From Azospirillaceae bacterium (GTDB lineage Bacteria; Pseudomonadota; Alphaproteobacteria; Azospirillales; Azospirillaceae), in the NCBI GenBank assembly GCA_035645145.1, contig DASQNC010000045.1, positions 1 through 56,752 on the forward strand: a DNA stretch of 56,752 bases. Direction: 5' to 3'. Below, one piece after another: positions 1-56,752 of this stretch (its first letter is position 1; every line of letters starts with the position of its first letter). Under the pieces are notes generated by a model. The model saw nothing but the letters and a program-made list of their open reading frames with translations. It did not search any database and was not told the origin of the DNA. Made by a program: the position numbers and the translations under genes.

Positions 1-47
1 TGGGACGCTTGTCGGCCGGCGTCTTGGGCAGGGGGGGCCGAACTCAT
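1..47 (-). CDS. 5' end of small phage-region gene (partial, copy A)
   Basis: Only the first 15 codons are inside the window; the gene runs off the left edge. The translated start, MSSAPPAQDAG, resembles the start of the complete small gene at 212-445 (MSSDPPPKAPA). The DNA upstream of both starts is also alike (CGAATGGCCGG followed by GCCAGTGC). I infer a duplicated small gene family. Function unknown. No domain can be judged from so short a piece. Confidence 0.45.
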   Translation of the reverse strand, partial: MSSAPPAQDAGRQAS

Positions 48-65
48 TCGTGGACATTCCTGAGA

Positions 66-90
66 CCGTCAGCACGGCGCAACCTCTGGT
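66..90. repeat. 25-bp direct repeat, left copy
   Basis: These 25 bases recur identically at 3820-3844. The two copies lie about 3.75 kb apart and bracket the putative ejection-protein gene and two unknown genes. The match continues more weakly to the right in both copies. It lies in the upstream region of the small repeated gene family, so the simplest reading is an old duplication rather than an attachment site. Confidence 0.6.
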
Positions 91-211
91 GAACCGTACC
101 GCCCGAATGGCCGGGCCGCCAGTGCCCCGCTTGGTCCGCACAGGATCCGGCAGTCACTGCCCGGCGTGAAAGTGGGAGGTGTCGGCCAGGGCCGTTTTGC
201 AGATCCCCCGT

Positions 212-445
212 TCACCCATCCCGCTCAGGATCCCGTATAGGGATCCGCCGGTTAACCCGATACCCCCATTTGGTTGGCTTGCCAGCGTAGAAGGCGCGCA
301 GATCCCTCAACTCCGCGGCCCACTCCTTCCTCTCCTCCGGCGTCAGATTCTGCTGGCGGGAGGGCTTCGATCGCTCGGCATACCATTCCTCGAACGTCAT
401 AAAGTCGTTGTTAGCCGGTGCCTTGGGCGGGGGGTCCGAACTCAT
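212..445 (-). CDS. Small hypothetical protein, phage-region repeated gene (copy B)
   Basis: A 77-residue charged protein with no domain I recognise. The segment LRDLRAFYAGKPTKW and the following basic VNRR are also found, decayed, at 3690-3807, and its N-terminus resembles the partial gene at 1-47. Three relatives in 4 kb mark a duplicated family. I chose the ATG at 445 because GGAG lies 9 bases upstream; two in-frame ATGs further out (460, 472) lack such a site. A perfect TATAAT lies upstream (492-497), so the gene may have its own promoter, as phage 'moron' genes often do. Function unknown. Confidence 0.6.
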   Translation of the reverse strand: MSSDPPPKAPANNDFMTFEEWYAERSKPSRQQNLTPEERKEWAAELRDLRAFYAGKPTKWGYRVNRRIPIRDPERDG

Positions 446-491
446 TCGCAGGCACTCCATGCAGGCGGTCAATACGACGCGACATTTGGTA

Positions 492-497
492 ATTATA
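492..497 (-). promoter_or_regulatory. Candidate -10 box for the 212-445 gene
   Basis: Read on the minus strand this is TATAAT, in an unusually AT-rich stretch for this window, about 47 bases before the chosen ATG. No good -35 hexamer is seen 17 bases further upstream (TGGCAG at best). The corresponding place in copy A has lost the TATAAT. Confidence 0.35.
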
Positions 498-575
498 TTG
501 TCCGAATGGCCGGACTGCCAGTGCTCTATTTGACCAGCCCGGCATCCACATGGGCATCACTGTCCGTGTCCCAGC

Positions 576-2402
576 CTATCGGCCCATCTTGTCCAAATCC
601 TGGTTGGCAATGAATTCCAACAGGCTCCTTTGATGGTTGCGCGGTTCCGCCCCGCCCAGGTAAGGGTCGAGCAGCCCCATCGGCGCGGCGCCGGTCGCCA
701 AGGCAACGGGCGCCATGGTGTTGAATTGGATGATGCCAGAGATCTTGGGGTTGCGGTTCACGACCTTGCGGATCAGGGCCGCCGCCCTTGGTGCCTCATG
801 CTTAAAATAACTGGGATTGGTCATGTAGGCGCGGATCCCCTCAGCCCATAGCTCCCGCGGGGCATCTTTCTTGGAGTATCCAAAGGTCTTCTCCGGCAGG
901 GTCATCAATTCCCGCGGGACATTGTCTTCCAGCCGGCGCGAGGTGTTGTCCCCGAGTTGATGATAGACTTTTTCAAGTTCATCATTGATGTTCTTTGTCG
1001 GGATCTTAATTCCTCTGGCCAGCTGATCGATGACATGGCCGATCTCGTGTGCGTGGACACGCTTGGCTACATCTGGGGGCAATCCCTCACGGATGACAAC
1101 TCGCGTGGGCCGGCGCGTGCGCACATTGTAATAGGTGGATCCTAGATCACCTTCGGGGATTTCCTCAATCTTGGTAGGTTTTCCCGTTCCCTCCTTCACA
1201 ATGTCGTCAAATTCTTTCCAGTGGATGGGCTCGTCCGGTCCCTCTGCCACTCGGCGGCCAGCGATCCGTTGGGGACGGGCACGAAGCGGCCGCCCCTCAA
1301 TGTCGTGGGTCAGGTTTCCGGCCCCGTCCCTACGCGCTCTGTGCGGGTAGTCGTCGGAAAAGGGCCGGGGTGGAAGCTCCGGCGGGTCGAAGATGCCATA
1401 GGAGTTGGAGGCGTGCGTCGGGGCGTGGCGCGCCCGCGAACCGGTACGGTCCGCCACGGCGCCAACAACCCGACCGCCCGCCGTTGCCGCGACCGGAGCC
1501 GCCCCGCCCAGCGCGCCGCCCACAACCGCACCAGTGGCCGCCCCCTCCAGCCGTGCGCCGATGCCCCCCTCGCCCCCGCCGAAGCCGGACAGCCCGCCCG
1601 CGCCCGCCCCCACGGTGGACGTGCGCGCGATCGTGCCGGGCAGGCTGGCGGCCCGGGTCGCCAGCCGGGCCATTCCCAGGCCCGGCATCAGGAACCCGCC
1701 CGCCACGTTGGCGATGGTGGAGGTCCACGGATAATCGGCCTCGAACCCTTTCAGCCGGGCGCGGGACTCTTCAAGGGCGCGGTTGTAGTCGCCCCCGATG
1801 TCCAGTTCCTGCCCATTGGCCCAGCGTTTGAGCGTCGAGCCGACCAGCGAGCCGGCCGCACCGATCTCGTCCGAAAAGCCGAAGGTCAGCCCCTGAAGCA
1901 CACTGTCGGTGACGCCGCCCACGTACCGCCCGGCCTCGCCGAAGCGGGACGAGCCTGACGGGCCGGAGGACGCCCCCTGTCCAGCCACACCGGTCGGGGC
2001 ACCCGCGGGGGGCCGCATGGGATCGGCGGCAGGCGGCTCTGCCACTTGCGGGCCTGCGGCCACCGGATGGCTTGGCCCGGCCGTGTCGGCCCCGGCCTGC
2101 GGGGGGACGGCCCCGACGGGCATCGGGCCCGGCACGGGGCCGGGATCCCCGGCGTGTTCGCCATCCGCACCGGTGGCCGGCCCCCAACGGGTGCCCTCGG
2201 CATCGGTGGTTGCCCCGTCCCGGGTCATGGCCTGGACCATGTCGAAGGCTTGGTCCTGGGTGTAGCGGCGGTCGTCGAAGACGACGGCGCCGGGCGGCAG
2301 ATGCCCGGCGCCGATGGAGCCCCCCCGCAGGTTGAAGTATCCCCAGAGTTGACCGGTGCGCGTGTCGCGCATCGGATAGAAGTATCCTGTTGCTCGGGCC
2401 AT
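576..2402 (-). CDS. Large phage virion/ejection-type protein with HExxH metallopeptidase motif
   Basis: A 608-residue protein. Start ATG at 2402 is chosen because GGAAGGA lies 8 bases upstream. Layout: a small N-terminal domain (about 1-75), a Pro/Ala/Gly-rich linker (75-190), a Gly/Ala-rich hydrophobic stretch (about 260-360) that could enter membranes, and a C-terminal domain with HEIGH at residues 452-456. About 60 residues later comes ELWAEGIRAY, whose glutamate could be the third zinc ligand as in gluzincins. Its place after the head genes and its hydrophobic middle fit an internal virion protein injected with DNA; the peptidase might cut cell wall or host protein. The role is inference, the motif is directly visible. 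Confidence 0.65.
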   Translation of the reverse strand: MARATGYFYPMRDTRTGQLWGYFNLRGGSIGAGHLPPGAVVFDDRRYTQDQAFDMVQAMTRDGATTDAEGTRWGPATGADGEHAGDPGPVPGPMPVGAVPPQAGADTAGPSHPVAAGPQVAEPPAADPMRPPAGAPTGVAGQGASSGPSGSSRFGEAGRYVGGVTDSVLQGLTFGFSDEIGAAGSLVGSTLKRWANGQELDIGGDYNRALEESRARLKGFEADYPWTSTIANVAGGFLMPGLGMARLATRAASLPGTIARTSTVGAGAGGLSGFGGGEGGIGARLEGAATGAVVGGALGGAAPVAATAGGRVVGAVADRTGSRARHAPTHASNSYGIFDPPELPPRPFSDDYPHRARRDGAGNLTHDIEGRPLRARPQRIAGRRVAEGPDEPIHWKEFDDIVKEGTGKPTKIEEIPEGDLGSTYYNVRTRRPTRVVIREGLPPDVAKRVHAHEIGHVIDQLARGIKIPTKNINDELEKVYHQLGDNTSRRLEDNVPRELMTLPEKTFGYSKKDAPRELWAEGIRAYMTNPSYFKHEAPRAAALIRKVVNRNPKISGIIQFNTMAPVALATGAAPMGLLDPYLGGAEPRNHQRSLLEFIANQDLDKMGR

Positions 2403-2646
2403 GATGCGGTCCTTCCCGGTGCGTGCGCCGTCCCGGCATGGGGTTCCGGCACCCGTGGCGCATGGGGTGCGGGTCTGTTGTGTGTGATGGTTCGTTTCGT
2501 GCCGGTCCGGCCGGACGCCGTGCCGGGGTGGAGCGCGGTCCACGGGGCGGAGCCGTGTGATCCACTGGCGCTTGGGCCAGAATTCTGGTTGTCCAGGAGA
2601 TCACAGACACGGCCGATCTCAGGCCGTGGGCCGACCTTAGGGCCGG

Positions 2647-2904
2647 CTAGGCGGGAACATCACGGTGGCGCAAGGGAGCGGATGCCATGACACTTCGCGG
2701 AAAGCGGTCCCGCTGCCGGTGATCGTCACCGGCGAAATCCCGCAACCTCCAATCGCCCGGCTTGCCGGTCAGGAGCGCAACTAAATCCATCGGATATCGG
2801 GCTGCTTCATCCGCAGCCCCGGTAACGGGTTCACCGGCGGGCATTCCCGTCGTTACTTTCACGTCATCCTCAACGATCTCACCGATCGGCCCCCCGAAAG
2901 GCAT
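2647..2904 (-). CDS. Possible small hypothetical protein
   Basis: An 85-residue frame starting with MPFGGPIGEIVEDD. It fills most of the gap between the ejection-type protein and the 189-residue unknown gene and has the same direction as its neighbours. The sequence is acidic at the start and basic at the end, with no signal peptide or membrane segment. No good ribosome binding site was seen. It could be non-coding. Confidence 0.35.
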   Translation of the reverse strand: MPFGGPIGEIVEDDVKVTTGMPAGEPVTGAADEAARYPMDLVALLTGKPGDWRLRDFAGDDHRQRDRFPRSVMASAPLRHRDVPA

Positions 2905-2944
2905 GCATGGCGCACAGTGCCGAGACAACGCGGAGCGCAACCGA

Positions 2945-3514
2945 CTACGTGCGGTCGCCTTCGCGCCCGTTCCAAAACGGGGAGTAGCCAAGCTCCCGGC
3001 GCCGCCGCTCCCGGCGGGACCAGTACGCCAGCCGCCAGCGCGCCACCTTCAGCGCCCGCTCCGGCGTGTCGGCGTGCGCGAACGGCATCACAAAGCCGAT
3101 CTCCCCCTCGTCCTTGCAGCCGCGGGCAATGTAGCCCCTGTGCGCATCCACCCGGTATCCCCGCCCCGGGCGCGCCCAGATCGCGCGGTACACGGAAAAG
3201 CCCCCCTCCGTCCCGACAAGACGCGCGTCGAGGGTGACGTGGACCCGCTCCCAGCCACGGAACTGGTGGCCGTACAGGACGGCCAAGCCCCGCCGGTGCA
3301 CGGCGTCGAGCCAGTCCGGCATGACGGCGACCTCGAGAACGGTGTGGTCGATGCGGCCGAAGAATTCCGAGGTGATCCTGGTGGACGACAGCGCAATGCC
3401 GACCTGCTCCAGGTCTTGCACGACGGAGACACGCGTCTCGTGCGAGTTCCGCCTGGGGAGCCACCGGGCAGAACTGGCAACGTAATCTTCCAATGACCAT
3501 GTCGGCGCTCTCAT
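2945..3514 (-). CDS. Hypothetical phage protein, 189 aa
   Basis: Not recognised. The frame is open for 189 residues from the ATG at 3514, with GGA five bases upstream; an outer GTG at 3592 has no ribosome binding site. Visible features are a middle rich in aromatic and aliphatic residues (DHTVLEVAVMPDWLDAV, LYGHQFRGW) and a strongly basic tail (RWRLAYWSRRERRRREL). No signal peptide or membrane segment. It lies between the tail/adaptor genes and the ejection-type protein, so a virion or lysis-region role is possible but unsupported. Confidence 0.5.
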   Translation of the reverse strand: MRAPTWSLEDYVASSARWLPRRNSHETRVSVVQDLEQVGIALSSTRITSEFFGRIDHTVLEVAVMPDWLDAVHRRGLAVLYGHQFRGWERVHVTLDARLVGTEGGFSVYRAIWARPGRGYRVDAHRGYIARGCKDEGEIGFVMPFAHADTPERALKVARWRLAYWSRRERRRRELGYSPFWNGREGDRT

Positions 3515-3689
3515 CTTTTCCGCCCTGAATACATCGCTTCCATTCTCGAATACAGTGCGCCGCAAAGGTCTGGCCGCTTTCCATCCGGGCACAGGTCGTT
3601 TCGTGGCACGTCGTTTGTTGGGCCGCGGCGCTTCTACCTGTCACCGGGTGACGTGCCGGTCGTGTCCCGCGTCTGTCTTCCCCCGTCCG

Positions 3690-3819
3690 GTCCGGGTTCG
3701 CGTCGAGGGGGCCGCCGGTTGACCCGGTCCTTCCATTTGGTCGGCTTGCCAGCGCGGAGGGCGCGAAGATCCCTCAGGTCCTCGGCCCGTTCCTTCGTCT
3801 CCCTCCGGCGTCCGTCCGC
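3690..3819 (-). pseudogene. Remnant of the small repeated gene family (copy C)
   Basis: Translated leftward from about 3807, this stretch reads ERAEDLRDLRALRAGKPTKW and then a VNRR-containing tail, closely matching the second half of the 77-residue protein at 212-445. The N-terminal half is missing and a TGA lies in frame just upstream. It is joined directly to the 25-bp sequence (3820-3844) that in copy A lies upstream of the gene. This looks like a deletion that fused a gene's end to its own or a sister's upstream region. The rest of the 3593-3905 gap shows nothing further. Confidence 0.6.
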
Positions 3820-3844
3820 CCGTCAGCACGGCGCAACCTCTGGT
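3820..3844. repeat. 25-bp direct repeat, right copy
   Basis: Identical to 66-90. Weaker similarity continues to about 3890. It abuts the broken small gene at 3690-3819. Confidence 0.6.
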
Positions 3845-3905
3845 AAATCATACCCCCCGGAGGTTCGGGATGCCAGCACCGCCCGCGTGTCCCACCCGTA
3901 CGTGG

Positions 3906-4145
3906 TCAGGCAACCACCGCCCGGTCGGGCCGGCGCCAGACGGCGCCGTCCGAATAGGCCGGGGTTGCCCCGCCCGCGTCATCGATCACATGGATCCAGG
4001 CCCCCCGGTACTGGGCCGCGTCGGGCAGATCCGCCTTGGAAAAGGACGGCAGCGGGACCGGGGCGCGGCGGCGCTCCAGGTCGTTCACGGCGCGCGCCAG
4101 TTCGTGCGCCCAGGGCGGGGCGCCCGCGTCGATGGTCACCGGCAT
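3906..4145 (-). CDS. Small phage tail-region protein
   Basis: A 79-residue protein. Its end, IHVIDDAGGATPAYSDG followed by WRRPDRAVV, is a pattern I know from small phage proteins and the ends of tail-fibre-like proteins. The first half is a charged helix. It follows the Gly-rich gene with four bases between them (stop at 4150, ATG at 4145), so the two are surely co-transcribed. No signal peptide. A structural or fibre-associated role is inference. Confidence 0.6.
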   Translation of the reverse strand: MPVTIDAGAPPWAHELARAVNDLERRRAPVPLPSFSKADLPDAAQYRGAWIHVIDDAGGATPAYSDGAVWRRPDRAVVA

Positions 4146-4149
4146 GGCA

Positions 4150-4863
4150 TCAGACCGTGTACCAGATGCCGCGCAGCGGGTCGAAAATGCGCGGGGTGGG
4201 CGGGGCTTGCGGCTGTGGCGCGGGCGCCGGGGTCAGACCGCCGGTCAGCTTGGACAGCTCGTCGCGGGCAGAGTCGTTGCCCGCCGGGCCACCGGGGGCG
4301 CCCTGGCCGCCGTCCAGGAAACGGTCCAGCAGGCCTCCGGTCTGGGCGCCGTTCTGGTGATTGCCCCGGCCGCCGTAGGCCGCAGAGGTCTGTGGGCCGA
4401 CCTGCCCACCCAGGGCCGATGCCCCCAGCCCCAGTGCCCCGGTCGTGGCGGCCTGCCCCAGGTTCTCCCCGCGGGCCAGGGCGTGGGCGCCAGCCGCCAG
4501 GAAGCCGCCGGGCAGGCCGCCCAGGATCGCGCCAAGGAGCCCGAACCCCAGGTTGGCGGCGTTGGAACCGAAAAAACCACCCGGCGTGCCCGACCCCAAG
4601 AAGTCGCCCAGGTGGTCCCCAAATGTCGGCGCCTCACCACGCATCACCGCGCTCGCCGCGTTGACGTTGCCCCCGCTGCGGCCCAGTGCCGCCACGGCGT
4701 CCAGCCCACGTCCCCGCATCGGGCCACCGCCCATCTCCGGCGACGGCGCACGGCCATCGCCGTAGCCGTTGCCCAGGCTGCCCAGATCGAACCCGCCGAT
4801 CCCCAGTTCCGCGGCGCCGCGCGCCCGGTCCCCTTCGTCACGTCCACCGTAGTTGTTCGTCAT
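4150..4863 (-). CDS. Glycine-rich phage structural protein
   Basis: A 237-residue, Gly/Ala-rich protein. Residues about 95-165 are almost wholly small and hydrophobic (GFGLLGAILGGLPGGFLAAGA), which suggests a membrane-active or internal virion segment; the end is Pro-rich with a final IFDPLRGIWYTV. A purine-rich GAGGGGGA lies about six bases upstream of the ATG at 4863. It sits between the adaptor and the small tail-region gene. Gly-rich proteins of this kind occur in phage tail-needle or ejection modules, but no specific family is recognised. Confidence 0.6.
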   Translation of the reverse strand: MTNNYGGRDEGDRARGAAELGIGGFDLGSLGNGYGDGRAPSPEMGGGPMRGRGLDAVAALGRSGGNVNAASAVMRGEAPTFGDHLGDFLGSGTPGGFFGSNAANLGFGLLGAILGGLPGGFLAAGAHALARGENLGQAATTGALGLGASALGGQVGPQTSAAYGGRGNHQNGAQTGGLLDRFLDGGQGAPGGPAGNDSARDELSKLTGGLTPAPAPQPQAPPTPRIFDPLRGIWYTV

Positions 4864-4875
4864 GGTCGGTCCCCC

Positions 4876-5499
4876 TCAAGGTGCGATGCGGTCGGAGCGG
4901 ACGAACAGGGTGGCGGCGTTCCACCGGCTCCCGTTGTCGTCCATCTTCACGGCGCCGATGGCGCGGTCGTAGAGCTGCCCCCACACGGGCAGACGCTGGT
5001 CGTCCATCAGGTACGGGGCCGCTTCCATCAGCGCCGCGTACAGGTAGACGTCCGGGTTGCGGGTCAGCAGCCAGTTGGTCGGGCTTCCGGCCGACAGGGC
5101 CGGAATGCGCTGGTAGTGGGTGGCCTCCAGGGTGTGGACCCCGCCGGGAGCCGGCCCCAGCACCAGGTCGCCCCCCGTGATGGCGTAGTCCACGGGCGTG
5201 CCCACCTGGTCGCCCCACGCCTGTCCCAGCGCCGACAAGGTGGCGTGGTTCAGGACCCGCGGCGGCGCGGTCAGCAGGCGCAGCGTGCGCATTTCCAGGA
5301 AGTCCGCCGGCAACGCGACGGTGCGCGATCCCGCCACCGTGGGGATGAGGGCCACGGTCTCCATCTGGCGCACCCGCAGGTCGCGGTTGATCCGGCTTTC
5401 CGCCAGGGTGATGAAGTCCGGGATGCCGGCCGCCAGATCCGTGCGGTTCAGCCAGGATGCGACCGACGCTTGCAGGTCGGCATAGTTGGCAAGGGCCAT
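4876..5499 (-). CDS. Phage head-tail adaptor protein (gp4/gp6-like)
   Basis: A 207-residue protein of the adaptor type that sits under the portal and joins head to tail in podoviruses. Typical features are the N-terminal helix (YADLQASVASWLNR), the DFITLAESRINRDLR segment, a middle of beta strands (VALPADFLEMRTLRL), and the helix YLYAALMEAAPYLMDD. Length is normal for the family. Its place after capsid genes and before tail-region genes agrees. The start ATG at 5499 follows the preceding gene closely. Confidence 0.75.
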   Translation of the reverse strand: MALANYADLQASVASWLNRTDLAAGIPDFITLAESRINRDLRVRQMETVALIPTVAGSRTVALPADFLEMRTLRLLTAPPRVLNHATLSALGQAWGDQVGTPVDYAITGGDLVLGPAPGGVHTLEATHYQRIPALSAGSPTNWLLTRNPDVYLYAALMEAAPYLMDDQRLPVWGQLYDRAIGAVKMDDNGSRWNAATLFVRSDRIAP

Positions 5500-5509
5500 G
5501 GCGGCGTCC

Positions 5510-5860
5510 TTAGTGTGCGGCCCGTCGCTTGGGCGCGATGATGTCGCCGGGCGCGGTCAGCAGATAGCGCCAGTCGGGATCGTGCAGGCGCTTCCACACC
5601 GCGTCCGCGTGGTCGGGATCGAAGACGTTCAACCCGTCCTCCAGCAGCCATTTCATGGCGATGATGTCGGGGATGTGGGCTTGGCGCTTGAGCTGGCGGT
5701 CCTGGCTGAAGCCGTCGTTTTCGTTCGCCATCGCCTTGTTGAGGTCGAGGGCGGCGGCCACGTCCTGGCGCTGCTCGATCAGGAACGTCCCGTCGGGAAG
5801 GCGGGTCGTCCAGACCTCCATCCCGCCATCCCGGCGCCGCAGCAATCGCGGCGTGCTCAT
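5510..5860 (-). CDS. Hypothetical phage protein, 116 aa
   Basis: A 116-residue protein starting at the ATG whose first four bases overlap the stop of the 84-residue gene upstream (ATGA at 5857-5860), so translation is coupled. The first third looks like beta strands (MEVWTTRLPDGTFLIEQR), the rest helical, ending with basic residues. It resembles the small proteins often found between major capsid and adaptor genes in SU10-like modules. No exact function known. Confidence 0.6.
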   Translation of the reverse strand: MSTPRLLRRRDGGMEVWTTRLPDGTFLIEQRQDVAAALDLNKAMANENDGFSQDRQLKRQAHIPDIIAMKWLLEDGLNVFDPDHADAVWKRLHDPDWRYLLTAPGDIIAPKRRAAH

Positions 5861-6111
5861 CCCAGGACCACCACGAACTCGCGGTCTTCGAGGGTTTGGG
5901 CGTCCTCCGGCGCGACCTCGGCCACCTCCTTGAAGTCCAGGGCCTTGCCGTTGACCCAGGGGCGGAGTTTCGAGATGCACTGCACCCGCACCCGCGGGGC
6001 GGATGCGGCGTCGGCCGGTGGAGCGGCCGTCCGGGGGGCGTTGGGGGCGGTGTTGGCGGCGGTGTTGGTGGCGGTGTTGGTGGCGGCGGCCGTCCTGGCG
6101 GTTCGGGTCAT
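5857..6111 (-). CDS. Small phage protein with Ala/Thr/Asn repeat, 84 aa
   Basis: The N-terminus is low complexity (TNTATNTAANTAPNAP), encoded by four 12-bp repeats, and the C-terminal half is ordered: VRVQCISKLRPWVNGK followed by an acidic stretch. I place the start at the ATG at 6111, with GAAGGGA seven bases upstream; an outer TTG at 6126 is less likely. It follows the major capsid gene after a hairpin. Its position suggests a minor capsid or head-completion protein, but this is only inference. Confidence 0.6.
   Translation of the reverse strand: MTRTARTAAATNTATNTAANTAPNAPRTAAPPADAASAPRVRVQCISKLRPWVNGKALDFKEVAEVAPEDAQTLEDREFVVVLG
6037..6084. repeat. 12-bp tandem repeat, four units
   Basis: Three near-identical 12-bp units (GGTGTTGGYGGC) at 6049-6084 and one diverged unit before them. 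They are in frame in the 84-residue gene and encode the repeated Ala-Thr-Asn-Thr stretch, so unit number could vary without breaking the frame. Confidence 0.7.
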
Positions 6112-6132
6112 GGCGTGTCCCTTCAAATGCGA

Positions 6133-6156
6133 AGGGGCGCCCCGCGGGACGCCCCT
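6133..6156 (-). terminator. Hairpin after the major capsid gene
   Basis: A 7-bp GC stem (AGGGGCG 6133-6139 with CGCCCCT 6150-6156) lies 28 bases after the capsid stop codon in the direction of reading. There is no following T-run, so it may be a partial terminator or mRNA end protector that keeps capsid message more abundant than the genes beyond it. Confidence 0.4.
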
Positions 6157-6183
6157 CGCCGTTTCGTTTCGCTGCGCGGTGGA

Positions 6184-7137
6184 TCAGGTCAGGTCGGCGA
6201 TGACGCCGTGCGCCTTCTCGTTCTCGACTTCGAGGGTGCATTCCTCGATGACGTGGAACGGGGTGGCGTCGCCGACCTTCGCCAGGTTCTCGGTGAACAT
6301 CGGGCGCAGCACCGACTTCTTCACCCGCTTCGGGTCCACGACCAGGGCGGTGCGGTTCCGCTGGAAGATGCTGGGCACCACCGACAGCTTGCCGAAGTTC
6401 GACAGGTAGACGTCGGCGCCGCCGACGATGGTCACCTGCGTGTCCTTGGGATTGTCCACCCGGTTCAGCGCGATGCCGGTGAAGGACGAGAACGCCGTCT
6501 TCTGCGCCGGCCCCAGGAACAGCATGGTGGGCTTGCCGCCGTTGCCGAACACCTGCTGCATCACGGTGTCGAGCTGGGCCTGCGTGAACGCCCGCTGGGT
6601 GCCGTCGGTGGGGGCCGACACGGTGCCGCCGGCAAAGCCGCCGTTGGCGCCGCCGGTGCCGCGCGACACGTTGGAGGTCAGCCAGGATTCGAACCCACCC
6701 AGCGTCGCCGCCGTGCCGGTGCCGCCGGCCGACGAGGCCCCGTTCTGGAGCAGGGCCGCCTCCACGTCGCGGCGCAGTTCCAGTCCCTTCAGGATCTTCT
6801 GCTCGTCCAGCTCGTCCTCGATGCCGGCCACGTCCACGACCTGCGCGGTGCCCGACACGGTGCCGACCTTCTTGAAGATCTGCGTGCGGTTGCCCACGCG
6901 AACGCGCGGGGTCGGCGCGCCGGCCGCGGTCACGTCGCCTTCCAGATGGGCGTTGTTGGGATTGGCGTTCGCCAGCGCCTGGGTCTGCCACTCGTGATAG
7001 CGCTGGGTGGCCTTGCCCTTGCCGATGTTCGACTGGAACTGGACCTCGGTGATGTCGATGCGCGAGACCACGTTCGAGAGGTCTTCGCGCAGGCCCACCT
7101 GGGTGTAGGTCGTCTGGGTGTTGGTTGCGGTTGCCAT
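6184..7137 (-). CDS. Major capsid protein (SU10/DUF5309-like, HK97 fold)
   Basis: A 317-residue protein of the SU10-type capsid family. Markers are the start TYTQVGLREDLSNVVSRID, the KGKATQRYHEWQTQAL segment, the domain QIFKKVGTVSGTAQVVD, the KPTMLFLGPAQKTAFSSF strand region, and the C-terminal strand segment VVPSIFQRNRTALVVDP. It follows the scaffold gene after a single base (stop 7139, ATG 7137), the usual order. Length is normal. It forms the phage head shell. Confidence 0.85.
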   Translation of the reverse strand: MATATNTQTTYTQVGLREDLSNVVSRIDITEVQFQSNIGKGKATQRYHEWQTQALANANPNNAHLEGDVTAAGAPTPRVRVGNRTQIFKKVGTVSGTAQVVDVAGIEDELDEQKILKGLELRRDVEAALLQNGASSAGGTGTAATLGGFESWLTSNVSRGTGGANGGFAGGTVSAPTDGTQRAFTQAQLDTVMQQVFGNGGKPTMLFLGPAQKTAFSSFTGIALNRVDNPKDTQVTIVGGADVYLSNFGKLSVVPSIFQRNRTALVVDPKRVKKSVLRPMFTENLAKVGDATPFHVIEECTLEVENEKAHGVIADLT

Positions 7138-7138
7138 G

Positions 7139-8137
7139 TCAACGGCTCCTGTTGGCTCGAAGGAGGGCGACGGCGTCCTTCAGGTCGCCGGTGCGCTCCA
7201 CGCGTTGGATCAATGCGTCTCGGGTGGCCGCGCCGGCCTCGCCCCGCGTCGGCGGGGTGCCGGGCTTCTGGACGGTGGGGACGGGCTTCCGCGCCGCGGT
7301 CTTGGCCGCCTCCTGGGCCTTGTCGAACAGCATGGCCTTGCGGATCAGGACCACCTCACGGTGGTCGGACAGGCCCTTGAGCTCCTGGTCCGTGTACCCC
7401 TGGCCACGCATGTAGGCGACGATTTCACCCATTCCCGCCCCGATCTTCGCCGGATCCTTCCACTCGGGGATGGCGGCGAGCAGCCGGGCGTTCTCTTCGA
7501 CCTGGCGTGCCCGGACCTGTTCCAGTGCCAGCGCCTGCTGCTGGGCGGCGATCTGCTGCTGCTCGGCGAGGACCTGGTTCAGCTTGGCGACCTTGGCATC
7601 CCACTGCGCCCGCACCTGGATGTACGCCGTGGGGTTCTCCTGGGCGAGTTTCGGCCAGTCCGGCTCCTCCGCCAGCTCGTGCTCAAGGGCCCGACCGACG
7701 TAGGCAAGGGTTTGCGCGTACCTTTGACGCTCGGCTTCGATTTCCGCGGCCTGGGCCTGCGCGGCCCTGCGGATTTCCGCGGCTTCCATCGCCCGCTGCT
7801 GGAAGGCCCTGTCGCGTTCGCTCTCCCGCCGGGCCACGATGGCCTGGACATCGGGTGGGAGCCGCTTGAAGGCTTCCTGGTCCGCAGCGGACCACGACTT
7901 GGGGGGCTCGATGGCCGGAGCGGGCTCCGGTTCGGGCGTCCCCTCGTCGGTCGGCGCACCTTCGCCCGAAGGCTCGGGGGCCTCTGCGCCCTGTGCGGGC
8001 GCATCCTGTTCCGGGGCGGCTGCCGGCGCGGGCGCCTGCTCCGGTGTCTGTTCGGCACGGGCCGCGGCAAGCAGGCCCTTCGCGTCGTCAAGCGTGATCG
8101 GGCCGGCGTCGCCGCCAGCCTGCGTGGTCTCGTCCAT
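7139..8137 (-). CDS. Phage capsid scaffolding protein
   Basis: A 332-residue protein. The N-terminal 90 residues are Pro/Ala/Glu-rich and disordered; about 95-240 is a long charged coiled coil (RRESERDRAFQQRAMEAAE; LNQVLAEQQQIAAQQQALA); the end is basic (LKDAVALLRANRSR), as expected for a scaffold that binds capsid subunits. It lies directly before the major capsid gene. ATG at 8137 has GGAG seven bases upstream. No protease domain is visible, so processing, if any, needs another protein. Confidence 0.75.
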   Translation of the reverse strand: MDETTQAGGDAGPITLDDAKGLLAAARAEQTPEQAPAPAAAPEQDAPAQGAEAPEPSGEGAPTDEGTPEPEPAPAIEPPKSWSAADQEAFKRLPPDVQAIVARRESERDRAFQQRAMEAAEIRRAAQAQAAEIEAERQRYAQTLAYVGRALEHELAEEPDWPKLAQENPTAYIQVRAQWDAKVAKLNQVLAEQQQIAAQQQALALEQVRARQVEENARLLAAIPEWKDPAKIGAGMGEIVAYMRGQGYTDQELKGLSDHREVVLIRKAMLFDKAQEAAKTAARKPVPTVQKPGTPPTRGEAGAATRDALIQRVERTGDLKDAVALLRANRSR

Positions 8138-8158
8138 GTCGTGCTCCGTGGGTGGGGG

Positions 8159-8449
8159 CTAAACGATGCCCAGCAGCTTGCGGCGCTCGCCCATGCGGGC
8201 GATTTCCGCGATCTGCGCCTCCGCGAACTTTCCGTTGCGGATGGTGGTCTCCAGGTGGTCGCGGACCTTGCGGACGACGTGCACCGCCTGCCACAGCCGG
8301 GCGCGGCCGGCGTCGTCCAGGGCGCCCGTCGCGACCATGGCCCGGGTGTATTCGCGCTCCAGCGTGTCGAGCGTGGCCGACACCTGTTCGAATTCGGCCA
8401 GCGCCCGGCGGCCCCGGGCGGCGTCCTCGTGCGCCTTGTGCGCGTCCAT
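8159..8449 (-). CDS. Small helical phage protein between portal and scaffold
   Basis: A 96-residue, almost fully helical charged protein (ALAEFEQVSATLDTLEREY). Its ATG at 8449 overlaps the portal stop by one base (TGATG), so it is translated after the portal gene. No family recognised. Small head proteins in this slot can be head decoration or assembly factors, but nothing in the sequence proves that. Confidence 0.65.
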   Translation of the reverse strand: MDAHKAHEDAARGRRALAEFEQVSATLDTLEREYTRAMVATGALDDAGRARLWQAVHVVRKVRDHLETTIRNGKFAEAQIAEIARMGERRKLLGIV

Positions 8450-10467
8450 CAGCCCACCTCCCCGCCCATGCGGACCGGGGGTGTGGATGCCTTGGCCTGG
8501 GCCTCCGACAGGGCAGCCTCGCGGGCCAGGGCCATTTCCGCGGCCATCTTCTCGCGGGCGAGCTGCATTTCGGCCTCCGCCTTCAGGCGCGCCAAATCGA
8601 CATCCGCCTGCAACCGCATCCGCTGCAACTCGGCCTCGGCCTGCGCCTTGGCCTGTTCAAGCTGGAGCTTGGCCTGTGCTTCCATCACCCGAGGGTCGGG
8701 TGGCGGCGGTCCCGGCGGGGGCGCGTCGGCGGGATTGTTGAAGTACGGCTCCACCGTGCGCAGCCCGATGGTCTCGATCAGCTTCTTGAGCGTGTTGTAG
8801 ATCCGGCTCGGGTCCACCATGCCCATGCCGCCGGCCGCCAGCGCCTCCTTCTGAAGCCCCAGCACCTGCATCAGGTGCATGGCCTGGGTTTCCTTGGACC
8901 CGTACCCGATGCCCACGGTGACGCTCATGTCGGCGCGGGTCCGCCAATGGCGGGGATCCACCGGCACCCACCGGTTCCGCAGCCGCACCGTGCGGGCCAC
9001 GTCGCCGTGCCGGCGGATGGTGCCGTGCAGCAGCAGGAACAGGTCCTTGATGCCGGTTTCGGCGAAGATGCGGGCAATCAGACGGATGCGGGCCTGGGCG
9101 GCGGTGAATGCCTGGTTGACCGCCGTGGCGGACTGGTTCTGGAGGGCGCTAGCGTCCAACCCCTGGCCTTGCCGCGTCACGCCCGTGCGCTGCTCGCGGG
9201 CGAAGTCGAAATACTCCGTCACCGGCAGGATCTTGTCCGCCACCGACGGGGTGACGATGGGGATCAGGCCGCCGGGTGCCTTGGTCCGCACGATGCCGCC
9301 GGGACGCGACGACAACAGGTCGTCCAGGGTCCGTTCGCCGGCATGGCTTTCCGCCACCTCGGTCCGGGCGTTGTTCACCAGCGCCGCATTGTCCAGCAGT
9401 TGCCGGACCAGGAACGTTTTGATGCGCTGGATCTCCAGGACCAGATCGGCCACCGACCGCCCGTGGAACCGGTGGGTGACCGGGACCGGGGTGATGGCGG
9501 CGAACGGCATGCCGGGGACCGGCTCGATGTCCTCCACCCCGCCCCGCCTCAGGATCGTGTCGCCCGGGCCGGCGGTGGTCACCTTCCACAGGCGCGCGTA
9601 CCCCTCGCCCCGGATGTCGGCGCGAATGTAGTGCTCGACCACCTCCACATCCCGCATCAGCGCGTTCCGGGCGTGGGATCCGACGCCGTTGCCGTCGTCC
9701 GCGGTCGCCCGGGCCAGCCCCTCGGCCGTGCCGGTCCCGCCCGACGCCGGCAGTTCCATCACCTGGTCGCGGTCGTAGCCGGCCTCGATCAAATCGGACA
9801 CCGACCGCGTGGTGCGGTGGAAGGCGTAGGCCGCGTCCTTGATCCGCCGCGCCCGGCGGGAAATCCCGAACTCCTCGGGCGGGACGCAGGCCACCTTGGC
9901 GCGGCCATAGGGCGAGGACCGGCGCACGGTGAAATCCACCAACCCGTCCGCCCGCTCGGTCCGGGCCGCCAGCTCCCACCCTTCGGCCACCATGGCCCCC
10001 AGCACCTCGGGCGGCTGGCCTTCGAAGGTCTCCTCCTCGCGGGTCTCGCCGGCTTCCCACCAGACCTTCCAGATGCCGACCTTGCTCAGCAGCGCATCCT
10101 TGATGCCGGTGTACAGCAGGTCCCAGCCGTCGTTGTCGCGCAGGAAGACGTGATTGACGTAGTCGGTTTCCTGCTCGGCCGCGGCTTCGTCCTCGGGCCC
10201 CACGGGCTCGAAGCGCACCACCTCGTCGCCCGAGGCGAACACCTCCATCAGCGACGGCATCAGACCTTCCACCGTGTCCGAGACATCCGTGCTGACGGCC
10301 TTGGACCGGTCGGGGGCGGACGGAAGGTCGTCCATCTCGCCCAGGTAGTAGTCCAGGGCCTGCGCGCGCTGCCGCGACAGTTCCGACGCGGTGTCGGCGC
10401 CGAGCGCGGCGGCCTTCTCCGTGGCGAGCACGCCGCGAAGCTGCTCCAGGGTCATGGGCTCGTGCAT
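8449..10467 (-). CDS. Portal protein (P22-type)
   Basis: A 672-residue portal, the dodecameric ring through which DNA enters the head and to which terminase docks. Typical segments are the N-terminal helices (RAQALDYYLGEMDDLP), DVSDTVEGLMPSLMEVF, the long clip/wing region, FHGRSVADLVLEIQRIKT, and LLDNAALVNNART. The last 80 residues are one long charged helix, like the barrel of the P22 portal. Stop and start overlap with terminase by one base (TGATG at 10465-10469), as expected for coupled synthesis. Confidence 0.85.
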   Translation of the reverse strand: MHEPMTLEQLRGVLATEKAAALGADTASELSRQRAQALDYYLGEMDDLPSAPDRSKAVSTDVSDTVEGLMPSLMEVFASGDEVVRFEPVGPEDEAAAEQETDYVNHVFLRDNDGWDLLYTGIKDALLSKVGIWKVWWEAGETREEETFEGQPPEVLGAMVAEGWELAARTERADGLVDFTVRRSSPYGRAKVACVPPEEFGISRRARRIKDAAYAFHRTTRSVSDLIEAGYDRDQVMELPASGGTGTAEGLARATADDGNGVGSHARNALMRDVEVVEHYIRADIRGEGYARLWKVTTAGPGDTILRRGGVEDIEPVPGMPFAAITPVPVTHRFHGRSVADLVLEIQRIKTFLVRQLLDNAALVNNARTEVAESHAGERTLDDLLSSRPGGIVRTKAPGGLIPIVTPSVADKILPVTEYFDFAREQRTGVTRQGQGLDASALQNQSATAVNQAFTAAQARIRLIARIFAETGIKDLFLLLHGTIRRHGDVARTVRLRNRWVPVDPRHWRTRADMSVTVGIGYGSKETQAMHLMQVLGLQKEALAAGGMGMVDPSRIYNTLKKLIETIGLRTVEPYFNNPADAPPPGPPPPDPRVMEAQAKLQLEQAKAQAEAELQRMRLQADVDLARLKAEAEMQLAREKMAAEMALAREAALSEAQAKASTPPVRMGGEVG

Positions 10468-12011
10468 CAGGCAATCCCCAGGGGTGAATAGGTCAAGGCG
10501 CGGTTGAAGCCGGCGGCGGTGCCGTCCCGCACCGGCTCGGCGAAGGTCAGGGCGATGGCGTCCCATTCGTCGGGGGAGCGCACGCCGCGCCGGCGCATGT
10601 CTTCCTTGCTTTCCAGCAGAAGGCGCTGGTTCAGGTCGTAGCGGTAGCCGGGCGCGCAGGCGTCGGCCTGAAGGCTGTCCAAATCGGGGATGTCGGCCCC
10701 GGCCACATCGGCCAGCCAGTCCTTGGACCGCTTCCACATTTCCGCCCGGCGGTTGCGCGGGCCGGGGCGCTTCGTCCCGTCCGGCAGGATTTCGTCCGGC
10801 TCCTGCGGCTCCCCGCCGAAGTTGATCGGCACCACCAGCCGGGCGTAGTCGCCGCCCCAACTCCGCAGGATGTCGACCACCCCGGCCCCGGTGCCCCCGA
10901 CGTCGACGAACACCCGTGCCGGCTTGTCCTGGTCGATGACGGACCTCAGCCAGTTGGCGCCGGCCACCGTGTCCAGCTTCAGCCGGCTTTCCACCCGCAG
11001 CACCTTGCGGCCCCGGCGCCAAGCCAGGCTGAACCGGTCGTCGCCGAAGCGGGCCGGGTCGGCGCCGACCACCAGCGGGCCGACCGCCTCGCAGGTCGCC
11101 TTGCGGGCGGCCAGCACCAGCGGCGCCGGGATGAAGCTGTCGTGCCCGGTCATCTGGAACGCCTCGGCCGCGGTGGCGGGATATTCCTGTTTGAAGAGCA
11201 GCGGGTCGCCCAACTCGGCGATCTTCGCCCGCCGCCACGCCATCTGGCCCGGGTCCAGGCCATGGGCCTCGGCATAGTCCCGCTCTTCGGTGTCCATCTC
11301 GAACCCGTCCGGCACGGGTCGGCGGTATTCCGGCTGCCAGTGCCAGGGAATGAAGACGGCGATGTAGTCCGACTGCCCGGCCTCGGCCTGCTGCCACATC
11401 TGGTGGTACAGGTTGCCCACGCCGTTGGCCGTGCTTTCCAGCACCACTTCCGTGCCCGGCATGTCGGGCACCCCTTGGATCGCTCCGGCGAAGTGGATTT
11501 GCGCGTTGGGCCAGAAGGCGACTTCCGAGCCGTGGAACAACTGGATGGTCTGCGACCGGCCGACCGATTTGCTGCCGGCGGTCCCGACCTTGTACCCGCT
11601 GTCCAGGCGGCCGAAGCTCAGTTCCCGTGCGTTGGCCGCGTCGGTGGACGGGCGGACCAGGGCCGGGCAGTTCTCGTGGTACCGCTCGACCATCCCGAAC
11701 AGGTTGTCGGTCGCTTCCTGCTCGTGGGTCAGGATGAAGACCCGGATGCCCCGCCCGTGGGTCGCCCGCCAATAGAAGCGGGCGGCGATGTAGGTGCTGA
11801 TCCCCTGCTGCCGCCCTTTGAGGACCAGGGCCCGGACCTTGCCGGTCCGGGCCCGCTGCTCCTCCAGCCGCCGGTGCAGGTGCTCCTGGGCCCGGTTCAG
11901 CACCAGGGGCAGGACGGCACCCGACTTGGTGCGGATCCGCATGCACTTGGCGGCGTAGTGGGGGAAATCCTCCCGCAGGCGTTTGCGGATCGCCGCTTCG
12001 CGAAGGTCCAT
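10467..12011 (-). CDS. Terminase large subunit
   Basis: A 514-residue DNA-packaging motor. An ATPase Walker A variant, LKGRQQGIST, is at about residues 62-71, and the Walker B-like TEVVLES follows. The C-terminal nuclease has acidic residues in GADPARFGDD (about 312) and VFVDVGGTGAG (about 365). Order small subunit, large subunit, portal is canonical. ATG at 12011 is 23 bases after the small-subunit stop. Confidence 0.9.
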   Translation of the reverse strand: MDLREAAIRKRLREDFPHYAAKCMRIRTKSGAVLPLVLNRAQEHLHRRLEEQRARTGKVRALVLKGRQQGISTYIAARFYWRATHGRGIRVFILTHEQEATDNLFGMVERYHENCPALVRPSTDAANARELSFGRLDSGYKVGTAGSKSVGRSQTIQLFHGSEVAFWPNAQIHFAGAIQGVPDMPGTEVVLESTANGVGNLYHQMWQQAEAGQSDYIAVFIPWHWQPEYRRPVPDGFEMDTEERDYAEAHGLDPGQMAWRRAKIAELGDPLLFKQEYPATAAEAFQMTGHDSFIPAPLVLAARKATCEAVGPLVVGADPARFGDDRFSLAWRRGRKVLRVESRLKLDTVAGANWLRSVIDQDKPARVFVDVGGTGAGVVDILRSWGGDYARLVVPINFGGEPQEPDEILPDGTKRPGPRNRRAEMWKRSKDWLADVAGADIPDLDSLQADACAPGYRYDLNQRLLLESKEDMRRRGVRSPDEWDAIALTFAEPVRDGTAAGFNRALTYSPLGIA

Positions 12012-12033
12012 GGCCCGTTGCTCCCCTCCACCG

Positions 12034-12321
12034 TCATTCCAGTTCCGAAAGGGCGTCCTCGTGGCTGATGGTGGCCTGCAGGCTGGCCTCGATGCTGCTC
12101 AGGCGCGGGTGCACGAAGGGGGCGGCGGCCTTGGCGGCCTGGAAGCGGACGGACCGGTCGGCGGTCTCGTCGCGCATCACCGCCAGCAGGTAATCCAGCG
12201 GTGTCTGGTCCTGTCCGGCTTCGGCGGCCGGGGACGTTGCCGGATGTGTTGTCGCATCGGCGGGCTGGGGAACCGGCCGGGGCGCACGCGCCCGGCCCCC
12301 CCGCGTACCTGCACGCGGCAT
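12034..12321 (-). CDS. Terminase small subunit
   Basis: A 95-residue protein with a disordered basic N-terminus (TRGGRARAPRPVP) and the compact segment PLDYLLAVMRD, VRFQAAKAAAPFVHPRLSS, which I know from small terminases in alphaproteobacterial phages. It recognises the packaging site. The start is the ATG at 12321, with GGAGA about eight bases upstream. It is the first gene after the terminator at 12388-12426. Confidence 0.8.
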   Translation of the reverse strand: MPRAGTRGGRARAPRPVPQPADATTHPATSPAAEAGQDQTPLDYLLAVMRDETADRSVRFQAAKAAAPFVHPRLSSIEASLQATISHEDALSELE

Positions 12322-12387
12322 GGCTGGATCTCCATTGGATTCGAATCGGGGAACGTGTCGGATGGAGCGCACCGGATGCCGGATCGG

Positions 12388-12426
12388 CAAAAACAACAGC
12401 CCCGCGCGGGGTGCGGCGGGGCTGTT
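12388..12426 (-). terminator. Rho-independent terminator upstream of terminase genes
   Basis: Read leftward: a perfect 10-bp stem (AACAGCCCCG 12417-12426 paired with CGGGGCTGTT 12395-12404), a 12-base loop, then GTTTTTG. It stands between a candidate promoter and the terminase operon, so late packaging and head genes would need read-through. Stem and T-run are directly visible; the control role is inference. Confidence 0.75.
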
Positions 12427-12457
12427 TCGTCGGGGCGCAACTTCTTGAAGCTAACCA

Positions 12458-12486
12458 AATCTGGACAAAAAAGAGTCCGGTGTCAA
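12458..12486 (-). promoter_or_regulatory. Candidate late promoter upstream of the terminator
   Basis: Leftward -35 is a perfect TTGACA (12486-12481) and, 17 bases on, CAGATT (12463-12458) is a poor -10, matching three of six. It lies in an AT-rich gap. A transcript starting near 12450 would meet the terminator at once, like lambda pR' and its terminator. Confidence 0.35.
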
Positions 12487-12546
12487 CAATTTTTGGATGC
12501 GAACTTACCGGGAAAACATCTTTTTACGCGCAACCCTGCTGTCCCC

Positions 12547-13050
12547 TCAGTTGATGCGCCAGAGTTTGGCCAACTCCGTCAGCCCATCGCGCAATTGCAT
12601 CAACCGCCGTGTTCCGCCCACCCACTCGTCCAGCAGGCAGACCGCGACGACCGCCGGCAGGTTGCCCGGAGTGAGGGCCCGCTGCGCCGCGGTCAACTCG
12701 TCCCGTGCCAGGACACGGCCCAGCGGCAGCGGATCGCCGCCGGGGGGTAGGCGCTCGCCGTACGGCATCGTCACCCGAGGCATCGCCCCTGCCCGCTGGG
12801 CCAGCGCCCGGAGGCGGCATCCGGCCTGGTACTGCGGATCGGTGATCTGCGCGCGGATGTGGTAGGCGTCGAGCACGCATTCGGCGACGGCACGCGCGCC
12901 CCTGACAGTGGCCGAGCCACCGTCGGCGATCCGGCGCAGTTCCATGACGACGCCGCCCATATGGTTGCGACGTTCGGGCGTGCCGATATCCGCTTCGGCC
13001 AAGGTCACGGCCTTGCGCTTGTGCCGGCGGACGGCTGCGGGCCTACTCAT
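12547..13050 (-). CDS. Phage regulatory-type protein, possible late-gene activator/antiterminator
   Basis: A 167-residue basic protein starting MSRPAAVRRHKRKAVTL. Its middle, YQAGCRLRALAQRAG followed by an Arg-rich segment, and its end, VAVCLLDEWVGGTRRLMQL then a helical tail, recall the DUF6456-like helical domain by pattern, but I am not certain. It is the last gene before the promoter-terminator pair and the terminase operon, the slot of lambda Q. Start ATG 13050 overlaps the previous gene by eight bases. Function is inference from place. Confidence 0.5.
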   Translation of the reverse strand: MSRPAAVRRHKRKAVTLAEADIGTPERRNHMGGVVMELRRIADGGSATVRGARAVAECVLDAYHIRAQITDPQYQAGCRLRALAQRAGAMPRVTMPYGERLPPGGDPLPLGRVLARDELTAAQRALTPGNLPAVVAVCLLDEWVGGTRRLMQLRDGLTELAKLWRIN

Positions 13051-13276
13051 GTCCGCCCCCCTTCGCCGATGTCCCCGAGCCGGCGCCATAGACGCGCTCG
13101 GCCTCGGCCATGATCAGTTCGCGGGATTGCCAGGGCATCCCTTCCAGTGCCGATGGCGAAAAGTACACGCCACGCCCCATGCGGTAGGCGACAGCGGCCT
13201 TGGCCGCCAACTCGTCCTCGGAGGCGGGGGATCTCCCCACCATCCGTCCGACCTGGCTTTGGATCGGTCGATGCAT
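13043..13276 (-). CDS. Small hypothetical phage protein, 77 aa
   Basis: Start chosen at the ATG at 13276 because AAAGGA lies eight bases upstream; the ATG nine bases earlier (13285) touches the same site. The sequence has a helix (SEDELAAKAAVAYRMGRGV) and a second (WQSRELIMAEAERVY) with a glycine-rich end. No family recognised. It overlaps the next gene by eight bases, so the two are probably one operon. Confidence 0.55.
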   Translation of the reverse strand: MHRPIQSQVGRMVGRSPASEDELAAKAAVAYRMGRGVYFSPSALEGMPWQSRELIMAEAERVYGAGSGTSAKGGGHE

Positions 13277-13326
13277 CGAGTCCATCCTTTCTGTTTCGGG
13301 TGTTGGCGGGTTGCGGCGGCTTCCGC

Positions 13327-13791
13327 TCAGGCCGCCCAGGCCGCGAAGTCCCCCAGCGCCGATCCCGTGGGTACGTGGGTGATGGGCATGGACACGCCCG
13401 GTCGGACGGTGCCCGGCGACACAGGTCCGAACCGGCAATCGTCGGCGCCGTAATCCCGGCCGCTCCGGCGGTAGAGTTCGGCGATGGCCGCCTCGGTCAT
13501 GCGGTGTCCGCGCCGGCGGCGGCCAATCTGCGCGTTGATGGGGGGGACGAACGCCTTGTGCCCGACCTCGAAGCGGGCCGGCGACATCCGCCCGCCCGCG
13601 GACTTGCCGCGGACGAGGTTCATGCCCATGCGCATGCGCTGGACCGCCCGCCGTTGGAGGCCGAACCGCTCGGCGATCTCCGCATCGGTCAGGCCTTCGT
13701 TGAACAGCGCGGGCAAGGCGGCCCGGCAGGCGGCGACGGGATCGGTACCGGTGCCGCGTGAACCGGTCGTCCCGGTGGTTTTCCTTTTCAT
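13327..13791 (-). CDS. Helix-turn-helix phage protein
   Basis: A 154-residue basic protein. Residues about 33-57 (GLTDAEIAERFGLQRRAVQR) form a clear helix-turn-helix, and a second short helical segment (MTEAAIAELYRR) follows an Arg-rich linker. It is the first leftward gene from the repressor region, so it is the likely early gene held off by the operators at 13970-14006. Could be an early regulator or a replication/packaging accessory. Confidence 0.6.
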   Translation of the reverse strand: MKRKTTGTTGSRGTGTDPVAACRAALPALFNEGLTDAEIAERFGLQRRAVQRMRMGMNLVRGKSAGGRMSPARFEVGHKAFVPPINAQIGRRRRGHRMTEAAIAELYRRSGRDYGADDCRFGPVSPGTVRPGVSMPITHVPTGSALGDFAAWAA

Positions 13792-13969
13792 GGCTCTGCA
13801 AATCCCCGTTTTCGGCGGCCGGGGCACAGCGGGACCGCCCGGGCACACGGCACTTCGGCTCGCCGCGGCCCCTGGATAGGGGTGCCGGGCGCCGTATCGG
13901 GTGTGTCCGCCAAGTGTCGGGCGTCTGTCGGTTGTGCATGCCGCAATCCCAAGTAGCCGCGGGAAACTG

Positions 13970-13983
13970 CGGTAATGATACCG
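13970..13983. promoter_or_regulatory. Repressor operator O1 (CGGTA-N4-TACCG)
   Basis: Perfect 14-bp inverted repeat CGGTA-ATGA-TACCG, 53 bases before the repressor start codon. Same consensus as the sites at 13993 and 14815. A minus-strand TTGACG (13992-13987) lies between O1 and O2, so a bound repressor would cover a leftward -35 region. Confidence 0.65.
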
Positions 13984-13992
13984 ACACGTCAA

Positions 13993-14006
13993 CGGTAGAT
14001 TTACCG
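13993..14006. promoter_or_regulatory. Repressor operator O2 (CGGTA-N4-TACCG)
   Basis: Perfect 14-bp inverted repeat CGGTA-GATT-TACCG, starting 23 bases after O1, close to two helical turns, which would put two dimers on nearly the same face of the DNA. It is 29 bases from the repressor start codon, so it could serve autoregulation. Confidence 0.65.
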
Positions 14007-14035
14007 CATGGCTGGCATCGTGAGGGAACGGCATA

Positions 14036-14791
14036 GTGCCGCCCATGGCCAACACGCTTGCCGAACGCATCCAGGCCCGGCTTGACGCCCTCAAGCTCTC
14101 GCCCCGCAAGGCTTCGTTGAACGCGAAGCAAAGCCCGGACTTCGTCCGCAACATCCTGCGCGGGCTGTCGCAGAATCCGCGCGCCTCGGCGCTGCAGGCG
14201 CTGGCCGACGTGCTGAACGTACCCGTGGAATACCTGACCGAGGTCGCGGGCCAGGACCAAGCCGCCGGGCTGCGGCAGGTGGGCCTGTCGAAGGTCTTTG
14301 TGATGGGTGCGGTGCAGGCCGGCCTGTGGCAGGAGGCGGTCGAGTGGGAGGCATCGGACTGGTACGCGCTGACCGTGATGGACGATCCGCGCTACACCAC
14401 GATCCCTCGCTTCGGGCTGGAGGTGCGCGGCAACTCCATGAACCGGCTGTATCCGCACGGGACGGTGCTGGTCTGCGTGAAGTTCAGCGACTTGGCGCGC
14501 GAGCCCAAACCGGGCGAGAAGGTCATCTGCCTGCGCCGCAGCGTGACGGCGGAGTTCGAGGCGACGGTCAAGGAATACCAGCGCGACGAGAAGGGCCGCC
14601 ATGTGCTGTGGCCGCGCTCGACGGAGCCCGAGTTCCAGCAACCCATCGTGCTCGATGACGAAATCCTGCCGCTGGCCACCGGGGACGAGGTGCTGCCCAC
14701 GATCGCAAACGCCGGGCATTTCGGTGACCATGCCGGCGTCCAGGATATCTGGATCGCCGCACTGGTGACCCAGAGCGTGCGCTTGGAATAA
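14036..14791 (+). CDS. Prophage repressor, HTH plus S24/LexA-like domain
   Basis: A 251-residue cI/C2-type repressor. N-terminal XRE helix-turn-helix at about 5-68 (LKLSPRKASLNAKQSPDFV, ALADVLNVPVEYL). The C-terminal S24 domain has GNSMNRLYPHG with the likely catalytic serine and, later, ATVKEY with the likely lysine, so RecA-stimulated self-cleavage is expected. GTG at 14036 is taken as start because GAGGGA lies about eight bases before it; the ATG at 14045 is possible. It is the only gene here read away from the structural operon, and it is flanked by three operator-like sites. Confidence 0.85.
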   Translation: MPPMANTLAERIQARLDALKLSPRKASLNAKQSPDFVRNILRGLSQNPRASALQALADVLNVPVEYLTEVAGQDQAAGLRQVGLSKVFVMGAVQAGLWQEAVEWEASDWYALTVMDDPRYTTIPRFGLEVRGNSMNRLYPHGTVLVCVKFSDLAREPKPGEKVICLRRSVTAEFEATVKEYQRDEKGRHVLWPRSTEPEFQQPIVLDDEILPLATGDEVLPTIANAGHFGDHAGVQDIWIAALVTQSVRLE

Positions 14792-14814
14792 GACCGGGCG
14801 GTCACGAGATGCCG

Positions 14815-14828
14815 CGGTAAAAATACCG
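14815..14828. promoter_or_regulatory. Repressor operator O3 (CGGTA-N4-TACCG)
   Basis: Perfect 14-bp inverted repeat CGGTA-AAAA-TACCG, 24 bases after the repressor stop and just upstream of a TTGACA -35 hexamer for the rightward small gene. Same half-sites as O1 and O2, with a different N4. Confidence 0.65.
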
Positions 14829-14837
14829 ATACACTGA

Positions 14838-14866
14838 TTGACACGGCATTGGTACCGCACCATTGT
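14838..14866 (+). promoter_or_regulatory. Candidate rightward promoter next to O3
   Basis: Perfect -35 TTGACA (14838-14843), 17-base spacer, and CATTGT (14861-14866) as a weak -10. It would read the 108-residue gene at 14923 and lies ten bases after operator O3, so it is probably repressed in the lysogen. Confidence 0.45.
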
Positions 14867-14922
14867 CCACCCCGAGGCGGGCGGCCCGACAGGCTGCATT
14901 GGCGACGACGGAGGCGGTGGCA

Positions 14923-15249
14923 ATGTCCGAGACCACGACCCATGCCGAAGGACGCGCGGTCCGGGGCCTGACCACGGCTGGGGTGGGCCGACGGCTGGAG
15001 CAGGCACGTCGGCGGATCGGCGGCCGGCTGTCCCTGACCTGGGACATCGGCGCTACGGCGCGTTTCTTCGTCACCCATTGGCTGCCCGCAGGCCCCGGCG
15101 GGTTCGGCGACTGCCGAACGGTGGCCGTCGGCGAACTGGACGCCTGCCTGCGCCAACTGGATGCCTATGCCGACGACTGCGCGGCGGGACAGGCCCGGTT
15201 GGCCCGCACGCTCGGGCTTCCTACGGAGGGGGCCGACGGTTCCGGGTGA
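14923..15249 (+). CDS. Hypothetical early phage protein, 108 aa
   Basis: Start ATG at 14923 with GGAGG eight bases upstream, so translation looks real. The protein has an Arg-rich amphipathic helix (GVGRRLEQARRRIGGRL), an aromatic middle (WDIGATARFFVTHW) and a helical acidic end. No family recognised. Its promoter next to the operator O3 suggests an early gene made on induction. It could be an anti-repressor or a host-takeover protein, but nothing shows this. Confidence 0.55.
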   Translation: MSETTTHAEGRAVRGLTTAGVGRRLEQARRRIGGRLSLTWDIGATARFFVTHWLPAGPGGFGDCRTVAVGELDACLRQLDAYADDCAAGQARLARTLGLPTEGADGSG

Positions 15250-15399
15250 GCGGCGGGAACCGTCCCGGATCCGGCCGACCGCGACCGCCTACCAATTCAA
15301 GTCCCTCGACAACGGGCACCGATGAGTCCATCTGTGCGAAGCCGCCGGCGGCGGCGTTTCCGCCCGCAACGACGGGCACGTAAGAACGAGGTGTGGGCG

Positions 15400-15669
15400 A
15401 TGCGCTCCTTCGAAGGCCAGATGTCGGACAACAGGAAGATCAAGCGGACGCCCGAACAGCTGCGCGCCGCCATCGAAAAGCTGAAGGTCGACCTGTCTGT
15501 CCTGAAGGCGCATGCGGCCCCGGGAATGCGCGAGAACCTGCAGCGCCGCATCAAGGAGCTGGAAGCCGAGTTGGCGGATACCGGCCATGGCCGCCGGCGC
15601 GGCGGGGACGACGACCGTCCGGGCGCGGGTCCCACCGAGCGCCGCCCGATGCGGGGTTCCCGCACCTGA
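15400..15669 (+). CDS. Small coiled-coil hypothetical protein, 89 aa
   Basis: ATG at 15400 has GAGGTG six bases upstream; a second ATG at 15421 with GAAGG is also possible. Residues about 15-55 form a charged coiled coil (EQLRAAIEKLKVDLSVLKA; LQRRIKELEAELAD), and the tail is Arg/Gly/Asp-rich and disordered. It may be the last gene of the phage region or the first host gene; gene density and the bidirectional terminator after it favour an independent small unit. Confidence 0.5.
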   Translation: MRSFEGQMSDNRKIKRTPEQLRAAIEKLKVDLSVLKAHAAPGMRENLQRRIKELEAELADTGHGRRRGGDDDRPGAGPTERRPMRGSRT

Positions 15670-15676
15670 GGGCGGA

Positions 15677-15695
15677 CCTGCCGCTTTTCGGCAGG
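15677..15695 (+). terminator. Hairpin after the coiled-coil gene
   Basis: Seven-bp stem CCTGCCG/CGGCAGG with loop CTTTT, eight bases after the stop codon. No T-run follows, so it may only slow polymerase before the stronger hairpin at 15751. Confidence 0.35.
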
Positions 15696-15750
15696 CGCCC
15701 TGGCCGCGCGGATGTCCCGGGAGCCCCCGGGACGGATCGGCGGGAAATGC

Positions 15751-15777
15751 AAACGGCGCCGGATACCGGCGCCGTTT
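15751..15777. terminator. Bidirectional hairpin between phage region and exopolysaccharide locus
   Basis: A perfect 12-bp stem (AAACGGCGCCGG with CCGGCGCCGTTT) and a 3-base loop. It lies between two converging genes (15400-15669 and 15806-17248). A short AAA on one side and TTT on the other of the stem give weak U-tracts in both directions. Confidence 0.7.
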
Positions 15778-15805
15778 CCGTTCCAGGACCGCGGGACACC
15801 GGCGC

Positions 15806-17248
15806 CTAAAAGGCGTTCGGGTCGTTGAACAGCATGCGCACGGTCCGGAATATGATCTTCACGTCCAGCCACAACGACCAGTTCTCGATGTAGTCCAGAT
15901 CGTAGGCCACGCGGCGCTCGGCCTTTTCCATGCTGTCCACCTCGCCGCGCATCCCGTTGACCTGCGCCCAGCCGGTGATGCCGGGCCGCACACGATGGCG
16001 GGCGAAATAGCCGGCCACCGCCTGATCATACAGCCGCCCTTCCACACGCATGGCGATGGCATGGGCCCGGGGCCCGACGATCGACATCTCCCCGCGCAAC
16101 ACATTGATGAGCTGCGGCAGCTCGTCGATCGACAGCCGGCGCAGGTGGCGGCCGATCCGGGTCACGCGGGGGTCGTTGCGCACCGTGCGCTGCGCCCCGC
16201 TCAGGTCGCCCTGGTCCACATGCATGGTGCGGAACTTCAGGACGTTGATCGGACGGTTGTTGAAACCATAGCGCGGCTGTTTGAAGAGCACCGGCCCGCG
16301 GCTGTCGATCTTGATGGCCAGGGCAATCAAGGCCAGCACGGGCGACAGCGCGACCAGGGCCAAGCCCGCGACCACGACATCCTCCACCCGCTTCAGCCGG
16401 CCGCCGATCCCGCTCAGCGGACGCCGGAACAGGACGAGGGGCGGCGGCGCGGGGAACGCGCCGCGCGCGTCGGTGGGGTCCACGACGGTGGCAACCCGCA
16501 CATCCACGGGCAACGCGCGCGCAGCATCCACCAGTGTCAACAGCCGGGCCATGGAGACGCGGGGCGAAGCCGCCACGATCACCTCGTCCACCGGATCGTC
16601 GCGCAGCCGGGCCACAAGGTCGTCCAGCCCGCCAAGCACTGGCGTACCCAGGGACGGATCCTGCATCGGTTTGCCGTCGACGAAGGCCCCCGCGATCTCG
16701 ACCGGCTCGCGGCCGAACCGGAGATCGCGCAGACACCGCTCGATATCGCGGGCGGTGCCGAGGACAACGGCACGACGGGCAGCCGTCCGGCGTCCGGCGA
16801 GGCGGGCCGACGCGTCGCTGACGACCAACTGGCCGACGGCGATCAGCGCGAGCGCCCACATCACGGCACCCATCGATACCTCGGATGGGCGTGCGTCGAC
16901 GGCGCTCGCAAGGGCGGAGATCGCCGTGCCGATGGCAAAGGTGAACGCAAATCCACGCACGGTCCCGGCTTCCCGGTCGAGCCAACCGAGGCGGACCAGC
17001 CGGCAATGCAGCGCGGTGGCGATCGTGGTCGCGGCACTCAACAGGAGTGTCAGCAGAATCTCGGACGAGATGTGCGGGAACCGCGGCAGAACAAAAGGCG
17101 CGGCGCTGATCCAGGTGGCAGCGCACAGGCCGCTCAAGCCGACATGGAGAATGCGGAGCGAGACCGAAACCGGTCGAATTCGGAGACGGGATCCCTGCGC
17201 CACGGTGGTCGCAATGGACGCGGGATCTTCCGTGAAAGCCGTGCTCAT
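15806..17248 (-). CDS. Undecaprenyl-phosphate sugar phosphotransferase (polyprenyl glycosylphosphotransferase)
   Basis: A 480-residue inner-membrane enzyme that starts each exopolysaccharide repeat unit by moving a sugar-1-phosphate to undecaprenyl phosphate. About five membrane helices fill the first 140 residues; a nucleotide-fold middle follows (VVLGTARDIERCL); the C-terminal 190 residues are the PNPT catalytic domain with IDSRGPVLFKQ, LKFRTMHVD, LSIDELPQLINVLRGEMS, VRPGITGWAQVNG and DLDYIENWSLWLD. This is the WcaJ/WbaP class. ATG at 17248 has AGG eight bases upstream; a GTG at 17254 is less likely. The sugar cannot be read from sequence. Confidence 0.9.
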   Translation of the reverse strand: MSTAFTEDPASIATTVAQGSRLRIRPVSVSLRILHVGLSGLCAATWISAAPFVLPRFPHISSEILLTLLLSAATTIATALHCRLVRLGWLDREAGTVRGFAFTFAIGTAISALASAVDARPSEVSMGAVMWALALIAVGQLVVSDASARLAGRRTAARRAVVLGTARDIERCLRDLRFGREPVEIAGAFVDGKPMQDPSLGTPVLGGLDDLVARLRDDPVDEVIVAASPRVSMARLLTLVDAARALPVDVRVATVVDPTDARGAFPAPPPLVLFRRPLSGIGGRLKRVEDVVVAGLALVALSPVLALIALAIKIDSRGPVLFKQPRYGFNNRPINVLKFRTMHVDQGDLSGAQRTVRNDPRVTRIGRHLRRLSIDELPQLINVLRGEMSIVGPRAHAIAMRVEGRLYDQAVAGYFARHRVRPGITGWAQVNGMRGEVDSMEKAERRVAYDLDYIENWSLWLDVKIIFRTVRMLFNDPNAF

Positions 17249-17919
17249 GCCCACTGCCTAGCATCGGAGAGGTGACGGCAAGGTCCACGAATGCCCGCCC
17301 TCTGCACAAGCCGAGCAATTGAATCAACTCAGCGGCGCAACTTCTGCGCTTTTGGAATGACGCTCAATCATTCCCCTCGCGTCGTCGGCAACCCGACGTG
17401 GTGAGGATTGCACCAGATAACCAGTTCTAAAGTTGAGTCCAACGGAATTCGCCGCATTCGGGGCACATCAGCCACGTTTCCAGACGGTGACTTCTGAACC
17501 GATGCTGTAACGCCGGCCGGATCACATTCCAGAAGCGCTTACCACCAGCCCAACCATGGCGCAGTGGGCGTATGCGTCCGCGCATACCATCACCGATGCG
17601 CCACCACCCCGGCCTCGGCCATTCGGCGCATCAAACCGGACGGGATAATCCGGGAATTTCCAGATCCTAGCGGAACAGCGCCATCAACGTTCAAGTAACC
17701 CCTCTGCCGGGTAAAAGACAAAGCGGACGCGGCAGCCCGGCAGAGCCTTTGCCGGAAACAACCGCATCATACAAGTTCCTCGTTGTGCGCACGAGGCGAC
17801 GAACCATCACGGGCCGCGGCTATTCGATCCGCCACTTCGTCTTGTGACGTTACTTCTGCGTTCGAATAATTCCGCCATTCCCATGGTCGCTCGCATCCGC
17901 CCGACGAAAACGGATATCC
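17249..17919. other. 671-bp divergent region with inverted repeats
   Basis: No gene seen. It separates the phosphotransferase from the GT26 gene. It contains an inverted repeat GTATGCG-N4-CGCATAC (17570-17587), a 10-bp inverted repeat CTCTGCCGGG/CCCGGCAGAG with 24 bases between (17702-17745), and CCTCGT/ACGAGG (17778-17796). These could be regulator sites or a structured leader for the gene at 17920. No convincing promoter hexamers. Confidence 0.4.
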
Positions 17920-18708
17920 ATGAAGCGCCTGATCTCCTACGCCCCCGCCTATCGGGCGGCACTCTCGTCGGTTACGGTGTTCGACGGGTACGAAGAGGTG
18001 CAGCGGCGAATCGCATCAGACGCCTCCGCTGGCCCGATCATCGTCTCGTTCATCAATGCCCATGGCTTGAACCTGTTCTTCAAGGACGCCGGGTTCCGGG
18101 AGGCAATCCAGGGCTCCCGGCTGATTCTGCGCGACGGCAGCGGCATGAAGATCGCCATGCGGCTGTCCCGCATGGCGCCTGGGGCGAATCTCAACGGCAC
18201 CGACTTCATCCCCTGGTACCTGCGGAACAACCGCGGAAAACGGGTGGCCGTCTTCGGGGCGGAGCGCCCCTACCTTGAGGCGGCTGTGCGGCGCCTCAAG
18301 GCCGACGGCGTCGATATCGCCGCCCATCTGGACGGCTTTCAAAGCGACGCGGCGTACCTGGACGAAGTCGCCCGCACGAAGCCCGACATCCTTCTCCTCG
18401 CGATGGGAATGCCCAAGCAGGAGAAGCTTGCGGCTCGCCTCGCCCGCGCGGCCGAACATCCGATGGTGATCCTCAACGGCGGTGCCATCGTGGACTTCCT
18501 TGCCGGCAAGTTCCCGCGTGCCCCCTCTTGGATGCGTCGGACGGGAATCGAGTGGCTGTTCCGCTTCGCCCAGGAACCCCAGCGCCTGTTCGGCCGGTAT
18601 GTCATCGGCAATGCGGTTTTCGTGTGCCGTGCACTAACGATGGCCGCAATCGAACGGCTGCCGCTCAAAGATACCGCCCCCATGGGGGTGGACAAATCTG
18701 CGGCTTGA
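17920..18708 (+). CDS. WecG/TagA/CpsF family (GT26) glycosyltransferase
   Basis: A 262-residue transferase that would add the second sugar to the lipid-linked unit started by the phosphotransferase next to it. Family marks are the LRDGSGM motif near residue 69 (usual site of the catalytic Asp), NGTDFIPW near 91, AMGMPKQEK near 161, and the C-terminal WMRRTGIEWLFRFAQEP and RLFGRYVIGN. Length is normal. It is a peripheral membrane enzyme; WecG-type relatives transfer N-acetylmannosaminuronate or a related sugar, but here the donor is unknown. Confidence 0.85.
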   Translation: MKRLISYAPAYRAALSSVTVFDGYEEVQRRIASDASAGPIIVSFINAHGLNLFFKDAGFREAIQGSRLILRDGSGMKIAMRLSRMAPGANLNGTDFIPWYLRNNRGKRVAVFGAERPYLEAAVRRLKADGVDIAAHLDGFQSDAAYLDEVARTKPDILLLAMGMPKQEKLAARLARAAEHPMVILNGGAIVDFLAGKFPRAPSWMRRTGIEWLFRFAQEPQRLFGRYVIGNAVFVCRALTMAAIERLPLKDTAPMGVDKSAA

Positions 18709-18714
18709 CCGATC

Positions 18715-18744
18715 CCCGGCCCGCCCTCAGCGGATCGGGCCGGG
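18715..18744 (+). terminator. Hairpin after GT26 gene
   Basis: Nine-bp stem CCCGGCCCG/CGGGCCGGG with a 12-base loop, six bases after the stop codon. No T-run. The remaining 390 bases up to 19137 hold no gene; the leader ends with AGGAAGGA before the next ATG. Confidence 0.45.
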
Positions 18745-19137
18745 CAACAGCCCCTCGCCGTTCGCACCGGCGGAGCGGTGCCATCCCGCGAGGCATCCAT
18801 GGGCCATGCGGGACGCGGATTGTCTGGCCGCGCACGAAAGCTGCGGTGCCACATGAGCACGTCCTGCGGATGCTGGGCTCAATCGGCGCCCACTCCTTCG
18901 ATCATGTAAAATTCGCAAGACGCTCATTCAGTCCGTGTAATTTCGAATACACCGGATTGAAGCGGATCGGCACCCAGCAGTAGAACGGAGCATCTTGGAA
19001 GGCATGTACGCAGAACGCCCGGCACAACCATGCAGGCACTAGCGAAAGAGTGTCACAACTTTGCTCGCAGATAGGGGTAATCCGAATGGGTATGTTTCTC
19101 TGCAGGGTAGAGATCATTCACAGGAAGGACAACTCCC

Positions 19138-22100
19138 ATGACGACGAGCGGTATCGGACTGCAAATCCGCGAGAGCTGGCGTGATGGCTTTGTCGGAATC
19201 ATGGAAGTTCCGACCAGCAAGGCCCTGAACGGCTGGCGGATGACTTTCGAATTTCCGCACCCGATCACGCAGATCTGGGGGGCGAAGATCGTCAAGAAGG
19301 TCGGCAACCTGTACGAGATCGAAGGCGTCGACTATACGAGCAAGGTCGCGGCCGGCGGCAGCTTCAAGTTCGGATTCGTGGCATCCGAAAACGGTGTTGT
19401 GTCCACGCCCGGGAGCTGGACGCTGAACGGCACGACCTACACCGCGCCTGCCAAGCAGATGCCCGCGCTTTCGGTGAGCGACGTCTCGCTCACCGAAGGC
19501 CATGCCGGGACGCAAATGGCGACCTTCACCGTCAAGCTGTCGGCGGCCAGCGCCAGCACCGTCACCGTTAATCTGGCCACCGAGAACGGCACCGCCGTTG
19601 CCGGCAGCGATTATGATGCCCGCACCGGCACTTTGAGCTTCGCCCCGGGCGAAACGGTCAAGACGTTCACCGTCCCGGTGCGCGGCGACACGCTCAACGA
19701 GGCCAACGAGACCTTCAAGCTGCTGCTCAAGGCCGCGACCAACGCCACCATCCTCGACCACGAAGGTGTGGCAACGATCCTGAACGACGAGAGCGTCGCC
19801 ACCCCGGTCCCGCCCGCGATTGCCGTTTCGGACGTGTCGGTGGTCGAGGGCGCGTCAGGCACCCGCCAGGCGCTGTTCACGGTGCGCCTGGACAAGGCGG
19901 CCACCGGCCCGGTCACCGTCGCCTACGCCACCCAGGACGGCACCGCGCTGGCCGGTTCGGACTACCAAGCCGCGACAGGCAGTCTGACCTTTGCCGCCGG
20001 CGAGACCAGCAAGACCGTCGCCATCAACATCCTCGGCGACACGGCCGTCGAAACCGACGAGACGTTCAGCCTGGTTCTCAGCGCACCCGCCGGCGCCACC
20101 CTGGCCGATGCCACGGGTGTGGCCACGATCCAGAACGACGACACGGCGCCCATCCCGGTGGCGCCTGCGCTCTCGGTTTCGGACGTGTTGGTGGTCGAGG
20201 GCGCGTCGGGCACCCGCCAGGCCGTCTTTACCGTGCGGTTGGACAAGGCCGCCACCGGCCCGGTCACCGTCGCCTATGCCACCCAGGACGGCACGGCACA
20301 GGCCGGCACGGACTACCACGCGCTGGGGGGCCAGCTGACCTTCGCCGCCGGCGAGACCAGCAAGACCGTGGCCGTCAACATCCTCGGCGACACGGCCGTG
20401 GAGACGGATGAAACGTTCAACCTGATCCTCAGCGCCGCCAACGGCGCCACCATTGCCGACGCCACCGGTGTGGCCACGATCCAAAACGACGACACGGCGC
20501 CCACCCCGGTGGCACCGGCCCTTTCGGTTTCGGACGTCACGGTCGCCGAAGGCGCATCGGGCACCCGCCAGGCGGTCTTCACCGTGCGCCTGGACAAGGC
20601 CGCCACCGGACCGGTGACCGTTTCCTACGCCACCCAGAACGGCACCGCGACGGCGGGTTCGGATTACCAGGCCGCAATGGGCAATCTGACCTTTGCCGCC
20701 GGCGAGACCAGCAAGACCGTCGCCGTCAACATCTTCGGCGACACGGCGGTGGAAGCGAACGAGACGTTCAACCTGAACCTCAGCGCGGCGACCGGTGCCA
20801 CCATCGCCGACGCCCTGGGCGTGGGCACGATCCAGAACGACGACTCCGCGTCCGGCGGCGGGACCGGCATCGGTCACAACTGGGGCAAGCTCGATCCGCT
20901 GATGTACCGCGGCAGCGCCTATCCCGGCCGGGATTTCGCCACCGGCCTGCCGACCAGCGGCAGCACCATCATCAAGGTCAACCCCGGGACATCGGTCCCC
21001 CAGCTTCAGGAAATCATCCGGACCGCGCCGAAGGACGCGATCGTCGAGTTGCAGGCGGGAACGCACGTCTTCGACCAGACGCTGCTCATCCGCCGGGGCG
21101 ACATCACGGTCCGCGGCGTCGGTCAGGACAAGACCGTCATCAAGGCGTCCTTCTCCAGCGAGGGCGACGACATCATCCAGGTCCGGGCCCCCTGGAGCCT
21201 GGACGAGTACGGGATGATCGACGACCGGGAGTCGACGGCCGTCACCACGCTCGGCCGTGCGGCCGGCAAGGACGCGTCGGTCGTGAAGCTCGCATCGACC
21301 GCCAACGTCAGGGTCGGCGACTTCATGGAGGTGATGATCCCCAAACCCATCGAGATCAACCACGACAACTATCTGGGATCGATGGGCGAGATCGCCTGGG
21401 TCGACCATACCACCGGTGAGGTCGGCCTGAAGCACAAGCTCGGCTGGTCGGCCCCCGTCGGCGCCAAGGTCCGGACCGTCGACCTCCTCGACAACGTCCG
21501 TATGGGCGACTTCACCATCGACTACGGCACGCCCAAGAACGCCGTCGACAAGACGCGGTACCAGAACCACAACTTCGAATACATTCCGGGCACCGACGGC
21601 AACGGCTACAATGCCATCTACATGAATGGCGTGCACGAAGCCGGCCTTTACAACATCACGGTCAAGAACGCGGGTTCCAACGCGTTCAAGTTCACGACCG
21701 CGCTGGAGGTGGACGCCAACAACCTGACTGTCGACGGCGCCCAGAACATCGGGGCGGGTGGCAACGGCTACGGCGTCTGGTACTTCCGCACGTACTACAG
21801 CGACTTCCAGAACCTGACGTTCCAGAACGCCATCCGGCACGGCATTGTCGCCGGCGCCCCCGGAGCCAACGGGTTCAACAACTTCCACGTCAAGTATTCG
21901 GACACCAACGTGGACTTCCACGGCGGGCCGGACTACGCGAACATCTACTACGTGGAGAAGATGGCCCTGGTCCCGAAGGTGGACTACAACCACCCGGCCA
22001 TCGACTACAAGAACCCGATCACCGAATACCAGAACACCGTCCGCTTCGACAGCGTGCAGGCGGCGATGTCGACGGGCCCCGGCTACCCGAGCGGTGCCAA

Positions 22101-22488
22101 GGTCCGCCCGGACAAGATCGTCCTGTCGGACAATGGCGGCTACGTCGCCCCGGGCGGCGGCGGCGATCAGGTGTGGGGCGGCAAGGGCAACGACCACTTC
22201 TACCTGTACGGCCCCTTCGGCCAGACCAAGATCCATATCGGTTCGGCCGGCGGGCGCGATGTGCTGGAGGGCTTCAACAAGAACCTGCCCAACCAGTACC
22301 ACACCGACCTGCTGCACATTCAGGCCAACGTGAACGGCAGCGGCATCAACACGGTGTCCGACCTGCTGGCGCGTGCGAAAAGCGACGGCCAAGGGAACAC
22401 GGTGATCGACCTGGGCGGCGAAAACAGCGTCACCCTGCTCGACATCGACCCCGGCTCCCTCGTCGCAAGCCACTTCACGGTCTACTAA
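19138..22488 (+). CDS. Secreted modular protein: CBM2-like, four Calx-beta, beta-helix, RTX-like C-terminus
   Basis: A 1116-residue protein with no N-terminal signal peptide. Residues 1-105 resemble a family 2 carbohydrate-binding module (ESWRDGFVGIMEV, NGWRMTFEF, GGSFKFGFVAS). Four Calx-beta domains start near 110, 227, 344 and 461; three of them are near-identical 117-residue repeats. About 590-1000 looks like a right-handed parallel beta-helix (repeated Asn-rich NxTVxxA turns; ITVRGVGQDKTVI), as in pectate lyases and alginate epimerases. The end has one RTX-type nonapeptide (GGKGNDHFY) and a final VASHFTVY-like tail typical of type I secretion. It sits between polymer-assembly genes, so it may cut, epimerise or anchor the polymer. 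Catalysis is unproven; no T1SS genes are in the window. Confidence 0.8.
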   Translation: MTTSGIGLQIRESWRDGFVGIMEVPTSKALNGWRMTFEFPHPITQIWGAKIVKKVGNLYEIEGVDYTSKVAAGGSFKFGFVASENGVVSTPGSWTLNGTTYTAPAKQMPALSVSDVSLTEGHAGTQMATFTVKLSAASASTVTVNLATENGTAVAGSDYDARTGTLSFAPGETVKTFTVPVRGDTLNEANETFKLLLKAATNATILDHEGVATILNDESVATPVPPAIAVSDVSVVEGASGTRQALFTVRLDKAATGPVTVAYATQDGTALAGSDYQAATGSLTFAAGETSKTVAINILGDTAVETDETFSLVLSAPAGATLADATGVATIQNDDTAPIPVAPALSVSDVLVVEGASGTRQAVFTVRLDKAATGPVTVAYATQDGTAQAGTDYHALGGQLTFAAGETSKTVAVNILGDTAVETDETFNLILSAANGATIADATGVATIQNDDTAPTPVAPALSVSDVTVAEGASGTRQAVFTVRLDKAATGPVTVSYATQNGTATAGSDYQAAMGNLTFAAGETSKTVAVNIFGDTAVEANETFNLNLSAATGATIADALGVGTIQNDDSASGGGTGIGHNWGKLDPLMYRGSAYPGRDFATGLPTSGSTIIKVNPGTSVPQLQEIIRTAPKDAIVELQAGTHVFDQTLLIRRGDITVRGVGQDKTVIKASFSSEGDDIIQVRAPWSLDEYGMIDDRESTAVTTLGRAAGKDASVVKLASTANVRVGDFMEVMIPKPIEINHDNYLGSMGEIAWVDHTTGEVGLKHKLGWSAPVGAKVRTVDLLDNVRMGDFTIDYGTPKNAVDKTRYQNHNFEYIPGTDGNGYNAIYMNGVHEAGLYNITVKNAGSNAFKFTTALEVDANNLTVDGAQNIGAGGNGYGVWYFRTYYSDFQNLTFQNAIRHGIVAGAPGANGFNNFHVKYSDTNVDFHGGPDYANIYYVEKMALVPKVDYNHPAIDYKNPITEYQNTVRFDSVQAAMSTGPGYPSGAKVRPDKIVLSDNGGYVAPGGGGDQVWGGKGNDHFYLYGPFGQTKIHIGSAGGRDVLEGFNKNLPNQYHTDLLHIQANVNGSGINTVSDLLARAKSDGQGNTVIDLGGENSVTLLDIDPGSLVASHFTVY
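19816..20868 (+). repeat. Three 351-bp tandem repeats encoding Calx-beta domains
   Basis: Units start at 19816, 20167 and 20518, exactly 351 bp apart, and share most bases, including long identical runs (for instance around the codons for GETSKTV). An older, more divergent unit precedes them at 19465. Their similarity suggests recent duplication or gene conversion; unit number may vary between strains. Confidence 0.85.
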
Positions 22489-22502
22489 CCGGAGAATGCC
22501 AA

Positions 22503-22550
22503 GGCGGCGCAGGGCGCGGGGGCCGAAAGGACTCCACGCCCTGCGCCGCC
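22503..22550 (+). terminator. Strong hairpin after the modular protein gene
   Basis: A 14-bp stem (GGCGGCGCAGGGCG with CGCCCTGCGCCGCC) closes a 20-base loop, 15 bases after the stop. No T-run, so it may act with Rho or protect the mRNA end. Confidence 0.55.
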
Positions 22551-22722
22551 GACGCGCGTCTGCCGCATGACCGCCCCGCCAAGTGCAAGGCGTCCCTGGC
22601 GCAAGATGTGGATCCGGGGCCGACCACACGCGTAGGGTTGCCAAAGTGGTGCTAGTGCCTCTAGCCAATCGCCGCCCGATGCGGCTGGGCGTAGACTGCG
22701 GGTGGACATTGAGGGACGGCCC

Positions 22723-23799
22723 ATGTCGCAATCCTTTGCCCACCGTATCATCGTCTGGAACTGGCAGGAACGCCGCTTCCAGGACGTCGGCACCATGGCC
22801 GAGTTCGAAGCGGTTCTGCGCAACCGCTACATCCGGTCCACGCTGAAGCTCGTCGACGATCTCACCACGGGCAGCGACCATGTCTTCCTGGTCGTTTCGT
22901 CCGTCGTGAAGGAGTTGCCGGTCCACGGGCCGAACGTCGTGGTCTTCCTGCTCGACGACGAGCAGTTCGAGGTCCCCCGCTATGCCCACCGGGTCGGCGC
23001 GATCTTCAAATGCTTCGGCGAAAAACCCTATCTCGACCGGCGCTTGCGCATGGACGGGCTCCAGGCCCTGATTTTGGCCCGCTACCTGCGCTGCTGGGGA
23101 CGCTGGGCGGCATCCAGCGTCGCCGCGTGGCGTGCGGGGGATGGCGCACGCGCGCCCATCCATCCGATCCCGATCGGCTATGACGACCAAGTGGACCTGG
23201 ATCCACCGCCGATCCTGACCCGCGACTTCGATGTCGGTTTCGAAGGAAGTGTCGGCCATGCCGGCACGGGTGGCGGGCTGATCGCCAGCCTTGGCACGCC
23301 CAAGCAACGTTCGCGCGCGCAGATGGTGGAGGTCCTGACCGGCTACCTGGCGCAACGGCCGAACGTGAAGGCGAACCTGGTGACGGTGGCCACCTTCTGG
23401 GACAGCCGGAATGCCGGGCCGGTCGCCTATTCCCAACGCTTGGCGCAGACGAAAATCTGCCTGGTTCCGCGCGGCACCCTTTCGGAAACGGTGCGGTACT
23501 ACCAGGCCCTGCGGTACGGCTGCATCGCCATTGCCGAGCGCCAACCCGGCCATTGGTACCTGTCGGGCAGCCCCGCGGTCATCCTCGACGACTGGAAGGA
23601 TCTGCCCCGCACCCTGGACGCCCTCCTGGGGGATCCGCAGACCATGGAAGCGATGTCCAAGGCAGCGCTGGCGTGGTGGCGGGACCGGTGCGCAGAGGAA
23701 GCACTTGCCACTTACGTCGTCGAATGCCTCACGGGCTTCGAACCCTCACGGGTCCTGACGATGGACGCCCTGCCCCCCAAGGAGCCGGTGGCTGCCTGA
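22723..23799 (+). CDS. Exostosin-like (GT47-type) glycosyltransferase
   Basis: A 358-residue soluble protein. The C-terminal half has the exostosin pattern: QRSRAQMVEVLTG, YSQRLAQTKICLVPRG, ETVRYYQALRYGCIAI, and a region with PAVILDDWKDLPR. The N-terminal half is a Rossmann-like domain (NVVVFLLDDEQFEVP; HPIPIGYDD). Bacterial relatives are polysaccharide glycosyltransferases. The ATG at 22723 has GAGGGA six bases upstream; the GTG at 22702 lacks a site. The gene is followed by a very strong terminator. Confidence 0.7.
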   Translation: MSQSFAHRIIVWNWQERRFQDVGTMAEFEAVLRNRYIRSTLKLVDDLTTGSDHVFLVVSSVVKELPVHGPNVVVFLLDDEQFEVPRYAHRVGAIFKCFGEKPYLDRRLRMDGLQALILARYLRCWGRWAASSVAAWRAGDGARAPIHPIPIGYDDQVDLDPPPILTRDFDVGFEGSVGHAGTGGGLIASLGTPKQRSRAQMVEVLTGYLAQRPNVKANLVTVATFWDSRNAGPVAYSQRLAQTKICLVPRGTLSETVRYYQALRYGCIAIAERQPGHWYLSGSPAVILDDWKDLPRTLDALLGDPQTMEAMSKAALAWWRDRCAEEALATYVVECLTGFEPSRVLTMDALPPKEPVAA

Positions 23800-23809
23800 G
23801 CGGCGTGAC

Positions 23810-23838
23810 GGGCGGGGGAACTCCCCCGCCCTTTTTTT
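23810..23838. terminator. Rho-independent terminator
   Basis: Perfect 9-bp GC stem (GGGCGGGGG with CCCCCGCCC), 4-base loop and seven Ts. It ends the rightward exostosin-like gene; the T-run touches the stop codon of the converging gene at 23838-25061, so the hairpin may serve both directions. Confidence 0.9.
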
Positions 23839-25061
23839 CATGTCCAGGCGCGGTCGAACACCACCGCCCGCGGGGGCTCGGCAGGGGCGCGCGCCGCCAG
23901 CCGGGTGACGAGTTCCTGGTACGCGTCCACATAGCGGCCGGGCCCGAACCGCCCCTCGATCTCCGGCCATTGCCGCTCGATCGCAACCCGATAATCGTCC
24001 GCACGTTCGACGAGGGTGCACAATCCCGCGGCAATGGCGGGCACATCGCCGAGCGGCGCCCCGACGCCCACATCGAGCCCGTCGAGGTAGCCGTCGATGC
24101 CCGTCGCCAGCGAGTAGAGGACCGGCACACCCGACAAGAGAGCCTCGACATAGGCCATGCCGAACGTCTCGTTGGCACTCGGCAGGACGAAGGCCGCATA
24201 GGTGGACAGCCTGCGCATGACCTCCGCGTTTTCCAGGGTTCCGAGGAAACGCACGGCATCGCCCAGGCCCAGGCGGGCGACGATGGCCTCGATCTCGCCC
24301 ATGGCCTGCGGGTTTGACCAGCCGATCACATCCAGGCGCAGGCCCGGGTGCGTCCGGCGTGCCAAGGCGAGCCCATCCAGCAGCCAATGAAGCCCCTTTT
24401 TCCGGTAAAGGTTGAGGTCCATCACCGTGACCAGGGCCTGACGATCCCAAGCGTCCCGGTCCGGTGCGACCGGGTTTCGGGTGATGGGTTTCGACACGAA
24501 ATTGGGCAGCAGCGATTGATCCCGGACCCGCCCCGGATAGCGGGCGTCGATCCAGTCCTTGAACCAGGCGGAAACGTAGTAGATGGCGGCGGCATCGCCG
24601 ATCACCTGCCCGAAATACCGCCGCAGGCCGGGTTTGAAGCGGAAGAACTTGCTTTCGACCTCGCCGCGGACCGAGCAGACGTAAGGAATGCCCAGACGGC
24701 GCGCGATCATCCGCGCGGCCACGCCTTCGATCGTCAGCTTGTGCGCATGAATGACGTCGGGGCGGCGGCCGGAGCGGGCGATGAGGGACATCACGCGCTC
24801 CGCCAAGGCATGCATCGTCGGGCGATGCAGCAAGCCTCCCGGCGGTGCCCAATACCCCATGGCGACGAGCGTCTGGTTGTCCCGGGGTGGGAATTCGCGC
24901 AGGTAGCACTTGCGCGGGTCGGCCGTGCGCTTCAGCGACACGATGAGGTGGTCGCACGCATCGATACGGTCGATGAAGTTCTTGACCGCGTTGGTCGTAC
25001 GGTTGCGCACCGGGTCCGGATAATCGGCCGAAAGGTGCAGGACGAGAGGCCTCGGGTGCAT
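23838..25061 (-). CDS. Glycosyltransferase family 4
   Basis: A 407-residue GT-B enzyme. N-terminal domain LVLHLSADYPDPVRNRTTNA; the C-terminal donor-binding domain has VTVMDLNLYRKKGLHWLL (the Lys-rich RKK phosphate-binding element), VRFLGTLENAEVMRRL, and ANETFGMAYVEALLSGVPV, the EX7E motif of retaining GT4 enzymes. ATG 25061 has GGAGG about seven bases upstream and overlaps the stop of the gene before it by one base (TGATG). It adds one sugar of the repeat unit at the cytoplasmic face; the sugar is unknown. Confidence 0.85.
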   Translation of the reverse strand: MHPRPLVLHLSADYPDPVRNRTTNAVKNFIDRIDACDHLIVSLKRTADPRKCYLREFPPRDNQTLVAMGYWAPPGGLLHRPTMHALAERVMSLIARSGRRPDVIHAHKLTIEGVAARMIARRLGIPYVCSVRGEVESKFFRFKPGLRRYFGQVIGDAAAIYYVSAWFKDWIDARYPGRVRDQSLLPNFVSKPITRNPVAPDRDAWDRQALVTVMDLNLYRKKGLHWLLDGLALARRTHPGLRLDVIGWSNPQAMGEIEAIVARLGLGDAVRFLGTLENAEVMRRLSTYAAFVLPSANETFGMAYVEALLSGVPVLYSLATGIDGYLDGLDVGVGAPLGDVPAIAAGLCTLVERADDYRVAIERQWPEIEGRFGPGRYVDAYQELVTRLAARAPAEPPRAVVFDRAWT

Positions 25062-26221
25062 CACAATCCTCCCCGGGAGGCAAGCCGCGGCGCCGGTGCC
25101 GAACAGCCGCGTTCCGCCAATATTCCGTCGTAGATGGTCTGGATCCTCGCTGCCACGTTGCCCCATCCGAACCCGTCGGCGTAGGCCATGGCGCGCCCGC
25201 GTCTCGCCGCGTACTCGGACCGCATCGCGGGAAGCAACCGGGTGAATGCCTCGGCCGCGGCGTCGGGGGCCGCGAAATCGACGACCAGCCCCACGCCGCT
25301 CCCCTCATGGATGCGCCGGAACGACGGAATATCGTTGAGCAACGGCAGCAGCCCGGCGGACATGCCTTCCACCACGGCAATTCCAAAGCCTTCGTACTCG
25401 GATGCGCTGACCGCGACCGAGCATCCGGCCAACACCGTCCGCAGCTCGCCATCGGAAATGCCGGTCATGACCCGGACCCGGTCCTTCACGCCGTGCTCTT
25501 CCGCCAGACGATCGAGATCGGCAGGCCCGATATCCCACTCGACGCCAGCGATGGTCAGGTCCCAACCAGGGTCGCGGGCATTCAGGCAGGCCAGGAAGCG
25601 GATCAACCGGTCCAGGCGCTTGTTGGCCGAGAACCGGCCGACGAAGACCATGGATTTGACGAAGTCCGGGCTGCCCTGCCCGCGGAATTTCACACAGTCC
25701 ACCCCGTTCTCGACCAGCACCAGCCCATCCGGCCGGATGATCGTGAATGTCGCCAGGTCGCCTTCGCTGCACGCGAAAACGGCGTCGTAGGCCTTGATGG
25801 TGGTTCGCGTGACGGTGTGGAAAAACGCACGTTTGAAACGGCTGCCGGCATTCGTGTGAAAGAAGCCCCCGTGCGTCGTCGCCACGATCGGCTTGCGGTG
25901 CAGCACCTTCGTCGCTGCGACCGCGTCGAAAAAGAAATCGACGGCGTGGACATGGACGATGTCCGCATCGCGCAGGTGTCCGAGGAAGGCCGGCGCGACC
26001 GGATATTTGCTGGACCCGCGCCACGGGATCCGCACGATCCGGTAATCGGGCGTGGCCTCGGATGCGGGGAGCCGCGTGTCCGGCTGCCGGAACAGCCTGT
26101 CGAGGGTGACCACCGTCACCTCATGCCCCGCGCGTCCCTGCTCCCGGGCGAGATTGTCGACATAGTTCTCCAGGCCGCCGACCGATGGCCTGAACTGGCG
26201 GACGAGGTGGACGATCCTCAT
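25061..26221 (-). CDS. Glycosyltransferase family 4 (GumH/AceC-like)
   Basis: A 386-residue retaining GT-B transferase. The start MRIVHLVRQFRPSVGGLENY is typical of mannosyltransferases of xanthan and acetan synthesis. The donor site has MVFVGRFSANKRLDRLI and SASEYEGFGIAVVEGMSAG (EX7E). It is translationally coupled with the next GT4. The mannose specificity is only a family-level guess. Confidence 0.85.
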   Translation of the reverse strand: MRIVHLVRQFRPSVGGLENYVDNLAREQGRAGHEVTVVTLDRLFRQPDTRLPASEATPDYRIVRIPWRGSSKYPVAPAFLGHLRDADIVHVHAVDFFFDAVAATKVLHRKPIVATTHGGFFHTNAGSRFKRAFFHTVTRTTIKAYDAVFACSEGDLATFTIIRPDGLVLVENGVDCVKFRGQGSPDFVKSMVFVGRFSANKRLDRLIRFLACLNARDPGWDLTIAGVEWDIGPADLDRLAEEHGVKDRVRVMTGISDGELRTVLAGCSVAVSASEYEGFGIAVVEGMSAGLLPLLNDIPSFRRIHEGSGVGLVVDFAAPDAAAEAFTRLLPAMRSEYAARRGRAMAYADGFGWGNVAARIQTIYDGILAERGCSAPAPRLASRGGL

Positions 26222-26229
26222 GGCGGCCC

Positions 26230-27120
26230 TCAGTACAGCTTGTAGACGGGTAGGTTCAGGCAGGCCCGGACCTTGCCCAGGTTGAGCCATGCACGCGTCC
26301 GCACACGCCAGGCGCTGTCGGGCCGTGCGAGGCGCAGCGCACCGGCGCATCCCAGGAAGGCGAGTGCCTTCCCGGTCGAACCGAGCAGGAACAAGGCACG
26401 CCGGACCGGACGCAACGCGCGCAGACGGATCATGCCGTAGGTTTGACCGGACCGGACGGCCCGCGCGCGCAGGTATTCGGCACGCAGACGATCGGGCGGG
26501 ATGCCTTCCCGGACGACCGCCTCGCGACAGACGACGATGCGGGCACCGTTGGCCGCGAGCCGACCGAAGAAGTCGGAGTCCTCGCCGCCGGAGCGCCCCA
26601 GTCGCAGGTCGAAGCGGGCGCCTGCGGCCCGGACCGTGTCCAGACGCACCAACGCGTTCGCCGTCGATCCCATGTCCTTGCGGGTTCCCGTCGGGCCCCA
26701 GTCACGCGACAGGGGATCGGCCTTCACCATCCATGCGGGGGCCTCCGCCGGGTACTGGGCGACGACGCGCCCCAAAACCGCGTCCGCGGCGTAGAGGCCG
26801 GCCGCCTCGAACAAACGGAGCAGCCAGTCGGGATCGGCGATCTCGTCATCGTCGATCATGGCCAGCCATTCCCCGCGGGCCTCCGCCAGGATCCGGTTGC
26901 GCGCGGCCGAGATGTTCGGACCGGGCTCGACGAAGTACCGGACCGGGACGCCGGTCTCGGCGGACCACCCCGTGATGGTGGCCCGGCCGGATCCCGCCCC
27001 GTCGTTGTCGACGACCACGATCTCCATCGTCTGGCCGGCGGGCAGGATCTGCCGGGCGAGCGACGACAGGGTCTCGACCGCACCGGGCCGGCGGTAGGTG
27101 CACATGCCGATTGTGATCAT
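26230..27120 (-). CDS. Glycosyltransferase family 2 (ExoM-like)
   Basis: A 296-residue GT-A inverting transferase. ITIGMCTYRRPGAVETL and IVVVDNDGAGSG form the nucleotide site; ISAARNRILAEARGEWLAMI runs into DDDE, the metal-binding DxD region; GRSGGEDSDFFGRL carries the catalytic ED. Relatives include ExoM and ExoO/ExoA-type succinoglycan transferases. The C-terminal 60 residues are basic and could bind membrane. The start abuts the stop of the polymerase gene with no spacing. Confidence 0.85.
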   Translation of the reverse strand: MITIGMCTYRRPGAVETLSSLARQILPAGQTMEIVVVDNDGAGSGRATITGWSAETGVPVRYFVEPGPNISAARNRILAEARGEWLAMIDDDEIADPDWLLRLFEAAGLYAADAVLGRVVAQYPAEAPAWMVKADPLSRDWGPTGTRKDMGSTANALVRLDTVRAAGARFDLRLGRSGGEDSDFFGRLAANGARIVVCREAVVREGIPPDRLRAEYLRARAVRSGQTYGMIRLRALRPVRRALFLLGSTGKALAFLGCAGALRLARPDSAWRVRTRAWLNLGKVRACLNLPVYKLY

Positions 27121-28497
27121 TCATGCCTCCTTGCGTCGGACGGCGCCGGTCTGCGCCCAAGGCTGCCCCTGCACCGGCCTCTGGTCCGGGACGGCGGCCT
27201 GTGCCGGCCTCCTCGCGTGGATGTACGCCTGCGTGACCATGAAGACGGCCACCAGGAACATCACCCAGAGGATGCTGTAGCGGCGGAAGGCCGAGCTCTC
27301 GAAGAGGTTGTGGAGAAGGAACAGCAGCATCACGTTCAGCGTGAAGCTCCGGACCCACGGATCGGCCCGGAACGTCACGCGGTAGCGCGAGAAGCTCACC
27401 ACGACCAGCGCCGCCAAGGCGCACAGTCCGACGATGCCCGTCTCGATCAGGATATCCAGGTAGCCGTTGTGCGCCTGGAGAACCATGACCACGAAGCCGC
27501 TTCCGTTCAGCGCGGCGAGCGACACGTCGCCGGCGCCCCAGAATCCGTTGAACCCGTGGCCCAGGATCGGACGCGTGAGGAACCGCTCCCACGCGAACGC
27601 CCAGATGTCGGTCCGTCCGGTGAAGGTCGTGTCGCCGAACACGATTTCCAGCAGCTTGTCGGTGGTCAGGCCGGCGAAACCGGCGAGGAAGATGTAGACC
27701 GCCACCACGTTCGCAATCGCGGTCAACAGAACGAGCGACGGTCGGAGCGCCATCGCGCGGCTCAGCGCAATCACGACGGTGCAGGCCAGCGGCACGAGGA
27801 TGGCGAGCCCGATCGAGGTCTTGGAGACCGATGCCACCAGCACGACCGCGCCCATGGCGATTCCGAGCCACGGCCAGCGCCCTTCGGCCCGGCGGCGACG
27901 TGGCTCGGCGAGGGTGGAGAGGCAGACGATCATCCCCAGCGCGATGATCATGCCGAGCACGTTCTTCTGGCTGTAGATGCCGGCATGGCCGAGCGGGGTC
28001 GGCGGCGTTGTCAGGACCGCGACGAAATTGACTGCGATCGTCGCGAGGAAGATCCAGAAGACGAGCCGGCGGAGCACGGCCGGTTCGTCGATGACCGCGA
28101 CCGGGACCAGCAGCGAGCCGATGATCATCACCTGCAAGAACAGGCGCCGGACGACGATCCCGGAGTTCAATGCCCAGAGAATGCCCGCGGTGCTCCAGGC
28201 GAGGTAGAAGAGCAACGGCCAGAGCAGAACCAGATAGGCACCGAGCCGGCTGCGGCGTTGCAGCCCGGTCCAGGCGGCCATCCCGAAGCAGGCGACCCAG
28301 AACAGCTGGTTCAATGGATTGGATGCGGCCGCATCCTGGTTGATCGTGCTTGTCAGTTCGGCATGGGCGCTCTGTCCGAAGAGCAGCGGCTCGAAAATCA
28401 GGATGTAGGAAAGGACCGTTCCCAGCACCCAGCCGGCCACCCGCTCCGGGCTCAAGCCGGCATGGGATGATGTCGCGGTCGCCGTCAGGGTCGCCAT
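27121..28497 (-). CDS. Exopolysaccharide polymerase, Wzy/ExoQ-like (O-antigen ligase fold)
   Basis: A 458-residue protein with about eleven membrane helices. The Wzy_C signature lies between two helices: TGRTDIWAFAWERFL, ILGHGFNGFW and QAHNGYLDILIETGIVGL. It joins flipped repeat units on the periplasmic side. ExoQ of Sinorhizobium is the nearest type I recognise. It lies between the GT2 and flippase genes, the usual set of a Wzx/Wzy pathway. Confidence 0.85.
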   Translation of the reverse strand: MATLTATATSSHAGLSPERVAGWVLGTVLSYILIFEPLLFGQSAHAELTSTINQDAAASNPLNQLFWVACFGMAAWTGLQRRSRLGAYLVLLWPLLFYLAWSTAGILWALNSGIVVRRLFLQVMIIGSLLVPVAVIDEPAVLRRLVFWIFLATIAVNFVAVLTTPPTPLGHAGIYSQKNVLGMIIALGMIVCLSTLAEPRRRRAEGRWPWLGIAMGAVVLVASVSKTSIGLAILVPLACTVVIALSRAMALRPSLVLLTAIANVVAVYIFLAGFAGLTTDKLLEIVFGDTTFTGRTDIWAFAWERFLTRPILGHGFNGFWGAGDVSLAALNGSGFVVMVLQAHNGYLDILIETGIVGLCALAALVVVSFSRYRVTFRADPWVRSFTLNVMLLFLLHNLFESSAFRRYSILWVMFLVAVFMVTQAYIHARRPAQAAVPDQRPVQGQPWAQTGAVRRKEA

Positions 28498-28506
28498 CGC
28501 ACCACC

Positions 28507-29757
28507 TCACGCGCCTTCGACCGCCGCCGCCCTTCGGGCCGCGGGTGCGGAGGGCTTCAACTGCAGCAGGACGATGCCGGCGAGGTGGACCACTTCGCCG
28601 ATGCAGATCGCCAGGATCGCGGTCCAGGGCCGGGCCCCGGTGGCGGCGACGAGGACGAGCGTGGACACCAGGGCCCCGAGGGCACCGGCACCGGCCAAGC
28701 CCGCGAAGCGCCGTTCGGCCTGCAAATGCAAGGACAGGCCACTGCGGACGTGGAACAGGAGCGTCACCACCGCCCAACCGGCGACATAGATGCCCACGTC
28801 GGGATAGCGGCCGCGGAAAACGTAGGCCTCGAGCAAAGGCCACGCGGCCAGGATCGCAACGGCGCCCAGCAGGTTGAGCACCACGAATCCGCCCAATGCC
28901 AACCAGATGGTCCGCAGGGCATCCCGTCGCCGCCCCTCGGCAAGCGTCCGCACGCACCGCGGCAATGCCACACGGCCCCAGGCCGAAAACATCAGCGTGT
29001 GCGGCGAAAAGAGCAGCCGGGCGGCCTGCATCCCGCCGAGCACCGCGACACCGAATGCCCCGGTCACGACGAAAACGTAGGTCCTGTGCATGATCTCGTT
29101 GGAAACGACACCCGCCAGCGCCCAGCCCATGTCGCGGCCGTAGAGCCGGAATTGCGAAAGGACCTGCCGGAGCGGCGCCCCGCCGAGGTTCGCACGCAGC
29201 ACCGCCGCCGCCTGCCCCACCAGCAACAGCCCCCCGCAGGCATAGGCGGCGAGCACCCCGTCGAGCACATCGAGACCGTACCAGGTCAACGGCAGGGCGG
29301 CGAATGTGGCGAGGATGAAACCGGCATCCTGGCGGAGCACCCGCGCCGCGTCCTGCCGGGCGAACTGGTAGGTCCGCAGCGTCTCGCGCAGCAGGTAGGC
29401 GGCGACATAGACGGCGCAGAGCGTGACCGTTCGCCAGTCATCGCCGATGGTTATGACGACGATTGCCGCCGTCGCGGCCGCACCGGCCAGGGAGAACGCC
29501 AGGGAGCCCCCGACCAGCGCCATCACGACCGCGGGGCTGTATCCCTGGTCCGTTCGGGACCGGGTCAGCGCCATGCCGAGATGGCTGTTCAACAGCGCGT
29601 TCTGCAGGACCGACATCATGAGCGCCAGACTGAACGCCAGGCTGTAGACCCCGAACTGGACCGGTGTGCCGAAGACGAGAACGGCGCTGGACAGGAGCAG
29701 CCCATGCCCGCTGAGAAGTCCCTGCCCAAGGAGGGATCGGATGATGTCGGTGCGCAT
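28507..29757 (-). CDS. Wzx-like repeat-unit flippase
   Basis: A 416-residue protein with about twelve membrane helices, of the MOP/PST superfamily. It begins IRSLLGQGLLSGHGLLLSSAV, and a typical break with charged loops occurs in the middle (VLRANLGGAPLRQVLSQF). It would move the lipid-linked repeat unit across the inner membrane for polymerisation by the neighbouring ExoQ-like protein. Families here diverge quickly, so the assignment rests on topology, length and neighbours. Confidence 0.75.
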   Translation of the reverse strand: MRTDIIRSLLGQGLLSGHGLLLSSAVLVFGTPVQFGVYSLAFSLALMMSVLQNALLNSHLGMALTRSRTDQGYSPAVVMALVGGSLAFSLAGAAATAAIVVITIGDDWRTVTLCAVYVAAYLLRETLRTYQFARQDAARVLRQDAGFILATFAALPLTWYGLDVLDGVLAAYACGGLLLVGQAAAVLRANLGGAPLRQVLSQFRLYGRDMGWALAGVVSNEIMHRTYVFVVTGAFGVAVLGGMQAARLLFSPHTLMFSAWGRVALPRCVRTLAEGRRRDALRTIWLALGGFVVLNLLGAVAILAAWPLLEAYVFRGRYPDVGIYVAGWAVVTLLFHVRSGLSLHLQAERRFAGLAGAGALGALVSTLVLVAATGARPWTAILAICIGEVVHLAGIVLLQLKPSAPAARRAAAVEGA

Positions 29758-29823
29758 GGTCGCTCGTTTGCAACGGAAAATCGCCCGGGGTGTCGCCCGG
29801 CACCCCGGGCCCGGCGGGATGGA

Positions 29824-32118
29824 TCAGGCAGCCAAGGGGTAGACGACGCCGCCGGACGGCTCGCTATCCGTAATGGACCGGAATTCGGCCCGGGTGATGA
29901 TGGCGGCGACGTTGTTGCACCCGAGTTCGGCCAGCTCCTTCACGGTCTGCGAGACCGCGATCCGCCGCGTGCTGCGCCAACGCACGGCCATGAGGACGAT
30001 ATCGGAGATGCAGGCCAGCATCTTCGCATCGGCCGCCGCCAGGACCGGGGGCGAGTCGAGCAGCACATAGTCGTACTGGCGCTTGAGCTCGTCCAGGAGT
30101 TGGACGAACCGGTTGGACCGCAGCAGCCTCTGGGCCTGCTCGCCGCCCGTGCCGGCCGACAGCACATGGACGCCCGACACCGGATCGATATGGATGAGGC
30201 CACGGTAGTCCGCGCCCTGGGCGACGACCTCCACCAAACCCTCCGTCCGCTGGACCGAGAAGGTCTCGCCCAGGTTCGGGCGCCTCAGGTCGCAGTCGAC
30301 GACGATCACACGGCGTCCGGATGCCCCGATTTCCCGGGCCAGCGAGCTGGTGAGGAAGGTCTTGCCCTCCTTCGGCAGGGACGAGGTGACCAGAACGGAA
30401 ACGCCCTGGTTGCGGCGACGGTTGATGTCCAGCATCACGTGGATCGAGCGCAGCGTCTCGCGGAAGTACATGATCGGCGCCGAGGTCCCGGCCGACAGCT
30501 CCTGCCCGTTCCGCCGCTTGCGCAGCTTGAGTTCGGGCATGGTGGTCACGACCGTCACGCCATGCTGGCGCTCCAGGTCGGTTCCGCGCCGGTACCCCCG
30601 CTCCATCAGTTCGGCGAGGAAAGCGGCCAGAAGGCCCACGGTCAGCGACACGATGCCGGCCGCCGCCAGCAGCACCGATTTGGACGGGAAGTCCGCACGC
30701 GCGGGTGTGCTGGCGCGGGTGATGATCCGGGCCTCGGCCGACGCCCCGGTGGTGTGCTGGACCTCCTTCAACTTTTCCATGAGGGCCATGAACACCTGCC
30801 GCTGGGCGTCGACCTCCTGCGCCAGGACGTTCTGCCCCTTGTCATGGTTCTGCAGCTCGCTGAACTCGCGCTTGTACTGCTCCAGGCGCTGCCGGATCGT
30901 TTCGACGTTCTGCCGTGCCACGGCCAGATCGGTCCGCATCTCGTTCAGGTACCGGCGGCCTTCCCGGGTGATCGCGCCCTGCACAGCCTGGATTTCCGAC
31001 CGCACCTTCTGAAGGTCGGGGTGGCGCTCGCCATGGGTGGTCTGCAGTTCGCCCGCGCGCTGGTGCAGGCGGGACAACTGCTCGCGCATGATGGTCACGG
31101 CACCCGACTGGATCGCGTTCAGGACGGCATCGACGCCGCCGGACCCCAGGGCGCGCTCGGTCTGCTGGACGGCGGCCTGCTTGCGCGCGAGTTCGGTTTG
31201 CGCGGCGTTCAGGTCCGTCGATGTCTGCAGGATGAGAGTGTTGATGACATTGGAGTCCCGGTCCTTCGTCAGGCCCGTTTCGGCGCGGTACCTGCCCAAC
31301 TTGGCCTCGGCGTCGGCCAGGTCCTGCCGGGCGCGCTCGACCCGGTCCTCCAACCAGGTGACCGCCCGCGTGCGGCCACTGTCCGCCTGGGTGATCCGAT
31401 CCTCGATGTAGTTCTCAAGGTGACGGTTCACGATCCGCGCGGCGACCCGCGGGTCTTCCGCCTTGAAGGCGAATTCAAAGACGGGGCCCTGCCCGATGGC
31501 CGTAACGGTCGATCGCTTGAGCAGCTCCTGTGCCGCCTCACGGTTGGTGCCGGCCGTGGCTTCCCCGTCCTCGACCTCCTCGACCTTCGCGGGCCTGAGG
31601 GAGCGGACGAAGTCGACGGCCTGCTCGACCGGGCTGCGGACGGCATCCGGCAACATGGACAGGAAGCGCGATGCGCCGCCCCCCTTCTCCGCATCCTCGA
31701 CCTTGCCGATGGCCTTCCAGAAACGAGGATCGGTTGCAAGCCCGAGGGACTCCGCCGTCCGCAGCGCCAACTCGCCCGAGCGCAGCAGCTCCAGCTCGCG
31801 CGTGATCGTCGCGTTGTCGAAACGGAACGTTTGATTCGCCGCATCGAAAACGACGTTCGTCGGAGCGGGCGTGTCCAGCGAGACCACACCTTTTGCCGTG
31901 AACTGCGCCTTGCGTTGCGCAATGACGGCGGTCAGCCCAACCAGGCACACCGTGACGGTGAAGAGCATGATGAGTTTGCGGCGCTTGAGGACCGACACGA
32001 TTCCCCAGACGTCGATGAGGCCGTCATCGGGTCGGTCCTCCACCGGCCTGAATTCGGCCGGGGGCCGGCCGCCGGAACGGTTGAGAACAAGGGGCTGCGC
32101 GTCGTCGGAGCCGTTCAT
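29824..32118 (-). CDS. Wzc/ExoP-like polysaccharide co-polymerase with BY-kinase domain
   Basis: A 764-residue inner-membrane protein. Wzz domain with a membrane helix at about 46-66, long periplasmic coiled coil (about 190-450), second helix at 480-506, then a cytosolic kinase with Walker A SSLPKEGKT (about 580), Walker A' VIVVDCDLRRP (603-613) and Walker B YDYVLLDSPPV (679-689). It sets chain length and couples to export. The C-terminus holds a single tyrosine (VVYPLAA) instead of the Tyr cluster of Wzc. ATG 32118 has GAAGG seven bases upstream; an outer TTG (32178) is less likely. Confidence 0.85.
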   Translation of the reverse strand: MNGSDDAQPLVLNRSGGRPPAEFRPVEDRPDDGLIDVWGIVSVLKRRKLIMLFTVTVCLVGLTAVIAQRKAQFTAKGVVSLDTPAPTNVVFDAANQTFRFDNATITRELELLRSGELALRTAESLGLATDPRFWKAIGKVEDAEKGGGASRFLSMLPDAVRSPVEQAVDFVRSLRPAKVEEVEDGEATAGTNREAAQELLKRSTVTAIGQGPVFEFAFKAEDPRVAARIVNRHLENYIEDRITQADSGRTRAVTWLEDRVERARQDLADAEAKLGRYRAETGLTKDRDSNVINTLILQTSTDLNAAQTELARKQAAVQQTERALGSGGVDAVLNAIQSGAVTIMREQLSRLHQRAGELQTTHGERHPDLQKVRSEIQAVQGAITREGRRYLNEMRTDLAVARQNVETIRQRLEQYKREFSELQNHDKGQNVLAQEVDAQRQVFMALMEKLKEVQHTTGASAEARIITRASTPARADFPSKSVLLAAAGIVSLTVGLLAAFLAELMERGYRRGTDLERQHGVTVVTTMPELKLRKRRNGQELSAGTSAPIMYFRETLRSIHVMLDINRRRNQGVSVLVTSSLPKEGKTFLTSSLAREIGASGRRVIVVDCDLRRPNLGETFSVQRTEGLVEVVAQGADYRGLIHIDPVSGVHVLSAGTGGEQAQRLLRSNRFVQLLDELKRQYDYVLLDSPPVLAAADAKMLACISDIVLMAVRWRSTRRIAVSQTVKELAELGCNNVAAIITRAEFRSITDSEPSGGVVYPLAA

Positions 32119-32691
32119 CTGTGCGCCTTCGATGTTCCTGGAAAAATGAAGCGCCGACCCTCTCGGCGCCCGGTCCAAGCGCCCAGATCCTAAGTATTCA
32201 CCAATCCCGCCTCTATCCCGGTTTCCGGTGTAACACCAAGCTATAAGGAACTCAGCCGCTCAGAATTACCAGCAGCACTAGCACATCGGTCTAAAAACCG
32301 ACTAACCCGGCATATTTCCCCGGAAACCCGCAAGACCTAACGGGCTAGAACGTCCTTTCCACGCAACGAACATTCTGGTCCGGGGCATCGAAAACCGGAT
32401 CTCCGGAGGCAACCATCCTGGCGGCATCCCAGATGGCACACATCCCCGGCCACACGAACAATGCGGAGGTGTCAATCCCCCGGGAGCAAACACCGGGGAT
32501 TAGTCCGATGCGGAAACACGTGGCCCAACAGAACCAACCGAACCTAACCACCACCACCAATTCCCACCCGCCCGAAAACACAACATCAGGTGTTCTTCAT
32601 GCGTCGCGTTCGGGCGGTGAGATCGCCGGATCGCGACCCCAAACAGGGACGGCGAAAACGCCGACACGTTTGCACAGTTCAAGGATCGCAC
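32119..32691. other. 573-bp divergent promoter region
   Basis: No gene seen. It feeds the ExoP operon leftward and the UDP-xylose synthase rightward. It is AT-richer than its surroundings and holds a small palindrome GGTGT-A-ACACC (32227-32237), an inverted repeat TCGGT-N6-ACCGA (32286-32301), and a purine-poor A/C-rich stretch (about 32528-32590). A TATAAG at 32242-32247 could be a -10 element, without a clear -35. Confidence 0.4.
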
Positions 32692-33663
32692 ATGAACGGA
32701 GCTCGCAAATACGGGATGCGTGGACGGGCCCTGGTGACCGGCGGGGCGGGTTTCCTGGGCTCGCACCTTTGCGAGCGGCTGCTGGAGATGGACTACGAAG
32801 TCCTGTGCGTGGACAACTTCTTCACCGGCACCCGTGAAAACATCGGGCACCTGCTCGATAACCCCCGGTTCGAGTTGATGCGCCACGACATCACGTTCCC
32901 CCTCTATGTGGAGGTGGACGCCATCTACAATCTCGCCTGCCCGGCCTCCCCCGTCCACTACCAGCACGACCCAGTCCAGACCACCAAGACCAGCGTGCAT
33001 GGATCCATCAACATGCTCGGCCTGGCCAAGCGCCTGAAGGCCCGCATCCTCCAGGCCTCCACCTCCGAGGTCTACGGCGACCCCGAGGTGCACCCGCAGC
33101 CCGAAGCCTATTGGGGCCGGGTGAACCCTGTGGGTCCGCGGGCCTGCTACGATGAGGGAAAGCGCTGCGCCGAGACGCTGTTCTTCGACTACCACCGCCA
33201 GCACAACGTCGATATCCGCGTGGTGCGGATCTTCAACACCTACGGGCCGCGCATGCACCCGAACGACGGCCGCGTGGTTTCGAACTTCATCGTGCAGGCA
33301 CTGCGCGGGGAGGACATCACCGTCCACGGCGACGGCAGCCAGACCCGCTCGTTCTGCTACGTGGACGATCTGATCGACGGCATGATCCGCTTCATGCATG
33401 CCGAGCGCGCCGGGCCCGGACCGCTGAACATCGGCAATCCCGCCGAGTTCACGATCCGCCAGCTGGCGGAAACCGTGATCCGGAAAACGGGTTCGACCTC
33501 GCGCATCGTCGAACGCCCGTTGCCGCAGGATGACCCGCGCCAACGCCGTCCGGACATCACCAAGGCGCAGGAACTGCTGGGCTGGTCGCCGACCGTCCCG
33601 CTCGAAGCGGGTCTCGACCGAACGATCGCCTACTTCAAGCGCTTCGCAACCGTCCCGGCATAA
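32692..33663 (+). CDS. UDP-glucuronate decarboxylase (UDP-xylose synthase)
   Basis: A 323-residue short-chain dehydrogenase/reductase that converts UDP-glucuronate to UDP-xylose and CO2. [14 protein letters not shown] binds NAD; the catalytic region has [10 protein letters not shown] and [12 protein letters not shown] (YxxxK); later come [33 protein letters not shown] and [14 protein letters not shown], all typical of this subfamily. Length is normal. ATG 32692 has AAGGA seven bases upstream. It would provide xylose for the polymer built next door; arabinose could follow if a 4-epimerase exists elsewhere. Confidence 0.88.
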
Positions 33664-33678
33664 GGCAGCCCGGTACAG

Positions 33679-33716
33679 CCCCCGCCCGGCCCGGCAAGTG
33701 GCCGGGCGGGGGTTTT
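33679..33716 (+). terminator. Rho-independent terminator after UDP-xylose synthase
   Basis: A perfect 13-bp stem (CCCCCGCCCGGCC with GGCCGGGCGGGGG), 8-base loop and TTTT, 15 bases after the stop codon. It closes the exopolysaccharide locus on the right. Confidence 0.9.
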
Positions 33717-33803
33717 CCATTGCGCCCGTGGGCCTTGCTGGTCCCGTCGGCCGATAAGGTGTACCCTGGTGGTGGAATGCCACTTCGCACCTTAGGACCC
33801 GAC

Positions 33804-34106
33804 ATGCGGCGCCTGGCGGATTGGATGTTGATCATCGCGTTTGCAACCTGCGCCGCATCGGCACCCGCCGCTGCGCAGAACGCCCGTGCCATCAGCCGGT
33901 ACGCGTACACCTACCGGTGCGGGGAGGAGCGGTTCCAACGCTACATCGACGCCCGCACGCGTGAAGACGCGGTTGCCCGCATGGCATGGCTTGACCGGGG
34001 CGGTTGCCGGATCGAGTCCTTTTCACGCGAGGGCGAGCCCAAAAACCTGTGGCCTGAAATCAAACGATCCCTGAGCGATCCCGCGACGCCGGGCGGGCGG
34101 AAGTGA
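33804..34106 (+). CDS. Small exported protein of unknown function
   Basis: A 100-residue protein. [17 protein letters not shown] followed by ASAPAAAQ is a clear Sec signal peptide with likely cleavage after AAA-Q. The mature part has two cysteines ([15 protein letters not shown]) that could pair in the periplasm. ATG 33804 has TAGGA six bases upstream. The Nudix gene starts within its stop codon, so the two are co-translated. No family recognised. Confidence 0.65.
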
Positions 34107-34537
34107 GCCGCCGGGATTATCCGCACCGGCCATGGGTCGGTGTCGGCGTTGTGGTCTGGTGGAACGGGCGCGTGCTGCTGGTGCAGCGCGCCAAAGCGCC
34201 GCGTCGGGGCCAGTGGGGCCTTCCCGGCGGCGCCCAGCACCTCGGCGAAACCGTATTCGAAGCGGCGGTGCGCGAGGTTCGCGAGGAAACCGGGCTGGAG
34301 GTGACGCCCTACGGCGTCGTGACCGTCGTGGACTCCATCGTCCGCGATGATCGCGGCAGCGTGCAATGGCACTACACCCTGGTCGAAGTGGGCGCGACCT
34401 GTTCCGGCGGCACGCCCGTCGTCGGCGATGACGCGGCCGCCGCCGGGTGGTACACCCTGACCGAGGCCGAAGGGCTGGTCGAGTGGGACGAAACACTGCG
34501 CGTCATCCGTTTGGCGGAGGCCCTCCGCCCGGCCTGA
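34103..34537 (+). CDS. Nudix hydrolase
   Basis: A 144-residue enzyme. The Nudix box G-x5-E-x7-REVREETGL is complete, within [15 protein letters not shown] and what follows. The N-terminal [20 protein letters not shown] and GQWGLPGG are typical. Such proteins cleave nucleoside diphosphates linked to another group, often ADP-ribose. Start GTG at 34103 overlaps the previous stop (GTGA). Confidence 0.85.
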
Positions 34538-34620
34538 CACGCGGGGGCGCCCATATCACCGTCGCCCGGCACCACCCCCATCCCGTCCGACTGTCCTCCG
34601 TCTCTGAAGGTCCCACCGCC

Positions 34621-35529
34621 ATGACCCTCGCCGCCACTTCGGCCGACCGTGGCCGCGCGACCCTTGTCGGTGCCGGCGCCGTTGCACTTTGGTCCAGCTT
34701 GGCCCTGCTGGCGACGATGACCGGACCGCTTCCGCCGTTCCAGGTCACCGCCATCACCATCGCCGTCGGGGCGCTGGTGGGCATGGCCACGTCGATCGCG
34801 GGGGGCCGCAACGTCCTGGCACCGCTCCGCCAGCGCCCATCCGCATGGCTTCTGGGGGTGGCCGGTCTGTTCGGCTACCACGCGCTCTACTTCGTGGCAC
34901 TGCGTCTGGCCCCGCCGGTCGAAGCGAACCTGATCAACTATCTGTGGCCGCTGCTGATCGTCGTGTTCTCGGGCCTGCTGCCCGGCGAGCGGCTGGGGCG
35001 GGCGCAACTGGCCGGCGCCGCGCTCGGCTTGGCGGGAACCGCCCTGGTGGTCACCGGCGGCGACGGCCTGTCGGTCCAAGCCGCCCACCTGCCGGGATAC
35101 CTGGCGGCCCTGAGCTGCGCGGTGGTCTGGGCCGCCTATTCGGTGCTGAGCCGGCTGTTCGGCGATGTTCCCACGGATGCCGTTTCCGGGTTCTGCCTGG
35201 TGACATCCCTCCTGGCCGCCCTTTGCCATCTCGCCTTCGAGACGTGGGTCCCGCCCTCGGCCACGGACTGGGTCCTGTTGCTGGTCATGGGGTTGGGCCC
35301 GTTGGGGGCCGCCTTCTTCCTCTGGGACCACGGGGTGAAGCGCGGCGACATCCAGGTTCTGGGCGCGGTCTCCTACTCGACCCCGCTCCTGTCCACCCTG
35401 CTCCTGGTCGTGAGCGGACGGGCAGCGCCAAGCCTTGCCGTGCTCGCCGCCACCGTGCTGATCGTCGGCGGGGCGTTCCTGGCAAGCCGGGGACTGATGC
35501 GCAAGGATCCGCACCCGGATACCCACTGA
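34621..35529 (+). CDS. EamA/DMT-family exporter (YddG-like)
   Basis: A 302-residue protein with ten membrane helices in two EamA repeats. AVALWSSLALLATMTG, GYHALYFVALRLAPPVEANLINYLWP and SYSTPLLSTLLL recall YddG-type exporters of aromatic amino acids. ATG 34621 follows GAAGG by ten bases. The gene is spaced 83 bases from the Nudix gene and 55 from the ABC gene, so partial operon structure is likely. Substrate unknown. Confidence 0.8.
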   Translation: MTLAATSADRGRATLVGAGAVALWSSLALLATMTGPLPPFQVTAITIAVGALVGMATSIAGGRNVLAPLRQRPSAWLLGVAGLFGYHALYFVALRLAPPVEANLINYLWPLLIVVFSGLLPGERLGRAQLAGAALGLAGTALVVTGGDGLSVQAAHLPGYLAALSCAVVWAAYSVLSRLFGDVPTDAVSGFCLVTSLLAALCHLAFETWVPPSATDWVLLLVMGLGPLGAAFFLWDHGVKRGDIQVLGAVSYSTPLLSTLLLVVSGRAAPSLAVLAATVLIVGGAFLASRGLMRKDPHPDTH

Positions 35530-35584
35530 CCGGAGCCGGCCATTTCCGAACAGACGCCCGCAACACCCGGGAACGCCTTTCGCC

Positions 35585-37324
35585 ATGCCGACCAACGCCA
35601 AGACCTTCCTGCGCGACCTGTGGCGCCTGTCCCTGCCCTATTTCGTGTCCGAGGAGCGGTGGTCCGCGCGGGGACTGCTGGCGTCGATCATCGGGCTGAA
35701 TCTGTTCCAGGTTTACCTGAACGTCGTCTTCAACGAGTGGAACGGCCGCTTCTACGACACGCTCCAGAACCGGGACGAAACACGGTTCTGGGTGGAGTTG
35801 GGGATTTTCGGTTGGCTCGCCACGGTGTTCATCGTGGCCGCCCTCGCCAGCTTCTATCTGAATTACACCCTTCAGATCCGCTGGCGGCGCTGGCTCACGC
35901 ACCTCTATGCGGAGCAATGGCTGTCCGAGCTCACCTACTACCGCCTCCAGTTCTCGACCCAGCCCACGGACAACCCGGACCAGCGCATTTCCGAGGACAT
36001 CCGCCTGTTCATCTCGCAGACCCTCACGCTGACCCTGGGGCTGCTCAGCGCGGTGGTCACCCTGATCTCCTTCGCCGGCATCCTGTGGACGCTGTCCGGC
36101 CCGGCGACGATCCCGCTGATGGGCACGCAGATCACCATTCCCGGCTACATGGTCTGGGCAGCGGTGCTTTACGCGGTCTTCGGAACGGTGGTCACGCACC
36201 TGATCGGACGCCGCCTGATACCGATCAACTTCGAGAAGGAGAAGGTGGAGGCCGATTTCCGGTTCGCCCTGGCACGGTTCCGGGAAAACCAGGAACCGAT
36301 CGCACTCATCGGCGGGGAGGATGCCGAGATGCGCGGCTTCTCCAAACTGTTCGCCGCCATCGTCCGGAACTGGAAGCTGTTCGTCACCTACAACCTCCGC
36401 GTCCTGACCTTCACCACCGGGTTCAACCAAGCCGCCATCATCTTCCCGTTCCTGGTCGGGGCGCCGCGGTTCTTCGCAGGCACGATCACGCTCGGCCAGC
36501 TCATGCAGATCTCGAACGCGTTCGGGCAGGTGCAGAACTCGCTGACCTTCTTCGTGGATGCGTACACGCAACTTGCGAACTGGGCGGCGACGGTCCGGCG
36601 CCTCACAACGTTCGAAGAGGCCGTACGCGAGGTGCGCGCGACCCAGTCCGCCGGCGCCCGCATCGAGCGTGGCACGGGTGACGATCCCGGCTTGTCCATC
36701 GAACATGTGCGCCTGGACCTGCCCCATGGTGCGGGCAAGCTGGCCGACGCGGATTTGACCGTCGCCCCCGGCGAGCGGGTGCTGGTCTCGGGACCGTCCG
36801 GCTCCGGCAAAAGCACCCTGTTCCGTGCGATTGCGGGCCTGTGGCCTTACGGCGGCGGCACCGTGCGCCTGCCCGCCGGCGCCCGCGTCATGTTCGTGCC
36901 GCAAAGGCCCTATCTTCCCATCGGCACCGTCAAGGAAATCGTCTGCTTCCCCGGCGACCCCGCGGCCACGCAGGATGCGGACGTCCACAAGGCGCTGGTG
37001 GATGTGGGCCTGTCCAAGCTCGCGGACCGGCTGGACGAGCACCACCATTGGGCACAACGCCTGTCGGGCGGCGAGCAGCAGCGGATCGGCTTCGCCCGCA
37101 TCCTGCTGCGCCGCCCCGACTGGATTTTCCTGGACGAGGCGACCTCGGCCCTCGATCCGGAAAGCGAGGCGCATTTGTACCGCCTGGTCCGGGAACGGCT
37201 GCCCCATGCGACGGTGGTCAGCGTCGGCCACCGCGAAAGCCTGACGGCCTTCCACGAGCGCCACTATGCGATGCGCCCGGCCGGCGACGGCACCGCCCAC
37301 CTGCTGCCGGTCGGTCAGGCCTGA
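35585..37324 (+). CDS. ABC transporter, fused permease-ATPase (SbmA/BacA/YddA-like)
   Basis: A 579-residue fusion. The N-terminal 320 residues are the SbmA/BacA-type membrane domain (FNEWNGRFYDTLQNRDE, YLNYTLQIRWRRWLT, DNPDQRISEDIRLF). The ATPase has Walker A GPSGSGKST, signature LSGGEQQRIGFAR and Walker B DWIFLDEATSALD. Family members handle peptides, vitamin B12 analogues or unknown substrates; BacA proteins matter in long-chain fatty acid and antimicrobial peptide handling. The complete ATPase separates this from SbmA itself, which lacks one. Confidence 0.85.
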   Translation: MPTNAKTFLRDLWRLSLPYFVSEERWSARGLLASIIGLNLFQVYLNVVFNEWNGRFYDTLQNRDETRFWVELGIFGWLATVFIVAALASFYLNYTLQIRWRRWLTHLYAEQWLSELTYYRLQFSTQPTDNPDQRISEDIRLFISQTLTLTLGLLSAVVTLISFAGILWTLSGPATIPLMGTQITIPGYMVWAAVLYAVFGTVVTHLIGRRLIPINFEKEKVEADFRFALARFRENQEPIALIGGEDAEMRGFSKLFAAIVRNWKLFVTYNLRVLTFTTGFNQAAIIFPFLVGAPRFFAGTITLGQLMQISNAFGQVQNSLTFFVDAYTQLANWAATVRRLTTFEEAVREVRATQSAGARIERGTGDDPGLSIEHVRLDLPHGAGKLADADLTVAPGERVLVSGPSGSGKSTLFRAIAGLWPYGGGTVRLPAGARVMFVPQRPYLPIGTVKEIVCFPGDPAATQDADVHKALVDVGLSKLADRLDEHHHWAQRLSGGEQQRIGFARILLRRPDWIFLDEATSALDPESEAHLYRLVRERLPHATVVSVGHRESLTAFHERHYAMRPAGDGTAHLLPVGQA

Positions 37325-37348
37325 ACAGTTCGGGCGAGGTCGCCGGGG

Positions 37349-38134
37349 ATGAAACCCACATCACGCTTGCATGGGGACGAGGTGACCCGCATCCAGGCGC
37401 TCCTGGCGAAGCACCCGACATTGTCGCTCGACTTCGATGGCGCGCTGACCGCCCTTGCCGACGGCCCGGACAATCGCAGCGCCCTGCTGGGCGCTGCCGG
37501 CCGAGGCGTCGCCTTGGGCATCGACTTCGACACGCTGACCGTCCGGACCACGTACGGCGACCTGTCGGAGGCGGAAATCCGGACCGCCACCGCCACACCG
37601 CGCCGGGCCGAACTCCATATCCAGGACCGCCATCTGCCCGCCGCACGCGCCGCCCTGGCAAACAGGTTCACGGCTGTCCACACGCTGCGCGACTACAGGC
37701 TGGACCTGGACGGGCGGACCTTCGCCCCGGATCCGCGCTGCCGACGCCTGACGTCATCGGACGGGCGCGAAGTGGCCGGCCTGTTCCAGCACTACGGTGA
37801 CACGATCTTCTCCACCTGGATGCTGGACCAGCCGTTCTTCGGCCTGTTCGAAGGCGGACACCTGCTGGCGGCCGGCGGGGTCGTCGTGCAAAGCCGGCGG
37901 CTGCGCTCGGCCAACCTCGGCAACTTTCTTACCCGCCCGGACCGGCGCGGGCGCGGTCTGGCCCGCGCGGTGGTCCGCACCCTCGCCGCCACCCTCCGGG
38001 CGGAAGGGTGCTCGGTCGTGACACTGAGCACCTATGCCGCGAACGAAGCCGCGTGCCGCGCGTACGAGGCGGTCGGGTTCGAGCTGTTCGACAGCCGGCT
38101 GCAGGTGAACGTCCGGGCGGCGGAACCGGTCTGA
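37349..38134 (+). CDS. GNAT-family N-acetyltransferase
   Basis: A 261-residue protein with the acetyl-CoA site in the C-terminal half: LGNFLTRPDRRGRGLARAVV (motif A, RGRGLA) and NEAACRAYEAVGFEL (motif B). The N-terminal 120 residues are a second, degenerate domain without a clear CoA loop. ATG 37349 is 24 bases after the ABC gene. Substrate unknown; in such pairs a resistance or detoxification role is possible but unproven. Confidence 0.75.
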   Translation: MKPTSRLHGDEVTRIQALLAKHPTLSLDFDGALTALADGPDNRSALLGAAGRGVALGIDFDTLTVRTTYGDLSEAEIRTATATPRRAELHIQDRHLPAARAALANRFTAVHTLRDYRLDLDGRTFAPDPRCRRLTSSDGREVAGLFQHYGDTIFSTWMLDQPFFGLFEGGHLLAAGGVVVQSRRLRSANLGNFLTRPDRRGRGLARAVVRTLAATLRAEGCSVVTLSTYAANEAACRAYEAVGFELFDSRLQVNVRAAEPV

Positions 38135-38165
38135 GCCGGAGGGACGCCGCCCGGCGCCGACCGGA

Positions 38166-38774
38166 TTACGCCGACGGCGGGGCCGTGTCGCGGAAGCTGG
38201 GGCGGTCGGAGGCCTTGGCGAACCAAGCCGCCAGTTTCGGACACCTCTGGCGCCAATTCAGGTCCGCGAAACGGAAATCCAGATACCCCAACGTCGCCAG
38301 GACCGAGAGGGTGCCGATGGTCGTTGGCCCTTCCAGATCGGCCGCCATCGTTTCGAGCGTGTCGAGCCCGCGCGTGACCGCGCCGAGCTGGCGGCTTTCC
38401 CATACGTCCCACCGCTTGTCGGCCGGGCGCATGTTGCGCTCCAGGCGGCACAGGATGGCGGCATCACACATGCCGTCGCCGAGCGCCTGGAACCGCAGCG
38501 CCTTCCATCGCGCGGCCCCCGCCGACGGGAACAATTTCCCGCCACCGGCCCGTGCGTCCAGGTACTCGCAGATGACGGGGCTGTCATACAGGACCATGCC
38601 GTCGTCGGTGACCAATGCCGGCACCTTGCCCAACGGATTGTCCCGGGGCAGCGTGGTTTCCGACGACCAGGCATCGGTCGCCTCACGCTCGATGCGATCG
38701 TTGAGCCCAAGTTCGATGGCGGTCATCACGACTTTGCGGACGTATGGCGACGTCGGCGAATAGCGCAACCTCAT
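38166..38774 (-). CDS. Glutathione S-transferase
   Basis: A 202-residue enzyme. The thioredoxin-like domain has YSPTSPYVRKVVM (active Ser likely in SPTSP), NPLGKVPALV (cis-proline) and LYDSPVICEYLD (glutathione-binding Ser). The C-terminal helical domain has GYLDFRF. It adds glutathione to electrophiles in the cytosol. It is next to gloB on the same strand, both using glutathione. Confidence 0.88.
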   Translation of the reverse strand: MRLRYSPTSPYVRKVVMTAIELGLNDRIEREATDAWSSETTLPRDNPLGKVPALVTDDGMVLYDSPVICEYLDARAGGGKLFPSAGAARWKALRFQALGDGMCDAAILCRLERNMRPADKRWDVWESRQLGAVTRGLDTLETMAADLEGPTTIGTLSVLATLGYLDFRFADLNWRQRCPKLAAWFAKASDRPSFRDTAPPSA

Positions 38775-38803
38775 ACCCGATTCCCTCCCAACCTGATTGT
38801 CCG

Positions 38804-39574
38804 CTAAAAGCTGTCCTTGCGTCGGCGCACCTCGGCAAAGACGACGGCCGGGTCTGCATTCGACAGGCCGACCGCGGCTTGGATGCCCGGATCGTCGCAG
38901 CGCAGGAACGGGTTAACCGCTTTCTCCCAGCCCAGCGACGCCGGGATTGTCGGACGGCCGGCAGCCCGCAGCACGTCCACCTCCGCCGCACGGGCCTGGA
39001 GTTGCAGGTTGGAAGGATCGAGCGACAGGGCGAAGCGGGCGTTGGATTGGGTGTATTCATGGCCGCAATGAATGTGCGCCGTGTCGGGCAGCCGCCGCAG
39101 CTTGTCCAGCGAGGCCCACATCTGCGGGGCCGTGCCCTCGAACATCCGGCCGCACCCCAGCGAGAACAGTGCGTCGCCGCAGAACAGCGCATCCGCCTCG
39201 GCGCACCAGAACGCAATGTGGCCGGCGGTGTGGCCCGGGACCTCCAGAACCTCGAAGGCGAAACCGCCCACATCCACCCGATCGCCCTCCACCACGCCGC
39301 GGTCCAGCCCGGGGATGCGCACGGCCTCGGCCTTGGGGCCGACGATGGGGCAGCCGAAACGCCGCTTCAGATCCGCGTTGCCGCCGACATGGTCGCCATG
39401 GTGGTGGGTGTTGAGGATCAGGTCCAAACGCCAGCCATGCCGCGCGAGCGCAGCTTCCACCGGCTCCGCGGCGGCAGGATCCACCACGGCCACGGTTCCC
39501 GTGCCGGCATCCCGCAGCAGGTAGATGTAATTGTCGGACAGGGCGGGGATGAGTTCGATGTGCAGGCTCGTCAT
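38804..39574 (-). CDS. gloB: Hydroxyacylglutathione hydrolase (glyoxalase II)
   Basis: A 256-residue metallo-beta-lactamase-fold enzyme that splits S-lactoylglutathione to D-lactate and glutathione. Two-metal site: NTHHHGDHVGG, VPGHTAGHIAF, FCGDALFSLGCGRMFEG and the later HCGHEYT; the C-terminal domain (NPFLRCDDPGI) binds glutathione. Length matches the family. It diverges from a methyltransferase gene, a pairing common in alphaproteobacteria. Confidence 0.93.
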   Translation of the reverse strand: MTSLHIELIPALSDNYIYLLRDAGTGTVAVVDPAAAEPVEAALARHGWRLDLILNTHHHGDHVGGNADLKRRFGCPIVGPKAEAVRIPGLDRGVVEGDRVDVGGFAFEVLEVPGHTAGHIAFWCAEADALFCGDALFSLGCGRMFEGTAPQMWASLDKLRRLPDTAHIHCGHEYTQSNARFALSLDPSNLQLQARAAEVDVLRAAGRPTIPASLGWEKAVNPFLRCDDPGIQAAVGLSNADPAVVFAEVRRRKDSF

Positions 39575-39675
39575 GGAAGGACGCTAGCGCATCCGGGGCC
39601 GGGCATCCAGAGAGGCGCTTCGAATCCGGGCTTGGGGGTGCCGCCGCTTCTCGTGCCGTGCTAGCTTTGCGCCAA

Positions 39676-40464
39676 ATGCCGCCCGACGTCGTCGACCTGA
39701 TCGATTTCTATCAATCCAGCCTGGGCCAAGTGGCACGCCGGCTGATCCGGCGCCGCATCCGCGAGATGTGGCCGGATGTGCGGGGCCAAGTGGTCTGCGG
39801 CATCGGCTATGCGATCCCATTCCTGCGCCCGTTCCGCGACGAGGCCGAGCGGACGTTTGCGGTCATGCCGGCCTCCCAGGGCTGCGTGTTCTGGCCGCGC
39901 GAGGGGCCAGGGGGCGTGGCCCTTGCCGACGAGGCGGAACTGCCGCTTCCCGACAATTCGGTGGACCGGGTGCTGCTCGTCCATGGGCTGGAGTTCACCG
40001 AGAACCTGCGCCCCATGATGCGGGAAATCTGGCGGGTTCTGGCCGGCGGCGGGCGGCTGCTGACCGTGGTCCCCAATCGCCGCAGCCTGTGGGCCCAGGT
40101 CGAGTTGACGCCGTTCGGCCACGGCACGCCGTACGCGTCGTCACAGCTGAAGCGCCTGTTGAGGGACAATTTGTTCCAGCCCCAGCGGACGTCGTTTGCG
40201 CTCTACGTCCCGCCGAGCCGGAGCCGGTTCATGCTGCGTTCGGCCGGTGCGTGGGAGGAGCTAGGGGGGCGCTGGTTCCAACGCTTCGCCGGCGTCTGCA
40301 TGATCGAAGCCGCCAAGCAGATCTATGCCCCCACCCCACGCAGGGCCGAGGCCAAACGGGCCCGCCTGATCGCTCCGGTGCCGGGCGCCATCGGCCGGCA
40401 CGCGGCGGAGCAACCCACAGACACGTTGGGGCGGACCACCACACCGGAACCGGAAAGCCCCTGA
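39676..40464 (+). CDS. Class I SAM-dependent methyltransferase
   Basis: A 262-residue protein. VCGIGYAIPFLRPF is a modified motif I; ELPLPDNSVDRVLLVHGLEF and REIWRVLAGGGRLLTVVPNR are motifs II-III of class I methyltransferases. The C-terminal 60 residues are basic and Pro-rich. ATG 39676 gives the family-like start MPPDVVDLIDFYQSSLG; a GTG at 39658 is possible. It shares a 101-bp promoter region with gloB. Substrate unknown. Confidence 0.78.
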   Translation: MPPDVVDLIDFYQSSLGQVARRLIRRRIREMWPDVRGQVVCGIGYAIPFLRPFRDEAERTFAVMPASQGCVFWPREGPGGVALADEAELPLPDNSVDRVLLVHGLEFTENLRPMMREIWRVLAGGGRLLTVVPNRRSLWAQVELTPFGHGTPYASSQLKRLLRDNLFQPQRTSFALYVPPSRSRFMLRSAGAWEELGGRWFQRFAGVCMIEAAKQIYAPTPRRAEAKRARLIAPVPGAIGRHAAEQPTDTLGRTTTPEPESP

Positions 40465-40505
40465 CGCCGACACGGCCGTAACGTCGGTAGCCTGTTGCTG
40501 CGGGG

Positions 40506-40979
40506 TCAGCGCCGCCCGACCATCGCCGAAACGCCGGTCCCGTATTTGAAAGGCTGGGCGGCCTCCAGATCGGCCCGGACCATGTCCAGCAGCACCGTTC
40601 CCGACCGGTTGGGATCCGCCGACAGGGCGCCGACGGGCACGACATGAAGGCTGCGCCCGAACCCCAGGAAGCCGCCGGTGGCGATCACCGCCGATTGCGG
40701 CGTCCCGCCCGGGCCGCTCAGGACGAAGTCGACGATTTCGCCCGTCACATCACCGTCCCGGTTGACCACGCGCAGGCCGATCATGGCCTGGGCCTCGGAG
40801 GTGGTGATGTGGGGGCGTCCCACAGGGCGCACCATTCCGGGCGGCAGGCCGGCAACCGGGACCATGGCCTGCCCACCGGGGTTGGGGAGGCCGTGGTCCA
40901 ATGCCGCCTGGTCGGAGGATTGGGCGCCGGTGAACAGGAATGCCGCAACCGCCAACACGACCGGTCGGATCCCGCGCAT
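40506..40979 (-). CDS. Exported PRC-barrel domain protein
   Basis: A 157-residue protein. MRGIRPVVLAVAAFLFTGAQ looks like a signal peptide. After a Pro-rich linker come ITTSEAQAMIGLRVVNRDGD, EIVDFVLSGPGG and AVIATGGFLGFGRSLHVVP, the strands of a PRC-barrel. Such domains bind partner proteins or RNA; an exported one may sit in the periplasm or envelope. It stands alone between a methyltransferase and a nitronate monooxygenase gene. Confidence 0.65.
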   Translation of the reverse strand: MRGIRPVVLAVAAFLFTGAQSSDQAALDHGLPNPGGQAMVPVAGLPPGMVRPVGRPHITTSEAQAMIGLRVVNRDGDVTGEIVDFVLSGPGGTPQSAVIATGGFLGFGRSLHVVPVGALSADPNRSGTVLLDMVRADLEAAQPFKYGTGVSAMVGRR

Positions 40980-41080
40980 CCTCCCCCTCCCATTGGCCCG
41001 TGACCATCCTTTCCGCCCCTAAAGGGACGCGAGCCCGCAATAGTTCCCAAGGGTCTTAATATTGTTGATAGCGATCCACC

Positions 41081-42151
41081 TCACGCGGGCAGGACCGCAC
41101 CCACTTCGGCAGCCAGCGCGCGCACCAGTTCGGCTGCCGGAAGTTCGCGGGCGAGGGCCGCACCCTGCCCTGCCCACAAAGGGATGTAATCCGGCCGGTC
41201 CAGCCGGGTTGCCGCCGCGCGAATGTCGCGGGTCAGGTCGATCATGACGGGAAAAGGCGGCAAATCGCGTTCCTTCGACTTCGCCGCGCGTATCTGGTCG
41301 TTCACGATGGCCCGGGCCGGACGGCCCGAAAACGCCCGGGTGACAGCGGTGTTCGCCGCCTGCGGGCTTTTCAGCATCCGCCGGTGCGGGACGTTCGTCC
41401 CGGCCTCGGGGCACAGCATGAAGGCCGTGCCGAGCGCCGCCGCCGATGCGCCCAAGGTCAGCGCCGCCACGACACCGCGCCCATCCATGATCCCCCCCGC
41501 CGCCACCACGGGCCGGTCCACCCGGGCGGCGATCTGCCGGGTCAGGGCGAACGTCCCGACCATCCCCTCGTCGAAATCATGCAGGAAGGTACCGCGATGG
41601 CCGCCGGCCTCGGATCCCTGGGCAAGGATCATGTCCACGCCGGCATCGGCCAGCGCCAAGCCTTCGGCAAGCGACGTGGCGGTTCCCATCGCCAGGATGC
41701 CCCGGCGTCGGCATTCCGCCAGCACGCCGGCCTTCGGCACGCCGAACGTGAAGCTGAACACGGCGGGTCCGGCGTCCAGCACGGCCGCAATCTGGTCGTC
41801 CAGGTTGTAGCGCACCGGGGGTGAGCCGTCCGGCTCCTCGGCCAGCCCCAGTTCCGACCGTATTGGTGCCAACAGATCCCGCGCCCGGCGCAACTGCTCG
41901 GCCGTCGGCGTGCCCGGCTCGTAGATGAACAGGTTGGCGGCGAATGGACGGTTGGTCTGCGACCGGACCGCGGCAACCTCGCCCGCGATTGCCTCGGGCG
42001 CGACATAGGCGAGGGCGAGCGATCCGAACCCGCCGGCCTGTGACACCGCCGCCGCGAGGGCCGGCGTGCTGATGCCACCGCCCATGGGCGCCTGCACGAT
42101 GGGCAATTCAATCCCGAGCCGGTCGGTGAAGGCCGTTTTAATCCAGGTCAT
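41081..42151 (-). CDS. Nitronate monooxygenase (2-nitropropane dioxygenase family)
   Basis: A 356-residue FMN-dependent TIM-barrel enzyme. LGIELPIVQAPMGGG is the family start; FSFTFGVPK, ILAQGSEAGGHRG (with the histidine used in catalysis) and PVVAAGGIMDGRGVVAALTL, ALGTAFMLCPE bind flavin phosphate. It oxidises nitronates such as propionate 3-nitronate to aldehyde and nitrite. Length is normal. Divergent from the RidA gene across 145 bases. Confidence 0.88.
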   Translation of the reverse strand: MTWIKTAFTDRLGIELPIVQAPMGGGISTPALAAAVSQAGGFGSLALAYVAPEAIAGEVAAVRSQTNRPFAANLFIYEPGTPTAEQLRRARDLLAPIRSELGLAEEPDGSPPVRYNLDDQIAAVLDAGPAVFSFTFGVPKAGVLAECRRRGILAMGTATSLAEGLALADAGVDMILAQGSEAGGHRGTFLHDFDEGMVGTFALTRQIAARVDRPVVAAGGIMDGRGVVAALTLGASAAALGTAFMLCPEAGTNVPHRRMLKSPQAANTAVTRAFSGRPARAIVNDQIRAAKSKERDLPPFPVMIDLTRDIRAAATRLDRPDYIPLWAGQGAALARELPAAELVRALAAEVGAVLPA

Positions 42152-42296
42152 GATGGCCCCCTTGGCTGTTCGGTTGCGGCACGCCTACCATCCGACCGCG
42201 TTCACCCGCCATTTGCAATCCCCTGCGTGGCGTGGCCCGGCCCCAGCGGAAACCGGGTCCCGTCAGGCGCCCCCAGCGACGCAATGGAGCGTTCCA

Positions 42297-42767
42297 ATGA
42301 CCAGCGAACTTGCCCGCCGCATTGCGGACCTTGGCTTGGAGATGCCGAGCCCGGCCGCGCCTGCGGCCAACTACCTGCCCAGCCGGCACGGCGCCGGCCA
42401 GCTTTTCATCGCCGGGCAGGTTCCGCAGTGGAACGGGCAGGCACGGCATGTCGGACGTGTCGGCGTGGAGTTGTCCGTCGAGGAAGGGCAGGAGGCCGCG
42501 CGCCTTTGCGCCCTCAACATCCTGGCCCAACTCGATCATGCGCTCGGCGGCGATCTCGGTCGCCTCCAAGCCTGCCTGCGTGTCGGCGGGTTCGTCCGCT
42601 GCGATCCCGATTTCACGGACCAGCCGAAGGTCCTGAACGGTGCATCGGACCTGCTCGTCGCGGTTCTCGGCGATCGCGGCCGTCACGCCCGAACGGCCGT
42701 CGGGGTGGCCGCCCTCCCCCGTGGTGTCGCCGTGGAGGTCGATGCGATTTTCGCCGTCACCGAATAA
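42297..42767 (+). CDS. RidA/YjgF-family protein
   Basis: A 156-residue protein of the RidA-like subfamily with a longer N-terminus. ANYLPSRHGAGQLFIAGQVP, GVELSVEEGQEAARLCALNI and GFVRCDPDFTDQPKVLNGAS are characteristic; the end, VGVAALPRGVAVEVDAIFAV, is the family's beta strand. RidA proteins hydrolyse reactive enamines/imines, though the key Arg of true RidA is not obvious here. ATG 42297 has GGAG seven bases upstream. Confidence 0.85.
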   Translation: MTSELARRIADLGLEMPSPAAPAANYLPSRHGAGQLFIAGQVPQWNGQARHVGRVGVELSVEEGQEAARLCALNILAQLDHALGGDLGRLQACLRVGGFVRCDPDFTDQPKVLNGASDLLVAVLGDRGRHARTAVGVAALPRGVAVEVDAIFAVTE

Positions 42768-42827
42768 CGGACGCCCCGCCATTCGCCGCCGAGGCGCCAC
42801 GCGCCCGTCAGCGCCGGACAGCACCGC

Positions 42828-42864
42828 GAGACCGCACACAGGCGGCAAGGCCGTGTGCGGTCTC
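42828..42864. terminator. Bidirectional hairpin between RidA and phaB genes
   Basis: Perfect 12-bp stem GAGACCGCACAC/GTGTGCGGTCTC with a 13-base loop, between two converging genes. No T-run in either direction. Confidence 0.65.
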
Positions 42865-42871
42865 CGTCGCG

Positions 42872-43597
42872 TCAGTACATGTGCTGGCCGCCGTTGATGG
42901 ACAGCGTCGAACCGGTGATGAACCCGGCGTCGTCGGCGACCAGGAACAACACGCCGCGGGCGATCTCATCGGCCCGGCCGAGGCGGCCGACCGGGATGCG
43001 TGCGACGATCTTCTCCAGCACGTTCGGGGGCACCGCGCGCACCATGTCGGTGTCGATGTAGCCGGGGGCGATGGCGTTGACGGTGATCCCCTTGGCGGCC
43101 CCTTCCTGGGCCAGGGCCTTCGTGAAGCCGTGGATGCCCGACTTCGCGGCGGCGTAGTTGACCTGACCGTACTGGCCAGCCTGCCCGTTGATCGACCCGA
43201 TGTTGACGATGCGGCCGAAATTGCGCTCCCGCATGCCGTCGATCACCGCGCGGCACATGTTGAAGCACGAGGCCAGATTGGTCTGGATGACTTCGTTCCA
43301 CTGCTCGAAGCTCATCCTGTGGATGGTGGTATCGCGCGTGATGCCGGCGTTGTTGACGACCACCTCGACTGGACCGAGCTGGGCTTCGACCCTGCGCACA
43401 CCTTCCTGGCATGCGTTGAAGTCGGCCACATCCCACTTGAAGGAAGGGATCCCGGTGCGCTCCGAGAATTCGCGCGCCCGCTCGTCATTGCCGCCGTAGT
43501 TGGCGGCCACCTTGTAACCGGCATTCTTCAATGCCACGCAGATCGCCTCGCCGATACCGCGCGTCCCGCCGGTCACGATCGCAACACGTCCGGTCAT
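42872..43597 (-). CDS. phaB: Acetoacetyl-CoA reductase
   Basis: A 241-residue NADPH-dependent SDR that reduces acetoacetyl-CoA to (R)-3-hydroxybutyryl-CoA for PHB. VTGGTRGIGEAI binds NADPH; NNAGITRDTTIHRM is diagnostic of PhaB; the catalytic Ser and YxxxK are in IGSINGQAGQYGQVNYAAAK; IAPGYIDTDMV follows. Length is typical (about 240). It lies 259 bases after phaA on the same strand but behind a strong terminator, so it likely has its own promoter. Confidence 0.93.
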   Translation of the reverse strand: MTGRVAIVTGGTRGIGEAICVALKNAGYKVAANYGGNDERAREFSERTGIPSFKWDVADFNACQEGVRRVEAQLGPVEVVVNNAGITRDTTIHRMSFEQWNEVIQTNLASCFNMCRAVIDGMRERNFGRIVNIGSINGQAGQYGQVNYAAAKSGIHGFTKALAQEGAAKGITVNAIAPGYIDTDMVRAVPPNVLEKIVARIPVGRLGRADEIARGVLFLVADDAGFITGSTLSINGGQHMY

Positions 43598-43790
43598 GGT
43601 TCCCCCCTTGATCGGGCTCTTTCAATCGGCCCGTGTACCTACGTTAGCCGCCCCCCACCGGGCCCGCCATACCACCTCGGCAGAGGACCCCCGCCGTTTC
43701 CGTGTTGCACGGCAAGTCCGGAGGTACCGCCGCCAGATGGCCCGCAGCCAAACCGAGCGGAAGGCACGGCCGGCAGGGTCCATCGGAGAA

Positions 43791-43829
43791 CAGGCGGCGG
43801 CTTCCGTTGGTCACGGAAGCCGCCGCCTG
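43791..43829 (-). terminator. Very strong hairpin after phaA
   Basis: A perfect 17-bp stem (CAGGCGGCGGCTTCCGT with its complement) and a 5-base loop, 27 bases after the phaA stop. Further pairing outside the core is possible (ATCGG near 43782 with CCGAT near 43834). No T-run. Confidence 0.75.
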
Positions 43830-43856
43830 CTCCCCGATATCCTGCCGATGCGGTTC

Positions 43857-45032
<1,176 letters not shown>

Positions 45033-45105
45033 GCCTGCCTCCTCCGCGGCCGCCCGACCGGTCCAGGCGCGCCTTATTGATCGGGCGATCTTAAGGGCCG
45101 CCGAT

Positions 45106-45118
45106 CTTGCGGCGCAAG
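45106..45118. promoter_or_regulatory. Palindrome CTTGC-GGC-GCAAG upstream of phaA
   Basis: A perfect 13-bp inverted repeat, 74 bases before the phaA start codon. Its first eight bases, CTTGCGGC, recur at 46691-46698 upstream of phaR. PhaR regulators of alphaproteobacteria bind short GC-rich inverted repeats with TGC/GCA halves, so a PhaR operator is plausible, not shown. Confidence 0.4.
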
Positions 45119-45155
45119 GCAACGGGAGAAGGGGTCGACCGCCACCAAGGTCTCC

Positions 45156-46280
45156 TCAGACGTCCTTCAGGAACTTGGCCAGTGGCGCCCACACCGCTTC
45201 GGGCGCCCGCCGGCCGACCACCATGCCGATGTGCCCCAGCGGCGGTGACAGCACGCGGCCGCCGGGAATGGCGGCGGCCAAGGCGTGGGCGGAGGCCGGC
45301 GGCACGATGCGGTCGTGGGACGGCAGCACGGCCAGGGTCGGCAGACGCAGGACACCCGGATCGACGACCGTGCCTGCGATCCGCCAGGTGCCGCGGCCCG
45401 GCGTATTGGCCCCGTACCAGCCGGCCAGGCATTCCCGCGCCACCGGTGCGGCCAACGGCACGCCGTCGTTCAGCCAATCCTCCAGCGCGATGAAGGCCCG
45501 GTCGGCCGCCTCGTCCCTGCCGGCACGGCCGAACCGTGCGAACTTGCGCACCACCAGGAACGGGTCCAGCACCGCAAACAGGGCCTGGATCATATCCACC
45601 GGAAACTCGCCGCAGGCCTCGACACCGGGAATGCACGCGGCCACAAGGGACGCGTGCCCGGTGCTGTCGGCATGGAAGTCCCAGGGCGTGGCCAGCAGGG
45701 CGAGTGCTGCGACGTCGCCGGCCCGGCGTTGCGTTAGGGCCGTCGCCAGCAATCCGCCCATGCAATAGCCGAGAACCGCGGGCCGGCGATCGGGCCGCAG
45801 CGCGCGCACGGCCTCCAGCGCCCGTTCCAGGCGACCGGCCACATAATCGGTCAGGGTGAAGGTGCGCTCCTCCGCCCCCGGCGCGCCCCAGTCCAGCAGG
45901 TACGGATCGATCCCCTGCGCAGCCAGCCAGCGGACAAGGCTGCTGCCTGCGTCGAGATCCAGCACGGTCGCCCGGTTCACCAGCGAGGGAACCAGCAGGA
46001 CCGGGACGCCGGTCCCCTCGCCATAGGCACGCAGGCCCGCCGTGCCCTCGCGCCAGACAGGTTCGGGATCGGTCAGGCTGCGCCGATAAGGGTGGGCGCG
46101 GTAGCGCTCGACACCGTCCAGAAACGCACCGATCCGTTCGGCCGCCGCCCGGCCGAGCGCCGCCGCCACCGCCTCAGGCGGGTGGGCGTCGAGTGCGGCG
46201 GCGAGGCGGCGTAGATCGGGACTCCAGATTGGCGACGCGCTCCTCGAGGGCGGCCACGCGCGCGGCAAGTTCAGCGACAT
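45156..46280 (-). CDS. phaC: Short class III-like PHA synthase catalytic subunit
   Basis: A 374-residue alpha/beta-hydrolase. The synthase lipase-like box GYCMGG has the active Cys at 173; Asp 323 is in PSHDRIV and His about 349 in LGHIGM, completing the triad. Class I synthases have about 560-600 residues; class III PhaC has about 360, matching this one. The ATG at 46280 is the best start, overlapping the PhaE-like gene by 107 bases; a later GTG (46169) would remove conserved sequence. It polymerises (R)-3-hydroxyacyl-CoA on granules. It could alternatively be a PhaC-like hydrolase of other role, but its neighbours argue for PHA. Confidence 0.82.
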   Translation of the reverse strand: MSLNLPRAWPPSRSASPIWSPDLRRLAAALDAHPPEAVAAALGRAAAERIGAFLDGVERYRAHPYRRSLTDPEPVWREGTAGLRAYGEGTGVPVLLVPSLVNRATVLDLDAGSSLVRWLAAQGIDPYLLDWGAPGAEERTFTLTDYVAGRLERALEAVRALRPDRRPAVLGYCMGGLLATALTQRRAGDVAALALLATPWDFHADSTGHASLVAACIPGVEACGEFPVDMIQALFAVLDPFLVVRKFARFGRAGRDEAADRAFIALEDWLNDGVPLAAPVARECLAGWYGANTPGRGTWRIAGTVVDPGVLRLPTLAVLPSHDRIVPPASAHALAAAIPGGRVLSPPLGHIGMVVGRRAPEAVWAPLAKFLKDV

Positions 46281-46569
46281 CGCCGCCGCCAGATGCAGCG
46301 CCAGTGGCCGCGGGCCGATCCGGTCCCCCGGCTGATCCCTCCTCCCCACCCCGCTCATCGCGCGACCATCCTCCGCGCCCGGGCGCGGCCGTTTCCTGCG
46401 GTGGGGAGGCTCCGGTCGCCGCCCCCATCATCTGCCGCACCATTCGTTCGAACCCGGCCGCCAGAGCCGGATCCGCAGTCATGCGCGCCCATTCCTGCTG
46501 CCACAGGTCGAGGAAGCGTCCGGCGAGCGTGTCCAGATCCTCGGCCGGCCCCTTGTCGGTGTGCGTCAT
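46174..46569 (-). CDS. Small PhaE-like/coiled-coil partner of PHA synthase
   Basis: A 131-residue protein. N-terminal helix DTLAGRFLDLWQQEWARM and MVRQMM resemble the start of PhaE subunits; a disordered Gly/Pro/Ala linker follows; the C-terminal part is a coiled coil (ELAARVAALEERVANLESR) with a basic tail, as at the end of PhaE. Usual bacterial PhaE has about 350 residues, so this is a minimal form. It overlaps phaC by 107 bases in another frame, tying their synthesis. Function is inferred from place and pattern. ATG at 46569 is chosen; upstream starts (46602) are possible. Confidence 0.6.
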   Translation of the reverse strand: MTHTDKGPAEDLDTLAGRFLDLWQQEWARMTADPALAAGFERMVRQMMGAATGASPPQETAAPGRGGWSRDERGGEEGSAGGPDRPAATGAASGGGDVAELAARVAALEERVANLESRSTPPRRRTRRPPA

Positions 46570-46725
46570 GGATGGAATTGAACCCCTCATCCGGCTGGTC
46601 AATCAAGCGGCACGCTCCGCCCCTGTCCGGACCAAGGGCACACCGGATCGGGGCCGCGAGGACGCCGGTTGCTCCGATTCCGGGAGAGCACTTGCGGCAT
46701 AGCCACGGAGTCGCGTACTCCTGAT

Positions 46726-46752
46726 GGCAAGTTGTTTTTGCACAGGCTTGCC
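46726..46752. promoter_or_regulatory. Inverted repeat GGCAAG-N15-CTTGCC upstream of phaR
   Basis: The two halves flank a TTGTTTTTGCACA segment 14 bases before the phaR ATG; another CTTGCGGC lies at 46691. PhaR proteins repress their own genes, so this is a candidate autoregulatory site. Confidence 0.35.
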
Positions 46753-46765
46753 GGAAAGTCCGCCC

Positions 46766-47380
46766 ATGGCTGAACAGGAAGGCGCCGAAAAGCGCGTCGT
46801 CACAATCAAAAAGTACGCCAATCGCCGGCTCTACAACACCGCATCGAGCAGCTATGTGACGCTCGACCATCTGGCCCAAATGGTCAAGGACGGGGTCGAT
46901 TTCGTCGTGTACGACGCAAAGACCGGCGAAGATATCACCCGCTCCGTTCTTACCCAAATCATCGTGGAAGAGGAAGCAAAAGGACAGCACCTCCTGCCGA
47001 TCAGCTTTCTTCGTCAATTGATTGGATTCTACGGCGACAGCATGCAGTGGGTGGTACCAAAATACCTTGAACACAGCATGCAATCTCTGGCTCACAACCA
47101 GGAACAGATGCGGGAATATTTTAAAAATACGATCACTGGCGTATTTCCATTCGCACCGCTCGACGCAGTGAGCAAACAGAACATGGCCATGTTCGAGCAA
47201 GCCTTGCGAATGTTCACGCCGTTCCAAACGACCGTGGACCAGCGCGCCGAACCTCGTGCCAAGGATCCTGCCCAGACGGGTGCCAAATCCGGCAACGAAA
47301 AGGCCATCGACGAGCTGCAAAGCCGGCTGGACGAGTTGCAGCGGCAGCTTGGCGAGCTGACCGGATCAAAAAAAACCTAA
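46766..47380 (+). CDS. phaR: PHA synthesis repressor PhaR
   Basis: A 204-residue regulator. N-terminal DNA-binding domain: VTIKKYANRRLYNTASSSYV, LAQMVKDGVDFVVYDAKTGE, DITRSVLTQIIVEEE. Then the PHB-accumulation domain (LRQLIGFYGDSMQWVVPKYL) and a C-terminal coiled coil (ELQSRLDELQRQLGEL). It binds DNA and PHB granules and releases phasin and pha genes when polymer appears. ATG 46766 has GGAAAG eight bases upstream. Divergent from the phaE-phaC pair, typical of pha regions. Confidence 0.93.
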   Translation: MAEQEGAEKRVVTIKKYANRRLYNTASSSYVTLDHLAQMVKDGVDFVVYDAKTGEDITRSVLTQIIVEEEAKGQHLLPISFLRQLIGFYGDSMQWVVPKYLEHSMQSLAHNQEQMREYFKNTITGVFPFAPLDAVSKQNMAMFEQALRMFTPFQTTVDQRAEPRAKDPAQTGAKSGNEKAIDELQSRLDELQRQLGELTGSKKT

Positions 47381-47487
47381 AGTAACGAAGAAAATTTTAA
47401 CATTTCCCCCGCCGCATGGCGCATAAGGTGTAAGCTGGTTTGACGCCCAGAACGTAAGGGCGGCTTTGAACGGGCAGAAGGGGCCCT

Positions 47488-47838
47488 TTGCGCGTGGACA
47501 CGTTAACGCGTCCCAGCACCGCCTATTCACCAACTTCGGCGCGGGGCGCCGACGGTTCGGACGGGGCGCGCCTTGGCCGCCGCCGCCCCCAGAGCCGTGG
47601 CCGGGAAAGCTTCGAACTCGAACCCGTGCGCCGGCCAGGCACGGAGGCGCGCAGCCCTTGGTTCGATCCCTACGAGGACCCCTGGCTGGGTTTGCGCGCG
47701 CCCGGTCGGGTGCTGTTCGCCGTGCATATCATTGCCCAGGAGCAGGTCACCGTCGGCCTCTACAACGAACCCTGGGCCTATGCGTCGGACGCCTATCTTC
47801 GCGCCGACATGCTGCGCCATCCGCACCTGCTGCCGTAA
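47488..47838 (+). CDS. Hypothetical protein, 116 aa
   Basis: A frame with a disordered basic first half and an ordered second half (SPWFDPYEDPWLGLRA, VLFAVHIIAQEQVTVGLYNE). AAGGGG precedes TTG (47488) and GTG (47494) starts; the GTG is perhaps better spaced. No family recognised. It is between phaR and the converging treY. Moderate confidence that it is coding. Confidence 0.45.
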   Translation: MRVDTLTRPSTAYSPTSARGADGSDGARLGRRRPQSRGRESFELEPVRRPGTEARSPWFDPYEDPWLGLRAPGRVLFAVHIIAQEQVTVGLYNEPWAYASDAYLRADMLRHPHLLP

Positions 47839-47872
47839 CGGATCTCCTGCCCGGCGCCGCTTGGCCCCCTTG

Positions 47873-50782
47873 TCAGCGCGACAACAGCATCGCCACCGGG
47901 AAACGGGCAAACAGATCGGCCACGGCGATCCGGCCGCCCTTCCCAACCGGCAATGTGCCCGCTCCTCCGAACACGTCGTGCAGAACGAGATCCGCCGGCA
48001 CATCGCCCAGACGCAGCACCGTGTCGCCCCACACCCCACGTGGCGGCACCAACCCGTCGGTGCCGCCCAGCAGCGTACAGGACAGGCGGGGAACGACGAC
48101 CAGCGCAAGATCCGCCCCACGACGGCGCAGGAATGCCACCAAATGGTCGGCTTGGGCCCCTTCGGCCGGCACCGGCACATAGTCCCCGGCCGCGAACAGG
48201 GCCGGCCGTTCCCGCCGAATGCCGAGGGCCGCGGCCACCACGCGCTGCTTGATTCGCCCGTCGGGCCAATGCGCCAGCAGTTCGTCCAAGGACGTCTCCT
48301 GGTCGAGAGCGGCGGTGCGGGCACCCCAGTCCACGGGCCGGCGGTTGTCCGGATCGACCAGACTGAAATCCCAGAACTCGGTGCCCTGATAGATGTCGGG
48401 GACGCCGGGCACCGTCAGCTTCAGCAGTGTCTGGGCGAGGCCGTTGACGGCGGCCGGCCGGCGGATCAAGGCCACCAGATCGACCAGATCGGACAGGAAC
48501 GCGGCACTCTGGCCCGGATCCAGCAGGGCACGCAGGAACGCCTCCAGTGCGGCCTCGTACTCCGCATCCGGGGCGGCCCAACTCGACCACCGCTTGCCCT
48601 CGCGCACGGCCTTTTGCATGTACGCCGCGACCCGGTCCGCCAAGCCCGGCACCGGCTTCCTTGGATCGGCGGCATCCGGCGGCCAGGTCCCGACCAGGAT
48701 CTGGTACAGCAGGTACTCGTCCTCGGCCGAGGGGACGAGGGCCTTCGGTGGCCGCTCGCCGATCCGGCGTTTCAGCGGCGCATTGAGGCGCGACCATTTC
48801 TCGGTCCGGCGCGCCCATTCGTCGGGCATTTCGCTTAGGACGTTGAGACGGGCGCGCGTGTCTTCGCCGCGCTTGTGGTCGTGGGTGGCCGTGGCGACAA
48901 GGCCGTGGGGAAAACGCTCCAGGCGTTCCTGGTTCTGACGGTGGAACAGGTCGGGCGGAGTGCCGAACCGGTCCGGATCACCGCCAACCTCGTTCAGCGA
49001 GACCAGCCGGTTGTAACGGTAGAAGGCCGTATCCTCGACCGCCTTGGCCATCACCGGGCCGGTGAACTGCTGGATCTTCCGGGCCACCCGGAAAACCGTG
49101 TCCGCGTCATAGCCGGGCCGGCCTTTGCGCGCCAAGTCACCGGTCAGCGCATCGCGCAGGAAGTCGAAGACACTGGTGTCGATCAGCTCGGTCCGCCGCT
49201 TGGCATGGCGAATGGCATGTTCGATGTGCCGCCGATCGTCGTCCGAAATCTGCTCGGGCGTGACATAGGTGCGGTACACCGGGAAATGGGACACCACGTC
49301 CACCAGCGCACGGCGCAGACCCGTGAGGGTGTAGTCGCGGCTGGCCCAACTTTGCTGGGCCAAGCGGTAGAGTTCGGTCGCGCGCCCCGTCAGTTCGCTG
49401 ACCAGATCGTTCATGACGACGCGGCGCTTCGCCTCGACCATGAGCGCGTCGTAGTCGGGATGCTGGCCGACGAACCGGGCATAGGCCTCGGTCACCCCCG
49501 CCTCGTTCGACGGATCGACGAACAGGCCGCTGACCGCCGCCATGAATTCGTATCCGGTGGTGCCCGCCACCGGCCAGTCGCGCCCCAGATGCTCATCGCC
49601 GACCAGGATCTTTTCGATCAGCAGATAGAAGGGCTGGGCAAGCCGAATACCCTCGGCCGGCAACGGGGCCGATGCCGGGGATTGGAGCATCAGGTAGGCG
49701 ATACGGTCCTGAAGCTTGTGGCAATAGCCGATGGGATCGAACAGCCCGTCCACATGGTCGAGCCGCAGCCCCTGGATCCGGCCTTCCGAAATCAGGCGGA
49801 AGACCAGGCCGTGGACCATTTCGAAGCATTCCGGGTGCTCGATCCTCAGACCGGCGAGATCGTTCACATCGAAGAAGCGGCGATAGTTGATTTCGTCCGA
49901 CGCGACCCGCCAGAACGCCACCCGGTAGTTCTGCGCCTCCAGCAACCGGTGCAGGGCCGCATGGGACAGCCCGGCCTCATCCCCTCGTCCATCGCCGCCC
50001 TGGCCGTTCACCTCGGCCAACGCAGCCTGGATGCCGTCCGCAACGGCTTGCGTACGGGCAAGTTCGGCCAGCCGGGACTTCAGGGTTTCCGCCTCCCGCC
50101 GCAGCATCGCCTGCTGTTGGGCCGATCCGGGCCCTCCTTCGCACTTCTCGACGGTCAGCGCCTCGAACCCTTCGGCCAAGGCCCCCAACTCCGCCGCGGC
50201 ATCCGGGGCGGTCCGGCCGGCGTGGCGCAGCAACGGCCCGTAAGCCTTGACGGCCAGTGGGAACCGATGGTCGTAGTAGCGGAACCCGAAGGCGCCGGCG
50301 TCGGCCTCGAAGGCCAGCACCAGTTCGCCCCGGTCCAGGATGCCGCCGTAATGATCGCCCAGCACCGGCAGCAGCACCTTGCCGTGCAATGCCTGCACCA
50401 GCGGATGCCAGTCGATGTCGAAGAAGGCGGCATAGGGCGAGGCTTCGCCCCATTCCAGCACATCCATCCACCACGGATTGCCGCTGCCCACGCCCATGTG
50501 GTTGGGCACGAAGTCCAGGATCAGACCCATGCCATGAGCATCGAGCGCCGCCGTCAGCCGGTCCAGCGCCGCCCAATCGCCGATTTCGGGATTGAGCTGA
50601 TTGTGGTCGGTGATGTCGTAACCGTGGGTCGATCCCTCCCGGGCCTTGAGGAAGGGCGACGCGTAGATGTGGCTGACCCCCAGCTTCGCGAAGTAGGGCA
50701 CAAGGGCCGTCGCCCGGTCGAACCCGAAATCCTTATGGAACTGCAGGCGGATGGTGGCGCGCGGAACGGCGGGCCCGGGCAT
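47873..50782 (-). CDS. treY: Malto-oligosyltrehalose synthase
   Basis: A 969-residue GH13 enzyme that turns the reducing-end alpha-1,4 bond of a maltodextrin into alpha,alpha-1,1. Start RATIRLQFHKDFGFDRA and SHIYASPFLKAREGSTHGYD are diagnostic. Catalytic regions: ILDFVPNHMG, LRLDHVDGLFDP, and TATHDHKRGEDTRARL; GVPDIYQGTEFWDFSLVDPD near the end. It lies four bases after malQ in one operon. Length is at the upper end of the family. Confidence 0.93.
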   Translation of the reverse strand: MPGPAVPRATIRLQFHKDFGFDRATALVPYFAKLGVSHIYASPFLKAREGSTHGYDITDHNQLNPEIGDWAALDRLTAALDAHGMGLILDFVPNHMGVGSGNPWWMDVLEWGEASPYAAFFDIDWHPLVQALHGKVLLPVLGDHYGGILDRGELVLAFEADAGAFGFRYYDHRFPLAVKAYGPLLRHAGRTAPDAAAELGALAEGFEALTVEKCEGGPGSAQQQAMLRREAETLKSRLAELARTQAVADGIQAALAEVNGQGGDGRGDEAGLSHAALHRLLEAQNYRVAFWRVASDEINYRRFFDVNDLAGLRIEHPECFEMVHGLVFRLISEGRIQGLRLDHVDGLFDPIGYCHKLQDRIAYLMLQSPASAPLPAEGIRLAQPFYLLIEKILVGDEHLGRDWPVAGTTGYEFMAAVSGLFVDPSNEAGVTEAYARFVGQHPDYDALMVEAKRRVVMNDLVSELTGRATELYRLAQQSWASRDYTLTGLRRALVDVVSHFPVYRTYVTPEQISDDDRRHIEHAIRHAKRRTELIDTSVFDFLRDALTGDLARKGRPGYDADTVFRVARKIQQFTGPVMAKAVEDTAFYRYNRLVSLNEVGGDPDRFGTPPDLFHRQNQERLERFPHGLVATATHDHKRGEDTRARLNVLSEMPDEWARRTEKWSRLNAPLKRRIGERPPKALVPSAEDEYLLYQILVGTWPPDAADPRKPVPGLADRVAAYMQKAVREGKRWSSWAAPDAEYEAALEAFLRALLDPGQSAAFLSDLVDLVALIRRPAAVNGLAQTLLKLTVPGVPDIYQGTEFWDFSLVDPDNRRPVDWGARTAALDQETSLDELLAHWPDGRIKQRVVAAALGIRRERPALFAAGDYVPVPAEGAQADHLVAFLRRRGADLALVVVPRLSCTLLGGTDGLVPPRGVWGDTVLRLGDVPADLVLHDVFGGAGTLPVGKGGRIAVADLFARFPVAMLLSR

Positions 50783-50786
50783 GGCA

Positions 50787-52973
50787 TCAACCTCCCACAG
50801 TCGGCCGCTCGGCCCGGATGGCGTCCAGGATGGCCCGCGCCATCGGCTGGTCGAAGATCCGGTCGAGCGGCACCTCGGTGCGGCGGCGCCAGTTCGGGTG
50901 CTCGTCCACCGTACCCGGCAGGTTCGGTTGCTCCATGGCGCCGGCCAAGTCTTCCAAACCCACCATCAGGATGCGGCCGGCGGTCCGGGCCAGGTAGCGG
51001 TACACGGCTGCCGCCAGCTCCGGTGGGAGCTGGGCCGGCGGGTTCGTGCGGTCGATGCCGGGTGGAAGCAGGCCCGCGCGGTCGAGCGCATCCAGCAAGC
51101 GGAACCGGTCCAGGTACCGGTTGTGCCCCTCCTCCAGACGCGCGGCCTCCTCCGGGTAGAATTCCAGCCGCGCGCGCCAAGCCAGGTCGCGACCATCCCA
51201 CCAACCCGGCAGCGTGGGCAGGTCGTGGGTGGAGGCGGTGACCAGCGCCTGGGACGGATAGGCACCGGGCTGCAGGAATTCCTGGTCGGCGTCGCGCTCG
51301 AACCACAGCACCCGATAGGACAGGATGCCCGCCGTCTGCATGCGCGGCCGGAACCCTTCGGGGACGGTTCCCAGATCCTCGCCGATCACCAGGCAGCGGT
51401 TGCGCCGGGATTCCAGCGCGATGATGCGGACCAGATCGTCCAAAGGATAGCGCACATAGGCTCCCTCGTTGCCGGGCCGGCCCTCGGGGATCCAGAATAG
51501 GCGCATCAGCGACATCACGTGGTCGATGCGGATCGCCCCGGCATGCCGCATCGAGGCGCGCAGCACCTCGATGAAGGGAGCGTAGCCGGCCTCGGCCAAG
51601 CCCCACGGCGAGAGCGGCGACAGGCCCCAGTTCTGCCCCAGTGAATTGAGCAGATCGGGCGGCGCCCCGACGGACACGCCCGACAGCACCACGTCGGGAA
51701 AGCTCCAGGCCGTGGCGCCGCCCGGATGCTCGGCGACCGCAAGGTCCACGTACAAGCCGATGGGCATGCCCGCATTCCGGGCCTCGGCCTGGGCCGCTGC
51801 CAACTGGCGGTCCGCCACCCATTGCAGCCAGGCGAAGAAATCCACCCGTTCGGCATTCTCCTCGGCGAAGCGGCGGACATCGGGGCTGTCGGGCCGGCGA
51901 AGGCCTTCCGGCCATTCCCGCCACATCCAAGCACCGGCCCCATCGGCGTAGACATGCTCATGCAGGGCATCGAACAGGGCTTGGCGATCCAACGCCTCGC
52001 CCCGCTCCGCCCGGAAGAAGCGGAAATCCTTGCCGCGTTCCGTTTCGTCCGTCCCGTGCAGCTCACGGAAACGGCGGTGCAGCATGGCGAGCACGGGAAG
52101 CTTCAGGCGTGCAACGGCGGCATAGTCCACCCGCTCGGCCGAACGTGCGGCCGCAAGCTCGGCCTGGAACCCCGGTTCCCCGACACGGATACGCGCATCC
52201 GGGCACTCGGCGAATTCCGGCATACCCGCCACGTCGATGTAGGCGGCATTCAGGAACGCCCGGTTCGAGGGCGAATAAGGGCTGAAATGACCGGGATCGG
52301 CGGGGAATTGAGCGTGGAGCGGGTTCAATCCCAGCACGCCGGCCCCCTGGGCGGCAGCCGCGCGGCTGAACTCGGCCAAGTCATGGAAATCGCCGATGCC
52401 CCACCCGCGCTCCGACCGAAGCCCGTAAAGCTGGACGGCAATCCCCCAGAAGGCTTGGTCCGGGTCCACGTCCTGCGGCCCCATGCAGCGTTCAGGAGCC
52501 ACGATCAGGGTGCACGTCGACTCCAGCCCGCCGCCCGTGCGTACCACCAGCCGGTGGTAACCGATCGGCAGCAGAAGGGGAATGTTCAATCGTCGGCGCC
52601 GCAACAGCACCCCGTCCACCATGCGGCTTTCGCCCGCCGGCATGGCGAGGGCTTCGAAGGCGCCACTGTGCTCGGCCCCGGTCCCCTCCTCCACCACGGT
52701 CCAAACGCCGACGGACGTTTCCGGCAGGGTCAGTTCGACGGACGGTGAGGCTTGGTCGGTGACCACCAGCGCCGGCGGCAGGATTCGCCGCCACGGGCGC
52801 TCCTCGACGGCGCGGAGGCTGGCCTGCAGCGCGTCCTCGCTCGTGACGTCGAACCCCATGGCGGACAACAGGGCCCGCTTGGTGTCATCGGGCACCTGCG
52901 TCTTCTTGCCGAAGATGTCGACCCATTCCAACTCGATCCCAGCGGTTGCGGCCAAGCGGTCCAAAACCGTCAT
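50787..52973 (-). CDS. malQ: 4-alpha-glucanotransferase (amylomaltase)
   Basis: A 728-residue GH77 enzyme. N-terminal MalQ-type domains (about 1-200), then FSPYSPSNRAFLNAAYIDV, IRIDHVMSLMRLFWIPEG (nucleophile region), LVIGEDLGTVP (acid/base Glu) and STHDLPTLPGWW. It rearranges maltodextrins left by debranching so TreY can use them. ATG 52973 overlaps the treZ stop by one base (TGATG). Between treZ and treY, a known arrangement. Confidence 0.92.
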   Translation of the reverse strand: MTVLDRLAATAGIELEWVDIFGKKTQVPDDTKRALLSAMGFDVTSEDALQASLRAVEERPWRRILPPALVVTDQASPSVELTLPETSVGVWTVVEEGTGAEHSGAFEALAMPAGESRMVDGVLLRRRRLNIPLLLPIGYHRLVVRTGGGLESTCTLIVAPERCMGPQDVDPDQAFWGIAVQLYGLRSERGWGIGDFHDLAEFSRAAAAQGAGVLGLNPLHAQFPADPGHFSPYSPSNRAFLNAAYIDVAGMPEFAECPDARIRVGEPGFQAELAAARSAERVDYAAVARLKLPVLAMLHRRFRELHGTDETERGKDFRFFRAERGEALDRQALFDALHEHVYADGAGAWMWREWPEGLRRPDSPDVRRFAEENAERVDFFAWLQWVADRQLAAAQAEARNAGMPIGLYVDLAVAEHPGGATAWSFPDVVLSGVSVGAPPDLLNSLGQNWGLSPLSPWGLAEAGYAPFIEVLRASMRHAGAIRIDHVMSLMRLFWIPEGRPGNEGAYVRYPLDDLVRIIALESRRNRCLVIGEDLGTVPEGFRPRMQTAGILSYRVLWFERDADQEFLQPGAYPSQALVTASTHDLPTLPGWWDGRDLAWRARLEFYPEEAARLEEGHNRYLDRFRLLDALDRAGLLPPGIDRTNPPAQLPPELAAAVYRYLARTAGRILMVGLEDLAGAMEQPNLPGTVDEHPNWRRRTEVPLDRIFDQPMARAILDAIRAERPTVGG

Positions 52974-54802
52974 CAAGTCGTCTCCACGCGGTACCAAAGG
53001 GCGGACCACCCCGCCAGATTGCCGCGGGCCAGCATGTCCGCGGCTTCGGGATCGCTTGCGGCGATCAGGCGGCCTGCCGGCGTTTCGGCGGGGGCGGCCT
53101 CCGGCCCCAGGTTCGCCACCAGCATGAGCCCCCCCGGCCCGAAACGCCAGTCGACGTCGATCCGGGCGGCTCCCGGCGTCCGGACCGTCGCACGGGCGGT
53201 GCCACTCCCGGCCAGGAGCGGCACCACCTCGCGCATGCGTATGCGCAACAGCTCGCGGACATGGGCCAACCAACCCGCCGCCTCCGAACCGGACAGCGCA
53301 GTCCAGTCCAGCTTGGCCATGTGGAACGTGTCTTTGGCGAGGGGATCGGGGATGCGCGCGCGGGCCGCCGGATCCCGGAAGGCGGGGAAGTGCTCGAATT
53401 CCCGGCGGCGCCCCTCGCGGACCGCGTCGGCCAGATCGCCCTGGAAGTCGCAGAAGAACGGGAACGGCTGGCGACACCCCCACTCCTCGCCCATGAACAG
53501 CATCGGTGGCTGCGGGGCCAGAAGCAGCACCGTCATCATGGCGCGCAGGGTCCGCGGGTCGGCAAGCCGGGTCAGCCGCTCACCCATGGCACGGTTGCCG
53601 ATCTGGTCATGGTTCTGCAGGAAGCTGACAAAGGCGGTGGGGGGGAGATCGCCGGACGGTTCGCCGCGCCTGGCGTGATCCCGGTGGGGCGACGGTTCGC
53701 CCTGATAGGCGAACCCTTCGGCCAGGCATCGGGCGAAACGGCGGAGCGGCGCCTCGGCATAGTCGCGGTAGTAACCGTCGGCTTCGCCGGTCGCCAGCAC
53801 ATGGGCGGCGTGGTGCCAGTCGTCGTCCCACTGGGCGTCGTAGAACCGGGGACGCCCGTCGTCGCGGGCCAGCAGCGACGACCGGTTGTCGTCGTTCTCC
53901 AACACCAGATGGACGGCCCGGTCGGTGATGCGCGACCGCACCGTGCGCGCAAGTTCGTGCAGGATATGTTCGTCGCTGTCGTCGGCGATCGCATGCACCG
54001 CGTCCAGGCGCAGGCCGTCGAACCGGAACTCCTCCAGCCAATACAGCGCATTGTGGATGGCGAAATCGCGCACTGGCCGGGCGCCCGCCCCGTCGTAGTT
54101 GATGGCGGCCCCCCACGGCGTCTTGTGCCGGTCGGTGAAGAAGGGAGCGGCATAACGGCCGAGGTAATTCCCCTCCGGCCCGAAGTGGTTGTAGACCACG
54201 TCCAGGAACACCATCAGGCCGCGGGCATGCGCCTCGTCCACCAGGGCCTTCAGGTCGTCCGGAGTGCCGTAGGCGCTGTCGGGCGCGTAGGGCAGCACCC
54301 CGTCGTACCCCCACCCGCGCCGGCCCGCGAAGTCCGACAGGGGCATCAATTCCACAGCGGTCACGCCAATCGACACCAGGTGGTCGAGCCGGCGGCGTAC
54401 GCCGTCGAAGGTGCCTTCCTCGGAAAAGGTCCCGACATGCAGTTCGTAGAGCACCGTCTCGTGCCAGGGCCGGCCGCGCCAGTCGGCAGTCCGCCACGTA
54501 TAGGCGTGCGGATCGACGACGACGCTGGGACCGGACACATCGTCGGGTTGCCAACGCGATGCCGGATCGGGCACCCGCAACCCGTCCGCCAGCTCGAAGC
54601 GGTAGCGGCTGCCGGCGTGCGCCCTGTCGGTCACCAGTTCGAAAAATCCGCCCCCGGCCGGCTGCATGGGCAGGCGTTCGTTGTTCTCCTCCAGCACCAG
54701 GAACAGGCTTTGTTCGGATGGGGCCCACAGGCGGAAGCGTACGTGGCCGTCCTCGCGCAGCTGGGCTCCGAACGGCATCGCATGGGCGAAATGGGCGGTC
54801 AT
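52973..54802 (-). CDS. treZ: Malto-oligosyltrehalose trehalohydrolase
   Basis: A 609-residue GH13 enzyme that releases trehalose from the TreY product. N-terminal beta domain (VRFRLWAPSEQSLFLVLEE), then the barrel: YELHVGTFSEEGTFDG, FLDVVYNHFGPEGNYLG, DGLRLDAVHAI, LVLENDDN and FLQNHDQIGNRAMGERL; EEWGCRQPFPFFCDF is specific to TreZ. Length is normal. GGAG stands six bases before the ATG at 54802. Confidence 0.93.
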   Translation of the reverse strand: MTAHFAHAMPFGAQLREDGHVRFRLWAPSEQSLFLVLEENNERLPMQPAGGGFFELVTDRAHAGSRYRFELADGLRVPDPASRWQPDDVSGPSVVVDPHAYTWRTADWRGRPWHETVLYELHVGTFSEEGTFDGVRRRLDHLVSIGVTAVELMPLSDFAGRRGWGYDGVLPYAPDSAYGTPDDLKALVDEAHARGLMVFLDVVYNHFGPEGNYLGRYAAPFFTDRHKTPWGAAINYDGAGARPVRDFAIHNALYWLEEFRFDGLRLDAVHAIADDSDEHILHELARTVRSRITDRAVHLVLENDDNRSSLLARDDGRPRFYDAQWDDDWHHAAHVLATGEADGYYRDYAEAPLRRFARCLAEGFAYQGEPSPHRDHARRGEPSGDLPPTAFVSFLQNHDQIGNRAMGERLTRLADPRTLRAMMTVLLLAPQPPMLFMGEEWGCRQPFPFFCDFQGDLADAVREGRRREFEHFPAFRDPAARARIPDPLAKDTFHMAKLDWTALSGSEAAGWLAHVRELLRIRMREVVPLLAGSGTARATVRTPGAARIDVDWRFGPGGLMLVANLGPEAAPAETPAGRLIAASDPEAADMLARGNLAGWSALWYRVETT

Positions 54803-54896
54803 GGGAGGCTCCGGGGCGGCGCGCCTTGCTGCGCGTAGCCCGAAACGCCCCCGAACCGGGCAGGTTCCCACTGGGACCGTTCTAGGATGGGTCCGG

Positions 54897-55922
54897 CTAT
54901 GGGATGGAGGCTGCGATCGGCGCGGTTTCATCGGCCAAGGCCGAGGCCGCCATCCTGGATGCCAGAATCTCCTTGAGCCGCGTGCGGTAGGTCTGCACGG
55001 CCGCCTTGACGTCGGCCTCCATGTCCTTGACCTGGCGGTCGGGGTTGATGGCCCGCATCAATTGCATGGCGGCCAAGCGGAGGCTTGCCAGCCGCTCGGG
55101 CGCTCGCCCCTCCGGATGGACGATGTTGTCGATGTGCTCGTTCAGCGCCGTCGCGATACGGTCGGTTGCCACCCGAAGCTCGGGATCGCGAATGCGCCGC
55201 AGGAAATCCTCGATGATCGCGGGCACGCGCTGGACGTGCTCCATGGCCATGGGGTCCGGCTGTTTGCCGACGAGGCCGGGGAGCGCGTACTCCACCAGGA
55301 AGGCCACCTGAAAGGCATGCCCGACCAGCTTGTGCTGGTTGATCAGGTCGAAGCTTTCGGCGAGTTCGGCCTGAAGATCCACTTGGCCGAACTGGTTCAC
55401 GGCCTTGAGCCGTACCGTGTTCGGCGGATCCATTGAGGACGCCAGCCGCGGATTATCGCGCGACTGCCGGCGCCGGTCAGGGCCTATGTAGTCGCTGGTG
55501 ACAACGAACGGGCGGCGCTGCTCGACCAGGGCAATCAGCCGGTCTTCAACCTGCTTTATGGAGACCGGTTTGGCCATCAGATCGTCGGCACCGGCATTGG
55601 TCGCGCGCGCCAGCATCAAGTTGGTCGGGTTCCATGTCGACACGACGATGCCGAGAAACGGATTGCGGAGCACGTGACCGTGCCGCACTTGGTTCAGGAA
55701 CTTGAAATTGGGACTGTCCGGCGCATCGGCATCAATGATCAGGAGATCCGGCATACCGGCCGAGGCCCCCCCCTCCATCTTCTCCATCATGGATTGGGGG
55801 CTGTCGAATTCGGTGATCGTCTTAACATCGATATGGTTCAATGCCGTGCGGATGATCCGACGGGTGTGGATCTGCGGATCAATAATAAGCACCTCGACGG
55901 CCGAAAAATTGTATTCACCCAT
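54897..55922 (-). CDS. Response regulator with unknown helical output
   Basis: A 341-residue protein. The receiver domain (about 6-130) has VLIIDPQIHTRRIIR, the likely phospho-Asp at 64 in LLIIDADAP, and MAKPVSIKQVEDRL with the conserved Lys. A YIGPDRRRQSR motif follows at about 144, seen in several alphaproteobacterial response regulators. The C-terminal 180 residues are helical and match no DNA-binding domain I know. It sits between glgX and treZ in the same direction, so it may be co-transcribed. Output unknown. Confidence 0.75.
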   Translation of the reverse strand: MGEYNFSAVEVLIIDPQIHTRRIIRTALNHIDVKTITEFDSPQSMMEKMEGGASAGMPDLLIIDADAPDSPNFKFLNQVRHGHVLRNPFLGIVVSTWNPTNLMLARATNAGADDLMAKPVSIKQVEDRLIALVEQRRPFVVTSDYIGPDRRRQSRDNPRLASSMDPPNTVRLKAVNQFGQVDLQAELAESFDLINQHKLVGHAFQVAFLVEYALPGLVGKQPDPMAMEHVQRVPAIIEDFLRRIRDPELRVATDRIATALNEHIDNIVHPEGRAPERLASLRLAAMQLMRAINPDRQVKDMEADVKAAVQTYRTRLKEILASRMAASALADETAPIAASIP

Positions 55923-55985
55923 GGAGTCACCATGTGAGGGGCCGGGTCCGAGGGCAGGGCACCCTGAAGGATCGGGCTATTCAGA

Positions 55986-56752
<767 letters not shown>

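Follow-up and report, generated by a model that had tools for sequence, protein, structure and literature searches.

A conserved small gene with a PhaE-like layout overlaps a short PHA synthase gene in Alphaproteobacteria

The pha locus of an Azospirillaceae bacterium (GenBank assembly GCA_035645145.1, contig DASQNC010000045.1) raises the question of whether a short PHA synthase gene and a small reading frame that overlaps its 5' part encode a minimal two-part synthase, as was originally predicted from the sequence of the 56,752-nucleotide stretch analysed here (hereafter the window). Both genes lie on the reverse strand, and the pair is followed by phaA, encoding an acetyl-CoA acetyltransferase (43857..45032 (-); TIGR01930, 479.6 bits, above cut-off), and phaB, encoding an acetoacetyl-CoA reductase (42872..43597 (-); TIGR01829, 361.1 bits, above cut-off). 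The PHA synthesis repressor gene phaR is divergent (46724..47380 (+), with a start that may be further in; TIGR01848, 154.7 bits, above cut-off). Among relatives, phaA is found downstream of the short phaC in 56/76 loci and phaB in 50/76, while phaR is divergent in 70 of the 71 family loci having enough upstream sequence. Genes for TreY (malto-oligosyltrehalose synthase), a MalQ-type 4-alpha-glucanotransferase and TreZ, which make up a trehalose/glycogen set, adjoin the pha locus at 47873-54931 (-).

The PhaC frame was initially given as 374 residues. The stretch 45156-46280 (-) does translate to a protein of this length containing GYCMGG, but its start appears to be misplaced, because a conserved motif, GPRPLxLH followed by hydrophobic residues, is encoded in the PhaC frame upstream of the ATG at 46280. 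In the window the motif reads GPRPLALH (PhaC residues 15-22, 46293..46316 (-)); its strict form is present in 109/124 family loci, and among the other 15 several carry looser forms and some have no motif or are cut. Translation from the ATG at 46358 yields a PhaC of 400 residues (45156..46358 (-)), and this codon is preceded by GGAGG (46370..46374 (-)), a possible ribosome-binding site, with no such match before the ATG at 46280. On account of the motif we set aside both the 46280 start and a GTG at residue 39, located after the overlap, which would abolish it. The PhaC of the window is thus probably the 400-residue form, sharing 185 bp (46174..46358 (-)) with the partner in different frames; the 107 bp of the original prediction is the correct value for the shorter PhaC, also between different frames, and is superseded with it. 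Shine-Dalgarno evidence for the upstream start is only supportive, a match of at least 4 being found at some upstream start in 37/109 loci and at some downstream start in 12/109. AlphaFold2 modelled PhaC residues 11-30, with the motif inside, at block confidences of 89 and 83, and residues 33-43 below 50. Residues G15, P16, R17, P18, L19 and H22 are invariant in the 63 aligned rows of alignment A2, which were picked for carrying the GPRPL motif. In the 109 strict-motif loci the partner and PhaC overlap by 92-320 bp (median 215), taking as start the nearest in-frame ATG before the motif, or else GTG/TTG, and a single frame offset between the two genes is found in 109/109. The annotated PhaC of A. 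brasilense Sp7 begins within an unlisted partner ORF.

The PhaC was described as class III-like, and its nearest family is indeed class III (TIGR01836, 159.6 bits, versus 81.7 for class I), but this score is far below the cut-off of 365.3, as is that of the 400-residue form (159.3 bits). PhaC_N (PF07167) scores 15.4 bits, below its threshold of 23.7, so the class I feature is lacking, and PF09712, the PhaE model of Pfam, has no match in the window's whole genome. Class III membership fails on two of the features tested, both of them family models. All 63 rows of alignment A2 match TIGR01836 (best E 1.5e-55), and in all of them the Cys-Asp-His triad is invariant; in the window it corresponds to Cys199, the nucleophile of GYCMGG (codon 45762..45764 (-)), Asp349 (45312..45314 (-)) and His376 (45231..45233 (-)). 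The AlphaFold2 model of PhaC has a mean pLDDT of 91.5, and its best solved structure in Foldseek is 9knj, the PhaC of Aeromonas caviae (E=1.4e-16). The phylogeny called for by the original prediction, a quick tree of 49 rows without bootstrap that has unsettled deep forks and long-branch warnings, places the short PhaC in a clade of its own (23 rows including four divergent relatives, SH-aLRT 99); the class III PhaC accompanied by PhaE, archaeal class III and class I fall outside it. Two loci (L050 and L051, genomes G034 and G007) encode a further short PhaC-like protein adjoining a class I PhaC, which groups in this tree with a plasmid gene of Azoarcus KH32C.

The partner frame, 46174..46569 (-), translates to 131 residues in a frame different from that of PhaC, exactly as predicted. 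A partner lies upstream of, and overlaps, PhaC in 120 of 124 related loci, with the same relative frame in 119. The first locus set lists 46 loci, from which L050 and L051 were left out as another PhaC type; a same-strand, upstream, overlapping partner ORF is present in 41 of the remaining 44 family loci, the misses being L039 and L040, which have no partner, and L004, where the stretch begins inside PhaC. The second set, which has species in common with the first, contains the partner in 79/80 loci with one frame offset throughout (the miss is L130), although in 5 of the 79 the match is poorer than 1e-6, down to 0.0066. The partner frame is long in two loci, L020 and L116, and its N block was not placed there. 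Ten further loci were selected for having a stop inside the PhaC match, and here the partner was found in nine by eye and in eight by pattern, L221 being without it. Family PhaC proteins without an overlapping partner thus occur in L039, L040, L130 and L221. One locus (L007, genome G019) carries a frame shift in the overlap, possibly a sequencing error, that disrupts the N-terminus of PhaC and the partner coil together and alters the offset between the two frames. Another (L157), titled Mycobacterium sp. KBS0706, has this alphaproteobacterial gene pair, and its name or assembly looks wrong.

Two blocks of the partner are conserved, LARRYLDLWQxQ...ADP and LxRRLAxLExRLAxLE, with a variable linker between them, and sequence conservation indicates that it is a real gene. 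It was called miniature, which holds in comparison with PhaE (353-449 residues in 30 sequences) but not within its own family, where about 100-200 residues is usual; for this reason a truncated or decayed PhaE was rejected. The partner is absent from the gene tables of 5/5 Azospirillum plasmid records checked, a subset of the 14 Azospirillum records with a match, and since these tables are incomplete by their own description this absence is not proof. The partner seems to be undescribed so far.

No PhaE model (NCBIfam; PF09712 in Pfam) matches any of 55 partner sequences at E<=0.1, and the PhaR-type subunit of Bacillus is not among the families matched by these 55 partners. AlphaFold2 predicts helices at residues 12-32 and 34-53, forming a hairpin, and at residues 97-118 (block confidences ~89-95), with a linker of pLDDT ~55; the pTM is 0.34, and therefore the mutual arrangement of the helices is not defined by the model. 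A fold search with this model gave 0 matches, and a sequence search of the PDB with one PhaE as query found no PhaE. In a first comparison, against full-length PhaE only, the partner profile gave P=1.2e-3 and a probability of 18.8%. When the PhaE side was a core profile, made of 30 full-length PhaE and 8 short ones, the result was P=1.2e-5, with both blocks aligned in order and 0/60 column shuffles scoring as high. The controls weaken this match: the reversed PhaE core scores 16.0 versus 34.4, the N block of the partner alone scores 16.5, barely more than the 15.8 reached by the highest of 100 shuffles, and the coil, which gives most of the PhaE-core score, also matches PhaR (P=1.3e-4). The partner is PhaE-like in layout, and the profile comparison is only suggestive of homology with PhaE.

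The coil and the tail behind it are also features that would favour a different role: instead of being a synthase subunit, the partner could resemble PhaM or phasins, serving as an activator or in attachment to the granule or nucleoid, and travel with this phaC. Behind the coil comes a basic tail, with a positive net charge in 53/54 tails (median +6), that recalls PhaM of Cupriavidus necator; the similarity of the coil to that of PhaR, and the few genomes that carry the short PhaC without a partner, point in the same direction. The tail is not basic in every low-GC locus, however (L214 and L219 are exceptions), the alignment to the PhaE core involves both blocks in order, and the near-strict pairing with one PhaC together with the conserved overlap fits a dedicated subunit, so that we regard an attachment or activator protein as unlikely.

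The distribution of the short PhaC does not fit a lone minimal oddity, as the protein is present in 34/34 other genomes of the window's family and in 184/387 sampled genomes of the class (E<=1e-30, a limit near which matches may be other short PhaC). PhaC_N occurs in 260/387 sampled genomes of the class. Against its own case, the original prediction had named a class I phaC elsewhere doing all synthesis and the absence of interaction between the two proteins; half of this was found, in that a class I phaC is present on another contig of the window's genome. This is the general situation, with PhaC_N of class I also present in 180/184 genomes having the short PhaC and in 157/158 of a stricter set whose weakest member is near E=1e-97; the pair is therefore nearly always a second synthase system. 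The short PhaC is alone in four genomes (G041, G439, G445 and G519) and PhaC_N is alone in 80. What stands of the minimal two-part synthase is a conserved, co-encoded small partner with a PhaE-like layout and a PhaC with its triad; it is a fair working idea with putative interaction and activity.

The same coexistence would also fit a short PhaC that is a modulating or hydrolytic paralogue, with the class I PhaC making the polymer and the pair tuning it. In agreement with such a role, 5/5 Azospirillum plasmid records label the short PhaC 'alpha/beta fold hydrolase' in RefSeq, an A. brasilense phbC mutant is devoid of PHB granules (PMC10383645; this phbC may or may not be the class I gene), and PhaC2 of Bradyrhizobium has been proposed to modulate PhaC1 (PMC10888616, accessible part). 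Considering that the Cys nucleophile and the full triad are invariant in the 63 rows, and that phaA and phaB adjoin the short phaC, a paralogue of this kind seems to us quite improbable.

To see how a stretch read in two frames has evolved, differences were counted by codon position in 69 loci (2193 pairs). The filter used for this count fixes PhaC residues at three columns, which are therefore biased, and accounts for most of the 40/109 loci that were dropped. The window's own locus fails it, so the constraint is that seen in relatives; in the window's PhaC part of the consensus is changed in the coil stretch. In the GPRPL segment the differences are mostly at PhaC third positions (share 0.58), as in two PhaC-only segments (0.56 and 0.74), and in the partner N block, outside PhaC, the third-position share in its own frame is 0.59. 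The coil segment (partner residues 97-118, 46216..46281 (-) in the window, also within the PhaC frame) gives shares of 0.217, 0.334 and 0.297 at PhaC positions 1, 2 and 3, with the peak at PhaC position 2, which is the third position of the partner. Based on these shares, both frames constrain the coil stretch in the relatives, while the GPRPL stretch is constrained for PhaC and the partner continues through it as an A/G/S-rich linker. It is very hard to believe, then, that the partner ORF is untranslated, an artefact of the long open frames to which a GC-rich sequence is prone: a GC content of 64-70% in the window does make spurious frames common, and the Azospirillum tables, incomplete as they are, omit the partner, but its blocks are conserved in a fixed frame, its own third-position signal appears where PhaC is absent, and its frame stays free of stops at GC contents of 41%, 51% and 56% (loci L219, L220 and L216).

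Compared with known systems, the pair resembles class III (TIGR01836, PF09712) in having a short PhaC with a Cys-Asp-His triad and a partner built of a helix block and then a coil. It differs in that the PhaC is below the cut-off, falls in a separate clade of the quick tree and has an N-terminal GPRPL extension, and in that the partner has about one third of the length of PhaE and is missed by PhaE models. Haloferax larsenii (L209) similarly has a short PhaE (182 residues) directly upstream of PhaC and overlapping it, but there the overlap is 4 bp, PhaE is recognised by annotation and PhaC has 475 residues. Other alphaproteobacterial loci (L083-L086; Rhizobium, L169; Bosea, L170) also have a small partner just 5' of a short PhaC, although that partner has a PhaE core with an LPSR-like motif and the PhaC is outside the window's clade; four of these short PhaE compared with full PhaE gave P=1.1e-9. 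The short PhaE of L083, L084, L085 and L086, of ~115-126 residues and beside a short PhaC of the other clade, form a second mini-PhaE series. The class IV PhaR subunit and PhaM are small helical helpers of PhaC, which the partner may resemble.

The short PhaC itself is not new, as PhaC1 of Rhodospirillum rubrum (Rru_A0275) is a probable member of the family. This assignment is made because published phaC1 primers, when translated, contain PLANIR and VEDWLN, each in a single frame, in agreement with the family motifs DPxLxxRKF and [LV]EDWLND; the primer pattern itself was absent from 176 loci and 17 genomes. R. rubrum PhaC1 also heads a phaC1-phaA-phaB operon, a setting like that of the window. 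According to the accessible part of PMC4026134, the identities among PhaC1-3 are 14.3, 18.4 and 50.2%, which we read as making PhaC1 the odd one of the three; PhaC2 is the main synthase, and overexpression of phaC1 raised PHA ~1.4-fold. The accessible part of PMC9999600 gives the phaC1 transcript as undetectable and PhaC2 as less active than the other two, and that of PMC11268599 gives Rru_A0275 as induced in gas cultures. In the parts of these three papers available no partner subunit is named for PhaC1; the single mention of phaE, in PMC11268599, concerns PHA synthase in general. Among the literature matches listed, seen in part and with most subscription journals outside their range, no PhaE or small partner was found for this group. 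Since phaC1 was overexpressed alone, with the native locus still present, the partner may not be needed.

Taking these results together, we consider it moderately probable that the genes constitute a two-gene short PHA synthase unit heading a phaAB operon, that is, a second, PhaE-like-assisted synthase. In this unit PhaC (~400 residues) would be the polymerase, of alpha/beta-hydrolase fold, whose Cys-Asp-His triad joins 3-hydroxyacyl-CoA units, and the overlapping partner would be a small helical accessory subunit acting like a reduced PhaE. Binding to PhaC would be through the N-terminal hairpin of the partner and pairing of the complex through its coil, and the basic tail may contact the granule or the nucleoid; the pair would normally serve as a second synthase beside the class I PhaC. 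That PhaC polymerises in this organism and that the partner binds it, like the roles of the coil and tail, is what we infer from these features.

More tentatively, the pair may represent a separate class of two-part PHA synthases, widespread in Rhodospirillales-type Alphaproteobacteria, of which R. rubrum PhaC1 would have been studied without its small subunit; the latter would have escaped notice because ~100-300 bp of its gene also belong to phaC, read in the other frame. If this is true, annotation lacks one subunit of a common branch of PHA synthases, a possible reason for the seemingly minor part of the phaAB-linked synthase in R. rubrum, and engineers would gain a helper of ~14 kDa (estimated from its length) instead of a full-size PhaE. 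It would also be a further clear example of two same-strand genes with a long overlap constrained in both frames. The main interest of the locus lies in the apparently overlooked partner and in the long coding stretch that it shares with phaC.
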